From: Candidatus Hydrogenedentota bacterium | GTDB taxonomy: Bacteria > Hydrogenedentota > Hydrogenedentia > Hydrogenedentales > SLHB01 | Length of the DNA: 64,000 nt | Reading direction: 5' to 3' | Assembly: GCA_016215105.1 (NCBI GenBank) | Contig: JACRLJ010000081.1 | Location: 18,279 to 82,278, forward strand | Shown here: piece by piece, positions 1 to 64,000 of the stretch | Position numbering within the stretch: the first letter of the stretch is position 1 | How the letters are laid out: every line of letters begins with the position of its first letter | Notes under the pieces: generated by a model | Seen by the model: only the letters and a program-made list of their open reading frames with translations | Database searches by the model: none | What the model was told of the DNA's origin: nothing | Translations under genes and position numbers: made by a program

Positions 1-136
1 CGGGCCTTGCTTTTTCGAGCGATTGGGCTGAACGATGTGCAGTAAATGGGCTGAGGAGAGTTGGTTTCCACGCAACTCGACTAGTGGTCGCTGGAAACCG
101 CTCGGGAACTTGTCAACTAATCGAGGAGTCAATGTC

Positions 137-868
137 ATGTGTCGGAAGTTGGAAACATCAGGAATAAGCGTCAAGAAGATCCTCATAGGCGCCGCGCTGA
201 TCGCGTGGCTCGCGATGGGATCGGCCCAGGCCGTCATGGTCGACTATACCGTAAGCGGATCGACTCCGCAGTTCTACCCCGGTCCCTACACCGCGCCGGA
301 CGGAGCGCCGCACCTCGTGGACGGTCTAGGTTACCCCGGCGACTCCGTGGGACTCGGCGGCTATAGCAGCGGAGCCCTTGACCTAGCGCCCGGCAGCAGC
401 ACGGTTCAACAGATCAACACGCTACTCTGGACAGTCAGTTACACATATGCAGGCACCGACAACGACTGGACAAACGATGCGACCGGAGATTGGGTTCAGT
501 TGAATCTCCCCACAAGCTTGACCAGTACGATCTCATTTGCCGGGGGAACTACCGGCGCCCTAAGTCAGACAGGCCTACTCGAGGTCAATTGGGACAATGA
601 CTACCTTCAACTCTACGATGGTCCAGTTAGCTCCTTCGTCGTCAATGGTTATCAAATTGACGTGACGCCATTCGCAGTCGCCCGGACCGGAGCAACCAAT
701 TTCTCCGGTTTTCCTGGTGGCACTCCTTGGACCCAGCCGAGCCTAACCATGTACGCTCATTTCGACGTGAGCGCTGCGCCGGTGCCTGAGCCAGTAACCA
801 TGATCATGCTTGGCTGCATGGGCGCGGGAATGCTTGGCTCCAGGATGATTCGCCGCAAGAAAAGTTAG
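137..868 (+). CDS. PEP-CTERM sorted exported protein
   Basis: A 243-residue exported protein of unknown function. The N-terminus has a basic stretch, a hydrophobic core and an Ala-Gln-Ala end consistent with a signal peptide (about residues 1-32). The C-terminus carries VPEP, then a hydrophobic helix and a basic RRKK tail, which is the PEP-CTERM signal recognised by exosortase. The middle is rich in Gly, Ser, Thr and aromatic residues and has no domain I recognise. The reading frame stays open upstream to position 35, but the ATG at 137 has GAGGAG eight bases before it and starts a proper signal peptide, so I chose it. A strong terminator follows. No exosortase or EPS genes lie in the window. 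Confidence 0.85.
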   Translation: MCRKLETSGISVKKILIGAALIAWLAMGSAQAVMVDYTVSGSTPQFYPGPYTAPDGAPHLVDGLGYPGDSVGLGGYSSGALDLAPGSSTVQQINTLLWTVSYTYAGTDNDWTNDATGDWVQLNLPTSLTSTISFAGGTTGALSQTGLLEVNWDNDYLQLYDGPVSSFVVNGYQIDVTPFAVARTGATNFSGFPGGTPWTQPSLTMYAHFDVSAAPVPEPVTMIMLGCMGAGMLGSRMIRRKKS

Positions 869-893
869 CGAGTTACCCATTCTCATCAGTTGT

Positions 894-932
894 CGCCAAA
901 GGGCGGGATTCTTCCCGTCCTTTGGCGTTTCT
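894..932 (+). terminator. Rho-independent terminator after the PEP-CTERM gene
   Basis: A 15-bp stem (894-908 paired with 913-927, one G-T pair) with a four-base loop is followed by TTTCT. It begins 26 bases after the PEP-CTERM stop codon. Confidence 0.85.
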
Positions 933-989
933 AGCTGCCGAAGGTGTGCCACAATTCGCGCGTAGGCGAAGCGAGAGAACTGCAGCCAT

Positions 990-1039
990 GTGGCTTGGCC
1001 TTCCAGGCCAAGGTCCTTGGGCGAGGACGCCCAAGCCAC
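990..1039. repeat. Nested inverted repeat (cloverleaf-like) in intergenic DNA
   Basis: Outer arms GTGGCTTGG (990-998) and CCAAGCCAC (1031-1039) enclose or compete with two hairpins: CTTGGCCT/AGGCCAAG (994-1012) and TTGGGCG/CGCCCAA (1017-1034). It lies between the terminator and the next gene and is non-coding. It resembles extragenic palindromic elements, but I found no second copy here. Confidence 0.5.
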
Positions 1040-1136
1040 GGGGGGCCATTGCCAAATCCCAAACAAATCGATATTCTGGTGTTCGTGTTTTCCTTTTGCG
1101 TTGTGGAGAGCCGGGTAGAGAGGTAGAAAACAGGGG

Positions 1137-1592
1137 ATGACAACACCTATGCGTTACACAGTATCGGCCAAAATGATCAGCGACTTGGAGCCTACGAGAA
1201 TCCGGTTTCAACAGCATTGGACATTACGACTGGTTTGGCGCGTGATTGCCCCCGCACTTTTTGCGCTGTGTTACCTTGGCTTATTCTTTGCGACAATTTT
1301 CGTAGAATGTCTTGTGCCAGGTAACGTGCTGTCATGGCCGCGCGGAACGGTATCCGAGGGTGTGTGCTGGTCTATCGTGGCCATTAGTCTGGCAGGGATA
1401 GTTGGCGCGAGCATTCTCTCCGCAGTCGTATTCCGCAGGTTCCTGCGCGTTCGGAGTATTGATATTGACATGATTACGTTTCTATTGGGGTCGGTCGTCT
1501 CTATTTGTCTTCTCTCCTTTGTGATTTGGCATCGGGTGGAGAATACCAAAACGTGGGTCGACTACCAGTCTTGGCATTACGAGTCGCCGTAG
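1137..1592 (+). CDS. Small hypothetical membrane protein
   Basis: A 151-residue protein with three hydrophobic segments (about residues 34-54, 75-98 and 112-130) and a short polar tail, so probably an inner-membrane protein with three helices. I do not recognise the family. An alternative start at 1149 has AGGGG 12 bases upstream, so the first four residues are uncertain. The 3' end overlaps the convergent membrane glycosyltransferase gene by 16 bp. It may be a genuine orphan; base composition is slightly more AT-rich than its neighbours. Confidence 0.5.
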   Translation: MTTPMRYTVSAKMISDLEPTRIRFQQHWTLRLVWRVIAPALFALCYLGLFFATIFVECLVPGNVLSWPRGTVSEGVCWSIVAISLAGIVGASILSAVVFRRFLRVRSIDIDMITFLLGSVVSICLLSFVIWHRVENTKTWVDYQSWHYESP

Positions 1593-3385
1593 TTGATCTC
1601 GTACACTTCGACCTGTTCCCATCCCGCGTGATTTGGACGCAGAAGGTCGAATGACTTTAGCAGGCGGAAGTTGAGGGGATTTCTCCGCCAAGACGCGAAC
1701 ATGCCCAGCAAGCCGGTATTCGCGTAGAAAGGCGACTCTTCCACGTATGCCTGGGCGTAGAAGACGTACTTGATGTTCTGTGACTTAAGCCAGTTCAGTT
1801 GCGCCGTGCGCGGCTCGTTCACGAGCAATCGCAGCGCGTCGTGGTTCTGATACGTTCGGCCCTTGAGGTAATAGCTTCGCACATCGAGTGTCAGGATTGT
1901 GCTCGCCGGGGAGATGTTTTCGTTGACCCATTGAAACGCGGGGTAGCGTTCGACACGGCTTTTCAGGTAGTCCTCGCGGGTCTGATAGCCAAACACCGCG
2001 GGCAACTTGAAATGGATCAGCGCTACGTCCAGTGCGAGACCGTAGCCAAACGTCACCAGTAATACACACGCGATTATCGTCCGCAGTCCCTTCAACCGGC
2101 ACGCTGCGACCGCCGCCACCACCATCATGGGGACGAAGAACGGCAGGAGGTACCGCGCGAAGCGTTGAAACGCGAAAAAGCACACGCCTCCGGCAATGCT
2201 ATACAGGCCCAACCGGCGGGCGCGCCATCCGCACGCGGCCAGCCCCGGGATGCCGAGAATCAACACCAATCCACCCGGCGACTTGGTCCACCCGTCGAAC
2301 ATGCCCGGTCTCATGATGATGTCCCAGGGAAACATCACGAATTGGCGCAGTCCCAGTCCCTTGATGGACTCGTGTGCGCCCAGGGAAGAAATATCCAGAT
2401 GGGTTAGTCCGCCGTCACCAAACCACGAAGTGAGAAACGGATACACCGGATTGCCGCAGAGTAGATAGGCCCGCAGCAACCACGGAGCGGCCGCCGCCAA
2501 AGAGACTCCCGCGAAATAGGCCGCGTCCCTGAACCGCGGACCGCTGCGGCGCAACGCCACGGAGCACCCCAACAGCACGCACACCAGATATCCGGTATGG
2601 CGGATTCCACACGAACAGCCCGCCAGATACGCCGCGAGGATCAGCCATCGCGCACTTCTCTCGTCGTGGTAGCTCACCAACGCCGCAAGCGCCGCCGTGG
2701 CCACGCAGGTAAAGGCGAGATCGAGCGAAACGGTTCCCGCTTGATCGATGAAGATGGGCGAGGTGGCCAGAATCGCCGCGGCAATGATTCCGCAGCGCCG
2801 GCTTTCAATGCGCCGGCCGAGTGAATAGGCCATGACGCACGCATTCGCCGCGAAGAGCCAATTCAGAAGCGCCGCGAACGTCTCTCCGGCTTGGGAGAAG
2901 ACGAACGTGTACAACGCGTGCATCAGTTGGGGGTACACCGAATACGGATTCCCGTCGAGCCGCGAGATCCGCCCTTCGCGCGCGTAGCTCTGCGGAAGTG
3001 AGAGGTGCGCCACGCCCGCATCCCAACTCGTCACGGGCGCCAGCGCCGACACGAGGGCCAACAAGAGAGCCGCGCCCACGGTGAAGAGGGAGGCGTATTC
3101 CACGAACCCCAGTGGGGTGCGCGGCGCCGCGGATACGGGAGCGCCACGGCGCCGGCGCGCCAACACAAATACCTCGTACGCTACCCCAACTCCGGCAACG
3201 GCCACGACAGCCAGTTGCGCCGCCCCAATTGCGTAACTCCCAAGAACCATGATTAGGGTTCCGCACGCGCACATCCCGGTGACAAAGCGGTACGCCGCCC
3301 CCTCGAGGCCATCCCCGATTCGAAGCCACCCCAGCAAGGCCGAGCCTAGCACGAAGGCCGCGGCAATCATGACAAGTAGAGACAT
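1577..3385 (-). CDS. GT-C type membrane glycosyltransferase (ArnT/PMT-like)
   Basis: A 602-residue polytopic protein with about 11-12 hydrophobic helices over the first 450 residues and a soluble C-terminal part, the usual build of polyprenol-phosphate-dependent GT-C glycosyltransferases. The first large loop has Trp-Asp-Ala followed by HLSLP and an Arg-Glu-Gly segment, matching the acidic catalytic loop that follows helix 1 in GT39/ArnT-like enzymes. The likely role is transfer of a sugar from a lipid carrier at the periplasmic face; donor and acceptor are unknown. GGGGAG lies only three bases before the ATG. It is 63 bp downstream of the sensor kinase gene on the same strand and may be cotranscribed with it. 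Confidence 0.7.
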   Translation of the reverse strand: MSLLVMIAAAFVLGSALLGWLRIGDGLEGAAYRFVTGMCACGTLIMVLGSYAIGAAQLAVVAVAGVGVAYEVFVLARRRRGAPVSAAPRTPLGFVEYASLFTVGAALLLALVSALAPVTSWDAGVAHLSLPQSYAREGRISRLDGNPYSVYPQLMHALYTFVFSQAGETFAALLNWLFAANACVMAYSLGRRIESRRCGIIAAAILATSPIFIDQAGTVSLDLAFTCVATAALAALVSYHDERSARWLILAAYLAGCSCGIRHTGYLVCVLLGCSVALRRSGPRFRDAAYFAGVSLAAAAPWLLRAYLLCGNPVYPFLTSWFGDGGLTHLDISSLGAHESIKGLGLRQFVMFPWDIIMRPGMFDGWTKSPGGLVLILGIPGLAACGWRARRLGLYSIAGGVCFFAFQRFARYLLPFFVPMMVVAAVAACRLKGLRTIIACVLLVTFGYGLALDVALIHFKLPAVFGYQTREDYLKSRVERYPAFQWVNENISPASTILTLDVRSYYLKGRTYQNHDALRLLVNEPRTAQLNWLKSQNIKYVFYAQAYVEESPFYANTGLLGMFASWRRNPLNFRLLKSFDLLRPNHAGWEQVEVYEINYGDS

Positions 3386-3448
3386 GAACTCCCCACAGCT
3401 AATGCCGAAGCCGGCCTGGCCGCCTCGTGGCGGAATCCGGCGGCAAAT

Positions 3449-5842
3449 CTATTCTGCATCGATCGCCTTACGCACGGCGGCGGTCAGATCGCCGCTTCCG
3501 AAGGGTTTCTGAACGAATCCAGCCAGCCCTTGTCCCGTGAACCGGCTGGTCGCATCCTGTTCCGAATAGCCGCTGATCAAGACGACACGCGCGCCGTCAT
3601 GGATTCGCCTTATCTCCTCGAACGCTTCGGCTCCGTCCAAATGAGGCATCGTCATATCGAGTAATACCGCGCGAATATCCTCGTATCGAGACCGGTACAC
3701 CTCGATGGCCTCTCGTCCGTCGGCCGCGGTCAGTACGCTGAACCCCGCGCGTTCCAGCATTGTCTTCGCCAGTGAACGCACGGTTTCGTCGTCATCCACA
3801 ACCAGAATCAACCCCGTGCCGATCCAGGAGGGCGCGGGGACTGGGGTCTTCGGCGGAGTCGTGCCGACTCCTGTCGCGGCTGGAAACAGCACTCGGAATG
3901 CTGATCCCCGCCCAAGCTCCGAATGAACTTTGATGATCCCGCGATGGCTCCGGACAATGCCGAGCACCGCCGCCAGCCCCAGTCCCCGGCCCGTGAACTT
4001 CGTCGTGAAAAAAGGATCGAAGAGTTTCGATTGCACCTCCTCCGTCATTCCGCAGCCCGTATCCGCCACCTCCAGATAGACGTACACTCCTTCGGAAAGC
4101 GCCTCGTCCAGCGGGCTCTCCGAAAGGTAAGCTCGGTCGCACTCTGTTGCGCCCGTCCGAACCGTGATGACGCCGTCCTTTTCACCGATCGCTTCCGAGG
4201 CGTTGATGATCAGATTCATGATCACCTGGCGCAGTTGCGTCGCGTCCGCGTTTACCACGGGAACACTCTTAGCAAAATCATATCGCAACACGCTCTTCTT
4301 GGAGATGGAAATTTCCAATAGATGAGCCATCTCCTCCACCACTTCAGACAGTCGAACCGGCTGAATTACAAACGAGCCTCGGCCCGAGTAGGCCAGCATC
4401 TGCCGGGTGAGATCCGCCGCTCGATGGGCCGCCATCTCAATCTGCTGGATATTAGTCCGAACGGGCGACGCAGGAGGAAGGTCCGCGAGCGCCAGATCGG
4501 CGTTCCCCAAGATTCCGGTGAGCAGGTTATTGAAATCGTGGGCGATCCCCCCCGCGAGAACGCCCAGACTCTCCAGTTTCTGCGCATATAGCACCTGCGC
4601 TTCCAGCTTGCTCCGCGCCTCCTCCGCCAGTTTCCGCTCCGTGATATCCTCGACGACGCCCAATCCATACTTGCGCGGTCCGTGCGGCTCGGGCGCCAAC
4701 GATGCTGTAAGACGCCCCCAAATTACGGCGCCATCTTTCCTGATGTACCGCTTCTCCAATTGATAGCTGGACGTCTCCCCAGCGGTCAGTTTTCGCACAA
4801 GTTCCAGGTCCTTCGGATAGTCCTCCGGATGAGTTATGGCGGCGACACCCATCGAAATCAGTTCTGCCTCCGAATACCCCAGCATTCGGCACAGCGCACC
4901 GTTCGCTTGCGTAATCTGGTAATCAGCCCCGATGATGACCATGCCGACCGGACCTTCTTCGAATACCTGACGGAACCGCAATTCGCTTTCTCGCAGGGCC
5001 TCCTCGGCCTGTTTGCGGCGGGTCATGTCCCGGAATATCGCCTGTATTGCGATCTTGCCGTCCCATACGTAAGGCAACGTCGCCAACTCGGCGTCGAAAC
5101 TGCTCCCGTCAATCCGCCGTAGCGTCTCTTCAGTGAACGTTGCCGTTGTGGCTTTACGAAAGTCGGCCAAACGATTCCGCACCACCTGATGATAGTCCGG
5201 GTGAACGAAGTCGAGCGCCGGGCGTCCAAGGAGTTCGTCCCGGCTCGAAGCTCCCAACACCTGGATTGCCGTTTGGTTCGCGAAAACGATTCGGCCTTCG
5301 CAGTGGATTACGATGGCGTCCAGGGACACGTCCATCAGTTTCCAATGGTGCTCCTCGCTGGCGCGTAGCGCCTCCTCCGCGCGCTTGCGCGCGGTCACAT
5401 CGATTGACACCGCGACCGAACGCGCCACCCCGCCATACAGATCTCGCTCTGCAGTCGCGGAGAGCAGCACGTCCATGATTTCGCCATTTTTCTTGACGAA
5501 TTGGTACGGGACATCGACGCAGGATCCAGCTGCCAAGAACGCCGGCAGAATGGTCTCTATGGCGTACCGCCGGGAATCTTCCGTGAGAAACTCGACTGAC
5601 TTCCGTCCCAAGACCTCCCCTCGTTCGTACCCCATTGCGTTTAGCCAGTAGTCGCTTACGCTGATCAGGCGTCCCTCGCGATCTATCGAGTGCATCATCA
5701 CCGGCATGCTGTCGAACAAGACACGGCGCCATGCCGCTTCATCTCCCGCCGCCGTCACCGTGAGCAGGCGCGTATTCTCCTCGCGCAGGGATCGAAGCTC
5801 CTCGAGCAACTCGGTCTTCGATTTCTTGTCATCCGCCGCCAT
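3449..5842 (-). CDS. Hybrid sensor histidine kinase with three PAS domains and a receiver
   Basis: A 797-residue soluble hybrid kinase. A short coiled coil (1-35) is followed by three PAS domains (about 40-160, 165-290 and 292-415), each ending in the typical D-T/M-T-x-R-K linker. The HisKA H-box GGIAHDFNNLL has the phosphorylated His435. The ATPase domain shows the N-box NLIINASEAIG, DTGCGM and GRGLGLA. A C-terminal receiver starts with VVDDDE and has its phospho-acceptor at Asp729 (LLDMTMPH) and the conserved Lys in QKPF. There is no transmembrane segment, so it senses a cytoplasmic signal, which PAS domains often do through haem or flavin. No DNA-binding response regulator is adjacent; output would need a separate phosphotransfer protein. 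Confidence 0.92.
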   Translation of the reverse strand: MAADDKKSKTELLEELRSLREENTRLLTVTAAGDEAAWRRVLFDSMPVMMHSIDREGRLISVSDYWLNAMGYERGEVLGRKSVEFLTEDSRRYAIETILPAFLAAGSCVDVPYQFVKKNGEIMDVLLSATAERDLYGGVARSVAVSIDVTARKRAEEALRASEEHHWKLMDVSLDAIVIHCEGRIVFANQTAIQVLGASSRDELLGRPALDFVHPDYHQVVRNRLADFRKATTATFTEETLRRIDGSSFDAELATLPYVWDGKIAIQAIFRDMTRRKQAEEALRESELRFRQVFEEGPVGMVIIGADYQITQANGALCRMLGYSEAELISMGVAAITHPEDYPKDLELVRKLTAGETSSYQLEKRYIRKDGAVIWGRLTASLAPEPHGPRKYGLGVVEDITERKLAEEARSKLEAQVLYAQKLESLGVLAGGIAHDFNNLLTGILGNADLALADLPPASPVRTNIQQIEMAAHRAADLTRQMLAYSGRGSFVIQPVRLSEVVEEMAHLLEISISKKSVLRYDFAKSVPVVNADATQLRQVIMNLIINASEAIGEKDGVITVRTGATECDRAYLSESPLDEALSEGVYVYLEVADTGCGMTEEVQSKLFDPFFTTKFTGRGLGLAAVLGIVRSHRGIIKVHSELGRGSAFRVLFPAATGVGTTPPKTPVPAPSWIGTGLILVVDDDETVRSLAKTMLERAGFSVLTAADGREAIEVYRSRYEDIRAVLLDMTMPHLDGAEAFEEIRRIHDGARVVLISGYSEQDATSRFTGQGLAGFVQKPFGSGDLTAAVRKAIDAE

Positions 5843-5988
5843 GTACCGCGTCCCTCTCGGAATCCGGCCTCAATATGATCGCGATGTCGTTGAAAAACAG
5901 ACCTTGAGATTACCGGCATCCCGCGCCGGCAGTTCCCGCGAATCAGTTTCGCAGGCCCTTTTCAAGACGCGTTATAATACACGCGGTC

Positions 5989-6004
5989 CATTCCAATTGG
6001 AATG
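5989..6004. promoter_or_regulatory. 16-bp perfect palindrome upstream of the sensor kinase
   Basis: CATTCCAATTGGAATG is a perfect palindrome in the 197-bp gap between the lipid kinase stop and the sensor kinase start. A TATTAT box on the minus strand (5974-5979) lies just downstream of it in the direction of the kinase gene, so it could be an operator. No good -35 accompanies it. Confidence 0.35.
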
Positions 6005-6039
6005 CGCCAGCGACGCCCCGTCTCGCGCCGGCAAATGAA

Positions 6040-6912
6040 TCAGGCTGGCGCCACCATTCGAAACGCCGACGTTTCCACGCAGAGGCTCAGTGGCAATTCG
6101 CCACCCGGATCGCCGTCCACTTGAAACGGAACACGCCTGCCGTCCGAGGACGACAAGACGATTTCACGGCCCTTCGCATACATCACGCCGCGCCGCGTGG
6201 AAAAGCCCGGCCGGTGGGTCGCCAGCGCCAGCGCGGCCAGACGCAGCAGACTCAAGTTTCGAACGACACATACGTCCAGGAGCCCATCGTCGATCCGGGC
6301 CAATGGTGTGACAGGGAAAACTCCCGCGGAATAGCGGCAGTTACCAACGACGACGTAATTCGCGTCCTCGCACACGGCCGATCCGTCGATCTCAACACGT
6401 ATTGCCGGGAAACGGTATCCCAGCAGTACCCGTAACGCCGGGCGAACGTAACTAGCGTAACTTAGGCTCCGGCCGCGTGCGCGATGCACCTCCTCAACCA
6501 CAGCCGCATCCGGCCCCGCGCCAACCCCGAGCAAGAAACGCCGGGATCCGTAGCGGCCGGCGTCAACGACGCGCGTCGAATCACGCACAATCAAATCCGC
6601 GACAGCCGGCGGGTCAGACGGAATCCCCAATTCCTTCGCTACCACGTTTGCCGTCCCAAGCGGCAATATCGCCAAACGCGTTTCCTGGCTGCTTAGACCG
6701 TTGGCGGCCTCGTTCACGGTTCCGTCGCCGCCCACAACTGCAACGCAGTCAAATCCCGGCAGACCGGCGTGGCCGCGCGCATCGCCGGCCCGGCGCGTGA
6801 CGAACTTCTCGACCGAAGCGCCCCTCGCGGACAATTCTCCGCACAGGCGTTCGCCCATCGCCGTTCCGCGCCCGCCTCCTGATACTGGATTCACAATGAC
6901 AAGGACCTTCAT
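6040..6912 (-). CDS. Diacylglycerol/lipid kinase (DagK/YegS family)
   Basis: A 290-residue lipid kinase of the DAGK catalytic family. Diagnostic motifs are NPVSGGGRG near the start (nucleotide binding), GGDGTVNEAANGL (catalytic GGDGT) and PLGTANVVAKELGIP. The C-terminal beta domain ends with the VDGDP segment typical of YegS/BmrU proteins. It probably phosphorylates diacylglycerol or a related lipid at the inner membrane using ATP. Its ATG overlaps the stop of the upstream large secreted protein by four bases (ATGA), so the two are translationally coupled, although I see no functional link. Family length is normal. Confidence 0.9.
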   Translation of the reverse strand: MKVLVIVNPVSGGGRGTAMGERLCGELSARGASVEKFVTRRAGDARGHAGLPGFDCVAVVGGDGTVNEAANGLSSQETRLAILPLGTANVVAKELGIPSDPPAVADLIVRDSTRVVDAGRYGSRRFLLGVGAGPDAAVVEEVHRARGRSLSYASYVRPALRVLLGYRFPAIRVEIDGSAVCEDANYVVVGNCRYSAGVFPVTPLARIDDGLLDVCVVRNLSLLRLAALALATHRPGFSTRRGVMYAKGREIVLSSSDGRRVPFQVDGDPGGELPLSLCVETSAFRMVAPA

Positions 6913-9900
6913 GGCCCAGTTGTTCCCAGTTCAATCTCGGCTCCGTCGAGATTAGTCGTCAAGGACTCGCCGTTGGACGTCGTGACGGCCGCCTTCCGAA
7001 TGCGTACGCGGATCGCGCCCTCTGCGTCGCGAGCATCGGACCGCGTCCACGGTATCACCGCAATCAGGCCGCCGCCTGCCGCCGTGTCCCCGGGGGATAT
7101 GTCCACCGTTATACCTTCCGGATTTGGCCGGGAACTCACCGACCGGCCGGCCAATTCCGAGGCGGGTCCGGCCGAGGGCGCCCGCCATTGCACCGAACCC
7201 GGCGGCGTCACCGCGAGATCTGCCGAAATCCGGCCCACGGTCACGCCCGCCGGTACGTTTAACGCGATTCCTACTTTCCCGGAATCCGTAGTCGAGGAGG
7301 CGATCGCCTTGAGGCCTAACTCCGCGGTACTGCGCGCGACATAACGGAAGCCGCCCGGTAATGTGCCCTGGACATCCGGCTCAGGCGCCGCGACGACCAC
7401 ATCCACGTTGCCTTCGTTTTGCGGGGTCGCGGGCGGCGCCTCGACAATCAGCGTTGTCGCGCTCAAGCGGCGCACCGACGCGGCCGCGCGTCCTCCAATC
7501 GTCACGCGGCTCGCGGGCGGGAAATTGCGACCTGCAATTAGCAGGCTGTAACCGCCTTCTCCAGGACCCTGCGGAGGCTCGACACGCTCGACAGCGGGCG
7601 TTCCCAATGGAGGAAGCGGCTGCTCGTCCGCCCCGTCGAAAACTCCATCGCCGTCTGAATCCGGATTCAGAGGACTTGACTCTCCCGGGTCGAGGCGGCC
7701 ATTCCGATTCAAGTCTTCGTCGCCGTCATCAATGCCATCCCCATCGGTATCCGGATTCAGGCGATCGGTCTCGCCCGAATCCACCTGGCCATTCCCGTTT
7801 CGATCCTCCAGTTTGTCTGGAATGCCATCCCGGTCCGCATCTTCCAATCCCCGTCCCGCTTGGCTGAGCCAGCGGAACAGCGCAGTCGCGAACTGCGCGT
7901 TTGCCTCGTTCTTCATCGCTGCGTTTTCCAGCGGCGACGGCGACGCGAGGACCGCAATGCGTCCCGCGCCGTACTGCGCCGCCGCAAACGCGGTCTGGTC
8001 GGCGTTTGGTACCGTTGGCGCGAGCGCCAGCGCCGGATCGTCCACGTGTAACGCGCAGCCATTCCGAATCTCGATACGCGGGATCCGCCGGCCGAGATCC
8101 GATTTAGCAGCGGTTTCAAACGACCCGTCCACCCGAGCCGCCGTATCAATGTGAATCCCCGCCGGCGCCAGCCAGCGCGCCAGGGCTTCTTGCGCCGTGT
8201 CAGGGCTGTACCCGCCTAGAAACAGCAACGCGCCCCCGTGAGCCACATACTCGTCCAGCGCCGCCTGCCGCGTCACGGCCCCGCGCGCCGCCGCCCCCGC
8301 CGGCAGCACGGCCACGGAATGCGAACGGAACGGCTCGACATATGCGCTCGATACTTCGTGATGCGAAAAGGACATCGGCGCTTCGGCCAGCAGTTCAGCG
8401 AGTGCGTCAAGGCCTTCCTGTCCCCCGGCGTCGCGCAAGTGGCCTACTTGCTCCGGCGTCCCCCATATCCACAGGATGCGGCGAAGTTGCGCGCCCCGCG
8501 GCCGCGCCCTAATCCCGACGGTCGCCGGGCTTCCGGTCGCGGATGTTTGGCTGTCCGTACCCGTCAAGTACACCCGTATCTTGCCGTCTAGCGCCGAGGC
8601 GGGGTTTCCGTAACGCGCCGGATTGATCCCCAAATAGAACGGGGTGCCCGGACTTCCCGATGTGGGATAGACGACAAGCCAAGGCATCGCCTGACGTTCC
8701 CAATACACCTGCCAGGTCGAATGCTCTCCGTGCGTTGGCGCCAGCAGCACGTCGCGTAGTTCTTGGCCAGCCGTGTCTCCTTCTAGCGTGATCCACGCCG
8801 GAACCGACAACTGTGGCGAGGGAGTCAACGGCTCCGCATCAACGCCATCGGGGACGCCGTCGCCGTCCGTATCCGGCGAGTCAGCAGAGGTACCCGGTTT
8901 CAATTCATCCGAGTCAGCTACGCCGTCCGCGTCTCGATCCGGCTGCGGAAGCGCATTCGACGGAATCACCACAATATCGCGTACGTGGCCACTTTGAAGC
9001 CGGACCGTTACAGTCGGCTTGCAGGACGCGGTGTCGACTTGGTGGATGCGTCCCGCCTCGCCCACAAATAGTCCTTCGCCAGTCCACGCAATCGCGCCAA
9101 TTGCGCCTGCAAAAGCAAATGGAACTCGCTGGGATTGGCCCTTGAGCACGATCTCCAACCGGTTGTCGGCCCCGATTGCCACTGCGGCGCCGTCGGGGCT
9201 CGGCGCGATGCACGGGGTTGAAGCGACCTCCGTCAGCGGAATATCCTCGAGCAAGTTTGGCCCTTCGTCTTGAAATTGCACTTTCAAGATGTGCGCAAAC
9301 CCCGTCCCCGGCGATCGCGTCGCCAACCAGCAAGCGCCCCCTTCCGCCGGATACACTGCCGGTTTCATCACGTCCAGCACACCTGGAACTTCGAGCGCGT
9401 CTCCACGCGCCTGGTAATCGTGCGTCTCGATCAGCCGCAGCCACGACACCGCGTCCCCATCTGCGCGAATCATCCCGTGTCCAGCGGTCACCACCAGCGC
9501 ATATGCCTCGTCCTTGCTAACGGCCAACGCGGCCGCTTCGGCGCCAGTCTCGGCGTCTGTTTTGTCGATCTCCGCCGCGTCCACACGCGCTTTGCCGGAC
9601 GCCAAGTCGTGAACGTGCAACAATGCCCCTTCCCCGTAGGGGCCGCGGCAGAGTATCGCGAACGTCCGCTGGCTTTCGATCAGCGCCCCCGACACCGGGG
9701 GGCCAGGTAAGACGTGCGCGGTGCGCGAGCGCGGCCAAGCGAGCGCGGCGCCCGTTCCGCAGTCCAAAATCTCCAGACGGCCGCGCCATAGACCATAAAC
9801 ATCGAGTCGAAGTCCTAAAGTCGCCACCAGCGTACTTCCGGAAGCCTGGTCAGAGGTTAGAGCGAAAGCGTACTGACGCCAGCCGGGCGCCGATATCATC

Positions 9901-10277
9901 GGGATGTTTGGCTCAAGCGAAAAAGGAGCAGCCTTGAGTCCGGAGAGAAATGTCTGTTCATCGCGGGCGTCGTAATCCCCGCCAGTCCAGCGGGTTCCCG
10001 AACTCGCGATCGCCACGCGGCCGTCCGATCTCAATAGCAACGGTCCAAGCGTGGTCGGCCCGGGAAGTGTAGCGCCCCCCGGCAGCGGTTCGCCGCGCGT
10101 CATTTCGACGCTATGCATGTAAACGCGTACCGCCTCTCGCGCCGCGGTGAGAGTCTCGGTGCGCACCAAGAGCCTCTGAGCGCTCGCGTCTAGGCATGCC
10201 GTGACTAATACCGAGGCCACCGCCAACACTATCCGGCGGCGGGTTCGTGCGTCGCGCCTCTTTCCGAGTGGTTCCAT
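6909..10277 (-). CDS. Large secreted TSP3 / IPT-TIG protein with cohesin-like C-terminus
   Basis: A 1122-residue exported protein. A basic n-region and hydrophobic core ending in Ala-Ser-Ala-Gln form the signal peptide (about 1-34). Residues 40-440 look like a beta-propeller. A thrombospondin-3-type calcium block (DxDxDGxxD) spans about 446-485, and a longer one with five or more such loops about 810-886. Between them, about 590-760, is a ThuA/GATase-like alpha/beta segment ending in hydrophobic GGALLFLGGY. An IPT/TIG domain covers about 893-980. Residues 1000-1110 resemble a cohesin-type beta-sandwich (see findings). It is probably a cell-surface or extracellular protein. No enzymatic residues are evident. 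The start has a weak ribosome-binding site; the signal peptide supports it. Confidence 0.8.
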   Translation of the reverse strand: MEPLGKRRDARTRRRIVLAVASVLVTACLDASAQRLLVRTETLTAAREAVRVYMHSVEMTRGEPLPGGATLPGPTTLGPLLLRSDGRVAIASSGTRWTGGDYDARDEQTFLSGLKAAPFSLEPNIPMISAPGWRQYAFALTSDQASGSTLVATLGLRLDVYGLWRGRLEILDCGTGAALAWPRSRTAHVLPGPPVSGALIESQRTFAILCRGPYGEGALLHVHDLASGKARVDAAEIDKTDAETGAEAAALAVSKDEAYALVVTAGHGMIRADGDAVSWLRLIETHDYQARGDALEVPGVLDVMKPAVYPAEGGACWLATRSPGTGFAHILKVQFQDEGPNLLEDIPLTEVASTPCIAPSPDGAAVAIGADNRLEIVLKGQSQRVPFAFAGAIGAIAWTGEGLFVGEAGRIHQVDTASCKPTVTVRLQSGHVRDIVVIPSNALPQPDRDADGVADSDELKPGTSADSPDTDGDGVPDGVDAEPLTPSPQLSVPAWITLEGDTAGQELRDVLLAPTHGEHSTWQVYWERQAMPWLVVYPTSGSPGTPFYLGINPARYGNPASALDGKIRVYLTGTDSQTSATGSPATVGIRARPRGAQLRRILWIWGTPEQVGHLRDAGGQEGLDALAELLAEAPMSFSHHEVSSAYVEPFRSHSVAVLPAGAAARGAVTRQAALDEYVAHGGALLFLGGYSPDTAQEALARWLAPAGIHIDTAARVDGSFETAAKSDLGRRIPRIEIRNGCALHVDDPALALAPTVPNADQTAFAAAQYGAGRIAVLASPSPLENAAMKNEANAQFATALFRWLSQAGRGLEDADRDGIPDKLEDRNGNGQVDSGETDRLNPDTDGDGIDDGDEDLNRNGRLDPGESSPLNPDSDGDGVFDGADEQPLPPLGTPAVERVEPPQGPGEGGYSLLIAGRNFPPASRVTIGGRAAASVRRLSATTLIVEAPPATPQNEGNVDVVVAAPEPDVQGTLPGGFRYVARSTAELGLKAIASSTTDSGKVGIALNVPAGVTVGRISADLAVTPPGSVQWRAPSAGPASELAGRSVSSRPNPEGITVDISPGDTAAGGGLIAVIPWTRSDARDAEGAIRVRIRKAAVTTSNGESLTTNLDGAEIELGTTGP

Positions 10278-10603
10278 AGGATACTCGCGTTATAGCCCAA
10301 ACCGGCGCCGGAAACAATCGGGCCCGCCTGATTCTACCCCCTCGTACGTCCGTATCACTCTCAGCCGTGCTAGGGCGCTTGCGGGACGTTAGAGTTACTG
10401 GATTCGTATATGAATTTGGTCTAGAGTGGTGACTGGAGGTAACGCTGCCTGTGAGCGAACTCCGGACAGCTCATCTTCGGGAAATGCACTGAGATTTGAT
10501 GCGATCTCCATGACGCGCGGGTGACGACTGTGACATACGTCGAGGAATGTGCTTTACATCAGGGGCGCGCTGTACGCGGCATTCCCCGTATGCGGGCCAC
10601 GAC
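10278..10603. other. Intergenic region between divergent genes
   Basis: 326 bp between the divergently transcribed secreted-protein and oxidoreductase genes. The frame of the downstream gene is open back to an ATG at 10547, but the only GAGG there directly abuts that codon. No convincing promoter pair or operator is visible by eye. Confidence 0.5.
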
Positions 10604-11806
10604 ATGAAACGGCTACGGATTGCACTCAGCGGTGTCGGCGGATTTGGACGGGTTCATGCGGAGTCCGCGCAAATCTTGGCTAAGGAGGGTCTGGTCGATC
10701 TAGTCGCATTTGCCGAACCGGTTGAAGGCGCGCCCGCCGCCGCCGAATTGTGCGCGGCCGGCGCCCGGCGCTATCACGACTTCTACGAAATGCTCGCGGC
10801 GGAATCCGAACTCGACCTCGTTTGTGTCGCCACCCCAATTCATCACCATGTCCCCATGGCGCGCGCCGCGTTGGAACGAGGCCTGCACGTCTTCGTCGAA
10901 AAACCGCCGGCGGTTCGTATCCAGGATTTGCGTGAACTCATTGCGCTCCAGCAAAGGTCCGGCTGCTTCTGCGCTGTCGGATTCCACGATGTCGCTCGTC
11001 CGCCGGTCATCACGTTGAAACACCGTCTGTGCGAAGGAGCGATCGGGGCGATTCACGCCATCCACGCCGAAGCGCGTTGGTCCAGGCCCGCGAGTTACTA
11101 CGCCCGCAGCGATTGGGCCGGCCGGACACGGATGAACAACGATTTCATCCTCGATGGCCCGATGAACAACAGTTGCGCTCACGTCATCAATCTGGCGGCC
11201 TATCTCGCTGGCCCCGAACCTTACGAATTCGCCAAGCCGCTGTGGGTGCAAGGCGAACTCTACCGCGCGAACGATATCGAAGGCGAAGACACCAACTGCC
11301 TCCGCGCGTTGACCGATACCGGCGTCGAGATTTGTGTCCACATCACGCAATGCGCCGCCGAGAACCATCCCCGCACGTGGACCATCATTGGCGACACCGG
11401 CGTCGCCCGTCTCCATGATCACGATGGAGTAATCCTCCCTTTGGAGCGCATCGAGATGGACGAGCGCGAGCGCCCTACGCTGACCCTGATGCGCCGCCTC
11501 ATCGAAGTGATACTCGGCAGCGACGAACCGCTTCTGATGCCCCTGGCCGAATCCGAAGGATTTCTCTTGATCTCCAACGGCGCGTACGAGTCTTCGCGGA
11601 AGATCCATCGAATTCCCCCGCAATTCATTCAGGTCATCCCGCACAACGGCTCCAGCACGACCACAATCCTCGATATAGATCATCACCTGCTCGAAGCCGC
11701 CGCCACCGGACGCCTCCTCTCGGAATACGAAGTCCCCTGGGCCGTCCCAACCCTCCCTTACGACGTCAGCCGCTATACGGAGTTTCCCACCCACTGGAAC
11801 GGTTAG
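10604..11806 (+). CDS. Gfo/Idh/MocA family NAD(P)-dependent oxidoreductase
   Basis: A 400-residue predicted sugar or cyclitol dehydrogenase. The N-terminal Rossmann fold shows the glycine-rich loop SGVGGFGRVHAES, and the conserved EKPPA motif that closes the active site follows VATPIHHH about 100 residues in. The C-terminal alpha/beta domain carries the family's substrate-binding face. The substrate cannot be read from sequence. I start at the ATG giving MKRLRIALSG because this places the Rossmann strand at the N-terminus; the open frame reaches back to 10547, and neither start has a good ribosome-binding site. It is convergent with the SDR gene. Confidence 0.85.
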   Translation: MKRLRIALSGVGGFGRVHAESAQILAKEGLVDLVAFAEPVEGAPAAAELCAAGARRYHDFYEMLAAESELDLVCVATPIHHHVPMARAALERGLHVFVEKPPAVRIQDLRELIALQQRSGCFCAVGFHDVARPPVITLKHRLCEGAIGAIHAIHAEARWSRPASYYARSDWAGRTRMNNDFILDGPMNNSCAHVINLAAYLAGPEPYEFAKPLWVQGELYRANDIEGEDTNCLRALTDTGVEICVHITQCAAENHPRTWTIIGDTGVARLHDHDGVILPLERIEMDERERPTLTLMRRLIEVILGSDEPLLMPLAESEGFLLISNGAYESSRKIHRIPPQFIQVIPHNGSSTTTILDIDHHLLEAAATGRLLSEYEVPWAVPTLPYDVSRYTEFPTHWNG

Positions 11807-11844
11807 CCGCGGATTCACGCGACAAGAGACTCCTGAGGTATCTG

Positions 11845-12549
11845 CTACGGATTCGTCCCCCACACGTCCATATCGCGAAACAGCGTTCGCCCGGGCAAAC
11901 GCGCCAGATGCACAATCATCGCCGCCAAATCCGCCGCGTGCAGATGCTCCCCTTCGCCGAACTCCCGGCCGAGATCCGGCGACGTGTTTACGCTGCTCGG
12001 ATTGAGAACCATCACCCGGATGTTGTGCTTTCGCACTTCGTACAACAGCGCTTGTGAGAAACCCTGAAGACCGAACTTGCTCGCCGCGTACGCTGCTGCT
12101 CCCGCGTCGCCTTTCTTGCCGCTCATCGAACTGATCATGAAGATGTCGCCGCGGTTCCGCTGCATCATGCCCGGCAGAAACGCTTGCGTCGTCAGAAACA
12201 CCCCCGTCAAATTCGTTTCGATTACCTCGTTCCATTCCGCCAGAGGCATGTCCGCTACACGGCCACCCAACATCCGCCCCGCATTGTTCACTAGAATGTC
12301 CGGCGCGCCCCAGTCCGCCTGAACCCGCTCCGCCATCGTCCGAACCGCCGCCGGGTCACGCTGGTCGCATACGTACCCGTGACACGCCGCCCCCAATTCC
12401 TTCTCCACCGCATTCAACGTCTCCTTGTGCCGGCCCGTAATTGCCACTGTAGCCCCCGCCTTACACAGGGCTTCCGCGATATGTCTTCCTATCCCGCGGC
12501 TACCCCCGGTCACCACGGCGACTGTCCCGTTCAAGTCTTCCTCGCGCAT
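11845..12549 (-). CDS. Short-chain dehydrogenase/reductase (SDR)
   Basis: A 234-residue classical SDR. The cofactor motif TGGSRGIG lies near the N-terminus, NNAG in the middle, and the catalytic YAASK with Tyr154 and Lys158, preceded by the ISSMSG serine. This predicts an NAD(P)H-dependent oxidoreductase of 3-oxoacyl-ACP reductase or sugar/alcohol dehydrogenase type; the substrate is unknown. The arginine after TGG-S and GRH in the second strand suggest NADPH preference. AAGGAGG nine bases before the ATG is a strong ribosome-binding site. It is convergent with the Gfo/Idh/MocA gene. Confidence 0.9.
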   Translation of the reverse strand: MREEDLNGTVAVVTGGSRGIGRHIAEALCKAGATVAITGRHKETLNAVEKELGAACHGYVCDQRDPAAVRTMAERVQADWGAPDILVNNAGRMLGGRVADMPLAEWNEVIETNLTGVFLTTQAFLPGMMQRNRGDIFMISSMSGKKGDAGAAAYAASKFGLQGFSQALLYEVRKHNIRVMVLNPSSVNTSPDLGREFGEGEHLHAADLAAMIVHLARLPGRTLFRDMDVWGTNP

Positions 12550-13121
12550 ACACCGCTCCTCCTTGTATTCGCACTCTGCCGTCCAAGGCGGCGCCAGACG
12601 CTACCGAGCTAACATATCAATGATACACCTAAAGGAAGCGATTCGTTGCGTCATGAAAGATTTCGGTGGTCCCCTCCCTTCAATTCCTTGTGACGTGGAT
12701 TCCCTGTTGTCTTCCTATGCGCTCCAGGTCTTGCGCCGACGCCAAGTCCTCGGGGTCGGTATGGCTACCGGGTAGTCCGGCTTTTCCAACGCCGGATGGG
12801 ACGCGTGCCGCGTACTTCTTGGAGCATGAGGATTGAAGGGAGGCAGTAGTTTGGGAGGTCCCGGTTTTGGGAAGAACGGACTTTGATACGTCTATTCTTG
12901 CGTAAAGCCTTAGTCCATTCCATTTGGCAATCTCTGAGCGATGCGGCGGATGAAGAAGGTCGGGATACCCAATTCACTTCAGCTTCTGATTAGGGTATTG
13001 TGGACGTGTAGGTAGACAAGCGCGCGCTGTTGCCGCGGGGGGTGACCGCCCTGACATACTGGGGGCCGTCTTTCCGCCATTACTCTCGAACGAAGTGACC
13101 GAGTTCACAGGAGGATTCGAT
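12550..13121. other. Gene-free interval between SDR and beta-helix protein
   Basis: About 570 bp. Open frames here (for example 12620-12775 on plus and 12765-12977 on minus) have no ribosome-binding site and no recognisable sequence. I see no tRNA, repeat or clear promoter. It presumably holds the divergent promoters of the two flanking genes. Confidence 0.45.
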
Positions 13122-14348
13122 ATGGTGTTCGTTGCGCGTAAAAGGGTGGTGTTGGCCACGTGTGTTGTCGCGGCCACGGCAATGACTGCTGCGTTTGCCC
13201 AAACGCCGATCCCAATTGAAGGCGGTCGTACGGGTGTGACGTTCTATGTCTCGAAAAATGGCGACAACTCAGATGGCTCCTCGTGGAGCAAGGCCTTCAC
13301 GACGATCCAACAGGCCTTACTGGCGGTTCCCGATGACAAGGGCGGTCACCGGATCGTCATTCAGCCTGATCGCTATGTGGAGGCCAACTTGTATCCGGCC
13401 TACAAGGGCGCGCGCGGGGCCTACAACGTGGTGACGGGGGACTATGACGGATCGTTGGGTTCCGGGGCGAAGGGGTGGGTGATCGTTGATTCGAGTTGTC
13501 CGGACCAGCACGTCCGCGCCAATCCGAGTGGAGATGAAGACATTCCCGGATTTGTAGTGACGGCAGGCGGGCCGCCCGAGCCGGGCTTGAAGAGCATTGA
13601 CTGGTGGAGCGCGTTCCGCTCGGATCGGAAGTTTTCGGCTATCGGGTGGGACCGTTGGGTCTGGCGGCACGCGTACGTCACGGGGTCCGAAGGCGGCATT
13701 CTCTTCGACCTGACTTGCGAAGAGGGCAAGGAGTTCACCGTCGTGGTGGAAGACTGTGTGGGGATAGGCCGCTTCGCGGGCGCGATGGCGGCGGCATTCG
13801 TGAGTCGGCCCGACGAGCCGATCGTGTTCCGCGACTCGTATTTCTGCAATATGAATTGGTGGAGCGATGACGGGGCGGCCTATGTCCGCGCACACAATAC
13901 GAGCATGCCCGCAGCGCCGGATGTCACGTTCGAGAACTGCACCCTGGTCAGTCCGGACAACGCGCTGCAGACGGGCAACATTGGCTACGCCGGGTACACG
14001 CGGATCGCCCTCAAGAATTGCCGCATGCTCTCGCTCAACTTCTCGCCGCCCCACGGCCCAGGGACAGGCATCATCAATAGCCGCGTCAAGGGCGAGTACC
14101 TCCACGTTGATTTCGAGGACTGCGTCATGATGGGGCTGATGGTGTTTGGCACGGGCTTGGAACGAGGCTACGATGGCAAAATCGCGTATACCGTGAAAGG
14201 AAAAGTGAAAGCCTACCTACAATTCCGCGAAAAAGTTCCGGAAGGATTCGAAGCGATATCTCTGTTTCCGGTGGAACTCTACGCGGCAATCCGCGTGCCG
14301 CAGCCGGGCGAGTTGAAGGCGGCGCTCTCCGCGCCGCCGCCGACATAA
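13122..14348 (+). CDS. Secreted right-handed beta-helix protein
   Basis: A 408-residue exported protein. The signal peptide (residues 1-27) ends in Ala-Phe-Ala-Gln. The mature start FYVSKNGDNSDGSSWSKAF followed by TTIQQAL is the hallmark opening of pectate-lyase-like parallel beta-helix proteins. Later segments alternate short strands with Cys, Asn and Glu ends (VVEDCVG, FENCTL, LKNCRML, FEDCVMM), as in helix rungs. It could bind or cleave polysaccharide, but no catalytic set is clear. The open frame begins earlier at 13095; the ATG at 13122 has AGGAGG seven bases upstream and begins the signal peptide. Confidence 0.8.
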   Translation: MVFVARKRVVLATCVVAATAMTAAFAQTPIPIEGGRTGVTFYVSKNGDNSDGSSWSKAFTTIQQALLAVPDDKGGHRIVIQPDRYVEANLYPAYKGARGAYNVVTGDYDGSLGSGAKGWVIVDSSCPDQHVRANPSGDEDIPGFVVTAGGPPEPGLKSIDWWSAFRSDRKFSAIGWDRWVWRHAYVTGSEGGILFDLTCEEGKEFTVVVEDCVGIGRFAGAMAAAFVSRPDEPIVFRDSYFCNMNWWSDDGAAYVRAHNTSMPAAPDVTFENCTLVSPDNALQTGNIGYAGYTRIALKNCRMLSLNFSPPHGPGTGIINSRVKGEYLHVDFEDCVMMGLMVFGTGLERGYDGKIAYTVKGKVKAYLQFREKVPEGFEAISLFPVELYAAIRVPQPGELKAALSAPPPT

Positions 14349-14438
14349 ACCGGCAATACCCGAACACACGCTGTTCCGCCCGCTCCCCGAGCGTCTCATG
14401 GACGCCCGGGGAGGCGGTGTCCTGATATCGCCGGAAGT

Positions 14439-14960
14439 CTACTTGCGCGACCAAGCGCGGATCTCCGCGACTTCCTTCGGTTCGATTCCGAGCGAGACCA
14501 GGAACTCTTCGTGCGACGCGCCCGACATCTTCTCGAACTCTTTGTGCCAACGGCGCATATCGTCGTCGGTTAGTCCTGTCGCGCGCATCAGCGCGACCCA
14601 TTGATCTTTGTTCAGCATTTCATTTTCCTCTTTCGCGTCGTGCTGGGCCAAGAGCCGCACGAGCACTTGTTGTTGTCGTTTCAGGGAGCCAATATCCTCG
14701 GTCAACTGGACAAGGCGGAGGCGCAAAACTCTTGTGTAGCCCTCCGGTTCGGCGCTCTCCAACATCTGCCGGATTCCCGCCAGGGATATCCCCGCGGAAC
14801 GGTACACCGTGATCTGCCTCAGCCGCGCAACATCCTTGTCTGTGTAGATACGGTACTGCGTGTCACTCCGTTGCGATGGCTTCAACAAGCCGATGGCGTC
14901 GTAGTGAAGCAGCGTGCCGCGGCTCATTCCAAACATGCGCGCCAATTGTCCAATGGTCAC
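14439..14960 (-). CDS. MerR family transcriptional regulator
   Basis: A 173-residue regulator. The N-terminal winged helix-turn-helix opens with MTIGQLARMFGMSRGTL and continues with YDAIGLLKPS and YRIYTDKDVARL, all canonical MerR signatures. A coiled coil follows at about 75-110. The C-terminal 55 residues (a small helical tail, LTDDDMRRWHKEFEKMS) resemble the effector-binding region of TipAL-like regulators without the full domain. There are no paired cysteines, so it is not a metal sensor of the classic type. No regulated gene is divergently adjacent; the nearest plus-strand promoter, at 15322, has a normal 17-bp spacer. Confidence 0.9.
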   Translation of the reverse strand: MTIGQLARMFGMSRGTLLHYDAIGLLKPSQRSDTQYRIYTDKDVARLRQITVYRSAGISLAGIRQMLESAEPEGYTRVLRLRLVQLTEDIGSLKRQQQVLVRLLAQHDAKEENEMLNKDQWVALMRATGLTDDDMRRWHKEFEKMSGASHEEFLVSLGIEPKEVAEIRAWSRK

Positions 14961-15301
14961 TCCGATTCTCCCATGGTTCGGTTACCCGGCCGGGTTCACC
15001 TCTTGCGTCCGCGCCAAACCGCGTTGCTCGGGCGTCCCCGGCGCCGCGATCCGTGGCGCGGACTGTGTGGCCAAGGGAATGCGTGCGCACCGCAACCCCG
15101 GCCACCAGCGCTGTATTCAAAGCCTAGACTATGTAGTAGTGATCAGGTCAAGAGGATTTCTCGTGCTGATATCCGGACGCCGTGCGGAAACGGCGCCTCT
15201 AACGCTCCAAAGCGGTATATCAGTCGCGGATTTCCGAGACAGATCCGCGCGGCCCAGCGTTTGCGGCATTCCCGTTCGGCGCGATGCGGCTCGATTCGAC
15301 A

Positions 15302-15350
15302 CACAATTGTGCGAAAACCTCTTGACAGTTTTGGCATTTCGATCTATGAT
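15302..15350 (+). promoter_or_regulatory. Consensus-like sigma-70 promoter with upstream palindrome
   Basis: TTGACA at 15322-15327 and TATGAT at 15345-15350 are separated by 17 bp. CACAATTGTG (15302-15311), a perfect palindrome, lies just upstream of the -35 and may bind a regulator. The promoter points at the secreted-protein pair starting at 15435. The preceding part of the gap (14961-15301) shows nothing else I recognise. Confidence 0.75.
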
Positions 15351-15434
15351 TCCTGATGTGGCAGTTCGGTGATTTAGGCACGCTCTCCCTTTCCGAGCGC
15401 AGAGCGACGCTTCCGCGTCAATTCGAGGTAGTCA

Positions 15435-16022
15435 ATGGTCCTCGGTCTCACAGTATCCTTGACACTTGGCCTAATGGACATTACCGCAGCGGATAAGCCA
15501 ACCGCGCCAATCACTGTCCAGCTTAGTTTTGAGGACAAGGCGCTCGACTCGAAGACCCCCGCCACTCTCCGCCTCGATCTCACCCCCCTCAAAGCCATCA
15601 CGCACGCGAAAATCAGACTCGAGGCCATCGGTGTGCCTCGTCTGAGTCCAAGTCGTGTAAGTTGTGTAGAAAAGGATCTCGGGGCTCTGGCGGCAGGCGC
15701 CAAGCAAACCGTGCGCGAAAAAGTAACTCTCTCTGCCCCCGGCAAGACCGAGATTAAGGCCTGGGTGCAGTCCGTCGGCGCCGCTGGGGAGGTCCTTTTT
15801 GGTCAGTCCACTTCCCTTTTCGTCATCGTTCGAGATGGACAGGTGCTTGCGGGCCGTGGAAGCTTCGAAGGGGTCGAAGCAGCGGAGTTCAAGCGTCAGC
15901 GAGACGCCCACGAAATTAGCGAGTCGGAGTATCAGCGGAAGACGGACGCGTTAGTTGGCGGGAAGGCCCAAGAAAGCATTACGGTCACGCCGGGACGCGG
16001 CCCCGGCTCACGGCATCGATAG
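15435..16022 (+). CDS. Exported protein, stand-alone copy of the N-terminal module of the next gene
   Basis: A 195-residue protein with a short hydrophobic leader (about 1-19). The rest aligns by eye with residues about 40-205 of the following 1294-residue protein. Both have a K-P-T-x-P-I opening, an extended beta-rich segment with SVTP/DLTP, then GKTEIKAW versus GKSELRGW, GEVLFGQS versus GGILFGRS, a VLAGRGSFE versus VLVGNTSFE block, and a shared helical tail ending in a Gly-Gly-Lys motif. I do not recognise the family; the fold looks like a beta-sandwich plus a helical hairpin. GAGG six bases before the ATG and a consensus promoter upstream support expression. It lies 120 bp before the larger gene, probably in one operon. 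Confidence 0.7.
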   Translation: MVLGLTVSLTLGLMDITAADKPTAPITVQLSFEDKALDSKTPATLRLDLTPLKAITHAKIRLEAIGVPRLSPSRVSCVEKDLGALAAGAKQTVREKVTLSAPGKTEIKAWVQSVGAAGEVLFGQSTSLFVIVRDGQVLAGRGSFEGVEAAEFKRQRDAHEISESEYQRKTDALVGGKAQESITVTPGRGPGSRHR

Positions 16023-16142
16023 TATCGAACGCTATTGCGGCTCGCGGCGAGCCGAGACGGCGCGGACTAACAGGACTATGGTCATATTGGTCTAGGCGCG
16101 GATGAGGTCCTCTTAACATACGAACCTCGGGAAGGATGTGAC

Positions 16143-19100
16143 ATGATGACTCATTTCTTTGGGTTCCGGAGTGCGCATCGCAGTATGGGGCTGAGCTTGG
16201 CAGGGCGGGCGACTTGTGCGTTGGGATTGATTCTGCTTTGGCCGGCCGTGGGCTTTGCACAGAAGCCTACCCCTCCCATCGATGTATCCATCGCGGCCGG
16301 TGACACTGGCCGGGTACTCGGGGAGACAATGACGGTGAGCCTGTCCGTCACCCCCCGGAAGGACATCGCGCGCGCGCGCATACACTTTGAAACCGTCTCG
16401 ACGGCTATCACGCTGCTCAATCCTCAGGACGGTGAACTCACCGGCCTTGTTCAAGGAAAGACCTATACGGCGGCGACCCAGGTCAGACTAACGGGGGAAG
16501 GCAAGAGCGAGCTGCGCGGCTGGGCGTACGCCATTGACACGAATGGAGGTATTCTGTTTGGCCGTTCGCAGGCGCTGGATATCATCGTGTCCAAAACCGA
16601 TGTGTTGGTGGGCAACACCAGTTTTGAAGATCTCCTGATCAAGGACGCGCGGAAGAAACGCGAGGCGAAGTCACTCACGGACACGCAGTACGATGCCCGG
16701 ATCGATAGCATCATCGGCGGGAAAGGTTTGGAGAGCCACGTTCCTGTAGGACCGCCGCCATCCGCTCCGGTCGCCGGTAAGTCTTCCGGGGCAAAGGGTT
16801 TGGTAAACGTGTATGGACAAATTCTGTGGACGGATTCCGCGGGCGCTACCCATCCGGCCCGGTACGTTGATGTGGAGATCCGTGATGATAACGGGGCAGC
16901 CCCATCGGATCTGTTGACGACGGTATCGACGGACTCGTATGGAAGCTACTACGCCTATTCGCTGGACAACACCGATTCCGAGGGACCGGGGGGACGGGAC
17001 ATCCTCATTCGCGCATTCACCAACAACACCCGGACGCGCGTGATGAACGTTCTCACCGGTAAGACCTATTTCATGGAATCGTCGGTGACGGCAAACGTGG
17101 CGGACGATTCGTACGTTACCATCAACTTGACGGCTAATAATACGGACACTCCGCAACGGGCTTTTTGCGTGGAAGACGCATTGGTGACCATTACAGATTA
17201 CGCGAATTACCTAGCCAGCGGGTATCTTGCGAAGATCGATGTGGATTTTCCGACTGCGGATGAGACGTCCAATTTTTTCAACGGTATTCTTCATATTTTG
17301 GGCGATGATTGGCCGGACTGGGATGTGATCCATCATGAGTTCGGCCATTACTTCATGACCACCGAAGGAATCGAAAACAATCCTGGGGGCGACCATGCGC
17401 TTGACGAAAATCTCGGCGAACGCGTCGGCAAAGACGATGGCATTCGACTTGCCTGGGGCGAAGGCTTTCCGACGTATTTCGGCGCCAGCGGGCAGGCGGT
17501 GACCTCCGCGATCTATCTAGGCGTTCCCAATGTGGGAGACACCAGCTACACCGATACCATCGACAGCACGAACAACTATAATCTCGAGAGTTTCGCGGGG
17601 GCGCCAAGTGTCGGTGAAGACAACGAGGTCTCCGTGCAACGTATCCTGTGGGATCTGTACGACACTGCGGATGACATGCGAGATACGGTGTCGTTTGGGT
17701 ATAGCGCGGTATTCGACTACGCGCATTCGGCGGGAGCGAAGACCCTCTCGGCGTATTGGAATTCACTCACGGCGGCCAAAGCCCTGAATATGAAAACCAA
17801 GGTGGCGTGCGGGTGCATCTTTGGCGACAACAAGGTCGCGCCGGAACCCACCGCGCCGGACGACAATGCTTCGGTTGGTCCGTCGGACACGCCGGTGACA
17901 TTCACTTGGGATGCCAACGGCGGCGGGCCGAGTCACCGGAACAAAAAATCGGACTGGGCGTCCATTTTTGGCACGGACACGGTGGCGCGTTGGGTGGTGG
18001 TGGGGCGCAACGACGATGCCCCGGCGACTGGCGCGTACATTAGCTGTTCGCGGCGCATCGGCAAAGCGGATATCGCGTTCGTGATTGACGACACGGGGAG
18101 CATGACCGAAGAAATCGGAGGTGTTAAGACAGCGCTCACGGACTTGATATCGCTGTTCGCGGCTTTGGACGCCCATGTGACGATACATCTCATGACCTTC
18201 AAGGACAACGTCACATCGCGAATTATGACAAACGATCTGCCGGCGGTGCAGGCGGTGGTGAATACGCTATTTGCGGACGGTGGCGGTGATTGCCCGGAAT
18301 CGTCTGTCGAGGCGCTTCTCGAAGCGGGGACCACATTGAAGGACGGTGGCGTTGCCTTTCTGGCGACGGACGCGGATCCGCACGCCGGGTTGGATATTCC
18401 CGCCGCCATTGCGGCATTGCGCGCCAAGGGAATTCGCGTGAACATCCTCCTGTCGGGCAGCTGCAGCGAGTCCTTCAAGTCCGTTACACAGAACGGAACC
18501 GTGCTGGAGCCCAGTGTTAACCCGGGCTGGCCGGCGGCTCTTGGCGGACAGGTCGCGAAGGACTTTCCGACCGGCGCCATCTCGGCGTTTTCCGCTCTGG
18601 CGGCGGACACGGGTGGCATATTCTCCTTCATACCCGGTGTAAACGGCGGAGATCCGAGCGGTCCGACGCAATACCGCAACACCGCCTTGAACGTAATGAA
18701 GGCGTCGGCGCTGCCGTCGATTCCGTCGGTGTTGCCGTCGAACGGTCCCCGAGGAACGGTGCTTGGTCTGACGATTACGGGATCCAACACGAACTTTAGC
18801 GGGACGAGCGTGCTCACCGTTAGTGGCACGGGGATCACGGTCAACTCCGGGGCCGCGACATCGCCCATTTCATACAATGCTGTGATTACGATTGCGCCGG
18901 ACGCCGATCTGGGATTCCGCGACGTAACGGTAACGACGTCACTCGCGAAGTCTACTTCAGAGGTCGCCACCGGAACCGGAGCGTTTGAGGTCCGGGATAC
19001 CTTGGTGGGTCCTGCGATAGTCGGTGTCAGTCCCGGTCAGGCGTCTGTCGGGTCCACGCTAGATGTGGACATTTACGGCGCGAACACGAACTTCGCTTCG

Positions 19101-20027
19101 GAATCGGTGGCTGACCTGAGTCATCAAGGCTTCAGCGAACCGGGCGGCATTACAATAAACTCGTTTACGGCGCTCAACCCCACGCATGGCCGGGCGAATA
19201 TCTCCGTGGCCGCTGTCGCGCAAATCGGATATCGCGATGTCACGGTCACGACCGGAGCCGAGACCGCGGCGGAAACGGTTCCAGGCCCGTTCCTGGTCAC
19301 GCTGGCGCCGTCGAGCGGTATTCCGCGGCTCGTGTCGCTGGACCCGGCCGTTGGGACACCGGCCACGAGCGCGATAGTTGACGTCGTTGGGGAGAACACG
19401 CACTTTGCCAACGGCGTATCGGTTGGAAGTTTGAGCGGAACCGGGATTACAGTTCAGGCCACCACGGTGAGCGACGCGACGCACGCGCAACTGTCGTTGG
19501 GCATTGACGCAGGGGCGGCGCTGGGGTTCCGTGACGTGTTCATCACGACCGGCGCCGAAGTCGCATCGATTCTGAACGCGTTCGAGATCGGCGCGCAACC
19601 GCCCACAGCCAATGCCGGGCCGGATCAGATCGTGAATACGACCGGCGCCACCGCGGATGTGACGCTCGACGGAACCGGCTCCATCGCGTATGGCGCGACA
19701 ATTGCCTCGTATGCGTGGACGGGCTCGCCGGACCCGGATGACGTGGCCAGCCCGGCGTTGGCATTGCCGCTGGGTACGTATACGTTCACTCTGGTGGTCA
19801 CCGACAGCGAGACCAAGTCGAGTGGCGCGGACCCGGTGAATGTGGTCGTCAAGCGTCCTACGGATATCGACGCGGATCAACTGATCAACGCCGTAGACGT
19901 GCAATTGGTGATCAACGCGGCGCTGAGTATCGCGATAGCGTTCGATGCGGACGTGAATCACGACACGAACGTGAACGCCGTGGATGTTCAAATGGTCATA
20001 AACGGGGCGCTAGGACTTAAGAAATAG
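16143..20027 (+). CDS. Giant secreted metalloprotease-like / vWA / IPT / PKD / dockerin protein
   Basis: A 1294-residue exported protein. The signal peptide (about 1-39) ends Ala-Gln. Next come the module shared with the preceding gene (40-205) and a carboxypeptidase-regulatory-like beta-sandwich (about 222-340). A zinc-peptidase-like region follows, with HEFGH at His398/Glu399/His402 and a plausible third ligand Glu440 in AWGEGFPTYF, giving a gluzincin arrangement. A vWA-like domain has the MIDAS-type sequence DDTGS at 649-653. Three IPT/TIG-like repeats span about 860-1150 and a PKD-like domain about 1155-1235. The C-terminus (1240-1294) has two DxDxD/N-x-N-A-x-D loops forming a dockerin type I module. 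AAGGA precedes the ATG by six bases. Likely a surface-attached or complexed extracellular protease. Confidence 0.8.
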   Translation: MMTHFFGFRSAHRSMGLSLAGRATCALGLILLWPAVGFAQKPTPPIDVSIAAGDTGRVLGETMTVSLSVTPRKDIARARIHFETVSTAITLLNPQDGELTGLVQGKTYTAATQVRLTGEGKSELRGWAYAIDTNGGILFGRSQALDIIVSKTDVLVGNTSFEDLLIKDARKKREAKSLTDTQYDARIDSIIGGKGLESHVPVGPPPSAPVAGKSSGAKGLVNVYGQILWTDSAGATHPARYVDVEIRDDNGAAPSDLLTTVSTDSYGSYYAYSLDNTDSEGPGGRDILIRAFTNNTRTRVMNVLTGKTYFMESSVTANVADDSYVTINLTANNTDTPQRAFCVEDALVTITDYANYLASGYLAKIDVDFPTADETSNFFNGILHILGDDWPDWDVIHHEFGHYFMTTEGIENNPGGDHALDENLGERVGKDDGIRLAWGEGFPTYFGASGQAVTSAIYLGVPNVGDTSYTDTIDSTNNYNLESFAGAPSVGEDNEVSVQRILWDLYDTADDMRDTVSFGYSAVFDYAHSAGAKTLSAYWNSLTAAKALNMKTKVACGCIFGDNKVAPEPTAPDDNASVGPSDTPVTFTWDANGGGPSHRNKKSDWASIFGTDTVARWVVVGRNDDAPATGAYISCSRRIGKADIAFVIDDTGSMTEEIGGVKTALTDLISLFAALDAHVTIHLMTFKDNVTSRIMTNDLPAVQAVVNTLFADGGGDCPESSVEALLEAGTTLKDGGVAFLATDADPHAGLDIPAAIAALRAKGIRVNILLSGSCSESFKSVTQNGTVLEPSVNPGWPAALGGQVAKDFPTGAISAFSALAADTGGIFSFIPGVNGGDPSGPTQYRNTALNVMKASALPSIPSVLPSNGPRGTVLGLTITGSNTNFSGTSVLTVSGTGITVNSGAATSPISYNAVITIAPDADLGFRDVTVTTSLAKSTSEVATGTGAFEVRDTLVGPAIVGVSPGQASVGSTLDVDIYGANTNFASESVADLSHQGFSEPGGITINSFTALNPTHGRANISVAAVAQIGYRDVTVTTGAETAAETVPGPFLVTLAPSSGIPRLVSLDPAVGTPATSAIVDVVGENTHFANGVSVGSLSGTGITVQATTVSDATHAQLSLGIDAGAALGFRDVFITTGAEVASILNAFEIGAQPPTANAGPDQIVNTTGATADVTLDGTGSIAYGATIASYAWTGSPDPDDVASPALALPLGTYTFTLVVTDSETKSSGADPVNVVVKRPTDIDADQLINAVDVQLVINAALSIAIAFDADVNHDTNVNAVDVQMVINGALGLKK

Positions 20028-20061
20028 TCCGGCGTCCAAACGAGAAATGATTGCTGGCTAA

Positions 20062-20100
20062 GCGGGACCGCGGCTCTGCGCAGGGCGGCTGTGGTCCCGC
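20062..20100. terminator. Hairpin between convergent genes, probable bidirectional terminator
   Basis: GCGGGACC (20062-20069) pairs with GGTCCCGC (20093-20100) in the 76-bp space between two convergent stop codons. The loop is long and there is no clean T-tract, so termination efficiency is uncertain. Confidence 0.5.
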
Positions 20101-20103
20101 GCT

Positions 20104-21171
20104 TCAGGACCCGTGTCCGTTCAAGTTGCGCCGGATCGTGACCAGACCACGGCTCTCGTCGTTCTTGGACGATTCGCCGTCGAAGAAGTCCGTATAATCG
20201 GTGTCTCCTTTGAGGTACACATTGTACCAAGGGATCATGTAGCGCATCGTGATGTTGCGGACCTCCTGGGCGTTGGCTTTTCCCCTCGGGCAGAACAGCT
20301 CAGCAAACCAATCTACGCTAACCAGGCTGTCTTCGAAGTCGATGTGGTCGGCGCCGATTATCGTGAGTTCCTCGGCCGGTCCAGGAGTGTAGTCAAACAA
20401 TTGGTCCCGTGCGCCAGGCGGCTTGGCGCAGAAACGGCCGTCGCCGGACCGAATGTAGAGAATTGCCGCAGTGGTGTTGGCGAGCGTTTCTTTGCGACAC
20501 AAGTTCGAGTCCCAGGTTACGTCCAGAGGTACCGCCGCCTTTACGCGCTTATCCTGTGCGGCGGCGGAAAGCGATACTCCCGCGCCATACGAATGCCCGA
20601 CCGTGCCGACGGTCTGGGCGTCGACAAGTCCATACAGCGGTGAATCCGGGCGCAGATTCTGCTCGGCGCACCAGTCGATCAAACGGCTGCACTGCTTAAC
20701 GTGGAGATTGATCAAGGGCGGATCTTCGGGGTCAGGACCGCGAATGGCGCCGAGAACGTAATAGCTGGGGTACGCGCGAATCACGCCGATGTAGCCCCAT
20801 TGCGCGAACTGTTTGGCGTAGCCTTCATACGAGCCACGAGGCTGATTCCAACCGGGCGAGAAAATAATGATCGGCAAGTTGGAGAGGCGTGGCGCGGTGT
20901 CGGGATAGTACACCGTGACCCGTTGCTCGCCGTCAATGATGGTCTCGAACTTGTTGGTGGGATAGGTCCCAGGAAAACCGAGGGTATACGGTGACGGACA
21001 ACCGGTCAAGCACACTCCCGTGAGCAGGATAAGGCCCTGGACGTACAGCCGTAACTTGATGGCCGGCTTATCTCTCAGCGCCTTGCGCGAAGGACACATC
21101 GAGGCGGCCGGCCTCGAAGTTCCGCTCGTGTCCATGGAAACGCGGCTATGTCGCCTTGCTGAAATTGTCAT
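20104..21171 (-). CDS. Lipoprotein alpha/beta hydrolase (paralogue 1)
   Basis: A 355-residue lipoprotein with an alpha/beta-hydrolase fold of the chlorophyllase/PAF-acetylhydrolase/dienelactone hydrolase type. The lipobox LTGC puts the lipidated Cys at residue 58. The oxyanion region IIIFSPGWNQPRGSY precedes the nucleophile elbow GHSYGAG with Ser194, and the probable catalytic His lies in GADHIDFEDS. The substrate is unknown. The frame is open to 21366, but AAGGAGG upstream of the ATG at 21171 favours this start despite 13-base spacing; a later ATG at 21099 would give a shorter signal peptide. It is a diverged tandem copy of the next gene, sharing the GFPG, YPDT, GWNQ, QWGYIG and IDWCA blocks. 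Confidence 0.75.
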   Translation of the reverse strand: MTISARRHSRVSMDTSGTSRPAASMCPSRKALRDKPAIKLRLYVQGLILLTGVCLTGCPSPYTLGFPGTYPTNKFETIIDGEQRVTVYYPDTAPRLSNLPIIIFSPGWNQPRGSYEGYAKQFAQWGYIGVIRAYPSYYVLGAIRGPDPEDPPLINLHVKQCSRLIDWCAEQNLRPDSPLYGLVDAQTVGTVGHSYGAGVSLSAAAQDKRVKAAVPLDVTWDSNLCRKETLANTTAAILYIRSGDGRFCAKPPGARDQLFDYTPGPAEELTIIGADHIDFEDSLVSVDWFAELFCPRGKANAQEVRNITMRYMIPWYNVYLKGDTDYTDFFDGESSKNDESRGLVTIRRNLNGHGS

Positions 21172-21286
21172 TGAATACTCGTTGCCTCCTTGTGCCGATC
21201 CGTGGCGCACAAATTCGCGACTATAGTCCACACTGTGACCGGCAAATTCAATTCCCCAATGAGCAGGACTGCGTCCGTCCAATTCG

Positions 21287-22234
21287 CTACGGTGTCCCAT
21301 TTTCGGGCTTAACCCGAATAGACACCTTTCCGGCGGCAACATCCTGCATCGCGGATTCCCCGTCAAGATAAGTTCTGAAATCGTCTTGTCCCTGAAGATA
21401 CACGTTGAACCAGGAGATCATGTAACGGGCCGCGATGGCGCGGGCCTCATTTTGGTCGATCGTTCCGCCGCCACAGATAATCTGCCCAAGGTTGTTGAGC
21501 CCCACGCTTTGCTCGAGAAAATCGATGTGAGCTGCGCCGTGGACGATGACTTCCTCCGAGGGAGAATTAGCGAGGTCAAACAACGGCAACGCGAACGGCC
21601 CGCGCGGTCCGGAGCAGAACGCACCCTTGTCCGTTCCAATCCAAAGGATAGGAGTGAACGTGGCCGCCAATTGCGCGCGCAACAATGCCGCATTGCTGGA
21701 TCGCGCATCCGCGACAATCGAGTCCAAGTCAACCACCGCGCGGATACGCGGGTCATTCACCGCCGCGGACAAGGCGACAAACGCGCCGAACGAATGGCCT
21801 ATTGTGCCCACGCGCGCGATGTCCACGGTCCCGAAGAGCGGGGATTCGGCGCGTTCGCCTTCAGCGGCGCACCAATCGATCAAGTCGGTGACTTGCTGGG
21901 TTTGTTGTTCCGATGTGTCAATACCGATACCGAGCAGGGATGGGTTAGGGTAGGCGCGGATAATACCGATGTACCCCCATTGCGCCAACTGTTCGCCGTA
22001 GCCGAAATACGACCCGCGAGTCTGATTCCAGCCAGCCGAAAAGATTACGACGGGCCGCGGTTGTTTTGCCGGGGTGTCGGGATAGAAAATGGTAATTGGA
22101 AGCCCGTTACTAAATGTGGTGTCCCAGCGATGAATCGCCAACGGCCCCGGGAATCCAAGCACCGGCGGCGTCGGTTTCGGGCATGCCGTCAGTGCGGCCA
22201 GACAGAGCGCGGCCACCAGCGCGCGCGGGTTCAT
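21287..22234 (-). CDS. Lipoprotein alpha/beta hydrolase (paralogue 2)
   Basis: A 315-residue lipoprotein. The N-terminus MNPRALVAALCLAALTAC is a compact lipoprotein signal with an LTAC lipobox. Hydrolase features are VVIFSAGWNQTRGSY, the elbow GHSFGAF with Ser148, and GAAHIDFLEQS for the catalytic His. It shares its full length with the downstream gene and is clearly a tandem duplicate. GGAGGAG seven bases before the ATG is a strong ribosome-binding site. It sits 59 bp after the nitrilase gene and 115 bp before its paralogue on the same strand, so all three may form one operon. The substrate is unknown; esters or short lipids are plausible. Confidence 0.85.
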   Translation of the reverse strand: MNPRALVAALCLAALTACPKPTPPVLGFPGPLAIHRWDTTFSNGLPITIFYPDTPAKQPRPVVIFSAGWNQTRGSYFGYGEQLAQWGYIGIIRAYPNPSLLGIGIDTSEQQTQQVTDLIDWCAAEGERAESPLFGTVDIARVGTIGHSFGAFVALSAAVNDPRIRAVVDLDSIVADARSSNAALLRAQLAATFTPILWIGTDKGAFCSGPRGPFALPLFDLANSPSEEVIVHGAAHIDFLEQSVGLNNLGQIICGGGTIDQNEARAIAARYMISWFNVYLQGQDDFRTYLDGESAMQDVAAGKVSIRVKPENGTP

Positions 22235-22293
22235 TTGAATACTCCTCCCACAATTTAGCGTTGGGTATTGCTACCCCCGAGACCCCGTTGCCC

Positions 22294-23022
22294 CTAGTCG
22301 GTGTCAATTTCCAGGTCAGTCGAGTACGCGTGTTCGCCGGCTCGCGGACACTGCGTTAACCATTCGCCTTTGGGCGACACAACCCCGGTAGCGGCGTTCA
22401 CCGGGCCGTTCGGATCGGCGGCGTTGGCCGTCACGATGTGAAACTTGCTTTCCATCGCCCGGAGCGCCAGATTTGATTCGTGATACGCGGTGTGAACAGC
22501 GCTCGATCCCGAGTTGATGGAATGGAAAACCACCTGGGCGCCCTTCTTCCCCAAATGATACGCTAAGCGGGGATCGGGATAGGGACCGCACCCGGGCGTT
22601 ACCCAAAGGTCATTACAGATCAGGCATCCAAACGTTACATCCATGTGCGTGAACGTGCGCAGCTCCTCGCCCGGACGGCAGAACTCGCGGTCACCCGAGG
22701 TCGGCACCAGCTTTTCGTACGTCCCCATGACTTTACCCGTCGGACCGAAAATGCGTGTTTGGATGAACACATGCCCATCTTCCTTGAACCCGGTGCCGAC
22801 GAGCGCGGTCTTGTACGCGTGGCGGCACGCTTCGCCAATCTGGCGCCATGCGGCGCGGGTGGCTTTGTCGCTAAACTTGCCGTGATATCCTGTGAGACTC
22901 ATCTCTGGAAACAGAATAAAATCGGCGTCGGTCTTGACGATGTGTTCGAGGATCTTCGGTAAATTGTCCTCCAATTGGGGAGACACCAGCATCTGTACAC
23001 CGGATACACGGATAGTTTTCAT
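22294..23022 (-). CDS. Carbon-nitrogen hydrolase (nitrilase superfamily)
   Basis: A 242-residue amidase or nitrilase-type enzyme. The catalytic triad is visible: Glu40 in FPEMSLTGY, Lys104 in YEKLVPTSGDREF and Cys136 in CLICNDLW, all at family-typical spacing. It likely hydrolyses a carboxamide to acid and ammonia in the cytoplasm (no signal peptide); the substrate is not predictable. The frame is open back to 23316, but AAGGAGG six bases before the ATG at 23022 and the family-typical MKTIRVSGVQM start decide this start. It lies upstream of two lipoprotein hydrolase genes and divergent from eda. Confidence 0.9.
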   Translation of the reverse strand: MKTIRVSGVQMLVSPQLEDNLPKILEHIVKTDADFILFPEMSLTGYHGKFSDKATRAAWRQIGEACRHAYKTALVGTGFKEDGHVFIQTRIFGPTGKVMGTYEKLVPTSGDREFCRPGEELRTFTHMDVTFGCLICNDLWVTPGCGPYPDPRLAYHLGKKGAQVVFHSINSGSSAVHTAYHESNLALRAMESKFHIVTANAADPNGPVNAATGVVSPKGEWLTQCPRAGEHAYSTDLEIDTD

Positions 23023-23132
23023 AGGGGACCTCCTTCCTGCTCGCTTCAACGTATATCCTAACACAGCGCGGACATATCGGTAAAAGAATCTGCGCAAGAT
23101 TGATGTGTCTCCGCTCGATTGGGCCCTCAGGA

Positions 23133-23222
23133 TCTCCAACAAGACCCTGCACGAGTCGAACGGGAGGGCGGCTGTCGGCAGCCGCCGGGGCTGCTCGCGC
23201 AACGTATTGTTAGTCGCTCTTA
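23133..23222. repeat. Dispersed inverted-repeat element, family A copy 1
   Basis: Begins around CCAACAAGACCC and ends around ATTGTTAGTCGCTC, so the ends are inverted (AACAAG/ATTGTTAG). The centre is a GC-rich hairpin preceded by CGGGAGGGCGG. Related copies lie at 25935 and 28505. It is non-coding, about 90 bp, between the divergent nitrilase and eda genes. Confidence 0.6.
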
Positions 23223-23273
23223 GTGCGTTTCTTTCATGAGATCGGTCAGATCGGTCCGACCACCCTTGAATTC

Positions 23274-23303
23274 TTGACAGCGCCCAAAGCCCTATGCTGC
23301 AAT
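23274..23303 (+). promoter_or_regulatory. Possible promoter for eda
   Basis: TTGACA at 23274-23279 and TGCAAT at 23298-23303 have an 18-bp spacer. The -35 is perfect, the -10 matches 4 of 6. It lies 31 bp upstream of the eda start codon. Confidence 0.4.
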
Positions 23304-23333
23304 GCCCACGGAGCAACCCGCGAAGGAGACACC

Positions 23334-23990
23334 ATGGATAAATACAAAGCCATCCAATACGTGTTAGACAGGTGCATCGTCGCCATCGTGCGCGCCGACA
23401 CCGGAGGGGACGACCTGGTCCGCGTGGTAGAGGCCGTCGCGGAAGGCGGCGTACACTGCATTGAGGTCACCATGACCACCCCGGGCGCGCTCGAGTGCAT
23501 CGCAGCGGCGTCGAAGAAGCTCGCTGGCGCGGATGTGCTGCTGGGGGTCGGGACAGTCTTGGACGCGGAGACGTGCCGCCTGGCGATTCTGTCGGGCGCC
23601 GAATTCATCGTGACGCCGGTATTGTCCGTGCCGGCCATCGAAACCGCGCGCCGTTACGGCAAACCGATCATGGCGGGCGCGTTCACGCCGACAGAGATCC
23701 TGGCCGCCTGGGAGAAAGGCGCGGACTTCGTGAAGATCTTCCCTTCAAGCATAGGCGGGCCCGAGTATCTCAAGGCCGTGAAGGCCCCGCTGCCCCAGGT
23801 AGCGATGGTGCCGACCGGCGGCGTCGAAGTTGGCAACGTCGCCGAGTTCCTTAAGGCCGGGGCCTGCGGGCTGGGCGTCGGAGGCAACCTCGTCAGCAAG
23901 AAACTCCTCGAAGCGCGCGACTTCGCGGGCATCACGAAGAACGCACGGGCCTTCGCGGAGGCGGTGAAGGCCGCGAAGAGGAAGAGCTGA
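23334..23990 (+). CDS. eda: KDPG/KHG aldolase
   Basis: A 218-residue class I aldolase, 2-keto-3-deoxy-6-phosphogluconate/4-hydroxy-2-oxoglutarate type. It cleaves KDPG to pyruvate and glyceraldehyde 3-phosphate at the end of the Entner-Doudoroff and uronic-acid pathways. The catalytic Glu44 (IEVTMTTP) and Schiff-base Lys134 (DFVKIFPSS) match the family's Glu45/Lys133 positions. GVGTV, AGAFTPTE and PTGGV are further signatures. AAGGAG five bases before the ATG at 23334 decides the start; the open frame extends upstream to 23223. The context of pectin- and glycan-degrading genes fits a role in hexuronate breakdown, though the kinase and dehydratase genes are not in the window. Confidence 0.93.
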   Translation: MDKYKAIQYVLDRCIVAIVRADTGGDDLVRVVEAVAEGGVHCIEVTMTTPGALECIAAASKKLAGADVLLGVGTVLDAETCRLAILSGAEFIVTPVLSVPAIETARRYGKPIMAGAFTPTEILAAWEKGADFVKIFPSSIGGPEYLKAVKAPLPQVAMVPTGGVEVGNVAEFLKAGACGLGVGGNLVSKKLLEARDFAGITKNARAFAEAVKAAKRKS

Positions 23991-24084
23991 TCCGCGCTTT
24001 CACCGATGGGGTTTCGGTCCGAGTGTCTTGGCGCTCACAAAGCCAGGCGTTCGTCGCGAGAATGAACCTGAAGTAGTCCTGCGA

Positions 24085-25842
24085 TCACCGGACGTAGCCG
24101 AAGCTTTGCGGCGGCGCCGTGAAGCGGTTGTGGTCAAGTTTGAGGAGCTTACCGCAGTCCCGGTCGCCGTGGAGGGTGCCTTCGGTCATGGTAGTCCCTT
24201 CGGCGCCATCGAATCCTTTGATGGTCACCTCGGCGGTTTCGTTGCCGCGGTTGACCCAGAAGAGGGTCTTGCCGACGAGCGCGGCGGTGACGTGGCCGGG
24301 GTGGGACGACGTGCATTCGCGGACGCGGTCGCCGGGTTTGGTGAGGCGGCAGAAGTTGGCCCAGGCGTGGTAGACGGGGCGGGTCTGCCAGTCGCGATCT
24401 TTGTAGTTCCACAGGCCGTAGTTCATGAAGCCGTTGCCGGGGTAGTACATTTCGTGCAGGCACCAAATCGAGAAGCCCGCGACGCCGCGGTTTAGCCCTT
24501 CGACACAAAACGCGGCGGTCCACACCGCGTACGGGTAGGTCTCCATGAGTGGATTGACGAGGGCGCCGGATCGGGCGTCTTGAAATCCAAATTCGCCGAC
24601 GACAAACGGTTTGCTCGGGCGTTTCGCCGCTAGGAGTGACAGGCGGTCGTCGTAGAAGAATCGGGCCAGTTCGCGGTCGCCGTAGGGGAAATAGCGGTGA
24701 GAACCGAAGACGCCCGCGGTCTTGAAGTAGTCCGGTGTGGTAACGCATTGCTGGAACCACGGGAAGCCGTCGGTGTCGTCGCTGCCGATGACATTGATCT
24801 TGAGGCCGCGGCGATTGAATTCGGCGGCGACAGCAAGATGTAGTTTGGTGAAGGTCTCGAATGAGTAGGGTTTCTGGGCGAAGTAGCCGTTGGGCTCGTT
24901 GGTAAGTGTCCAGTCGCGAATGCACGTGTAGCCCTTGTCTTCGATGAGGTGCTCGAATAACGCCCCAATCGCCTGGGCGCATTTCGCCGGGTCGCCGCCG
25001 TACGGGTCGGCCACGCCCCATTCGACGCCGGTGATGTTGACGCGCGCGCCGAGCCGTTGGTAGAGGTCGAGTGTCCGGTAATGGCTCACCATATTCGAGC
25101 TGTCGAACGTGAACGTGGCCCAGTCCCCGCTCGGGTTCCAATCCTTGTACCAGAAGAACATCCGGACCGTCGCGGGATGCAGCCACTCGATGCGCGCTTC
25201 GCGCAACGCGATATCCTCGGCGTTGACTCCGTGGCTCGCGTTCTCCTCGTTGTAGAACCATCCGTCGTCCTCGACTCCGAAACCCACGAGCGACTTGCAG
25301 ACAACGTTCTTGGTGACAGTCAGGGTGACGGGGCCGTCCAGCGGCTTGACCGCGATGGATTCGAGGCGCGCAAGCCGGGCCGCCCGAAACCGCGCTTCGC
25401 CGTGGCCGTTCAGAAGTAAGCAAAGCCGTCCCGTGACGGCGCCGTCCGGCGCAGCGGTGCGCACGCGCAGCGAAGCCCACCCGCCATCGCCCGTGACGGG
25501 AGCTGATTGGGCGAAGCTCAACCGCTTGCCGTTCGCGTCGTGGAATTCGATGCAGATGTACACGCCATAGCCGTCGCGAACCTCTACCGCGGAGGCCTCG
25601 GCTTCGCCTTCAAGCAGATCGCCCGGCACGACGTTCACGGACTGATACAGCGACGGATAGCCGAACGGGGTCCCGGCCGGGACCAGGACGTGCGCTGCTT
25701 GCTTCCCGTCGATGGTGACGGGGCCCGCGGTGACCCCCGCAGGCACATTGGGCTTCCATCCGTCAAGACCCTTCGTGAAATCGCCGTTGGTGAGCAAGTC
25801 AGTTGGGGCGGCGGCAAACGCGAGGATGAGCAATGGAAGCAT
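24085..25842 (-). CDS. Secreted clan GH-A glycoside hydrolase with N-terminal carbohydrate-binding module
   Basis: A 585-residue exported enzyme. A short signal peptide (MLPLLILAFAAAP) is followed by a CBM4/9-like jelly roll at about 12-175, opening with NGDFTKGLDGW. The TIM barrel (about 190-510) has the acid/base candidate Glu316 in TLTNEPNG and the nucleophile candidate Glu417 in VVGEFGFQ, the strand 4/strand 7 arrangement of clan GH-A. A C-terminal beta domain follows. I cannot assign a GH family; GH39-, GH30- or GH5-like proteins are possible. AAAGGAGT nine bases upstream supports this ATG rather than the earlier one at 25875. It shares its strand with the fucosidase upstream, 176 bp away. 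Confidence 0.8.
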   Translation of the reverse strand: MLPLLILAFAAAPTDLLTNGDFTKGLDGWKPNVPAGVTAGPVTIDGKQAAHVLVPAGTPFGYPSLYQSVNVVPGDLLEGEAEASAVEVRDGYGVYICIEFHDANGKRLSFAQSAPVTGDGGWASLRVRTAAPDGAVTGRLCLLLNGHGEARFRAARLARLESIAVKPLDGPVTLTVTKNVVCKSLVGFGVEDDGWFYNEENASHGVNAEDIALREARIEWLHPATVRMFFWYKDWNPSGDWATFTFDSSNMVSHYRTLDLYQRLGARVNITGVEWGVADPYGGDPAKCAQAIGALFEHLIEDKGYTCIRDWTLTNEPNGYFAQKPYSFETFTKLHLAVAAEFNRRGLKINVIGSDDTDGFPWFQQCVTTPDYFKTAGVFGSHRYFPYGDRELARFFYDDRLSLLAAKRPSKPFVVGEFGFQDARSGALVNPLMETYPYAVWTAAFCVEGLNRGVAGFSIWCLHEMYYPGNGFMNYGLWNYKDRDWQTRPVYHAWANFCRLTKPGDRVRECTSSHPGHVTAALVGKTLFWVNRGNETAEVTIKGFDGAEGTTMTEGTLHGDRDCGKLLKLDHNRFTAPPQSFGYVR

Positions 25843-25934
25843 ATCGCTGAGACTCCTTTGTGAAGGCGTTGACAATTCTTAGATGACAGTCGTCCTGTCG
25901 AACTCTCTTGCCGATTCCCATTACGCAGTTTTCA

Positions 25935-26032
25935 CTTAGAGCTTCTAACAAGACCTCCGCTGGAGCGAGCGGGAGGGACGGCGTCCCCGCCGTCCGTGGA
26001 CCATCGCCGAGGCTCTTGTTAGATGCTCTTAG
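25935..26032. repeat. Dispersed inverted-repeat element, family A copy 2
   Basis: The best-preserved copy. Ends TCTAACAAGA (near 25943) and TCTTGTTAGA (near 26013) are perfect inverted repeats around a GC-rich hairpin with GCGGGAGGGACGG. Its right end runs into the last codons of the fucosidase gene, so the element or its decay sets that protein's C-terminus. Confidence 0.7.
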
Positions 26033-27713
26033 ACGGCTTCTTCTTCGGCGAATACAGATTGAATTCCCAGAAGGTAGGGCCTTCCGAGGCCTTGAGGATG
26101 TTCAGCCGCACAACCTGTGCGGTCACCGGCGGGAACGTCTGTTTCCACCGTGGGCCGATCGTTGTCCCGTGAAAGAACGTCTTCCACGCGTCGCCGTCAC
26201 GGTACTGCAGCTCGAAATCCTGCACGCGCCTGTCGCACGCTTCGTCGATCTCCGCCCGGTCGAACGTCGTGGGTTGTCCGAGATCCACCTCGAGCCAGGC
26301 CTCATGCGTCCCTCCGTCGGTGGCCCAACGGGTGCCGACGTTGTCGTCTACGGCCTTGTCCGGCGCGTAGGTCTCATCCTTCTGGTGGAAGTTCGATGCC
26401 TTGGCCGGCTTGCCTACCGTCAACGATGGAGACATCGAAATGGGCGTGATGTCCATCGCCGGCCCGTCCAGCTCCAGCGCGACGACGGTGTCGATGTCAT
26501 CGCGCTTGTCCGGCGGCACGGTGATGACGACGGCCTTATCCGTCTGCGCAACCTTCACTGCGGCTCCGCCCAGCAATCGCGCGGAGACAATCTTCTTGTT
26601 GACGGAAGGCAGCGTCACACTCGGCCCTTCCAATGCGAAGACGTGCACGAAGATGGTGTTTCCGGCCCGCGTGCTGGCGCCCCACTCGCCCGGTTTGAAC
26701 GGGCCGCCCCGCGTGCCGTAGATGCTCGCGCCGTACTTCCCGAGCCATGCGCCGATCTCCTTGAGGCGCGCGACCTGCCGCGGCTCGATTTCGCCCGTCG
26801 GCATCGGGCCGACGTTGAGCAACAGGTTACCGTCGCCGCCGGCGCAATTCGCGAGCGTGCGGACGCATTCCTTGAGCGACTTCATGTCGTCATCGGGCTT
26901 CCACGCCCACTGCTGGCAGATCGTGATGCACGATTCCCACGGCCGGTCCATCTGGAATCCACCCACGACTTGCTCGGGCGTATCAAAGTCCTCCGGCAGC
27001 CCTGCGCGGTTGTTGATGATGACCTGCGGCTGCAATCCGCGAATCATCTTCACCAGATCCGGCGCATTCCAGTCCTGCGAGGTCCCGCCAAGGCCGTCGA
27101 ACCAAACTATGGATACCGGCGCATAGTTGGTCACCAGCTCGCGCAGTTGACCGTGAAGATACTGAACGTAGCGCGCGTGGTTGGCCGTTCGATAGTCGGG
27201 ATGATGCCAGTCGGGTGGCGAATAATAGAATCCCAACGGGAAATTGGCGTCGTGGCACGCCTTCGCCAATTCGCCCACGATGTCGCGCTTGAACGGCGAG
27301 TTGGTTATCTTGTAGTCCGTCAGCCTGCTATCGAACTCACAGAATCCGTCGTGATGTTTCGTGGTAAAGACCACGTACTTCATTCCGGCCGACCTGGCGA
27401 TATCCACCCATTCGCGCGCGTCGAACTTCTCCGGATTGAACTGCTTGTAGAGGTCGTCGTACACGTCCACGGGGATGGGACCTTGTTTGCCTTCAGTTCC
27501 CCTGCGTTCCCCTCCGCGGGACCAGCCAATCTCTGTTCCCTTCAAGCTAACGGGTCCCCAGTGGACGAAGAGTCCGAATCGGGCCGTGCGCCACCAGTCC
27601 ATGCGGGCGTCGTTGGCCGGCGCTACGCCCCTGCTCTCCTCCCCGGCGCCGGCCGTCTGGCATAGAACGCAGAATCCGCATGCCACAACAATTGCTGTCC
27701 GAAGCCTTGTCAT
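26019..27713 (-). CDS. Secreted alpha-L-fucosidase (GH29) with F5/8-type C domain
   Basis: A 564-residue exported retaining fucosidase. The signal peptide (about 1-24) ends Ala-Gly-Ala. The GH29 barrel shows RFGLFVHWGP, TTKHHDGFCEFDS, GFYYSPPDW, the nucleophile Asp206 in VWFDG, and LLLNVGPMPTGEI. Residues about 430-560 form a discoidin (F5/8 type C, CBM32-like) domain with DDNVGTRWATD and a WLEVDLGQPTTFDR strand. It releases terminal L-fucose from glycans. The frame is open to 28253, but GGGAGGAG six bases before the ATG at 27713 and the signal peptide fix the start. Its stop lies inside a family A repeat. Confidence 0.93.
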   Translation of the reverse strand: MTRLRTAIVVACGFCVLCQTAGAGEESRGVAPANDARMDWWRTARFGLFVHWGPVSLKGTEIGWSRGGERRGTEGKQGPIPVDVYDDLYKQFNPEKFDAREWVDIARSAGMKYVVFTTKHHDGFCEFDSRLTDYKITNSPFKRDIVGELAKACHDANFPLGFYYSPPDWHHPDYRTANHARYVQYLHGQLRELVTNYAPVSIVWFDGLGGTSQDWNAPDLVKMIRGLQPQVIINNRAGLPEDFDTPEQVVGGFQMDRPWESCITICQQWAWKPDDDMKSLKECVRTLANCAGGDGNLLLNVGPMPTGEIEPRQVARLKEIGAWLGKYGASIYGTRGGPFKPGEWGASTRAGNTIFVHVFALEGPSVTLPSVNKKIVSARLLGGAAVKVAQTDKAVVITVPPDKRDDIDTVVALELDGPAMDITPISMSPSLTVGKPAKASNFHQKDETYAPDKAVDDNVGTRWATDGGTHEAWLEVDLGQPTTFDRAEIDEACDRRVQDFELQYRDGDAWKTFFHGTTIGPRWKQTFPPVTAQVVRLNILKASEGPTFWEFNLYSPKKKPSKSI

Positions 27714-27927
27714 TGGTATCTCCTCCCGTAAACGGCGCCGTCCCCGGCAAGTTTCCGTCGCGTGTTCGCCATTTCCGGGCGTGCGTCGAGTGGCAGAAAG
27801 AAGTATATAGCGGTATTGTGTGTCTGGTACAATTTGGATCGCCTTGGGCTTGGTAGCAGGGGATGTTTGCCGTGACGGGTATCTGCGTACGCACCATGAA
27901 CGATGCGCCACCGGGAGCAGCGTGGCT

Positions 27928-28500
27928 ATGAGCGTCTTCTTTCGGAAACAGGTGTTCCTCGAGCCGCCGCCCATGTCGGACGGAGAGTTGGCGCTGGTTG
28001 AACCCAGCGTCGAAGTCCTCGCGTCGCAATATGACGCGATGCGCGCTCGAGGAATCGCGGTAAACCAGCGCGACGAGATGCGCGAGTACACCAATCTCCG
28101 CCGGTGGCTAAGATCGTCGCCCCGCGGACGCACTCCGGGCCGGTCCGACCGGTCGGCGCCGCAATACACCTTCTGGATGCAGACCCCGAAATCGCCGAAA
28201 GCAGGTTTCATCACGCTGCGCATCGGGCAATCCGAGCATCTGCGGCTGTACATCGGGCATATTGGGTATCAAGTCGAGGAAGAGGCGCGCGGCCATCACT
28301 ACGCGGCGCGCGCGTGCTTGCTGGTGTATCCCTTGGCGCGCATGCACGGCATGCACGAGTTGTGGATTACCTGCGCGCCGAATAACAAGGCGTCGTGGCG
28401 CAGCGCCGAATTGGCGCACGGGGTGTACGTCGAGACCATCGACACGCCGCTTGGCTACTTTGATATTCCGCAGCGCGCGCGATTTCACGTGACCCTGTAG
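27928..28500 (+). CDS. GNAT family N-acetyltransferase
   Basis: A 190-residue predicted acyl-CoA-dependent acetyltransferase. The diagnostic part is the second half: LRIGQSEHLRLYIGHIGYQVEEEARG followed by YAARACLL is the beta4-alpha3 acetyl-CoA pyrophosphate-binding region, and WITCAPNNKASWRSAE the following strand and helix. The substrate is unknown. A GTG at 27820 is an alternative start, but TGGTACAAT at 27825-27833 looks like an extended -10 promoter, which would place the transcript start downstream of that codon. The gene is divergent from the fucosidase gene. Confidence 0.7.
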   Translation: MSVFFRKQVFLEPPPMSDGELALVEPSVEVLASQYDAMRARGIAVNQRDEMREYTNLRRWLRSSPRGRTPGRSDRSAPQYTFWMQTPKSPKAGFITLRIGQSEHLRLYIGHIGYQVEEEARGHHYAARACLLVYPLARMHGMHELWITCAPNNKASWRSAELAHGVYVETIDTPLGYFDIPQRARFHVTL

Positions 28501-28504
28501 GGAA

Positions 28505-28592
28505 CTCTATCAAGACTCACGCCGGAGCGAATGGGAGGGCGGTTGTCCTCAACCGCCGGTTCATTGGCGTTACCTCTTGCTCGACGCTCGAA
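28505..28592. repeat. Dispersed inverted-repeat element, family A copy 3
   Basis: Starts TCTATCAAGACTC, contains GGGAGGGCGGTTG and a hairpin of CGGTTG with CAACCG, and ends near CCTCTTGCTCG. The terminal inverted repeats are more decayed than in the other two copies. It sits directly after the acetyltransferase stop codon. Confidence 0.55.
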
Positions 28593-28646
28593 GGGGCCGT
28601 GCAAATACTGGAACTCACAATCAAGATACGGTTGAAGGAGCGTCAT

Positions 28647-31600
28647 ATGCGAACGTGGATTGCAGGACTGCTCATAGCGGTGTGCGGGGTGGCGGCCGCC
28701 AAAGAGCGCGTCCACGACACGCGCGACGTCTTTGGAATGGAGCGGATAACGCCCCATGTGGCGTGGGGCGCTCCGCTGCACGGCGGCGCGATTCGTACCC
28801 TGTTCATTGCGCCCCGCTACACGATGCGGGACGCCGTTGAGCTAGGGGAGCGGCTGGAACTCGATGTGGAAACGGTCCCGTTGTGGGACTCGGGCCACGC
28901 CGGTATCGACACCGCAGGGTCACAGCCGGAATTCGCGCAGTACACCGGGGAAGCCGCGCTCCAAAACCTGCGCGACGCGCTTAACCGGGAACACGACCTA
29001 ATCGTGATGGGGAATCTCGATCCCACCGTTCTCCCTGATGACGTGGTAGCGGCGCTCGTGGAAAAGGTTAAAGGCGGCGCCGGACTGCTGCTCGCACACG
29101 TGGACAACACCGTGGCCTCGCCGTTCAAGGATTTCATCGACTCGTTGCAGGCCGACGCGTCGGGGGCGGAGGTCACAAAAGGCATAGGCGAAGCGTTGAC
29201 GCCGGAGTGGGGGATGGGGCTGCAGTTTGTGAAAACGCTATCGGCGGGGCCCGGAAGGGTGGCGATTCTCGGCTACGACGGGGCCGTTCCGGCGACACAT
29301 TTCCTGCTGCCCGCGTTGGGTGATCCCGCCCACGCCGAGCCGGAGTGCGCCGACACGTATTTCTCACTCGTTGCGAAGGCGGCGCGCTGGGCCGCGGGGC
29401 GCTCGCCCGATAGCGCAATCGCCAGTGTGACGTTATCCGATCCCGCCGGGCCGAGCGAGAGCGAGATCCCTCCAGGGTTCCCGGAGGAATATGTCGAGCT
29501 GATGCGCACTTCGGGCGTGAAGCGTCCCTATCACGTCTACCGCGTTGCGCTGGCGGAGCCCGCGGACCGGAACCTGGACGTCCAGTGGCGAATCCGTGAG
29601 CCGGGTTTCAAGACCGTGTTTTCGCGCCTTATCGCGGCGCCCATCAAGAAGGGCGGGCAATCGGCGGATATTCAGGTGTTCGCGGGGCCGGGGAAGCACT
29701 ACGTGGACGTGTGGCTCGTCGACAAGAAAGGGGTGGTTGACTGGTTTACCGAACCGATCACTCTAGATGGCTGGCCAGACCTGACCGAGATGCGGTATTC
29801 GAAAGGCCTCTTACTCGCCAACGACAGCCTGGAAGTAGCCGCCACAATCAAGCCCACCTACTCCCAGCCGCGCGGATGTACGCTCTATGCGCGCGCCAAG
29901 GACAGCTTCGGACGCCTCGTGGTGGAAGCGTATCAGGACGTTCCGCAAGAGGGCGGCGCGGCGCGGGTGCGTCTCGATTTCGTTGACCTCATCACGAACT
30001 ACGTTTCCGTCGAAGTGTTTGCGGTGGACAGCGCCCGGGGGCCATTTTCGGAGTTCGTGTTGTGGCGGTCGGCGCACGATGGCCGCGCGTTTCCCGTGCG
30101 TACGCCGTACCAGCGGGGGTCGTTTAGCTTTGTCGCCCAGACTTCCGGGGCGTCGGAGTACAACGAACGGGGCTATAACAGTCTCCTTGCGGAAATGGGC
30201 GTGGACACCGCGAGCGTGTCGGGTGACCGCTTCACGGGACTGCATCTCGCGGAGTCGGGGTTACGGCCAGCGCCGCTACTGGCGCCGGAACTAGACGCCA
30301 ATCACGATCTGTCGATGGATCCGGAAGCGCGCCGGGCAGTTGCAGAACGGCTGCAAGCCGCGGTCAAGCAACTCCCCGGGGCCGGGTCGCCCCTGTACAC
30401 GTTGGGGGATTGGGACACGCTGCGTCCTGCGGTCGAGCAGCTTGCGAAGTCCCAAGGGCTTCAACGGGCCTTCGGGGAATGGTTGCGAAAGGAATATGGA
30501 GATAGTATCCAGCGTCTGAATACGGCCTGGGGCACCGCGTACAATTCGTGGGACGCGATAGTTCCGGTCGAGCCGCCAGCGGGAGATAAACCAGAGCGCT
30601 TTGCTCCACGTATTGACGCCCAGCGTTTCCTGGACGCGTTCGCGGCATCGATTCTGGATGAAAAGAAGATCGCGATCCGCGCAATCGACGGTGATGCCAT
30701 CGCGGGCGTTACGGTTGCCGGTGATGCGGATTGGGGATCGCTTGCGGCGCATGCCGACCTCCTGTGCGTTCCGGCAAGCGAGTGCGCGGCCGAGAAACTC
30801 CGCTCGTACGGTGTGCGCGGCTCGTTCACCGGAGAGTGGTTCAATGGCGCGACCGGCGCGGACGCTTCTGCGGCAGGCGCGCGGGCGCCATGGCACGCGG
30901 TCATGCACGGCCTTTCGAGTGTCTGGTACGCGAACGGTGTCGGTACGCTGGACAACCCGGAACTTCGAGGCGCGGTGGATCCGTTTGGCCGCCCCACAGT
31001 CGCGCTAACCGCGGCGGCAGAGTCAGTCGAGCGCATCAAATCGGGGGTTGGCGCCATGCTGTTGCGGGCCACGCCGGCGCATTCGGGTATTGCTATCTAC
31101 GACAGCCCCGCCAGCGCCTATCTCGGCGAGATGGAAAAGACCTTCGATTGTGGCGCCGATCAAGCGGAAGCCGCGTTTGCCGGTATCCTCGGAAGCTTGG
31201 GGTATTCATTCGATTTCATTTCGGAGGCCGCACTCAAGCGGGGTGACTTAAAGAACTACACGGTCCTGCTCTTGCCGATGACGCGCGCGCTGGACGGCGA
31301 AGAGGCGTCGGCGATTCGGAAGTTCTGTGAGGGTGGTGGCCGCGTCGTCGCGGATCTCTTGCCGGGGCGCTACGACACGCACGGCGTTCCCTATGAACAA
31401 CCGATCCTGGCGGACCTGTTTGGTGTAACCGCGCGTTCGACGGGCGAGGCGGGACCGGCCGCGTCCGCTACCATCACCGTGGATTCAGGTGACGAAGAGG
31501 TCAAAGAGACGCTGGCGACAGTGATTCCGGACACGTCCGTGTCGGCCACCGACGCTGTCCCCTCTGGAACCGCCGGAGACGCGCCGGTATGGTTCGTCCG

Positions 31601-32297
31601 CAAGGTGGGTTCCGGAGAAACTGTGCTCGCTAACCATATACTGGCGGATCACTCGAAGGATGGCGGGGAACGTAGCGATGACGCCGCCCTGCGTGCATTG
31701 TTTGGCGCATTGATGCGTGAGTTTGGGGTCTCGCGCGGAGCGGAAGTGACCGGGCCCAAACACGGCGCGTTCTCTGGTGAGTGTTTCGAGTACCGCTACG
31801 GCGCCGCCACGATCGTTGGCTTGCTCCGTGACGCGGACGGCGGCCCCGCCACGGAAAGCGTCCGGCTAACAATGAAATCGAAAGGCGTTGTTTACGACGT
31901 GCTGCAAGGTCTGCGCCTAACCCGCTCCAAGGGAATTCCTGTTCGCCTTGCGCGGGGTGAAGCCGCGCTCTTCGCGCAATTGCCCTACGACGTCACCGGA
32001 ATCATTGTGCTTGCGCCCGAGACCGTTCCCGCGGGCCGGCGCGTTACAGTCCGCATGAAGGTGCGAACCCAGGGCGAGTTGGCGGGCGAGCACGTCGTCC
32101 ATGTCGATATCGCTCCGAGGAATGGCAAACCGCTGCGTTACTACAGCCGCGACGTGGTGTGTCCGAGCGGAGAAGGGGAGACCTACATTCCGCTGGCGCG
32201 CAACGAAAGCCCCGGCTTCTACCAAGTCACCGCGCGCGACGTGCTGACCGGCGTCGAAGCGGCGACTACCGTAGAAATCACACCGGTGGGAAGATGA
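28647..32297 (+). CDS. Large secreted GH42/beta-galactosidase-like protein
   Basis: A 1216-residue exported protein with a signal peptide (1-18, ending Val-Ala-Ala-Ala). About residues 560-800 resemble the GH42 barrel: EWLRKEYGDSIQRLNTAWGT with a following YNSWDAI is the characteristic helix of beta-galactosidase family 42. About 840-1000 resemble the flavodoxin-like trimerisation domain, with a LLLPMTRALDGEE strand and GGGRVVADLL. The N-terminal 500 residues hold another flavodoxin/GATase-like part and a beta domain; the C-terminus is a beta-sandwich. I could not find both catalytic glutamates in their usual contexts, so it may be inactive or a divergent glycosidase. GAAGGAG eight bases before the ATG fixes the start. 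Confidence 0.65.
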   Translation: MRTWIAGLLIAVCGVAAAKERVHDTRDVFGMERITPHVAWGAPLHGGAIRTLFIAPRYTMRDAVELGERLELDVETVPLWDSGHAGIDTAGSQPEFAQYTGEAALQNLRDALNREHDLIVMGNLDPTVLPDDVVAALVEKVKGGAGLLLAHVDNTVASPFKDFIDSLQADASGAEVTKGIGEALTPEWGMGLQFVKTLSAGPGRVAILGYDGAVPATHFLLPALGDPAHAEPECADTYFSLVAKAARWAAGRSPDSAIASVTLSDPAGPSESEIPPGFPEEYVELMRTSGVKRPYHVYRVALAEPADRNLDVQWRIREPGFKTVFSRLIAAPIKKGGQSADIQVFAGPGKHYVDVWLVDKKGVVDWFTEPITLDGWPDLTEMRYSKGLLLANDSLEVAATIKPTYSQPRGCTLYARAKDSFGRLVVEAYQDVPQEGGAARVRLDFVDLITNYVSVEVFAVDSARGPFSEFVLWRSAHDGRAFPVRTPYQRGSFSFVAQTSGASEYNERGYNSLLAEMGVDTASVSGDRFTGLHLAESGLRPAPLLAPELDANHDLSMDPEARRAVAERLQAAVKQLPGAGSPLYTLGDWDTLRPAVEQLAKSQGLQRAFGEWLRKEYGDSIQRLNTAWGTAYNSWDAIVPVEPPAGDKPERFAPRIDAQRFLDAFAASILDEKKIAIRAIDGDAIAGVTVAGDADWGSLAAHADLLCVPASECAAEKLRSYGVRGSFTGEWFNGATGADASAAGARAPWHAVMHGLSSVWYANGVGTLDNPELRGAVDPFGRPTVALTAAAESVERIKSGVGAMLLRATPAHSGIAIYDSPASAYLGEMEKTFDCGADQAEAAFAGILGSLGYSFDFISEAALKRGDLKNYTVLLLPMTRALDGEEASAIRKFCEGGGRVVADLLPGRYDTHGVPYEQPILADLFGVTARSTGEAGPAASATITVDSGDEEVKETLATVIPDTSVSATDAVPSGTAGDAPVWFVRKVGSGETVLANHILADHSKDGGERSDDAALRALFGALMREFGVSRGAEVTGPKHGAFSGECFEYRYGAATIVGLLRDADGGPATESVRLTMKSKGVVYDVLQGLRLTRSKGIPVRLARGEAALFAQLPYDVTGIIVLAPETVPAGRRVTVRMKVRTQGELAGEHVVHVDIAPRNGKPLRYYSRDVVCPSGEGETYIPLARNESPGFYQVTARDVLTGVEAATTVEITPVGR

Positions 32298-32406
32298 GCC
32301 TCACGAGGGTCTAAGCCGCGCTCATCTCGTCGGAATTTGGGTTCAACTGGGGCGAGGGCTTTGACCGGACACGCGCTCCCGCGTCGTATCCAGCCACCGG
32401 CCTTCG

Positions 32407-32577
32407 CTAGACGACGTGCAGGTAATTCAGCGCGGTGTACGCGACGAAAAGCCACGCGGTGAACATGAACCAGAACACGGGCAACGGACGAGCCGAGACT
32501 GCCGCGCCACAACGTACGCACGTCTTGTTGTGTCTGAAAACCAGCGTTCCGCATTTTTTGCAAGTGTGTGTGTTCAT
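32407..32577 (-). CDS. Small zinc-ribbon membrane protein
   Basis: A 56-residue protein. Two CxxC knuckles (CKKC at 6-9 and CVRC at 20-23) form a rubredoxin-like zinc ribbon, followed by one hydrophobic segment (about 34-52) that should anchor it in the membrane. AAGGAG eight bases before the ATG supports translation. Such zinc-ribbon plus single-helix microproteins are common, but the function is unknown. Confidence 0.65.
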   Translation of the reverse strand: MNTHTCKKCGTLVFRHNKTCVRCGAAVSARPLPVFWFMFTAWLFVAYTALNYLHVV

Positions 32578-32851
32578 CGTACGAACTCCTTTTTGTTCAC
32601 TGTACCGCTCGACTGTGAATAAGAGCACATATCATGCCATCGAGGGGGATATTTCGAGCCGCCGCGTAAGTTTGCTTTGGCAGGGGAGTTACGCGAACGG
32701 GGATTTTCCGCGCCTGAGCCCCTGCGCGAAAATGGTCCCGTCGGCGCCAGATTTCCGGCGGTCAACCGGCGCCAAACCAGCTATTTTCGAGAATTCTGGC
32801 AGCCATTCCGACGAAAAAACTGCACGCTCCTCGTTCCCAAGTTGCACTACG

Positions 32852-33012
32852 CCCCTCGTTCCCAAGTTGCACTTGGGAACGCATCTTGAATGCCGCTACG
32901 TCGAGTGAAAGGCCACATAGTAGAAGCGGCGGCCCGCCGCTTCCGATCAGCTTCCCCCTGCGCAGCCCCTCCGCCGTCAGGTCGTCCCTCTAACTTCGGA
33001 AACGTTCACTCG
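32852..33012. repeat. Direct repeat family B, copy 1
   Basis: Starts CCCCTCGTTCCCAAGTTGCA and ends ACGTTCACTCG. It includes the hairpin GAAGCGGCG-GCC-CGCCGCTTC. A second copy follows at 33025 in the same orientation, and a third copy of just the left end lies at 32829. Non-coding. With copy 2 it fills most of the 600-bp gap between the zinc-ribbon and lyase genes; the remainder (32578-32828) shows nothing I recognise. Confidence 0.75.
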
Positions 33013-33024
33013 ATTGTCTACTTT

Positions 33025-33187
33025 CCCCTCGTTCCCAAGTTGCACTCGGCAAGGCGCCTTGAATCGCTCCAAGCTAAGCGCGGGATCCCACAAAGTAGAA
33101 GCGGCGGCCCGCCGCTTCCGATCAGCTTCCCCCTGCGCAGCCCCTCCGCCGTCCGGTCATCCCTCCACCCGCGAAGACGTTCACTCG
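33025..33187. repeat. Direct repeat family B, copy 2
   Basis: About 163 bp, near-tandem with copy 1 (12 bp apart). The central 70 bases are almost identical to copy 1 and the edges are more diverged. The right end overlaps the last codons of the oligogalacturonate-lyase-like gene. Confidence 0.75.
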
Positions 33188-34365
33188 TTTGCCTTCTGCA
33201 TCTCCGCCGGAATTGTCGCGACACAGATATTCGCGTCAACCAACAAATGCGACGCAAAGATGACCTGCTTTCCCATGCGGTCCCAGCCCACGTGAGGGTG
33301 CTCACCCTTGCCGTACGTTCGATGACCGCTGGTTAATAAATGTGGACGCGTCGTCTTGCCTTCGAAAAGCATGATGCCGCCGTGCCAGTTGTCGGCCGCG
33401 ACCCATTTCCCGTCCGCGCTTCCGGCGGCGTGCCACCAGTTGCGCTTGGCCAGTTCAGAGGCAGTCGCCCCCGGCCACCAGCTCCCTTCGCCAATGATAC
33501 GTACCTGACCGGTGGTGATATTGAGTATCTTGACGTGCGAGTCCTCCTGCGGTTTGGTGTGGACCCCGCCGCAGAACAACATCTGGTCATCCACCCACCA
33601 CGACTCGTGCGTGACCAGTTCGTCCTTGCGATGCGCGTACGGATTCTTGGGAACTCCATCGCGCACGTCAACCACCCACAGGCGCTGAACGATACCCGCA
33701 AAGCTGAGCAGGTTCGGATTGGTCCGGCTCCATTGAATATGGCCCGCGTACCCTATCTCCTTCGGTACCTCGCACAGGGTGCGCACCGTCCCGCCCGCAA
33801 TGTCCATCACGTACACACCGGACGACGCGGCCTCACCCCCGCCAAAGCCGCAGGCCAGTTGTTTCCCATCGCAACTCGCGTTCAGCGCTGTCGTGTGAAC
33901 GCCCTTGGGCAGTTCGCAGATGACACGTTCCGTGGCGGTTACCGTCGAACGCTTGGATGGGTCTTCGGACTTCTTCACCTCCAAAGACAATTCAATCACC
34001 TTATCCTTGCGGATGCCGTAGATATGATTGTCCAACGCCGCGGCCGTGGCGCTACCCAACTCGGCCAACCGCACCAATTCACCCGTGGCGGTGATATAGC
34101 CCATCAGCCCGCCATCCTTACGGTCCGAGTTGAACAGGATGAGCGACTCATCGGCCAGCCAAGAGCGCTCATGAAAGTAAAGGTTGGTCTCCTTACTCGG
34201 CGCCGTGGTGAGAAAGAGCAGCTCCGCCCCCGTCTGGGGATCAGTCATCTTCTTGTCTTCCCGCGGAAAGACCTTCAATTCGGAGGCGGCGCTCGCCGCT
34301 GGGACGATGGCCGGACTGAGCACGAGGATAACAATTAGAGTACTGATTGATCGCGTGATGGACAT
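33181..34365 (-). CDS. Exported oligogalacturonate-lyase-like beta-propeller (PL22-like)
   Basis: A 394-residue exported protein. The signal peptide (about 1-26) ends in Ala-Ser-Ala-Ala. The propeller repeats and the blocks LTTAPSKETNLYFHERSW, THESWWVDDQMLF and HPHVGWDRMGKQVIFAS match the family-22 lyase pattern, in which His residues in the last two blocks bind the catalytic metal. PL22 enzymes split unsaturated digalacturonate by beta-elimination; those are usually cytoplasmic, so a signal peptide is unusual and the substrate may differ. The frame is open to 34551 only because it reads into a repeat; a GGGAGAAG-like site precedes the chosen ATG. Confidence 0.75.
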   Translation of the reverse strand: MSITRSISTLIVILVLSPAIVPAASAASELKVFPREDKKMTDPQTGAELLFLTTAPSKETNLYFHERSWLADESLILFNSDRKDGGLMGYITATGELVRLAELGSATAAALDNHIYGIRKDKVIELSLEVKKSEDPSKRSTVTATERVICELPKGVHTTALNASCDGKQLACGFGGGEAASSGVYVMDIAGGTVRTLCEVPKEIGYAGHIQWSRTNPNLLSFAGIVQRLWVVDVRDGVPKNPYAHRKDELVTHESWWVDDQMLFCGGVHTKPQEDSHVKILNITTGQVRIIGEGSWWPGATASELAKRNWWHAAGSADGKWVAADNWHGGIMLFEGKTTRPHLLTSGHRTYGKGEHPHVGWDRMGKQVIFASHLLVDANICVATIPAEMQKANE

Positions 34366-34750
34366 TGGTCTTCTTCTCCCTGGCGGTGGCGCCGTTAACA
34401 CTCGTAGCAGGAGAAGGTGATGGCGGCAATATTTGACGAAGGGATAAGGCCCCCGTTCCCGAAGAATAACACTCGCGCCTCGCCACGTTGTGGAGCGTTC
34501 GCCCGAGTACTGCCGCTCTTGCCAAGAGCGGCACGTTCGCCCCGCGTCCACAACCCATCCATCGCCAATTTCGCTGGAGGCGAAGAGTGGCGCAATAGAC
34601 CAGCGGTGTGCGCGGGTAGGGCGGTTTTGCCATAACCACTGTCCATCGCATAGACTTGGAGGGGAAATCCTGACACACCGACCGCTATGGGGGCCTCGAT
34701 CAAACGCCGCCCTGCGAGCAACAAGTTCAGGCCAACGCCGGAGAAACAGT
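34366..34750. other. Intergenic region containing repeat C1
   Basis: 385 bp between divergent genes. Apart from the 154-bp repeat at 34495-34648 I see no gene. Open frames of both neighbours run into the repeat and should not be taken as coding. Confidence 0.6.
34495..34648 (+). repeat. Direct repeat family C, copy 1
   Basis: 154 bp with three potential hairpins: TGCCGCTCTT/AAGAGCGGCA, TTCGC/GCGAA, and a GGCGGTTTTGCC segment. It is about 92% identical by eye (13 differences) to 36266-36419, in the same orientation, with no length difference. Non-coding. Confidence 0.85.
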
Positions 34751-35854
34751 GTGAAACTACCGACAATTGCGATGCTGCTGTGCGTAGCACTGCGGTATCC
34801 CCCTGTAGCAGCCCAAATTCAGCAGCCGGTGGACTCGCCCGAAGCCCGGCAACTCTGTGAGCAGATGGGGCATGCGCTGGGGAAATACGTTGTCGACGGA
34901 TCTAACGAAGAAGGCGTTAAGTGCGATCAACTTATCGACACCATTCTTGCCCGGCAGGATTTGACTTCAGATCACCTGCAGGCGGTCGCCCAAGTAGCGC
35001 GCATGCGCAAGCAGCCGCAGAAGGCGATCTCGGCAATCGAGCGCGCTCTGGCCCAGTATCCGGACGCAAAGTTCCCGATGCTGGCAATGCCTGGCCGTAT
35101 CGTAGGCCAATGCTGGATTGCGTCTATTGCCCGACAAAATGGCGATCTCCAGAGAGCCCGTACGGCGTACGAGGCGGTGATGCAAGATGCCTATACGCGC
35201 GGAGAGGGGGAAGAGAACAGGGGCTTCAGAATTCTTGTCTCCCTACTACAGGCGGACTGCTTTGTGGCGTCGGGTGATGCCGACAAAGCGCGCCAAACGC
35301 TTCGTACAGTGCCGAGCACGCGGAGTCCCTACGCGTCTCCAGTTGAATGGACAGACTTCTACCAGGAGAACCTGGAAAAGGGATCCGAACAGGCGCGACA
35401 GGCGCGTCGGCAAACACCCATCTTGCGGTCACTCAGTTTGCCCATGGCGGAAGCAATTCTCATACAGAACGGCGTTGGCATGGCCCCTATACTACTAACG
35501 TACGGCGATGCGAGTCACGACCACGAAGTCCTCTTGTACGCCGTTAGACAGGCCGCTGGGTCCAAACAGAGCGGAATTGAAGGCGAGGCGGCGCGCTATT
35601 TCCTGGGGATGGAGTATCTGAACAAAACCAATGACTTCGCGAAGGCCAAGGGGTATTTCGAGGCGCTATCTAAGAGTGATTCGTTCTTCGCGCCGGAAGC
35701 CGGCCTAAGATTGCTGGAGTGTACGAAAAAGGAACAGAAAGCCAAGAACGTCGCGGTTGACACGGCCTCGCTGGTCCAGGAACTCAAGGCCCGGTTCCCC
35801 GGCTATGCCCCCGCCATTGATGAAGTCAATAAGGCCCCTGTCCATGAGAGGTAG
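34751..35854 (+). CDS. Exported TPR-like repeat protein
   Basis: A 367-residue exported protein starting at GTG, with GGAGA six bases upstream. The signal peptide (1-22) ends Val-Ala-Ala-Gln. The rest is almost entirely helical, with tetratricopeptide-like pairs such as ARMRKQPQKAISAIERALAQ, QNGDLQRARTAYEAVM and KTNDFAKAKGYFEALSK, so it probably scaffolds periplasmic protein interactions. The family is unknown. It ends three bases before the next gene's ATG, so they are an operon. The pair lies between the two copies of repeat C. Confidence 0.7.
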   Translation: MKLPTIAMLLCVALRYPPVAAQIQQPVDSPEARQLCEQMGHALGKYVVDGSNEEGVKCDQLIDTILARQDLTSDHLQAVAQVARMRKQPQKAISAIERALAQYPDAKFPMLAMPGRIVGQCWIASIARQNGDLQRARTAYEAVMQDAYTRGEGEENRGFRILVSLLQADCFVASGDADKARQTLRTVPSTRSPYASPVEWTDFYQENLEKGSEQARQARRQTPILRSLSLPMAEAILIQNGVGMAPILLTYGDASHDHEVLLYAVRQAAGSKQSGIEGEAARYFLGMEYLNKTNDFAKAKGYFEALSKSDSFFAPEAGLRLLECTKKEQKAKNVAVDTASLVQELKARFPGYAPAIDEVNKAPVHER

Positions 35855-35857
35855 GAG

Positions 35858-36202
35858 ATGCATCGCCGGACAAACTGCGACGAACGCGGCGCCGTGAAGA
35901 TGTTGGCGTTTTGGGCGTTCGGAGTCGCATTGGCCGGCGGTGTTCTATCGTGTTTGCCTGTGATGGCGCTTGGCGGCGTCCTTATCAGGTTGCTGGGCGA
36001 CAAAACCAATATCTTGACGTTTCTTCTTCCGGCGCTGCCGCCCATTGCGCTCAGCCCGTTCGTCGCGAAAGCGTGGAGGGAATGGGACTTCTCCGTCAGA
36101 AGAGCGATGGTGGTGCAATTCATCGTAGTCTGGTACATCGGCCACTGGCTGCCGCTTCTGCTTCTGATCGCGTGCATACTCATATTCGGCTGGAAAATGT
36201 GA
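35858..36202 (+). CDS. Small hypothetical membrane protein
   Basis: A 114-residue protein with three hydrophobic segments (about residues 15-41, 50-67 and 87-110) and few charges. I do not recognise the family. It starts three bases after the stop of the TPR-like gene, whose last codons supply GAGAGG as the ribosome-binding site, so it is co-translated with it. Being encoded in the same repeat-flanked cassette suggests it anchors or partners the TPR-like protein. Confidence 0.6.
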   Translation: MHRRTNCDERGAVKMLAFWAFGVALAGGVLSCLPVMALGGVLIRLLGDKTNILTFLLPALPPIALSPFVAKAWREWDFSVRRAMVVQFIVVWYIGHWLPLLLLIACILIFGWKM

Positions 36203-36265
36203 CGTAGCGCCGCGGGCGAGGTCTCCGTTTCCGACACGATACGCCAGGTCTTTCCGGCTAAAGAC

Positions 36266-36419
36266 GCGTTCGCCCGAGTGCTGCCGCTCTTGCCAAGAGC
36301 GGCATGTTCGCCCCACGTCCACAACCCATCCATCGCCAGTTTCGCTGAAGGCGAAGAATGCCGCAATAGACCAGCGGTGCGCGCGGGTAGGGCGGTTCTG
36401 CCAAAACCGCCGTCCGTCG
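36266..36419 (+). repeat. Direct repeat family C, copy 2
   Basis: Second 154-bp copy, same orientation as 34495-34648. Together they bracket the TPR-like/membrane protein pair. All three hairpins are conserved; the last is better paired here (GGCGGTT/AACCGCC), which suggests that structure is under selection or recently derived. Confidence 0.85.
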
Positions 36420-36500
36420 TGCAGGCGGCCTCCCCTGGCTAATCTTCCCACGCCTTCCAGTTATCCGAAAAAGACCCGCAACTATCGGCTACCAGAAGTT

Positions 36501-36735
36501 CATTGCGCGATCACCGTACGGCTTGATACCATGGTAGCTATTCACACCCCAGGATTTTGACCAGAATACACGGAACTCGACGCGGTGTGGCCGGAAAGCG
36601 TATGCGCGTTGACTGGTACCTGCGTCCGGAATTGTCGAGTCGCTCAGTTCGACGGACAGAGCGTGAAAGCAGGTAACGTCGGCCTCGCGTGGTCGCGGAA
36701 AATCGACGGAGCAATCCTTGATTGTCCCGAAAGCA
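36501..36735 (+). pseudogene. Decayed copy of the promoter region and 5' end of a ychF-like gene
   Basis: Aligns by eye with 56072-56300, the upstream region and first codons of the intact ychF-like gene. Shared stretches include GGCTTGATACCATGGT, AAGCGTATGCGCGTTGACTG and CGGAATTGTCGAG. The coding part reads V-K-A-G-N-V-G-L-A-W-S-R-K against M-K-V-G-I-I-G-F-A-R-S-G-K: the start codon is GTG and the P-loop Gly-Lys-Thr is destroyed. Homology fades after about 20 codons. It lies just upstream of the Rrf2 regulator and nar island. The rest of the 660-bp gap holds repeat C2. Confidence 0.75.
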
Positions 36736-36834
36736 CTGGTATCGAGAGATACCACAATTTAGCGCAACGGAATTCATTTGTCCCTCGAGCGTCCTTGGGT
36801 TAGTGTGAATCCGAATCCCTCATTGATCAATTAT

Positions 36835-36850
36835 TGGACATAAATGTCCA
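36835..36850. promoter_or_regulatory. Perfect dyad upstream of the Rrf2 gene, candidate operator
   Basis: TGGACAT-AA-ATGTCCA, two perfect 7-bp arms with a 2-bp spacer, 17 bp before the regulator's ATG. It is well placed for autoregulation. The half-site resembles TGGACA within 37401-37406, downstream of the nar promoter. Confidence 0.6.
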
Positions 36851-36866
36851 CTGCTTCCGGGAGGAT

Positions 36867-37340
36867 ATGGCTGTGTTCAAACTGTATTCCAAGGGGTGCG
36901 AGTACGCCCTTCGCGCTCTCACGTGTGCGGCGGTACTGAACGAGAACGGACGCTTCCAGGCGAAGGATGTGTGTGCGGAAGCGGGTATACCGGAATCCTT
37001 TTCCCGGAAGACATTTCAGGCGCTGGCTCAGGCAGGATTCCTCAAGGCGCTTCGCGGCCCTGGCGGTGGATACATGCTGATGCGTCCGATGGACAAGATT
37101 ACACTGCTCGACGTGATCCACGCGGTCGAAGGGGACGACACGTTCGATAATTGTGTTTTGGGGCTTCCGATGTGCGGTTCCAAACAGCCCTGCCCTCTTC
37201 ACATCACCTGGAAATCCGTAAAGACCGAACTCTTAACGCAGTTGAAGCAGCAAACTCTCCAGGATTTGGCGGACCTCGCGCCCCGGCCCAAAGGCCCACG
37301 CCGCAAGGGTTCGCCCCGGCCTCCGCAAAAACGCCAGTAG
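36867..37340 (+). CDS. Rrf2 family transcriptional regulator with cluster-type cysteines
   Basis: A 157-residue winged-helix regulator. LYSKGCEYALRAL opens the domain, GIPESFSRKTFQALAQAGFL is the recognition helix region and LRGPGGGYML the wing. Three cysteines in CVLGLPMCGSKQPC (C-x6-C-x5-C) stand where NsrR/IscR-type members bind an Fe-S cluster, so it may sense NO, nitrite-derived stress, redox state or iron. GGAGG is two bases from the ATG but eight from the in-frame GTG at 36873, which may be the real start. The tail is basic and proline-rich. It directly precedes the nar operon and is the obvious candidate repressor for it. Confidence 0.88.
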   Translation: MAVFKLYSKGCEYALRALTCAAVLNENGRFQAKDVCAEAGIPESFSRKTFQALAQAGFLKALRGPGGGYMLMRPMDKITLLDVIHAVEGDDTFDNCVLGLPMCGSKQPCPLHITWKSVKTELLTQLKQQTLQDLADLAPRPKGPRRKGSPRPPQKRQ

Positions 37341-37356
37341 GACACCTCTTAAGAGG

Positions 37357-37399
37357 TTGACAACGCCGCCGTAATTGTGGATGATTATATCCACAATTA
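37357..37399 (+). promoter_or_regulatory. nar operon promoter overlapped by an 11-bp-arm dyad
   Basis: TTGACA (37357-37362), a 17-bp spacer and GATGAT (37380-37385) form the promoter. A perfect inverted repeat, TAATTGTGGAT (37372-37382) and ATCCACAATTA (37389-37399), covers the -10. A bound protein would block RNA polymerase, so this is a strong candidate operator for the adjacent Rrf2 regulator. Confidence 0.7.
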
Positions 37400-37470
37400 G
37401 TGGACAGAAACGCACTCGTTGTGAAACAAAAGTATTCCCGATCGTTGGCGTGGGAACTGGGAGAAGCGAC

Positions 37471-38361
37471 GTGAGTAGGCGCTGGGTATCGTCAGCCGCA
37501 CTTATCAGGGGCGCTCTTGTATCTCTGATGGGGCTTACTGGGACGGCATGGGCACTGGAAGCGCCGGCCCCACCAGCGCCCAAGGAGGCGTCCGCGCCTG
37601 CGGCGGCCGTAGCAGACACTACCGCCAAACCGGCGCCCGCGCCCCCGGGCGCGGATCAGGCCGCGTCGGACAGCGCCGCAGCGGGATTCATGATGAAGTG
37701 CGCGGCATGCCACACCGTGGGCCGGGGGCCTTTGGTTGGACCCGACCTGAAAACTGCCTGTGGATGGCCCTCCAAGGACCTGTCCGCCGCCATAAAACGG
37801 ATGGAAAAAAACGTGGGACCTCTTAAGGACGAGGAAACTGCGTCGCTTGTTGAACTCCTTCACGCGCCCGAACTGCAAACTCGCCTGACCGCCGAACTGC
37901 AGCGAATGGCGTTGCGCCAGACCGTGAAGATGGAGCCTGCTTCGGCTGCGAAGGGCAAGAACTTGTTCGAAGGGAGCGACCCATTGACCAACGGCGGTGT
38001 GGCGTGCATGGCGTGCCACCGCGCGAACGGTATGGGCGGAACGCTCGCAAAAGATCTCACGGGCATCTTCGCGTTGCGCGGCCAGGCGGCGCTGCAATCC
38101 GCCTGCGAAAACACAAGCTTTCCGGTGATGAAGGCAGCCTTTCGCCAGCACCCCGTCACCAAGCAGGAGGCCTTTCATCTGGTGAAGTATTTCGAGTCGC
38201 TTCAACAAGTGGAATCGGCGCGTTCTGACCCGGCCGTTGCCGGTATTGGCATGGGGGGCGCCGCGCTGGCGTTCGGCCTGATCGGATTGGCCTACCGCGG
38301 CCGTAATCGCGGGATACGCGCGCGGCTGATGGCGAAATCGCTTAGGAGAAACGGCTCATGA
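37471..38361 (+). CDS. Membrane-anchored diheme cytochrome c of the nar operon
   Basis: A 296-residue protein with a signal peptide (about 1-29, ending Ala-Trp-Ala), then an Ala/Pro-rich linker. Two c-type haem sites follow, CAACH at 77-81 and CMACH at 179-183, each in a cytochrome-c-like domain. A C-terminal helix (about 255-278) with a basic tail should anchor it in the inner membrane, haems outside. GTG at 37471 has GGGAGAAG four bases upstream; the longer frame from 37375 overlaps the promoter and is unlikely. Its stop overlaps the narG ATG by four bases. The position recalls the diheme NarC that opens Thermus nar operons, but I infer analogy, not orthology. Confidence 0.8.
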
Positions 38362-41300
38362 CGTGGATTAAGGACATCTTCTCACCGGATCAACGGAGCT
38401 GGGAGGAGTTCTATCGCAATCGCTGGGCATACGACAAGGTGGTGCGCAGCACACACGGCGTCAATTGCACCGGCTCGTGCAGTTGGAACATCTACGTCAA
38501 GCAAGGCATCGTGACCTGGGAGATGCAGGCGCTCGACTATCCGATCATTGACAAAGAGATTCCCCCCTATGAGCCACGCGGCTGCCAACGGGGGATCTCC
38601 TATTCCTGGTACATCTACAGCCCACTACGGGTGAAGTATCCGTACGTTCGCGGGGCCTTGCTTGATCTGTGGCGGACGGCCAAACAGCAGCACCCCAACG
38701 ACCCGGTTGCGGCCTGGCGCTCGATCGTCACCAACCCCGAATCGCGGGCGCGGTTCCACCAGGCGCGCGGCAAAGGCGGATTACGGCGCGCGTCGTGGGA
38801 TGAGGCCAACGAAATCATCGCGGCCGCGAACATCTACACGGTGCAGGACCATGGTCCGGACCGTATCGTCGGTTTTTCGCCTATCCCCGCCATGTCCATG
38901 GTGAGTTACGCCAGTGGCGCCCGCTTCCTGCAATTGATGGGCGGGGTATGCCTTTCCTTTTACGACTGGTATTGCGACCTGCCGCCGGCCTCGCCCGAGA
39001 TCTGGGGTGAACAAACCGACGTGGCGGAGAGCGCGGACTGGTTTAAGTCGAAGTTTATCGCGACGGTCGGCTCCAATGTCTTGATGACCCGTACGCCCGA
39101 CGCGCACTTTCTGGTTGAAGTGCGCCACCGCGGCGCCAAGGTGGTGGTGTTCTCGCCCGACTTTAGCCAGACCTCCAAGGTCGCCGACGAGTGGATTCCC
39201 ATTCACCAGGGGCAGGACGGCGCCTTCTGGATGGCGGTGGTCCACGTCATTCTGAAGGAGTTTTATCTCGACCATGAGACGCCCTACTTCACCAAGTACA
39301 TGAAGAAGTACACCGACTCGGCCTTCTTGGTTACCCTTGAGGAGGGAGCGGACGGCCATTTCCGCGCGGGTAAGCTTCTGCGCGCGGCGCAAGTCGAGGC
39401 CTCCAAGCACGTCGAAAACTCCGAATGGAAGTTCTTCGCGTTTGACGAAGCGAGCGGCGACTTGAAGATGCCGCAGGGTACCGTCGGCCACCGTTGGCAA
39501 AAGCAAAAGGGCAACTGGAATCTCAAGCTCGAGGACGAATTGAGCGGCCAGGATTTCGATCCGGCGCTATTGCTAAACCAGCGCGCCGAAAAGACCCTCG
39601 CCATTGAAGTGTCGGATTTTTCCGAAGGCGCCAACGACACGGTGCTGCTGCGCGGTGTGCCGGCGCGCCGGGTACAGACCGTTGACGGCCCGGTGTGGGT
39701 CACGACCGCGTTTGAATTGATGCTGGCGCAGTACGGGGTGAATCGCGGTTTCGACGGCGAATGGCCCAAGAGCTACGACGATGACGCGGCGCCATTCACC
39801 CCGGCGTGGCAGGAGAAGTTCACCGGCATCAGCGCGTCGGTGGTAGTCAATTTTGCGCGGCAATGGGCGACAACGGCGGAAAAGACTGAAGGCAAGTGCT
39901 CGATCATCATCGGGGCCGGCGCCAACCACTGGTACCACAACAATCTGATTTATCGCGCGTGTATCAACGCGCTGATGGTGTGCGGGTGCGTCGGCAAGAA
40001 CGGAGGGGGCTGGAACCATTACGTGGGGCAGGAGAAGCTAGCTCCGCAGGCGTCTTGGGCGCCGATCGCGTTTGGCACGGACTGGGCGGGTCCGCCGCGC
40101 CTGCAGAATACACCATCGTTCCATTACGTCCACTCCGATCAGTGGCGGTATGACCGTCCGTTCGATGAGGTCTGTCCGGTCGCGAACGCGGAACACCGCA
40201 TGGCGCACGGACACACCATTGACAAGCAAATCCTGGCGGTGCGCAGCGGCTGGCTGCCGTGTTTCCCGCAGTTCAACAAGAGCAGTTTTGAGGTGGTCAA
40301 GGATGCCCAGGCAAAGGGCGCCAAGACTTCTGAAGAAGTGATTGCGCACACCGTCGACCAGTTGAAGAGCCGGGATCTGAGATTTGCCATGGAAGACCCG
40401 GATGCGCCGGAGTGTTTTCCCCGTGTGTGGTACATCTGGCGCGGTAACGCGATCCAGGCTTCGGCCAAGGGCCATGAGTACTTCCTGAAGCACTACTTAG
40501 GCACGCACAACAACTTGATTGCCCAAGAGGACGCTAAGGGTACGACCGAAGAAGTGACTTGGCACGACAAGGTCGAGTTGGGCAAGATGGACCTGATCGT
40601 GGACCTCAATTTCCGCATGGACACGTCGGCCTTGTACTCGGATATTGTGCTGCCGGCGGCGACGTACTACGAGAAGAACGATCTCAACACCACGGACATG
40701 CACTCCTTCATTCACCCCTTGCAAGCCGCTGTCCCGCCGTGTTGGGAGTCCCGTAGCGACTGGCAGATCTTCCGTGAGATCGCGAAGCAGACCAGTGAAC
40801 TGGCGAAGCGCTACCTCCCGCAGCCGATGAAAGATATCGTGCTGACTCCATTGATGCACGATACGGAGGCGGAGATTGCGCAGCCGGACATTCGGGACTG
40901 GAGCAAAGGCGAGTGCGAGGCCATGCCGGGCAAGACGATGCCGAACATGAGTGTTGTCGAGCGCGACTACACGACCGTGTACCAGCGGTTCATTTCGCTG
41001 GGGCCCAATTTCCGCAAAGGGTTGGGCGTCCACGGGACGACGTACGAGGTCGCCGACCTGTACGACGCCTATGGTCAGACCCACCCCACGGAGCGGTGGA
41101 ACAACGCGGTATACCCGTCGCTGAAAGAAGACCGCTCCGTATGCGACGTCATACTGCATTTTGCAGCGGAGACCAACGGGGAACTGGCCTACCGGGCGTT
41201 TGAAGCAGAGTCGCACAAGACTGGAATCGATCACACCCACCTGGCGGCGGACACCCGTGCGATCCGCATGACCTTTGACGACCTGACCCACGAGCCGCGG

Positions 41301-41987
41301 CGGCTGTTGACGACGCCCTATTGGACCGGCGTCACCAACGGCGCCCGGACCTATTCCGCCTATTGCCAAAACGTCGAAGAACTCATTCCCTGGCGTACCC
41401 TCACCGGCCGGCAGCACTTTTACTTTGACCACGAGGCCTACCGGGCCTTTGGCGAGCACCTGCCGACCTTCAAGCCGCGCGCGGACGTGTATGCCACCCG
41501 CGATTTAGTGCATACGGGCGTGGACCAAGGCGGAGTGACACTCAACTACATCACGCCGCACGGCAAATGGCACATTCACTCCACCTTTGGCGATAACCTG
41601 CGCATGGAATTGCTCTCGCGCGGTATCGAACCGATCTGGATGAACGACAAGGACGCCGGCCGCATCGGCATTCGCGACAATGACTGGGTCGAGGTGATCA
41701 ATGACCACGGCGTCGTGGTGACGCGGGCCTGCGTGAGCGCCCGGGTGCCCCGCGGCATGTGCATGATTTATCACGCCACCGAACGCACCGTGGGAACGCC
41801 CAAATCGAAAACGCGCGGCAATCGCCGCGCCGGCGCGCACAATAGTCTGACGCGCGCCCGCCTCAAGCCCTTATTCATGATAGGCGGCTACGGTCAGTTT
41901 ACCTACGCCTTTAATTATTGGGGCCCCCAGGGCGTCAACCGCGACACCTTTGTCGTGGTGAAACGCGTGGAGAAGCCGTCGTGGTAA
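38358..41987 (+). CDS. narG: Respiratory nitrate reductase alpha subunit
   Basis: A 1209-residue molybdopterin enzyme, close to the usual 1230-1250. It reduces nitrate to nitrite. Residues His33, Cys37, Cys41 and Cys76 (in [11 protein letters not shown] and GCQRG) match the His/three-Cys ligand set of the FS0 cluster. Asp207 in [18 protein letters not shown] is the molybdenum ligand typical of Nar[15 protein letters not shown] and [11 protein letters not shown] are further family blocks. There is no Tat signal at the N-terminus ([15 protein letters not shown]), so it should face the cytoplasm with NarH. It is translationally coupled to the diheme cytochrome gene (ATGA) and lies 22 bp before narH. 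Confidence 0.96.
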
Positions 41988-42009
41988 CACGCTACTACCG
42001 GAGCTAGCA

Positions 42010-43503
42010 ATGGACGTTCGCGCACATGTCGCCATGGTCTTCCACCTGGACAAATGTATCGGATGCCACACGTGCAGTATCGCCTGCAAGAACGTGTGGA
42101 CGGATCGCCCCGGCGCCGAGTACATGTGGTGGAATAATGTCGAAACCAAACCCGGCACGGGCTATCCGACGCAGTGGGAAGACCAGACCAATTATCAGGG
42201 CGGCTGGAAAGTCACCGACCAGCGTGAACTGGTTTTGCGCGGACAGAACCGTCGAAACACCGTTCTCAAGTTGTTCTACAATCCCAACCAGCCCGGCTTG
42301 GACGACTACTACGAGCCGTGGACCTATCGCTACGAAGACCTCTTCAATGCGCCGGAAGGCGATGACCAGCCGACGGCGATCCCGATCTCGCAGATCACCG
42401 GCGAGCCGATTGATATCGAGGCCGGCCCGAATTGGGACGACGACCTGTCCGGGTCGCCGGTCTACGCGGAAAACGACCCCAATTTGAGCCGGCTGACCGA
42501 GGATGAGCGCAACGCGCTTTTCGAGGTCGAACGCCTGACGATGATGTATCTGCCGCGCATCTGCAACCATTGCGTGAATCCCAGTTGCGTCGCAGCCTGT
42601 CCGTCCGGCGCGATCTACAAACGCGGCGAAGACGGCATCGTCTTGATCAATCAGGAAGTGTGCCGCGGCTGGCGCGCCTGCGTGTCCGCGTGCCCGTACA
42701 AGAAGATCTATTACAACTGGCAGACAGGCAAGTCGGAAAAATGCATTCTGTGCTATCCGCGCCTCGAAACTGGCCAAGCCCCTGCCTGCTTTCACTCGTG
42801 TGTGGGACGTATCCGCTATATGGGCGTTCTGTTTTACGATGCGGACCGGCTGGAAGACGCCATGAAGGCTCCCGAAGAGTCTCTCGTTGAATCACACCGA
42901 AGCGTCCTGCTCGATCCCAACGATCCCGCCGTGATCGCCGGGGCCAAGGCCAACGGCATCAGCCCGGAGTTTATCGAGTCCGCGCAGAAATCGCCGATCT
43001 GGAAATACGTGATGGAATGGCAGGTGGCGCTTCCGCTTCACGCCGAATTCCGCACGATGCCGATGCTCTATTACGTTCCGCCGCTATTGCCCGTGATGGG
43101 CCGTTCCGGCGACGGCATTTACGCGCACGATACCGAAGAGTTCTTTGGACACCTGCAAAAGGCGCGGTTGCCCATTAAGTATCTTGCCTCCTTGTTTGGC
43201 GCCGGCAATACGGAGGTGGTGGAAGCCGCGATGAAGCGCCTGATGGCCGTGCGCTACTTCAAACGGGCCGAGGGTGTGGGCGACGTGGACGAAGACAAGG
43301 TCAAGCGGGTTCTGCGCGAGGCCCAACTCACCGCCGAACAGGCCGAGGCCATCTACCGGCTAACGTCGCTTTGCACCGTGCATGACCGGTACGTGATGCC
43401 GCCGATTCAGCGTGAAGAGGCCATGACCGAATCCTGCAGCGCGGAAATGTGCAAAGGCCAGTGCGGACTGGGCACGACGACGCCGCCGCAACGGGGAGCA
43501 TGA
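42010..43503 (+). CDS. narH: Respiratory nitrate reductase beta subunit
   Basis: A 497-residue iron-sulfur electron-transfer subunit that wires NarI to NarG. Four cysteine clusters are visible: CIGCHTCSIAC from Cys16, CNHCVNPSCVAACP, CRGWRACVSACPYKK and CILCYPRLETGQAPACFHSC. The Trp in CRGW replaces one Cys, as in the known NarH subunits that hold one [3Fe-4S] and three [4Fe-4S] clusters. Length and order match the family. The stop overlaps the narJ start by four bases (ATGA). Confidence 0.96.
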   Translation: MDVRAHVAMVFHLDKCIGCHTCSIACKNVWTDRPGAEYMWWNNVETKPGTGYPTQWEDQTNYQGGWKVTDQRELVLRGQNRRNTVLKLFYNPNQPGLDDYYEPWTYRYEDLFNAPEGDDQPTAIPISQITGEPIDIEAGPNWDDDLSGSPVYAENDPNLSRLTEDERNALFEVERLTMMYLPRICNHCVNPSCVAACPSGAIYKRGEDGIVLINQEVCRGWRACVSACPYKKIYYNWQTGKSEKCILCYPRLETGQAPACFHSCVGRIRYMGVLFYDADRLEDAMKAPEESLVESHRSVLLDPNDPAVIAGAKANGISPEFIESAQKSPIWKYVMEWQVALPLHAEFRTMPMLYYVPPLLPVMGRSGDGIYAHDTEEFFGHLQKARLPIKYLASLFGAGNTEVVEAAMKRLMAVRYFKRAEGVGDVDEDKVKRVLREAQLTAEQAEAIYRLTSLCTVHDRYVMPPIQREEAMTESCSAEMCKGQCGLGTTTPPQRGA

Positions 43504-44051
43504 CCGTGACTGCGACTCTTATTGAGCGTTCACTGTTTGCCGCGGTGGGAGTACTGCTCGAATATCCCCGCGCTGGCTATTTCGCACACGTCGCCGCTAC
43601 ACACGACGCGATGGTGGAAAGCTGCCCAGACGCGGCGCTCGGTCTTTCGGAGTTCTTGGACGCCGTCGATGGAAAAGACCTGTCCGAACTCGAAGATCTC
43701 TACGCGCGCACGTTTGATTTTGCGCCGCTGTGTAATGCCTACGTCAGTGTGCACCTTTTCGGCGACGAAAGTTTCAAGAGATCCCAATTGATGTCTGGCC
43801 TGGTAGAGGCCTACCAGCGGGCGGGGTTCGACCCCGGCGCCGAATTGCCCGATCACTTGGCCGTAATTTTGCGCTTCGCGCCCCAGTTGTCCGGCGCGGA
43901 ATGGGACGATATGGTCACTTGCTGCCTGCGCTCGGCCGTTACAAAAATGATCGAGCCGCTCGAACGCGCGGCGAATCCTTACCACCATGCGCTCCGCGCG
44001 CTGCTCCGGATGCTCGACGCCGATTATCCCCAGGAGGCAAATCATGTTTGA
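43500..44051 (+). CDS. narJ: Nitrate reductase assembly chaperone
   Basis: A 183-residue all-helical protein of the NarJ/TorD chaperone family, which guides molybdenum-cofactor insertion and membrane docking of NarGH. Diagnostic are VGVLLEYP near the N-terminus, LEDLYARTFDFAPLCNAYVSVHLFGDES in the middle (the Tyr-x-x-x-Phe-Asp block) and a PDHLAVILRFA segment. The frame is open from 43449 but the ATG at 43500 overlaps the narH stop. The 3' end overlaps the NarI-Rieske start by eight bases, indicating tight coupling. Confidence 0.92.
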   Translation: MTVTATLIERSLFAAVGVLLEYPRAGYFAHVAATHDAMVESCPDAALGLSEFLDAVDGKDLSELEDLYARTFDFAPLCNAYVSVHLFGDESFKRSQLMSGLVEAYQRAGFDPGAELPDHLAVILRFAPQLSGAEWDDMVTCCLRSAVTKMIEPLERAANPYHHALRALLRMLDADYPQEANHV

Positions 44052-45357
44052 TGTGTTCTTTTTTGTTGGGTTGCCCTACATCGCGGTGTTCACGATGGTG
44101 GCGGGGACGATCTACCGCTTTCGCAAGGACCGACTCGGTGTCTCCTCGCTGTCGTCGCAGTTTCTTGAGAGTAAGGCGCTGCTTTGGGGATCGGTCCCGT
44201 GGCATATCGGCATCGCCGTTGTATTCCTCGGACATCTGATTCCCCTGCTCGCGCCGGGGGTGTGGCAAGCGCTGGTCGCGCGCCGCGCCTTCCTAATCAC
44301 GATAGAGACACTGGGCTCGTGCGCCGCATCGCTCTGTTTGGTGGGATTGGTGATTCTGGCGATTCGCCGATTTGCGAGCTCCAAACTCCAAACGGTGACT
44401 ACGGCCATGGACTTGGTGGTGGTGAACTTGCTCATCGCGCAAGTGGTGTTAGGTCTTGGAGTCGCCACGGCGCACCGCTGGGGCGCGGTGTGGTCCACGG
44501 GGACCACGACGCCGTATCTGTGGTCCTTGCTCCGGTTCAATCCCGACGTCTCGTACGTCGCCGAACTGCCCGCGTTGGTTCGAGTGCATTTGGTGGGCGC
44601 CTTCGTGGTGTTTCTGCTGGTCCCGTTTTCCCGGCTCGTGCATATGTTTTCGCTTCCTCTGGAATATCTATTCCGCCCGCCGCAAAAAGTGGTCTGGGCC
44701 AATCCACGGCGCCTGCTTCATGCGCATGCCGCCGTCGCCGCGATGGAAAGCCGCCGTCTGTTCTTGAAGGCGTCGTTTGGCTTGGCCGGGGCGGGAGCAT
44801 TGTTGTCGGTCGGAGTCTTTGACAAGTTTCTCGGCTTCTTCCGCGGTCCGCGCATGACCCCGGACGAGGAGGCGAAATTGCTCAAGACCCGGCTGGATCG
44901 CCTGCAACTCACCGTGGAAGAACGCGAGCTTGAACTGGAACGAATCCGCAGTGAGCAGATCTTCGTGGCCAAGGTTGGCGAACTGTCTCCGAAGGACGGA
45001 AAGTACTTCATTGATTACAAAATGCGGCCCGCGCTGGCCTTTCGTGACGAGCAAGGGTTGCCGAGGCTCATTTCCGCCAAATGCACGCATCTGGGCTGTA
45101 CCGTCGCCAGCTCGGTCGACAGCACGAACCGGCTGCTGTGCCCGTGCCATATGTCCTATTTCGATGTGAAGTCCGGCGCCCCGCTAGAAGGGTCGCCAGC
45201 CAAGGCCCCCTTGCCGTTGCTGGGCTGGATCTTGGTCGATCCCAATGGCAAAACGGTGGCGAGCCAAGGTCCTGACGGAAAACTCGAAGGCAAGCCCGAC
45301 CCCGCGACCCTGGACGTGTGCAGCGTCTATATCGCCAAGCAGTACGAGGAGGCGTAA
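44044..45357 (+). CDS. narI: NarI cytochrome b subunit fused to a Rieske iron-sulfur protein
   Basis: A 437-residue fusion. Residues 1-225 are NarI: five hydrophobic helices with haem b ligands H54-x9-H64 and H182-x17-H200, the same spacings as E. coli NarI. A twin-arginine-like segment SRRLFLK (236-242) and another hydrophobic helix (about 243-258) follow, then a short coiled coil (about 275-305). The Rieske domain has Cys347-x-His349 and Cys366-x2-His369 as [2Fe-2S] ligands (CTHLGC, CPCHMSYFD) and Cys352/Cys368 for the disulfide. GGAGG lies seven bases before the ATG. The fusion couples the nitrate reductase membrane anchor to the electron entry of a bc-type complex, whose cytochrome b is the next gene. 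Confidence 0.9.
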   Translation: MFDVFFFVGLPYIAVFTMVAGTIYRFRKDRLGVSSLSSQFLESKALLWGSVPWHIGIAVVFLGHLIPLLAPGVWQALVARRAFLITIETLGSCAASLCLVGLVILAIRRFASSKLQTVTTAMDLVVVNLLIAQVVLGLGVATAHRWGAVWSTGTTTPYLWSLLRFNPDVSYVAELPALVRVHLVGAFVVFLLVPFSRLVHMFSLPLEYLFRPPQKVVWANPRRLLHAHAAVAAMESRRLFLKASFGLAGAGALLSVGVFDKFLGFFRGPRMTPDEEAKLLKTRLDRLQLTVEERELELERIRSEQIFVAKVGELSPKDGKYFIDYKMRPALAFRDEQGLPRLISAKCTHLGCTVASSVDSTNRLLCPCHMSYFDVKSGAPLEGSPAKAPLPLLGWILVDPNGKTVASQGPDGKLEGKPDPATLDVCSVYIAKQYEEA

Positions 45358-45359
45358 AC

Positions 45360-46463
45360 ATGCCCACTGCGCGGACACAAGACCTGATGCGCTTTTTGGC
45401 GGAACGCTTTCCCCTTGAGAAGTTCAGCTTTCGCTCGCTTGTCCAGAAGAAGGAGGTGCCCCTTCACAAGATGGCGTGGGCCTACTACCTTGGTGGATTG
45501 GCGCTGTTTTGCTTCTTCATTCAATTATCGACCGGTCTACTGCTACTGTTCTACTACGAGCCGACCGTTAGTGATGCGCATGCCTCGGTGGAGTTTATTA
45601 CGCATAACGTCAGCGGTGGCGCTCTGATTCGTAACCTCCACACCTGGTCGTCGTCGGCGATGATCCTGTTTGTCCTGGCGCATTTGGTTACGACCTTCGC
45701 CATGAAGGCGTTTGAGAAACCCCGGGAGATGACCTGGATCAGCGGCGTGGTTCTGCTCTTGTTGACCTTCGCCTTCGGGTTTACCGGCTATCTACTGCCG
45801 TGGCACCAGATCGCGGTAAACGCGACCAAGGTCGGACTGCAATCCATTGAAGAGGCCGGCCGCTATCTTCCCGGCGAGTTGGGCAAGTTGCCCGGACAGA
45901 TCAAAGAACTCATCCAGGGCGAACAAAGTGTTGGCCAGGCGACGCTGAGCCGCTTCTACGCGCTCCATGTGGTCATCTTGCCGTTTACCTTGTGCGCCCT
46001 GCTCGGCTTCCACTTGCTTTCGGTTCAGTTACATGGAATGAGTCAGGGCGTGGATAAGGCGACGAACAAGACGGAGGCGTTCTTCCCGTTCTTCCTCTTG
46101 AAGGATTTCTCGCTGTGGGGAATTGGGTTTCTGGTCATGTTTGTGTTGGCCCTATGTCTCCCCTTTGAGTCCTTCTTTTCCTTTCCGCTCTTCCAGCCCT
46201 TTGACCCGCTCGGCTCCACGCCCGAAGGTATCAAACCGGAGTGGTACTTCTTCTTCGTCTATTATCCGCTGGAGTTGCTGCCTTTCTGGTTCATCATGTT
46301 GGCGTCAACCGTCGCGCTGGGCGGGCTTTTTATGACGCCGTGGCTGTTTCGTCCTGCGAACCGCCGCACCTTGGCCTTCCTGGCGTGCGCGGCCGCGCTG
46401 TACCTGATTGTGATGACCGTGTTCGGGCAGAACATTTACGCCTTGTTCAAAGGAAGCCAGTAA
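45360..46463 (+). CDS. Cytochrome b of a b6f/bc-type complex
   Basis: A 367-residue membrane protein combining the four-helix haem domain and the subunit IV part. Haem ligands are H94-x13-H108 and H203-x14-H218; the 14-residue gap in helix D is the b6f type rather than mitochondrial bc1. The quinol-oxidation motif PEWY is at 293-296. At the position of the b6 Cys that binds the extra c-type haem it has Tyr (AYYLGG), so that haem is not expected by this criterion. It starts two bases after the NarI-Rieske stop with GAGGAGG upstream. Together they should form a quinol:cytochrome c oxidoreductase within the nar operon. Confidence 0.92.
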   Translation: MPTARTQDLMRFLAERFPLEKFSFRSLVQKKEVPLHKMAWAYYLGGLALFCFFIQLSTGLLLLFYYEPTVSDAHASVEFITHNVSGGALIRNLHTWSSSAMILFVLAHLVTTFAMKAFEKPREMTWISGVVLLLLTFAFGFTGYLLPWHQIAVNATKVGLQSIEEAGRYLPGELGKLPGQIKELIQGEQSVGQATLSRFYALHVVILPFTLCALLGFHLLSVQLHGMSQGVDKATNKTEAFFPFFLLKDFSLWGIGFLVMFVLALCLPFESFFSFPLFQPFDPLGSTPEGIKPEWYFFFVYYPLELLPFWFIMLASTVALGGLFMTPWLFRPANRRTLAFLACAAALYLIVMTVFGQNIYALFKGSQ

Positions 46464-47095
46464 TGTCTATGCGGAGGAACCAACCCATGGCGCTGCGTGT
46501 CGCGATACTCTTCGGCGTGGCGGCGCTGGCCGGGCGGGGCGCACACGCCTATCCCGAGTTTCAGCGCTATAGTCAGCAGGTATCCGGGCGATTCGTGAAT
46601 TGCGCGATGTGCCATGTCCATCCGGACGGTCCCATAGGCCTAAAGCCCGGCCAAATTGGCAAGCTGACTCCGGCCGAGTTGGGCCAGTTGAATAGCGCGC
46701 GCGGCGCGTTTCTGCCCGGGCAGGATGTTATGAATCCCATCTTGAACGAGTTTGGAAACGCGTTGCTCAAGAAGCTTGGAAAGAAGCGCATACTCGAGCT
46801 GCGGCTGCAACCCGACCAGTTGGCCGACGCGTACGGGTATGAAAGCGATATCGATGGCGACGGCGTTCCGGACGCGCACGAGTTCCTGCAAGGCACGGAC
46901 CCCGTCGATCCGCAAAACGGGGCGCCTTGGGCGCTTTTCACGCACAACCTTCGCCGCTATGCGTTCCCACACTTATTCCTACTGGTCACGGCAACGGCGC
47001 TGGGGCTGTTCGGGATGAATAACCTGTTGAAGTGGTTTCATCAGACGATGGACAAAGGCTCGCCAGAGCCCGGCGCCACGGGGACAAAGCACTAG
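46463..47095 (+). CDS. Monoheme cytochrome c with calcium-loop and C-terminal anchor
   Basis: A 210-residue exported protein. Signal peptide about 1-28. One haem site, CAMCH at 47-51, lies in an unusual context followed by VHPDG. A calcium-binding thrombospondin-3-like loop, DIDGDGVPDAHEF, occurs near residue 133. A hydrophobic helix (about 172-192) anchors the C-terminus. The start codon overlaps the cytochrome b stop (TAATG). By position it is the cytochrome c subunit of the Rieske/cytochrome b complex. I do not recognise a named family. Confidence 0.75.
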   Translation: MSMRRNQPMALRVAILFGVAALAGRGAHAYPEFQRYSQQVSGRFVNCAMCHVHPDGPIGLKPGQIGKLTPAELGQLNSARGAFLPGQDVMNPILNEFGNALLKKLGKKRILELRLQPDQLADAYGYESDIDGDGVPDAHEFLQGTDPVDPQNGAPWALFTHNLRRYAFPHLFLLVTATALGLFGMNNLLKWFHQTMDKGSPEPGATGTKH

Positions 47096-47129
47096 TCGCC
47101 GCTCGGGGACTAGCGGGAGGAATCGAACC

Positions 47130-48641
47130 ATGGCCGGTAACGGGAAGGCCGTCACTGTGTTAGCGCTCAATACCTTGGCGTTCACGGTGTGTTTTGCGTG
47201 TTGGATGCTCAATGGCGTACTCATCACCTTCTTCAGTGAGAACCAACTCTTTCATTTTACTGATTCTCAAATCGGCTGGCTCATAGGTATCCCCGTGCTG
47301 AGCGGATCACTCATCCGCCTGCCGGTAGGCATCTTGACGGACAAGTACGGCGGGAAGTGGGTCTATGCGGGCGTGATGCTTATCGCCGCAATCCCCATGT
47401 ATCTGCTGAGCTACGCCCACACCTTCGCGCATTTCTTCTGGGCCAGCCTCGGGTTCGGACTTGCCGGCACGTCGTTTGCCGTCGGTATCGCCTACACCTC
47501 GGTCTGGTTCAAGCGCGAACATCAAGGCGCCGCATTGGGGATCTTTGGCGCGGGAAACGCGGGCGCGGCGCTGACTAGTATGGGCGCGCCGGTGCTCCTG
47601 CGCTGGCTGACCAACAACGGCGAAAACCTCGAGGCGTGGCGGCAGATGCCCCGCATTTACGCCGCCAGTTTGGTCATTATGACCGTGGTGTTCGCGCTTC
47701 TTGCCTGGCCCAAAAAAGTCGACGATACGCACATCACGAGTTTGCGTCAGCGCCTCGAGCCCTTGCGCTATCCCCGCGTCTGGCGCTTCGGCCTCTACTA
47801 CTTCTTGGTCTTCGGCGGATTCGTCGCCTTGTCCCAGTGGCTCATTCCCTATTACGTCAGCGTCTACATGATGCCCCTGGCCACGGCCGGTATGGTTGCG
47901 TCCATATTCAGCCTGCCGTCCGGAGTCATTCGCGCTCTGGGCGGATTTCTTTCCGATCACTACGGCGCCCGCAGGGTCATGTATTGGGTGCTTAGCAGTT
48001 GCCTGGTCTGCTGCGCCTTGCTAATCATTCCGCGCATGGATATCCACTCGCCCGGCAAAGGAATCATGGTCAAGCGCAGCGGCACAGTGACCAAGGTTAT
48101 CCCAACACAAATCATGGTGGACGACCTGGCCTATGCCGTAAAGGCGGAAGGTGAGGCGATATCCAAGGACCAAACCCTGCTCGTCCTGCCTACGCTTCGG
48201 ACCTGGCAAGAGCCTGTCGTCAAGGTGGGCGATAAGGTCAAGAAGAAACAACTTCTCGCGAGCGGCATGACGCACATCTACTTCCAAGCCAATGTCTGGG
48301 TATTCACCGGACTGGTCTTCGTTGTCGGCATCATGATGGGGATAGGCAAGGCCGCTGTGTATAAACACATTCCTGAATACTTCCCAAAGGAGGTCGGCGT
48401 CGTGGGCGGTATCGTGGGTGTGTTGGGCGGTCTCGGCGGATTCTTCTGTCCTATCCTGTTCGGCTACATGCTAGAGTGGACAGGGCTATGGATCACCTGT
48501 TGGTTCTTCTTTGCGGGGCTGGCCGCGGTGTGCCTGTGCTGGATGCATGTGGTCATTCAGCAAATGATGAACCGGGAAGCGGCAATTCACGCGGAAAAGA
48601 TCGAGTACATGGCGCCGGCGGCGGTGGCTGAGAACGCATAG
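47130..48641 (+). CDS. narK: NarK-type nitrate/nitrite transporter with lipoyl-like insertion
   Basis: A 503-residue major facilitator transporter. Nitrate signature motifs are FGAGNAGAALTSMG and GVVGGIVGVLGGLGG. The first half and the last 120 residues are normal NarK. Between them, about residues 303-382, an inserted soluble segment reads as a small beta domain: KRSGTVTKVIPTQIMV followed by VVKVGDKVKKKQLLASG, the latter resembling the turn of biotinyl/lipoyl or HlyD-type hammerhead domains. The insert lies after a helix ending ALLIIPRMD. It is the first of two adjacent narK genes, 35 bp after the monoheme cytochrome gene. An antiporter or proton symporter role is possible. Confidence 0.9.
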   Translation: MAGNGKAVTVLALNTLAFTVCFACWMLNGVLITFFSENQLFHFTDSQIGWLIGIPVLSGSLIRLPVGILTDKYGGKWVYAGVMLIAAIPMYLLSYAHTFAHFFWASLGFGLAGTSFAVGIAYTSVWFKREHQGAALGIFGAGNAGAALTSMGAPVLLRWLTNNGENLEAWRQMPRIYAASLVIMTVVFALLAWPKKVDDTHITSLRQRLEPLRYPRVWRFGLYYFLVFGGFVALSQWLIPYYVSVYMMPLATAGMVASIFSLPSGVIRALGGFLSDHYGARRVMYWVLSSCLVCCALLIIPRMDIHSPGKGIMVKRSGTVTKVIPTQIMVDDLAYAVKAEGEAISKDQTLLVLPTLRTWQEPVVKVGDKVKKKQLLASGMTHIYFQANVWVFTGLVFVVGIMMGIGKAAVYKHIPEYFPKEVGVVGGIVGVLGGLGGFFCPILFGYMLEWTGLWITCWFFFAGLAAVCLCWMHVVIQQMMNREAAIHAEKIEYMAPAAVAENA

Positions 48642-48668
48642 CCGCAAGCTGTGCAGGAGGAATTATCT

Positions 48669-50285
48669 ATGAGTCGTAATACCCAGTGGGACCCGGAAGA
48701 TAGTGCGTTCTGGGAACGCGAGGGAAAGGGCATTGCGTTCCGTAACTTATGGATCTCGATCCCCAACCTGCTGATGGGGTTTGGCATTTGGATTTACTGG
48801 AGCGTTATCGTCAGTGTCATCCAGGGAATTCATGATGGCAACGTGGCGTTGTTTGCATTTCTGGATCCAAACGGCCAACCCCTTACTGGCAACGCCTACA
48901 AAGCGCTGCTGTACACGCTTCCGGCGGTGGCCGGCTTGTCGGGCGCGACCTTGCGTATCCCGAACTCGTTCATGATCGCCATCTGCGGCGGGCGCAATGT
49001 GAAATTCATGACCTCGCTGCTGCTGATCGTGCCGGCACTGAGCACCGGCTTCGCCTTGAAAGATCCCAGCACGCCCTTCTTCACCTACATTGTTCTGGCT
49101 GCGCTGTGCGGCGTCGGCGGGGGGGCGTTTGCGTCGTCCATGTCCAACATCAATTTCTTCTTCCCGAAACGCATGCAAGGCCTGTCACTTGGACTAAACG
49201 CGGGACTGGGAAACTTGGGCGTGTCCGTGTTCCAACTTGCCATTCCGTGGGTAATTACCTTCGGTATCTTCGGCGGCCCATCGTTTACCATGAAAGGCGC
49301 GCCGGTTTGGCCGCACAATGCAGCCTTGGTGTGGGTTCCCATCCTCGGACTGCTTACCCTGCTCGCGTTCACGCTCATGAACAACCTGCCGCAGCATTTT
49401 TCGGGTTCGACGCTGGTGGCCTGCGGCCGCTATCTCTGGCTCGAACTGCTGGGGTACTGCGGCGTCGCCGTGGCGATCACGTTATTGCTGCAATCTAAAA
49501 CCTGGACCTTCGCGCCTGAGCTGGTCAGGACGCTGGTGATCGTGGTGGTGGCGGTAGCGGTGACGATGGCGCTGATGCGCTTTGCCACCCCGCGTCAGAC
49601 CCGCGACAGTCTGCAGAAGCAGTTCGTTATCTTCTCGAACAAGCACAATTGGGTCATGACTTACCTCTATGTCATGACCTTCGGAAGCTTCATTGGCTAC
49701 TCAAGCGCGTTTCCAAAACTCCTCAAGGACGTGTTCGGCTATATTCGCGTTGACGCGCAGGGCGCTCCATTGGCGGACGCCATCGTAAACCCTAACGCTC
49801 CCGACATCCTCAAGTATGCGTTTCTGGGCGCCGCCATGGGCGCCGCGATTCGGCCGGTCGGAGGCTGGCTCTCGGATAAGCTCGGCGGCGCACGGGTCAC
49901 GCAGTGGGACACGCTGATTATGACGATTACCGCCGTGGCGTGCGGGTGGGTGGTGAAACTGGCCATGGCCTCTGCGCATCCCGAAACTTACTTCATGCCT
50001 TTCCTGCTCCTGTTTATCCTCCTGTTCGCAACCACCGGGATCGGAAACGGCTCGACGTTTCGCATGATCGCCGTCATTTTCCCGAAGGATCAGGCCGGAC
50101 CCGTGCTAGGATGGACTTCCGCGGTGGCGGCCTATGGCGCCTTCTTGATCCCCACTATCTTTGCATCGCAAATCACCGCCGGACGGCCTGAATACGCCAT
50201 GTATGGTTTCGCGATCTATTACGTGACGTGTCTGGCATTGAATTGGTGGTACTACGCCCGAGCAAATGCGGAGGTGAAATGTTAA
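48669..50285 (+). CDS. narK: Second NarK-type nitrate/nitrite transporter
   Basis: A 538-residue major facilitator transporter with about 12 helices. Signature motifs are GLNAGLGNLGVS and TTGIGNGSTFRM. It is longer than the family norm because of a 40-residue N-terminal extension, MSRNTQWDPEDSAFWEREG, that is seen in some NarK2-type members. AGGAGG eight bases before the ATG at 48669 decides the start over a GTG at 48651. With the preceding gene it matches the NarK1/NarK2 pairs of denitrifiers: one typically a nitrate/proton symporter, the other a nitrate/nitrite antiporter. Which is which is not decidable here. Confidence 0.92.
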   Translation: MSRNTQWDPEDSAFWEREGKGIAFRNLWISIPNLLMGFGIWIYWSVIVSVIQGIHDGNVALFAFLDPNGQPLTGNAYKALLYTLPAVAGLSGATLRIPNSFMIAICGGRNVKFMTSLLLIVPALSTGFALKDPSTPFFTYIVLAALCGVGGGAFASSMSNINFFFPKRMQGLSLGLNAGLGNLGVSVFQLAIPWVITFGIFGGPSFTMKGAPVWPHNAALVWVPILGLLTLLAFTLMNNLPQHFSGSTLVACGRYLWLELLGYCGVAVAITLLLQSKTWTFAPELVRTLVIVVVAVAVTMALMRFATPRQTRDSLQKQFVIFSNKHNWVMTYLYVMTFGSFIGYSSAFPKLLKDVFGYIRVDAQGAPLADAIVNPNAPDILKYAFLGAAMGAAIRPVGGWLSDKLGGARVTQWDTLIMTITAVACGWVVKLAMASAHPETYFMPFLLLFILLFATTGIGNGSTFRMIAVIFPKDQAGPVLGWTSAVAAYGAFLIPTIFASQITAGRPEYAMYGFAIYYVTCLALNWWYYARANAEVKC

Positions 50286-50326
50286 GTGGAAGGTGGAGTT
50301 AAACTAACGTGGGAGGTCAATGGGTC

Positions 50327-51898
50327 ATGAAGGAAAGGATTCTGTTGTTGGCGCTCGCGATGACGCTCGTGTCGTCCGCATTCGCCGAGCTCCAAGATGT
50401 CGTGGCGGGTGGGTCTATCAAGATTCGCGGCGGACGGTATATGGACACGTACACGTCTCCAACGAACCGCCAGATCCGCTGGCCGGGATTCTTCCTGCCT
50501 ACACGCGCCATTGGCGACGTCAACGGCGGACAAACGGTGCTTAGTCCGTATTCGTGGGGCGGTTCGAACGACACGGCGGTCGTGCAGCAATACACCAAGC
50601 TCAATGTGCGCGGCGATTTCACCAACGACGTCAGCGCGTTCATCGAACTGGACAGCTACGCGCGATGGGGCCGGGACTTCCGCTCCAACTACATCACCGG
50701 CTTCGATTTCCGCAACACGCCCTCGCCCAACGACGTCGATCTCTATCAGGGCTACATCGAAGCGCGCAACATGTTCGGGTATCCTGTGCGCGCGCGCATT
50801 GGCCGTCAGGAATTGGCCTTTGGCGGTCAGTGGCTGGTCGGCGCCGGTGGCGGCGGCACGTATCTGTCCAAGCGTTCGTTTGACGGGATCCGCCTGACCT
50901 ACGACACGGACAAGTTCACCGTGGACGCCTGGTGGTCCAAGCTCGCCGAGAACTCGCCGCTCGAACAGGACGGCGACATAGACTTCTACGGGATCTACGG
51001 AACGTACAAGGGTATCGAGAATATTACGCTCGATGCGTACTGGCTCCTGGTTCGCGATGCGCGCCGATTGAACGATACCAACTTCGCATGGTTCCCCGAG
51101 TACATCGAGGATGTTCTCAACATTGATGACTACGACGTGACCAATTTGAACACCGTTGGTCTTCGCGGCGCGGGCACGTATGGCGCGTTCGATTTCAACG
51201 CGGAAGCTGCCTACCAGTTTGGAAACGCCGATCAGATCGGGTCCCGGTTTAAGCCCTTCACCTACGGCGACGATAGCGCGAGTTTTGACGGGCTGTGGGG
51301 CGGTAACGTCGAGTTGGGCTACACCTTCGACATGAACTATACGCCGCGCATCTATATCGGCGGAACGTATTTTGACGGCGAAGACAACCGCTCGATCAGC
51401 TTCTGGAACTGGATCAATCCCTTTGATCGTCCGCAGGCCAGTGTCGGCTTCAACCGCCTGTTTTCGGCGAACCAGTACAGCGTGTTTCTGGACGCCCGCG
51501 CGTCGGCTAATATGTCGAACGTGGGTATCATTCGCGGCGGCGTGAAGGTCACTCCGACCGAAGCGACGGAAGTGTCGTTGAACTTGTCCTACTTTGAGTC
51601 TGTGGGCAATTTTTCCGCGCCTCGCCATTTCTCCATCGGCAAGTTTCGCGTGCCCATTGCCCCCGCGCTCAGTTTCTGGGATCAGAAAAACTCGTCCGAT
51701 CTCGGGATCGAACTGGATCTGGTCGGCGTCTACAAGTACAGCCAGGACCTGGACTTCAAGGCCGGTTACTCGCACTTGTTCGTGGGTGATGGCTTGGCGC
51801 AGGGTAATTACAACGCCTTTAACGGGCTCGGGTTTAACGGGGGACGCGATAACAAAGACGCCGACTACCTGTTCTTCGAGACCGCAATTACATTCTAG
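50327..51898 (+). CDS. Outer-membrane beta-barrel porin (alginate-export-like)
   Basis: A 523-residue protein with a signal peptide (about 1-20, ending Ala-Phe-Ala). The rest is alternating amphipathic strands rich in Tyr, Gly, Asp and Arg, ending in a terminal Phe (FETAITF), the outer-membrane insertion signature. Blocks such as ARIGRQELAFGG, a DGIRLTYDTDKFTVDAWW strand and the aromatic girdles resemble the alginate-export (AlgE-like) porin family. It probably passes nitrate, nitrite or another small anion across the outer membrane. GGGAGG precedes the ATG by ten bases. It lies 41 bp after narK and belongs to the operon by spacing. Confidence 0.75.
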   Translation: MKERILLLALAMTLVSSAFAELQDVVAGGSIKIRGGRYMDTYTSPTNRQIRWPGFFLPTRAIGDVNGGQTVLSPYSWGGSNDTAVVQQYTKLNVRGDFTNDVSAFIELDSYARWGRDFRSNYITGFDFRNTPSPNDVDLYQGYIEARNMFGYPVRARIGRQELAFGGQWLVGAGGGGTYLSKRSFDGIRLTYDTDKFTVDAWWSKLAENSPLEQDGDIDFYGIYGTYKGIENITLDAYWLLVRDARRLNDTNFAWFPEYIEDVLNIDDYDVTNLNTVGLRGAGTYGAFDFNAEAAYQFGNADQIGSRFKPFTYGDDSASFDGLWGGNVELGYTFDMNYTPRIYIGGTYFDGEDNRSISFWNWINPFDRPQASVGFNRLFSANQYSVFLDARASANMSNVGIIRGGVKVTPTEATEVSLNLSYFESVGNFSAPRHFSIGKFRVPIAPALSFWDQKNSSDLGIELDLVGVYKYSQDLDFKAGYSHLFVGDGLAQGNYNAFNGLGFNGGRDNKDADYLFFETAITF

Positions 51899-51956
51899 TT
51901 TGAAAGCGGCCTGAGCCGGATCTCCGAGATACGGTTCAGGTCGAGTAATCTGAAGC

Positions 51957-51990
51957 TCCGGGTTGGAACGCGCTCGCGTTCCAACCCGGA
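51957..51990 (+). terminator. Long perfect hairpin between porin and octaheme cytochrome genes
   Basis: TCCGGGTTGGAACGCG (51957-51972) pairs fully with 51975-51990, leaving a two-base loop. No T-run follows, so it is more likely an attenuator, processing site or 3' protective structure within the operon than a full terminator. Confidence 0.6.
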
Positions 51991-52020
51991 AACTACCCAA
52001 GGGAGATGGGAGATTACACT

Positions 52021-53460
52021 ATGAATACCACAATAAAACAACTTTCTTTGGTTCTATGCGCGCTGATTCTGCCGCGCGCGGCCTGGAGCGAACTTCCGGC
52101 GTCGTTGTCCGCGGAATCCGCAGCCTGTATAGCGTGTCATAAACAACAAAACCCGGGGATCTACGAGCAGTGGGGCGCAAGCAAGCATTTTCGCGCCAAT
52201 GTCGGCTGCTACGAGTGCCACAAAGCCGAAAAAGGCGACCCGGACGCCTTCGAGCACTTCAATACACTCATTTCGCTCATCGTCAGTCCGAAAGACTGTG
52301 CCCGGTGCCACGAACACGAAGTCGCGGAGTTTGTGGCATCGCACCACTCCAAGGCGGCGCGAATTCTGGGCTCTTTGGACAATGTGCTGGCCGAAGTGGT
52401 CGAAGGAAGTACGGGGCTCGTGACCCCAATGTTCCCAGGCGGGTTGTCCGCGGCTGCGGTCAGCGGCTGCTGGCAGTGTCACGGGGCCGAGGTCAAAGTG
52501 CTGTCCGACCGGGGGCTTGATCCCGCCACGTGGCCCAACACCGGAATAGGCCGCATCAATCCGGACGGCTCCGAGGGGTCGTGCAGCGCGTGCCATTCGC
52601 GGCACACGTTTTCGGCTGCGCAGGCCCGCGATCCCGAGAATTGCGGCAAGTGTCACATGGGGCCGGACCATCCGCAGCTCGAGATTTACAACGAATCCAA
52701 GCACGGAATCGCGTTTCGGGCCAACCGCGACAAAATGAAACTCGACAATGCCAAGTGGATCGTTGGCGAGGACTACAGCGCGGCGCCCACGTGCGCCACT
52801 TGTCACATAAGCGCCACCAAGAATCAGCCCGTTACCCACGACGTCGGCCTGCGCATTAGCTGGAACAATCGGCCCGCGGTGTCGATTCGGCCCGAGGTGT
52901 CCGACGCGAAAATGGGTCTGCCCGGAAAAGATATTACCTGGGAAACGCGCCGCGGCAACATGACCGATGTGTGCGCAAGTTGCCATACCGCCCAATACGT
53001 AACCAATTTTTACACCCAATACGATGGCATTGTGAATGAATACCACACTAAGTTTGCGAAGCCCGGCCTCGAACTGATGGCGGCGGCGAAGCCCTTGCTC
53101 AAGCCGGTCGAATTCTCAAATCCGGTAGACTGGACCTGGTTTGAGTTGTGGCATCATCAGGGCCGCAGGGCGCGCCATGGGGCCTCCATGATGGGGCCCG
53201 ATTACACTCACTGGCATGGTACGTATGAAGTGGCGAAGAGTTTCTACACCGAGTTGATTCCGGAGCTCGAAGGCCTGGTGAAGGAGAACCTCGAATCGAA
53301 AGAGCCGGCCAGGTGCAAGGCGGCCGAGGCGCTACAAAAGAAAATCGAGGAGGTGCTGAATCAGGATTCGCACAAGTGGTATCTCAACAAAATGGACCCC
53401 AAAGAGGCCAACGAGCGCAAAAAGCGCACCGAGGAGTTTCAACAGCGCTATAAGAAATAG
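52021..53460 (+). CDS. Octaheme cytochrome c of the hydroxylamine oxidoreductase family
   Basis: A 479-residue periplasmic cytochrome with a signal peptide (about 1-22). Eight haem sites appear in order: CIACH (from Cys36), CYECH, CARCH, CWQCH, CSACH, CGKCH, CATCH and CASCH. The helical C-terminal part carries a WHHQGRRARHGASMMGPD segment with YTHWHG at 395-400, the HAO-family block. It should therefore be HAO-like and not NrfA (no CxxCK) or tetrathionate reductase. HAO relatives either oxidise hydroxylamine (with a haem-crosslinked Tyr) or, in nitrate-reducing bacteria, reduce nitrite or hydroxylamine. I cannot assign the crosslink Tyr by eye. The nar context suggests the reductive role. GGGAG eight bases before the ATG at 52021 decides the start. 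Confidence 0.88.
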   Translation: MNTTIKQLSLVLCALILPRAAWSELPASLSAESAACIACHKQQNPGIYEQWGASKHFRANVGCYECHKAEKGDPDAFEHFNTLISLIVSPKDCARCHEHEVAEFVASHHSKAARILGSLDNVLAEVVEGSTGLVTPMFPGGLSAAAVSGCWQCHGAEVKVLSDRGLDPATWPNTGIGRINPDGSEGSCSACHSRHTFSAAQARDPENCGKCHMGPDHPQLEIYNESKHGIAFRANRDKMKLDNAKWIVGEDYSAAPTCATCHISATKNQPVTHDVGLRISWNNRPAVSIRPEVSDAKMGLPGKDITWETRRGNMTDVCASCHTAQYVTNFYTQYDGIVNEYHTKFAKPGLELMAAAKPLLKPVEFSNPVDWTWFELWHHQGRRARHGASMMGPDYTHWHGTYEVAKSFYTELIPELEGLVKENLESKEPARCKAAEALQKKIEEVLNQDSHKWYLNKMDPKEANERKKRTEEFQQRYKK

Positions 53461-54149
53461 TCCGCCGCAACTTGGATTGCCAGGTATTCGATTCCGTTGT
53501 GTGTAACCGGTCCAAGAAATAATCAAACGGGGTTTCGCCGAGAGGTGCCGACCGGACGCCGTGGTGTGCGTGGCGGCTGCGCCTAGGCTGCGGATATGTG
53601 GATAACTCGCCCGCTAGGAGTCCGGCCAGAAAGCCGGCTTTCTGACCGCGCCTCTAGTCGCGGCTTACACCCTTGGCGCACTTACTACATGAATTCCCGG
53701 CGCCGCAATCCTTCTACCCCGCTCTCCGCCCCAACCCCGCTCTTACCTCCAGAACCCAATACGCCTCAATGACTTATCCCCTCGGACCCCTCGTTTGGAA
53801 AACCGGCCCATTCCCGCGCCCACGTCCTGACGTGGGCCTCACTCCCCTTCTTCCCATACTTCACATCATTCCCATTTCCCCGTCAGTGCTCCACCGCAAA
53901 AGCCGAAACGAACCACCCATGTATATAGGGGACCTTTTGGGATGCCGCCCCTGTTCCCGGTCCAGCGCGCGCTGCGCTGCCAGAGACAATTCGGAGCCTT
54001 CTATCGATCTCCTTGACCGCAACGATTGGTCAAGACGAGTTTGCGAGCGCCATGTGTTCAGCCGTACAGTACGAGCCAACAACCGCCGAACGAGTTTCTG
54101 GGAACAACACGGTCGCTGGCGCAGCCAGCATGGAGGACGCAGTAAGCAG
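53461..54149. other. Gene-free interval with two perfect hairpins
   Basis: About 690 bp after the octaheme cytochrome. It contains an 18-bp perfect palindrome CAGAAAGCCGGCTTTCTG (53627-53644), which could end the nar operon transcript, and GCCCACGTC-CT-GACGTGGGC (53817-53836). The pyrimidine-rich stretch 53690-53900 is open in one frame from 53673 but has no coding character. Confidence 0.5.
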
Positions 54150-55949
54150 ATGGACGCTCACGACCGCAGGACATTTCTCAAATGCGCGGGAGCCGCCGCC
54201 GTTGGTGTGGGATTGCCGGGGTGCGCCACACCACAAAGCAAGGACGGGGGACCAGGAGGTAAGGTGTCTCGGGCGCCGCGCGTCGGCCACACTTCGGAGC
54301 GTGAAATGAACAACACCCACGCAATTACGGTTAGAATCGACGCGCCCGCCGATCCCCTGGTCTCCAGAACCTTTGTGATCCTAAAGGACCGAATTCAGCA
54401 GCGGTGTACGGCGAAGGTGCTCGAGGCCCTCGCCGGCGCGCGAATCATCCTGACCGTCGATAAGAACTTGCCCCACGACGCGTTCCGTATCGACCAGGTT
54501 CACGCGGCGGTCCGTATTACCGGCGGTTCGCCGCAAGGACTGCTCTACGGCGTCGGCAAGTTCCTTCGGACAAGCCGGTACGACGGGACATTTCAGCCCT
54601 CACCCTGGCGGGGAACATCGGCCCCCCACGGCTCGCTGCGCGGCATGTACTTTGCCACACATTTTCACAACTGGTACCACCAGGCCTCGGAGCCGGAGAT
54701 CTCCCGCTATATGGAGGACCTGGCGCTTTGGGGAGTGAACGCTATCAAGATCAGCTTCCCGATGATCAACCTGCACGATTGGAGCGATCCGCAGACGGAC
54801 TCAGCCCTCGCCATGATACGCCAGTACGCCAAGACGGCCAGGGAGCTAGAACTTCAGTTTGCGACCGGCCTGAACAACACCATGTTCATCGACGCTCCGA
54901 AAAACATTCGGGCGACGCCCCTGCCGGACCCGACCCACCGGCGGGGAAACAGCGGCCACCCCATTTGCCCGAGCAATCCGGAAGGGCACGCCTATCTCAT
55001 GGCCAATGCCCGGCAGTTCTTTGAGAAGTTGTCGGATGTCGGTTTGGACATCGTGTGCTTCTGGCCCTACGATGAGGGCGGGTGCGCTTGCGAGAAATGC
55101 GCGCCATGGGGCAGCAACGGTTTCCTGAAGCTGTCGCGTGACATGACCCAGCTCGGCCGGAGTTACTTCCCGAATTTGAAGACGATCCTGAGCACCTGGA
55201 TGTTCGACACGCCCCCCGAAGGCGAATGGCAGGGGTTGACCGAAGCCCTGGAGAAGGACGGGACATGGGCGAACTACATCCTCGCCGATTCGCACGAGGA
55301 CTTCCCTCGCTACCCCCTCGATGTTGGCGTGCCCGGCAAACTGCCCCTGCTCAACTTCCCCGAAATCAGCATGTGGGGCAATTGGCCCTGGGGCGGTCTT
55401 GGAGCCCATCCGCTGCCTGCTCGATTCCAGCGCTTGTGGGACCAAGTCAAGCGCGTGGTGGACGGAGGATTCCCCTACAGCGAGGGCATCTACGAGGACA
55501 TGAACAAAGCCATCGTCGTACAGTTCTATTGGAGCCGCGAGCAATCCGCGCGAACAACCCTGGAAGAATACATTGCGTACGAGTTCGGTCCGGGTGTTTC
55601 GGACGACGTGCTGGCCATCATCGACATTCTCGAGGCCGCCGCGGGACGCGCCTTTCGGAAAGAGTCTCCAGACGTTGACGAGGCGCAGCGCGCCTATCGC
55701 CTGGCCGAGTCCGTGGACGCGCGTTTGCCCGCGTGGGCCAAGCAGAACTGGCGCTGGGAAATCCTGCGCCTTCGGGCGGCGCTTGACCGCGAACGGTTCT
55801 GCGGCGGCGGTTTGGAGACGCCCGCGGCCGAAGCCGCCATGACCCGCCTGATGGAAATCTACCACTGCCAAATGGAGACCGACGACCCCTACCATCATCG
55901 CGTTCGCCCCCCGTTGCGGCGAGCCGTAACTCGTTGCAAGGAACTGTAG
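54150..55949 (+). CDS. Tat-exported lipoprotein, GH20/GH67-like or DUF4838-like glycosidase
   Basis: A 599-residue protein. The N-terminus DRRTFLKCAGAAAVGVGLPGC combines a twin-arginine motif with a lipobox, so it should be a Tat-exported lipoprotein. Residues about 50-140 resemble the zincin-like N-domain that precedes GH20/GH67 barrels (RITGGSPQGLLYGVGKFL). The barrel contains GLRGMY-like LRGMYFATHFHNW, WGVNAIKISF and FWPYDEGGCACEKCAPWG, the Cys-rich block seen in DUF4838-type proteins. Candidate acids are Asp/Glu in PYDEGG. The substrate is unknown; uronic-acid or amino-sugar polymers are plausible. The ribosome-binding site is weak; the Tat motif fixes the start. Confidence 0.65.
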   Translation: MDAHDRRTFLKCAGAAAVGVGLPGCATPQSKDGGPGGKVSRAPRVGHTSEREMNNTHAITVRIDAPADPLVSRTFVILKDRIQQRCTAKVLEALAGARIILTVDKNLPHDAFRIDQVHAAVRITGGSPQGLLYGVGKFLRTSRYDGTFQPSPWRGTSAPHGSLRGMYFATHFHNWYHQASEPEISRYMEDLALWGVNAIKISFPMINLHDWSDPQTDSALAMIRQYAKTARELELQFATGLNNTMFIDAPKNIRATPLPDPTHRRGNSGHPICPSNPEGHAYLMANARQFFEKLSDVGLDIVCFWPYDEGGCACEKCAPWGSNGFLKLSRDMTQLGRSYFPNLKTILSTWMFDTPPEGEWQGLTEALEKDGTWANYILADSHEDFPRYPLDVGVPGKLPLLNFPEISMWGNWPWGGLGAHPLPARFQRLWDQVKRVVDGGFPYSEGIYEDMNKAIVVQFYWSREQSARTTLEEYIAYEFGPGVSDDVLAIIDILEAAAGRAFRKESPDVDEAQRAYRLAESVDARLPAWAKQNWRWEILRLRAALDRERFCGGGLETPAAEAAMTRLMEIYHCQMETDDPYHHRVRPPLRRAVTRCKEL

Positions 55950-56071
55950 AGCCACAAAACCAGCGCTTTGGGGTCACGAGGCGGGGTGCCGCGAGTGTCA
56001 TATAGGGAACCTGCATAACGCGTAGCCCCTTGGCCAATCCGGCGCCTCGATTTTGCGGGCAATCAGAAAAC

Positions 56072-56300
56072 CATTGCGCGATTGGCGTATGGCTTGATAC
56101 CATGGTGGGTATTCACACCTCAGTATTCTGACCCAAAAGCCCGGTTCTCGACGCGGCGCGGCCAGAAAGCGTATGCGCGTTGACTGGTACTGGCGGCCGG
56201 AATTGTCGAGCCATTCTATTCGAGGGATAAAGCATGAAAGTAGGTATCATCGGTTTCGCGCGGTCGGGCAAGACGACCATTTTCAATTCGTTAACCGGCG
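56072..56300 (+). repeat. Intact partner of the 36501-36735 repeat (ychF upstream region and 5' end)
   Basis: About 160 bp of upstream DNA plus the first codons of the ychF-like gene, duplicated in decayed form 19.6 kb to the left in the same orientation. The best-conserved core is 56168-56198, with one mismatch in 31 bases. The remainder of the 55950-56233 gap shows no gene. Confidence 0.75.
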
Positions 56301-57295
56301 CGCACGCCGCCGTGGGGACGTTTGGTAGCCGCGAATCCAATATCGCGGTCATCAAGGTTCCCGACGCCCGCGTGGACAAGCTCTCCGAGATCTTCAACCC
56401 CAAGAAGAAGACCTACGCCGAGGTGCAGTTCGTGGACATTGCGCCGAACGAGGCCGCGGGCGCCGACAAGGCCCTGGACAGCGCCGCGCTGGCCACGCTG
56501 AAGAACGTCGATGCCCTGGTGCATGTGGTTCGCGCTTTCGCCAACGAAGATGTGATGCATCCGATGAACACCGTGGACCCGGCGCGGGACTGCCGGACGC
56601 TTGAAGAGGAATTGCAGCTATGCGATCTCATCATCGTGGAGAAGCGCCTCGAGCGGATGCACAAAGAGCATCGCGACAAAGAGCGCGAGTACGATCTCCT
56701 GCTGCGATGCAAAGAACACCTCGAATCGGGCAGTCCGCTTCGCACGCTCGCGCTGACTCCCCCCGAAGAGAAGGATATCGCCGGGTTTTGCTTCCTTTCT
56801 CAGAAGCCGGTCTTGCTGCTGGGGAACTACGGCGACGAGAGCATCGGCAAGCCCGATCCGGCGGGACTCCAGGAATATGCGCACAAGAACGGGTTCACAC
56901 TGATCGAGCTGTGCGGCGCGATGGAGATGGAGGTCGCGGGCCTGCCCGAGGCGGATCGGAAGACGTTTCGCGAGGAACTCGGGCTCGGCGAGGAATCCCG
57001 CACGCGATTCCTGCAGACGGCCTACGAGATGCTCGGACTGATGAGTTTCCTGACCGCGGGCGAGCCCGAGGTGCGCGCGTGGACCATCAAGAAAGGCACC
57101 AAAGCGGTCGATGCGGCGGGCGTGATTCACTCGGACATTCAGCGCGGTTTCATACGCGCGGAAATCGTCGGATACGACGCGTTTATTGCGGCGGGCTCGA
57201 TGGTCAAGGCGAAAGAGCAAGGACATTCGCGCCTGGAAGGCAAAGAGTACGTGATGCACGACGGCGATATCGTGCTATTTCGATTCAATGTGTAG
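56234..57295 (+). CDS. Divergent YchF/Obg-like P-loop NTPase with TGS domain
   Basis: A 353-residue protein colinear with YchF: P-loop domain, helical coiled-coil region (LERMHKEHRDKEREYDLL) and C-terminal TGS domain (EVRAWTIKKG, then FIRAEIVGYD and DGDIVLFRFNV). YchF binds ATP and associates with ribosomes. Here the P-loop is GFARSGKTT rather than the usual GxPNVGKST, and the G3 region reads VDIAPNEAAGAD instead of the strongly conserved DIAGLVxGAS. It is therefore a divergent paralogue rather than the housekeeping protein. GAGGG sits about eight bases before the ATG. Its 5' region is duplicated at 36.5 kb. Confidence 0.82.
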   Translation: MKVGIIGFARSGKTTIFNSLTGAHAAVGTFGSRESNIAVIKVPDARVDKLSEIFNPKKKTYAEVQFVDIAPNEAAGADKALDSAALATLKNVDALVHVVRAFANEDVMHPMNTVDPARDCRTLEEELQLCDLIIVEKRLERMHKEHRDKEREYDLLLRCKEHLESGSPLRTLALTPPEEKDIAGFCFLSQKPVLLLGNYGDESIGKPDPAGLQEYAHKNGFTLIELCGAMEMEVAGLPEADRKTFREELGLGEESRTRFLQTAYEMLGLMSFLTAGEPEVRAWTIKKGTKAVDAAGVIHSDIQRGFIRAEIVGYDAFIAAGSMVKAKEQGHSRLEGKEYVMHDGDIVLFRFNV

Positions 57296-57324
57296 TTGCT
57301 TCGATTAGGCCCCGAACCAAAGTA

Positions 57325-57346
57325 GGCGCGGCGTCCTCGCCGCGCC
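57325..57346. repeat. GC-rich perfect extragenic hairpin
   Basis: GGCGCGGCG-TCCT-CGCCGCGCC, 30 bp after the ychF-like stop. It is preceded by AGTA, as is the hairpin of repeat family B (AGTAGAAGCGGCGG), so it may be a short relative. It may also stop transcription, though no T-tract follows. Confidence 0.5.
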
Positions 57347-57430
57347 ACCGGGGCGCCCACGGCGTTAGCGAACGCCATAGTTCAGCCAGGCGGCAACGGC
57401 CGGGCCGCGGGAATTAGGATCTCTATCGAG

Positions 57431-58477
57431 ATGATGGAACACTTTGATCTTATACGTTCCGCGGCCAGCGTCGAGCAGATCCTTCGCATCTGCCGCCGGC
57501 GGGGCCGTATCCTGATTGTGGTGCAGAACAATCCCGATCCAGACGCGCTGGCGAGTGCGGCGATTCTGCGCGAACTCCTCTCCAGCCATCTGAAGAAACG
57601 CGCGGTGATTGGGTATGCGGGCACGTGTGGCCGGGCTGAAAACAAGGCCATGAATCGTGTTCTGCGGATTGGCGCACGCCGCATCGAGCTTGACGACCTC
57701 GAGGCGTTCGCGACGATCTGTATGGTGGATACGCAGCCCCGATTCGGCAATAACTCACTCGGCGCGGTGTGCCACGCGTCGGTTGTGATTGACCATCACA
57801 TCACGCCACATGGCGCGACGCCGGAGGCGGACTTCTGCGACGTGCGGCCCACCTACGGCGCAACGTCCACGATTCTGTACGAGTACTCCCTGGTGTCGAA
57901 GCTGAAGTTGACGCCACCGCTGGCCACGGCGCTTTTCTACGGCATTCAATCCGATACGCAGGACCTGGGACGCGAGACAAGCCCCGCGGATATGGACGCG
58001 TATCTGGCGCTGTTTGCCGCGGCCGACAAGATGAAGTTGGCGCAGATTCATCGGGCGCCGGTTCCGGTCGACTATTTCCGCGTGTTGCAGGACAGTCTTA
58101 TCGGCTGCGTGGTTGCTGGGACCACGGTGATAAGTGCGATTCGCGAGGGGTTCAATCCGGACATGATGGCGGGGGTGGCCGACCGGATGCTTCGACTCGC
58201 GGGAGTGCGCGCGTCCGTGTGCTACGGCGTCTGTGGCGACACGATCCACTTGTCGGCGCGCACGGTGGACGGGCGAAGCAATGCCGCCCGCAAGATGCGC
58301 CGCGTCGTACGCCGTATTGGCGCGGGTGGCGGTCACAACACCGTCGCAGGCGGCCAGATTCCTGTAAATGGGGATCCCGAAAAGCGCATGGCGATCGTAC
58401 AGGCCCGGATTCTCAAGGCCTTCGCCGCCAACAAGCCCCCGAAGCCGCTTCTGACGCAAAAACGCACGGCGAAGTAG
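57431..58477 (+). CDS. DHH-family phosphoesterase (NrnA/RecJ-like)
   Basis: A 348-residue DHH/DHHA1 protein. Metal-binding motifs are VVQNNPDPDALASA, CMVDTQP and VIDHHITPH (the DHH signature), and the DHHA1 domain ends with IGAGGGHNTVAGG. Such proteins hydrolyse small RNAs, 3',5'-pNpN-type dinucleotides, pAp or cyclic dinucleotide products. The order DHH then DHHA1 without extra RecJ nuclease domains fits an NrnA-like oligoribonuclease/pAp phosphatase. Two adjacent ATG codons (57431 and 57434) are possible starts, neither with a strong ribosome-binding site. It lies 135 bp after the ychF-like gene. Confidence 0.85.
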   Translation: MMEHFDLIRSAASVEQILRICRRRGRILIVVQNNPDPDALASAAILRELLSSHLKKRAVIGYAGTCGRAENKAMNRVLRIGARRIELDDLEAFATICMVDTQPRFGNNSLGAVCHASVVIDHHITPHGATPEADFCDVRPTYGATSTILYEYSLVSKLKLTPPLATALFYGIQSDTQDLGRETSPADMDAYLALFAAADKMKLAQIHRAPVPVDYFRVLQDSLIGCVVAGTTVISAIREGFNPDMMAGVADRMLRLAGVRASVCYGVCGDTIHLSARTVDGRSNAARKMRRVVRRIGAGGGHNTVAGGQIPVNGDPEKRMAIVQARILKAFAANKPPKPLLTQKRTAK

Positions 58478-58514
58478 TCAGCGTAACGGGAATGACAGCG
58501 CGCGCAGCAAGATT

Positions 58515-59408
58515 CTACGCTTTGCCCGCCGCTGCAAGGCCCTCGGTGATTTCGCCCAAAATGGACGACGCGAGTATTCCGCGCTTCTTGAGATCGGCCG
58601 CGCAGTTGTGCCGCCCCGAATCCACCGGAATAAGTTTGACGCCCGGAATGCCGGTGAACTGGCTCGCCTGAACCGAGTCCGGACGGCACCGCGAACCGTA
58701 GAATATGCTTGCCCTCGGCCGCGGGGACGCCGCCAGAAACGCCCGCATCGGCCCCATGAGAATGTCCTCCCCAGGGACCGCTCGTGCAATGCGACTCATG
58801 CCGAACGCGGCGCCGAGTGTCACCATGATGAGTTCAAAGTATGCGGACGGATCCGTGAACAATTTCACCACATCAAAATAGGTTCGCAGTTGCGACCGAA
58901 GCGAGGTGTAGCACGAGTGCGGAAAGGCGGGGCTGAACGCGATAATCTGGTCCATGTCACAACGCGATCCGTAGTAGAAGGCGGCGGCGCCCCCGGAGGA
59001 AGCCCCCAACGCAACATGGTAGGTGGAACCGAGGTCGTTCTGTAATTCTCGGATCAGGTTTTCGTAATAGTGCCGACCGGTGCGCGTGCCGTCCGGCGCG
59101 ATGCGGTAGCCCATACGGCGCAGATCACGGAAAAAGACGAGATTGTAGTTGTGGTCGCCATCGAGCAAGAGACTTCGGAACTCGTAGGTCGGCATGCCCG
59201 CAAAAAGCACCGCGAGTCCGGAAAACGCAAAGATGGTGACATCGGATCCACGATCCTCGACCGTGATGTGCTCCAGTTCATCATTCTTCGCGGGGTTGGC
59301 CTCGTGAAGATCGAGCGTCCCTTCGCGCCGCATCTGTTCCGCGAGCCCAGGAACGAATAGGCGCGCTGCGCCTTTGAATATCGCATTGCGTAGTGATGTC
59401 ATTCGCAT
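58515..59408 (-). CDS. Alpha/beta-hydrolase-like protein
   Basis: A 297-residue protein with an alpha/beta-hydrolase-like core. HVALGASSGGAAAFYYG is a nucleophile-elbow motif (GASSG) flanked by hydrophobic strands, and SGRHNCAADLKKRG near the C-terminus could supply the catalytic His. IIAFSPAFPHS follows the elbow as in esterases. I do not know the substrate. Two ATG codons at 59408 and 59402 are candidates; the frame is open to 59579 but that would overlap the upstream glycosyltransferase by 100 bp. It lies 70 bp after that gene on the same strand, suggesting a role in polysaccharide or surface glycan synthesis. Confidence 0.6.
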   Translation of the reverse strand: MRMTSLRNAIFKGAARLFVPGLAEQMRREGTLDLHEANPAKNDELEHITVEDRGSDVTIFAFSGLAVLFAGMPTYEFRSLLLDGDHNYNLVFFRDLRRMGYRIAPDGTRTGRHYYENLIRELQNDLGSTYHVALGASSGGAAAFYYGSRCDMDQIIAFSPAFPHSCYTSLRSQLRTYFDVVKLFTDPSAYFELIMVTLGAAFGMSRIARAVPGEDILMGPMRAFLAASPRPRASIFYGSRCRPDSVQASQFTGIPGVKLIPVDSGRHNCAADLKKRGILASSILGEITEGLAAAGKA

Positions 59409-59478
59409 GGTAGCGGCGTCAGTCTCATCGGGTATGGATTCAATGTCGAAGCGCTCAAGGCCGCCGCCGGCACGTGAC

Positions 59479-60609
59479 TCAGTGCTCTGACAGCGCCGAA
59501 ACGTAGATTTGCTCGACCATCTCGGCCTGGCGGTCCAGCGAGAACACCTCCAGCGCTTTCTGCCGCGCGGCCTGGCCAAGTCGGCGCGCCAACGCCCGAT
59601 CGGAACTCAACCGGTGCAGCGCCTCGTACAGGCCGTCTACAGACCCGTCGAACACAAACCCTGTTTCACCATCATCAACAATTTCGCGAAGCATTCCACG
59701 GTCCGCCACGACCGCGGGTTTTGCCATCGCCATGGCCTCGCGCACCGCGCGGCAGGTGCCGTCGCTGCCCGGAACCAAGAAAACTTTCGCGTCAAAGGCC
59801 TTCAGCATTCCCACGTAGTTCTCACCATCCACGAAGCCGGGGAAATGCACGTGGTCTCCCAGGCCCAGGTCCTTGACCGGTTCCTTGCCGACCTTGTCCT
59901 GGTTGGTGCCTCTACCGACCACGATGATGTGTGTATCGGGCCGCGCGTCAACCAGCATGCGCGCCGCGCGGAAGAAGTCCTCGTAGCGGCGGTGCGTCTG
60001 CATTCGCGCCACGATTCCGACCACGAACGCCGTCGGCGGTATGCCCAGCCAACGCCGGGCGTCCGGGACGTCCCGTGACGGATCAAAACGCTCCGTATCT
60101 ACGGCCCCAGGTACGAGATGCATGTGCTCGCGAGGATAGTGATAGGTGACCGCATCGTAGTCCAACGCGATTTGCGACGGTTCGAGCAGCCGCGCGGTGT
60201 TCGGCAGCCACTTGGCGTAAGGCGGCTTACCTTGAAGTCCCTCGCCCTTATAATTCGAGCGGATGATCGGGAGGTGATGCTTTCCAAGTGTATTGAGCGC
60301 GATACGGTGATCATTGTCCATATGGCAATGAATCAGGTCATACGGATTGCGCTTGAGGAATTTCGGCAACGCGCGTTGATCGGACCAATTCGTCAGCGGG
60401 TTCAAGTATTTCGTGAGGTGAAACTGAAGGATGGGCTCGATACCGCGGTCGCGGGCGGTCTCCACGACCTTGTTGATGTTGCCGCCCGCGTCAGGGGAGC
60501 ACGCGAAATCGGCCTCGACGCCCCGCTTTCGCAGCGCCACGCACAGATTCAACGCGGGCTCGGCCGGCCCGGTCCATTTCGCGTTGCTGAAAAGATGGAG
60601 GACTCTCAT
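59479..60609 (-). CDS. Glycosyltransferase family 4
   Basis: A 376-residue GT-B glycosyltransferase. The N-terminal domain begins MRVLHLFSNAKWTGPAEP, the acceptor-side Gly-Pro loop. The C-terminal donor domain has VVGIVARMQTHRRYEDFFRA, VVGRGT and the E-x7-E-like motif in GTCRAVREAMAMAKPAV with DDGETGFVF, all GT4 hallmarks. It transfers an unidentified sugar from a nucleotide donor, probably to a surface glycan. Its start overlaps the smc stop by four bases, an unusual coupling. Confidence 0.9.
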   Translation of the reverse strand: MRVLHLFSNAKWTGPAEPALNLCVALRKRGVEADFACSPDAGGNINKVVETARDRGIEPILQFHLTKYLNPLTNWSDQRALPKFLKRNPYDLIHCHMDNDHRIALNTLGKHHLPIIRSNYKGEGLQGKPPYAKWLPNTARLLEPSQIALDYDAVTYHYPREHMHLVPGAVDTERFDPSRDVPDARRWLGIPPTAFVVGIVARMQTHRRYEDFFRAARMLVDARPDTHIIVVGRGTNQDKVGKEPVKDLGLGDHVHFPGFVDGENYVGMLKAFDAKVFLVPGSDGTCRAVREAMAMAKPAVVADRGMLREIVDDGETGFVFDGSVDGLYEALHRLSSDRALARRLGQAARQKALEVFSLDRQAEMVEQIYVSALSEH

Positions 60610-63600
60610 GCCGCGCTGTCAGCGGTCCGCACCTCGTCGAACTTAACCGAAACCACTTGGGACACGCCGCGCTCCAACTGGGTTACGCCATAGAGCGCAT
60701 TGGCGCGCGCCATGGTCTGTTTGCTGTGTGTGATCACCACGAACTGGCTCTCGCTGGTGAACTCCTCCAGCAGCGAGAGAAAGCGGCCGATGTTCGCGTC
60801 ATCGAGAGGCGCATCAACCTCGTCCAGCACGCAGAACGGGCTGGGCTTGGCTTTGAAAATCGCGAAGAGCAACGCGATAGCGGTCATTGCGCTTTCGCCT
60901 CCGGAAAGCAGCGAGATCGATTGCGGCTTCTTTCCTGGAGGCTGGGCCTCGATCTCAATGCCGGACTCGAGCGGATCGTCCTCGTCCATCAGATAAATGC
61001 GCGCGTGGCCGCCGTTAAATAGCCGCCGGAAGTGCAAGCGGAAGTTCTCGGCGATCGCCTGGAACGTGTCTAGAAATAGCTGGCGAATGGTCTTGTCGAT
61101 GCGTTCCACCACGCTCAGCAGCGCCTCGCGGGCCTTCCTCAAATCTTCGTCCTGGGCCACCAGGAAGGCATGGCGTTTCTCAAGCTCTTCGTACTCTTCG
61201 ATGGCCATCAGGTTCACCGTGCCCATACGCTGCAACTTGTCGCGCAGGTCGGTGACAACCTTCTCGCGCTGTTCTTCTTCGTAGTCGTCCGTGCCGGCCT
61301 GTTCCGCCGTGAGCGACGCTAGCGCGACTCCGTATTCCGTAAGAATCCGCTCCTGGTAGAAACCTACCCGGTCTTCGCTGTGGCGGAGGGCGAGTTCCAG
61401 CCGGTGTACCTCGGACTGGGATGCGCGCGCCGCTTCACGCAGTTCGCGTAGCGACTTCTCAACTACATCGGAATCGTTCAGCAGCGTTTGGCGCCGGTTT
61501 TCCGCCTCGATTACTTTGCCGCGCGCCTCTTCCTTCGTTTCCGACAGCGCCTTGGACCGTTCGATGTTGAGCGCGATCTCGTTTTCGAGCGTGCCCTGGT
61601 TGCCGTTGAGTTGCTCGATGAGCTCGCGGCGTCGTTGGGCCTCCCGCTGGGCGGATTCCTGTTCTCGCAACTCGCGAACCTTGTCGCGCTGAACTTCTTC
61701 GACACTCTGATTCAGGCCCGCCACCCGAACGCGCAAGTCGCTCAATTCACTGGTGCGCAACGACAACTCTTGGCGTGCTCGCGATGCCAGATCCTGCGCC
61801 TCGGCTACCTGCCGCTGCAGCGTCTCATCGTCCGTTTCCATGTCACCCGCGCGGGTCAAGACTTCGCGGCGCTGCTGCTCGAGTTCATCGCGCTTCGCAC
61901 AGAGCGCGTCCCGCTGCTGGTCTTGGGACTGTGCCGTTTGGGCCAGGTTGTTCAATTCAGTCGAGTGCTTCGCGATCTCGACGCGAATACCGGCCAACTC
62001 CCGTTGAAGTGTGCTTTGCGCAAGGGACGCTTCGGCAATCGCGCGCTTCAATTCCTCGATCTGAACCACCAACGCCTGGCCTTGATCGGCCAGCCGCGCA
62101 ACACCAACCTCCGCCGTGTTGACTTGCTCTTCGAGTTCGGTGATTTCCGCGCTGCGTCCCAAGAGGCCTCGGCTATCATGCTGGGTGCGCCCGCCGGTCA
62201 CCGCCCCAGACGACGAAACTACTTCGCCGTCGAGCGTGACCAGGCGCGGATAGCGGCGTTCAGTGCGCGCGATCGCTATGGCGACATCGAGTGTCTCTAC
62301 GATGAGTGTGTTGTACAGGAGATATTCGACCGCGTTTTGGATGTGCGCATCGTACTGCACGAAATCAATGGCGGCCCCCACCACGCCGGGCCGTCCCGAT
62401 AGCTCCCGCCCTTCGTCGCGGTTGCCACTGGCGCGAATGATGTCCAGGGGCAAGAAGGTGACGCGGCCAGCGTTGTTCTTCTTGAGAAATGAAATCGCGG
62501 ACTTTGCTGCATCCGCGTCTTCCACGACGACGTTGTTAATGTTTCCGCCGAGGGCCGCTTCAATCGCGCGCTCATAAGTCTTCTCGGTAGACAACAGATC
62601 GCCCACCGGGCCAACCACGCCGCGCGCCTCGGCCACGTTCTTCTGCTTCGCGGCCATGACCGCGCGCACACCGGCTGCGAACCCTTCGTAATTGTCGCGC
62701 AATTCGCGCAGAGACCGCAGGCGCGCCTCAAGGCTGCTCTTCTTCTCGCGTAGCGTCTGCCATTCGGTGTTCAGATCACGAAGGTTCTGCGCGCGGACAG
62801 CCTGGTCGGCCTCGGCCTCGGTCCGCCTCTGTTCGCAATCGGCCAATAGGGATTGCTTCTCAGTCTCAGTGCGTTGCGCGTCGTTGAGCAGCGTCACCAG
62901 CCCCTCGTTGCGCACACTATCCTCGCGTTGGCGTTCGTAGATAGACGCCAATTGCGCGTCGATGTTCTCGATGTTGACGCCCAAGGTTTCGAGTTCGGTC
63001 TGAGTCTTCGCGCGATGGCTAATGGTCTCCACCGAACGGGCGCGCATCAACTCAACGTGGGCGTCCGATTCCCGAACCCGCTCCGCGGCGGCGTCATGCT
63101 CCTGCTGCCGGGCCTCCAACTCGATCTGACATGCCTCGAGGCCTGCCTGCAATTCAACGCCCCGCGCCTCGGTCTGCTTCATCTGATCTTCGATGGCAAT
63201 CGCCCGTTGGCGGTACTCCTCTTCCTCGCTTCCGGCCTGTTGACGCTGTTCGTTGGCGAAATCAATCTGCTGGCGCAACAGTGCGATCTGGCGCTCGATC
63301 TTCTCCATCTCGCCTTCGATCTCGTACACGCCCTCGCGGCGCGCCTGAAGCACACGGTCAATCTCGAGCTTGTTGAGGCCGAGTTCCTCGTGGCGCGCTT
63401 CGAATTGCGTGGTCTCGGCGAGGGCCTTCTCATAGGCGTCCTGGGCCACGGCGAATTTCGCGCGCAGTTCGGTGATCTCGGCCGTCAGGAAGACGTACTT
63501 GATCCATGCCGACCGGATCTCGGTCGCTTTGAGTTCGTCGCTAAGTTCGCGGTAGCGGATCGCCGCGTTCACCTGGCGTTTGAGCGACCGCATTTGCCGC

Positions 63601-64000
63601 TCGACTTCCTGGATGATATCGCTGAGGCGCAGCAAGTTCTGGTCAGCCGATTCGAGTTTGCGCATGGCCACGCGCTTGCGCGTCTTATACTTGATGATTC
63701 CCGCGGCTTCCTCGAATAGAAAGCGCCGGTCTTCCGGCTTTGAACTCAGGACCATGTCCATCTTGCCCTGACCGATCATCGAATACGCGGACGTCCCAAT
63801 ACCGGTATCCATGAAGAGTTCCTGGATATCCTTCAACCGGCACGGGGCTTTGTTGATGAGGTATTCGCTCTCGCCGGAGCGGTACACGCGGCGGGTAATC
63901 TGCACCTCGGCGAAGTCTACCGGGAGACGCGAGTCGGCGTTATCGAAGGTCAGCGACACCTCGGCCATGCCCAATGCGTGGCGGTTCTCGCTGCCGTTGA
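60606..64000 (-). CDS. smc: Chromosome segregation protein SMC (partial, N-terminus beyond the window)
   Basis: The frame stays open through the right edge, so the gene's 5' end, including Walker A, is outside. The visible part begins with the SMC-typical NGSENRHALGMAEVSLTFDN. YSMIGQGKMD and RRFLFEEAAGIIKYK follow, then long coiled coil. The hinge is about 1.3-1.8 kb in (GFAAGVRAVMAA, VVGPVGDLLS, GGRTQHDSRG). A second coiled coil leads to the C-terminal ATPase part with the signature LLSGGESAMTAIAL and Walker B FCVLDEVDAPLDDAN. It organises and segregates chromosomes as an ATP-driven dimer with ScpA/ScpB. No ScpAB genes are adjacent here; the next genes downstream are a glycosyltransferase and a hydrolase. 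Confidence 0.95.
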   Translation of the reverse strand, partial: NGSENRHALGMAEVSLTFDNADSRLPVDFAEVQITRRVYRSGESEYLINKAPCRLKDIQELFMDTGIGTSAYSMIGQGKMDMVLSSKPEDRRFLFEEAAGIIKYKTRKRVAMRKLESADQNLLRLSDIIQEVERQMRSLKRQVNAAIRYRELSDELKATEIRSAWIKYVFLTAEITELRAKFAVAQDAYEKALAETTQFEARHEELGLNKLEIDRVLQARREGVYEIEGEMEKIERQIALLRQQIDFANEQRQQAGSEEEEYRQRAIAIEDQMKQTEARGVELQAGLEACQIELEARQQEHDAAAERVRESDAHVELMRARSVETISHRAKTQTELETLGVNIENIDAQLASIYERQREDSVRNEGLVTLLNDAQRTETEKQSLLADCEQRRTEAEADQAVRAQNLRDLNTEWQTLREKKSSLEARLRSLRELRDNYEGFAAGVRAVMAAKQKNVAEARGVVGPVGDLLSTEKTYERAIEAALGGNINNVVVEDADAAKSAISFLKKNNAGRVTFLPLDIIRASGNRDEGRELSGRPGVVGAAIDFVQYDAHIQNAVEYLLYNTLIVETLDVAIAIARTERRYPRLVTLDGEVVSSSGAVTGGRTQHDSRGLLGRSAEITELEEQVNTAEVGVARLADQGQALVVQIEELKRAIAEASLAQSTLQRELAGIRVEIAKHSTELNNLAQTAQSQDQQRDALCAKRDELEQQRREVLTRAGDMETDDETLQRQVAEAQDLASRARQELSLRTSELSDLRVRVAGLNQSVEEVQRDKVRELREQESAQREAQRRRELIEQLNGNQGTLENEIALNIERSKALSETKEEARGKVIEAENRRQTLLNDSDVVEKSLRELREAARASQSEVHRLELALRHSEDRVGFYQERILTEYGVALASLTAEQAGTDDYEEEQREKVVTDLRDKLQRMGTVNLMAIEEYEELEKRHAFLVAQDEDLRKAREALLSVVERIDKTIRQLFLDTFQAIAENFRLHFRRLFNGGHARIYLMDEDDPLESGIEIEAQPPGKKPQSISLLSGGESAMTAIALLFAIFKAKPSPFCVLDEVDAPLDDANIGRFLSLLEEFTSESQFVVITHSKQTMARANALYGVTQLERGVSQVVSVKFDEVRTADSAA

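Follow-up and report, generated by a model that had tools for sequence, protein, structure and literature searches.

An octaheme HAO-family cytochrome without the cross-link tyrosine, predicted to reduce nitrite, closes a nar operon in Hydrogenedentota

The nar operon and its last gene

The window, the 64,000-nucleotide stretch of DNA analysed here, lies on a 108 kb contig of a Hydrogenedentota metagenome-assembled genome (MAG) 6.68 Mb in size, 95.2% complete and 2.6% contaminated. Its forward strand carries eleven co-directional genes in the order cytC-narGHJ-narI/Rieske-cytb-cytC-narK-narK-porin-HAO. The first is an open reading frame (ORF) for a dihaem cytochrome c with two CxxCH motifs (37375-38361), found at the same place in seven Hydrogenedentota nar operons. 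This is followed by genes for the alpha subunit of a respiratory nitrate reductase, narG (38358-41987; TIGR01580, 1558 bits against a cut-off of 1084), the beta subunit, narH (42010-43503; TIGR01660, 644 bits against a cut-off of 524), and the chaperone narJ (43449-44051; PF02613). In the next gene (44044-45357), a single ORF joins narI to a Rieske domain, with PF02665 matching residues 4-218 and PF00355 residues 306-390. Downstream are a cytochrome b of the bc/b6f type (45360-46463; PF00033, E 4e-43), a monohaem cytochrome c with one CxxCH (46463-47095), which occupies the same place in relatives, two NarK-type nitrate/nitrite transporters (47130-48641, assigned to the MFS/NarK family, and 48669-50285; TIGR00886, E 7e-79) and an outer-membrane porin of the alginate-export type (50324-51898; PF13372, E 7e-35). 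NarI, Rieske, cytochrome b and cytochrome c follow one another in the same way in seven other nar operons of the phylum. Between transmembrane helices of the first NarK lies a soluble insert of roughly 90 residues (48040-48330), kept in the NarK1 of relatives, which by eye resembles a barrel-sandwich (lipoyl-like) domain.

The last gene, HAO (52021-53460, boundaries exact), encodes a 479 aa octaheme cytochrome. The initial annotation's placement of this gene in a nar operon is confirmed by its co-directional position at the operon end, 122 bp after the porin gene; every earlier gap in the operon is at most 38 bp. The porin-HAO interval harbours two strong RNA hairpins (51907-51990, forward strand) with 12 and 15 bp stems, no T run and a fold z of -7.7, which may set the HAO message apart or make it more stable. 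The operon is conserved through the NarK genes in seven other Hydrogenedentota (G006, G034, G035, G036, G047, G051 and G052), and neither porin nor HAO was present in the 7 kb 3' of it in G034, G035, G036 and G047.

Family of the octaheme protein

The protein begins with a signal-peptide-like segment and is predicted to be secreted. Its eight haem motifs (CIACH, CYECH, CARCH, CWQCH, CSACH, CGKCH, CATCH and CASCH) and a match to PF13447 (E 1.2e-24) place it within the HAO superfamily, in agreement with the initial annotation; its orthologues are 68-76% identical. A phmmer search of the PDB returned Ignicoccus IhOCC (4qo5, E 7.9e-51), Kuenenia HAOr (kustc0458; 6h5l, E 2.4e-21) and Nitrosomonas HAO (E ~1e-17), and a profile-based search ranked the structures identically. 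The octaheme families ONR, OTR and MccA, a better match to any of which had been named as grounds for rejecting the assignment, gave nothing at E <= 0.001 in the profile search, the sole rival family being NrfA, through a short local match (E 4e-5). On these comparisons, the best solved relatives of the protein are IhOCC and HAOr, not ONR, OTR or MccA. Foldseek comparisons of an AlphaFold model (pLDDT 73, pTM 0.72) likewise returned only 4qo5 (E 1.8e-12) and 6h5l (E 3.7e-6) below 0.001, with ONR at 4.6; since the model is mediocre and the TM-scores low, at about 0.3, this support for the family is weak and comes from the E-values only. IhOCC, the closest structure, nevertheless differs in being about 25% identical, archaeal and of unsettled function.

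The cross-link position

In the hydroxylamine-oxidising HAO of nitrifiers, a cross-link tyrosine makes the enzyme an oxidase. The corresponding column was located with ten HAOs of the AOB/methanotroph type reached through a search of Gammaproteobacteria, one of them 81% identical to a Nitrosomonas HAO segment. Their C-terminal block is like AHVNPGGWTYTEGW, an H-x7-Y pattern, which MAFFT L-INS-i aligned without gaps to SMMGPDYTHWHG of the window protein, setting M390 opposite the histidine and W398 opposite the tyrosine. A global profile alignment shifted the register by one, with H397 in the cross-link column, and the C-terminal part of an hhalign global alignment with anammox HDH-like proteins was unusable. 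The register is accordingly given as uncertain by one residue, W398 or H397, and the AlphaFold model is unable to settle it, as residues 392-398 fall below pLDDT 50; neither register puts a tyrosine at the column, at which none occurs anywhere in the clade. Both states have published counterparts: the eHao proteins have a Trp for the cross-link Tyr, preceded at a distance of eight residues by Met (PMC8940962), a signature that the window protein shares through M390 and W398, and the reductive state at this column has been called His (PMC12758564), matching H397.

Within a 96-row alignment of the clade, W398 is conserved in all 94 rows that reach it and M390 in 93 of 96; at position 397, 81 of 94 rows have His and 13 have Gln. 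As judged from the alignments, the cross-link tyrosine is absent, because W398 is invariant and the nearby Tyr395 is replaced by Ile in 20 of 94 rows; Trp398 or His397 stands where oxidative, P460-type HAO and HDH have Tyr. The initial annotation had singled out Tyr395 in the GPD-YTHWHG block and proposed an alignment to find the cross-link position. The residue exists as described, but it is not that position, being variable (Tyr 69, Ile 20, Trp 3, Phe 2) and two to three residues off the column. The Tyr of the nitrifier RWANYP stretch (Arg284 here) was also rejected as a second marker, because some methanotroph-type references have another residue there. All 96 rows retain D216 and H217, the residues that align with the nitrifier Asp-His pair. 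The residue to check in such HAOs can thereby be named. The gammaproteobacterial octaheme HAO-like proteins L149-L153 are encoded by related ORFs that lie side by side in pairs, and no Tyr or Trp of theirs aligns with the cross-link column.

Relatives and their gene contexts

A genome scan identified more than 550 relatives, and a scan of viral contigs none. The best 80 of these, at 55-75% identity, come from Verrucomicrobiota, Planctomycetota (including Scalindua), Nitrospirota, Bdellovibrionota, Omnitrophota, KSB1 and others, and from Gammaproteobacteria (Thioglobus, Sedimenticola and Thiomargarita). In a quick maximum likelihood tree, which gave long-branch warnings on deep forks, the clade stands apart from nitrifier HAO, from HDH/HOX-like proteins of Scalindua and from HAOr, with AOB HAO and anammox HDH on separate branches and the Scalindua row resembling HAOr kustc0458 in another clade. 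The window protein groups with Hydrogenedentota and Verrucomicrobiota sequences (support 97).

Among the same best 80 relatives, an NrfD/DsrP gene lies nearby in at least 42, a TAT-type FeS protein of the DsrO/NrfC type in at least 40, a tetrahaem cytochrome in at least 36 and a NapA-like gene in at least 15, these counts being lower bounds as many contigs end early. The usual partner of HAO elsewhere is thus a quinol-interacting module, and sometimes a periplasmic nitrate reductase. Next to HAO or NapA, 18 of the 80 have a small conserved protein, about 150 aa long, that matches no Pfam family (e.g. L044 9374-9829 and L070 12672-13106).

In Hydrogenedentota that carry both HAO and the conserved nar operon, HAO sits in a separate NrfD operon, and a porin 48-49% identical to that of the window adjoins HAO in G047 and G048. 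The window genome retains an NrfD operon, the tetrahaem, FeS and NrfD genes of which are 46-75% identical to those of G048; contigs C32 and C43 both end within its NrfD gene, and no HAO follows that gene. The simplest reading is that, in this lineage, HAO and perhaps the porin with it would have left the NrfD operon for the nar operon. Two ORFs lying a few kb away from the split NrfD gene encode large multihaem cytochromes with 19 and 11 CxxCH motifs (L172 2924-5707 and 568-2535, on C43).

Distribution of HAO, NrfA and other nitrogen genes

Across 68 Hydrogenedentota genomes, HAO of this clade was found in 15 (G027 by a fragment) and full NrfA matches in 43. Both occur in two genomes, HAO only in 13, NrfA only in 41 and neither in 12 (Fisher p 1.1e-5); the exclusion holds among genomes at least 90% complete (p 3.7e-4) and with genera as units (3 both, 9 HAO only, 24 NrfA only and 8 neither; p 0.0045), all these tests counting genomes or genera as units and ignoring species-tree kinship. 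Of 14 genomes with NarG, 13 have either HAO or NrfA alone and only G054 has both. Genus g40 is itself divided, with HAO in three species and NrfA in the fourth. Such near-exclusion is what functional replacement predicts; together with the swap within one genus, it amounts to a phylum-wide natural experiment on whether non-cross-linked HAOs act as respiratory nitrite reductases.

The initial annotation had remarked that the window contains no nirS, nirK or NrfA, which proved correct and extends to the whole genome: NrfA had no match, NirS only partial, propeller-type ones, none full-length or credible, and NirK exceeded the cut-off in none of the 68 genomes. These absences are not certain for the window genome, as the MAG is 95% complete. 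A qNor-type domain was not found there either, and qNor is present in only five of the 15 HAO carriers. As clues to the product of HAO, qNor, NirK and NirS were set aside, qNor having no clear link to HAO and the NirS-family PF02239 matches being short propeller repeats. The window genome has one Hcp, scoring as the hydroxylamine reductase equivalog and located beside an Rrf2 regulator, and G047 has Hcp between HAO and the porin; Hcp was rejected as a discriminating marker because PF03063 also matches CO dehydrogenase and gives such matches in NrfA genomes as well.

Proposed function and alternatives

Since it lacks the tyrosine that makes an oxidase, the HAO protein most likely reduces the nitrite made by its own operon, standing in for NrfA. 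We therefore regard it as probably a periplasmic, non-cross-linked nitrite reductase acting downstream of NarGHI. The invariant D216/H217, the proximity to IhOCC and HAOr, the NrfD and napA contexts, the exclusion with NrfA, the lack of NrfA, NirK, credible NirS and qNor matches in the window genome and the presence of Hcp all favour reduction; the expectation of the initial annotation that an HAO without the tyrosine would be reductive is thus the better supported of its two branches. In outline, NarGH would convert nitrate to nitrite in the cytoplasm, nitrite would exit through NarK, and HAO would reduce it in the periplasm at haem 4. Electrons may pass from quinol to cytochromes c and on to HAO by way of the operon's own Rieske/cytochrome b complex, or enter the cytochromes c from the DsrOP/NrfCD-like module, whose genes lie at another site in the genome. 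The product would most likely be hydroxylamine and/or ammonium, with Hcp finishing any hydroxylamine. This bears on the fate of nitrogen, retention as ammonium or gaseous loss, in nitrate-respiring Hydrogenedentota.

There is precedent for such a role in Nautilia, where nitrite ammonification by an HAO-like protein was proposed as a reverse-HURM pathway (PMC3701875), in Deferribacter, with a pathway of this type (PMC6896113), and in Caldithrix, where a Rieske/cytochrome b complex was also proposed as donor to an HAO-like protein in nitrite ammonification (PMC5317091). Other observations count against it. BOGUAY_0691 of Beggiatoa, which adjoins napAB, is related to Thiomargarita and SUP05 proteins and probably belongs to the clade of the window protein, oxidised hydroxylamine and hydrazine as well as reducing nitrite in vitro, and nitrite did not support growth of Ca. 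Thioglobus autotrophicus, a SUP05 bacterium that has a homologue (PMC6449678). Despite its nap-hao genes, Deferribacter desulfuricans stops at nitrite (PMC6896113), and two Hydrogenedentota genomes have HAO and NrfA together, which counts against replacement. Absence of the tyrosine is consequently a guide to direction, not a proof, and, as BOGUAY_0691 showed both activities, the direction of the reaction is inferred.

A more ambitious proposal, which we consider rather unlikely, is that the single operon would encode a complete quinol-to-ammonium chain, in which HAO, moved from its ancestral NrfD module, is fed in the periplasm by the Rieske/cytochrome b complex built on the NarI-Rieske fusion. 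The route would then differ from those of NrfAH and NrfABCD in coupling nitrite reduction to proton translocation.

It is also unlikely, though consistent with the rank of HAOr as second-best solved relative, that the protein reduces nitrite to NO and opens a denitrification-type route. HAOr catalyses this reaction (PMC12485887), and its Scalindua counterpart has Trp in the cross-link stretch, yet the tree places the HAOr-like row outside the clade of the window protein and qNor is missing from the window genome and from most HAO carriers. In a Scalindua protein (L134, genome G068), a multicopper-oxidase-like N-terminal region precedes an HAOr-like octaheme protein in one frame.

Detoxification was proposed for the Beggiatoa protein (PMC6449678) and sulphur substrates for other HAO-like proteins (PMC9213671), but a mainly non-respiratory role, whether in removing nitrite, hydroxylamine or NO or in reducing a sulphur compound, is very unlikely given the shared operon with nitrate reductase here and the napA or NrfD modules elsewhere. 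Oxidation of hydroxylamine or hydrazine, with electrons entering the Rieske/cytochrome b complex, would suit the family and the in vitro activities of BOGUAY_0691 but is highly improbable, as the cross-link Tyr is absent, HAO is associated with nitrate reductases and largely excludes NrfA, and no hydroxylamine source was identified within the window. Such proteins are annotated as hydroxylamine oxidoreductase, so nitrification is read into organisms that most likely reduce nitrite.

Comparison with known systems

The kind of enzyme is already known, whereas its placement in a nar operon and the phylum-wide exclusion with NrfA were not found described in the literature searched. The Nap-linked eHao or reverse-HURM systems (Nautilia and Campylobacter, also Caldithrix and Deferribacter) likewise lack the cross-link Tyr, lie beside nitrate reductase and have Hcp in the genome, but they operate with Nap and CycB, whereas HAO here accompanies membrane-bound NarGHJI and a Rieske/cytochrome b complex. 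An octaheme clade of hypersaline mats has been tied to nitrate-reductase records, none of its reported members lying in a nar operon (PMC8940962). Among the Beggiatoa/SUP05/Thiomargarita octaheme cytochromes, the Thiomargarita and Thioglobus proteins share the clade of the window HAO; the Thioglobus gene adjoins NapAB, and no nar-operon member was reported (PMC6449678). Nitrosomonas HAO has in common the haem pattern around haems 5-8 and the Asp-His pair, but belongs to another clade and has the cross-link Tyr that is replaced here. Kuenenia HAOr is likewise octaheme, non-cross-linked and reductive, differing in its separate clade, 17% identity, anammox setting and formation of NO.
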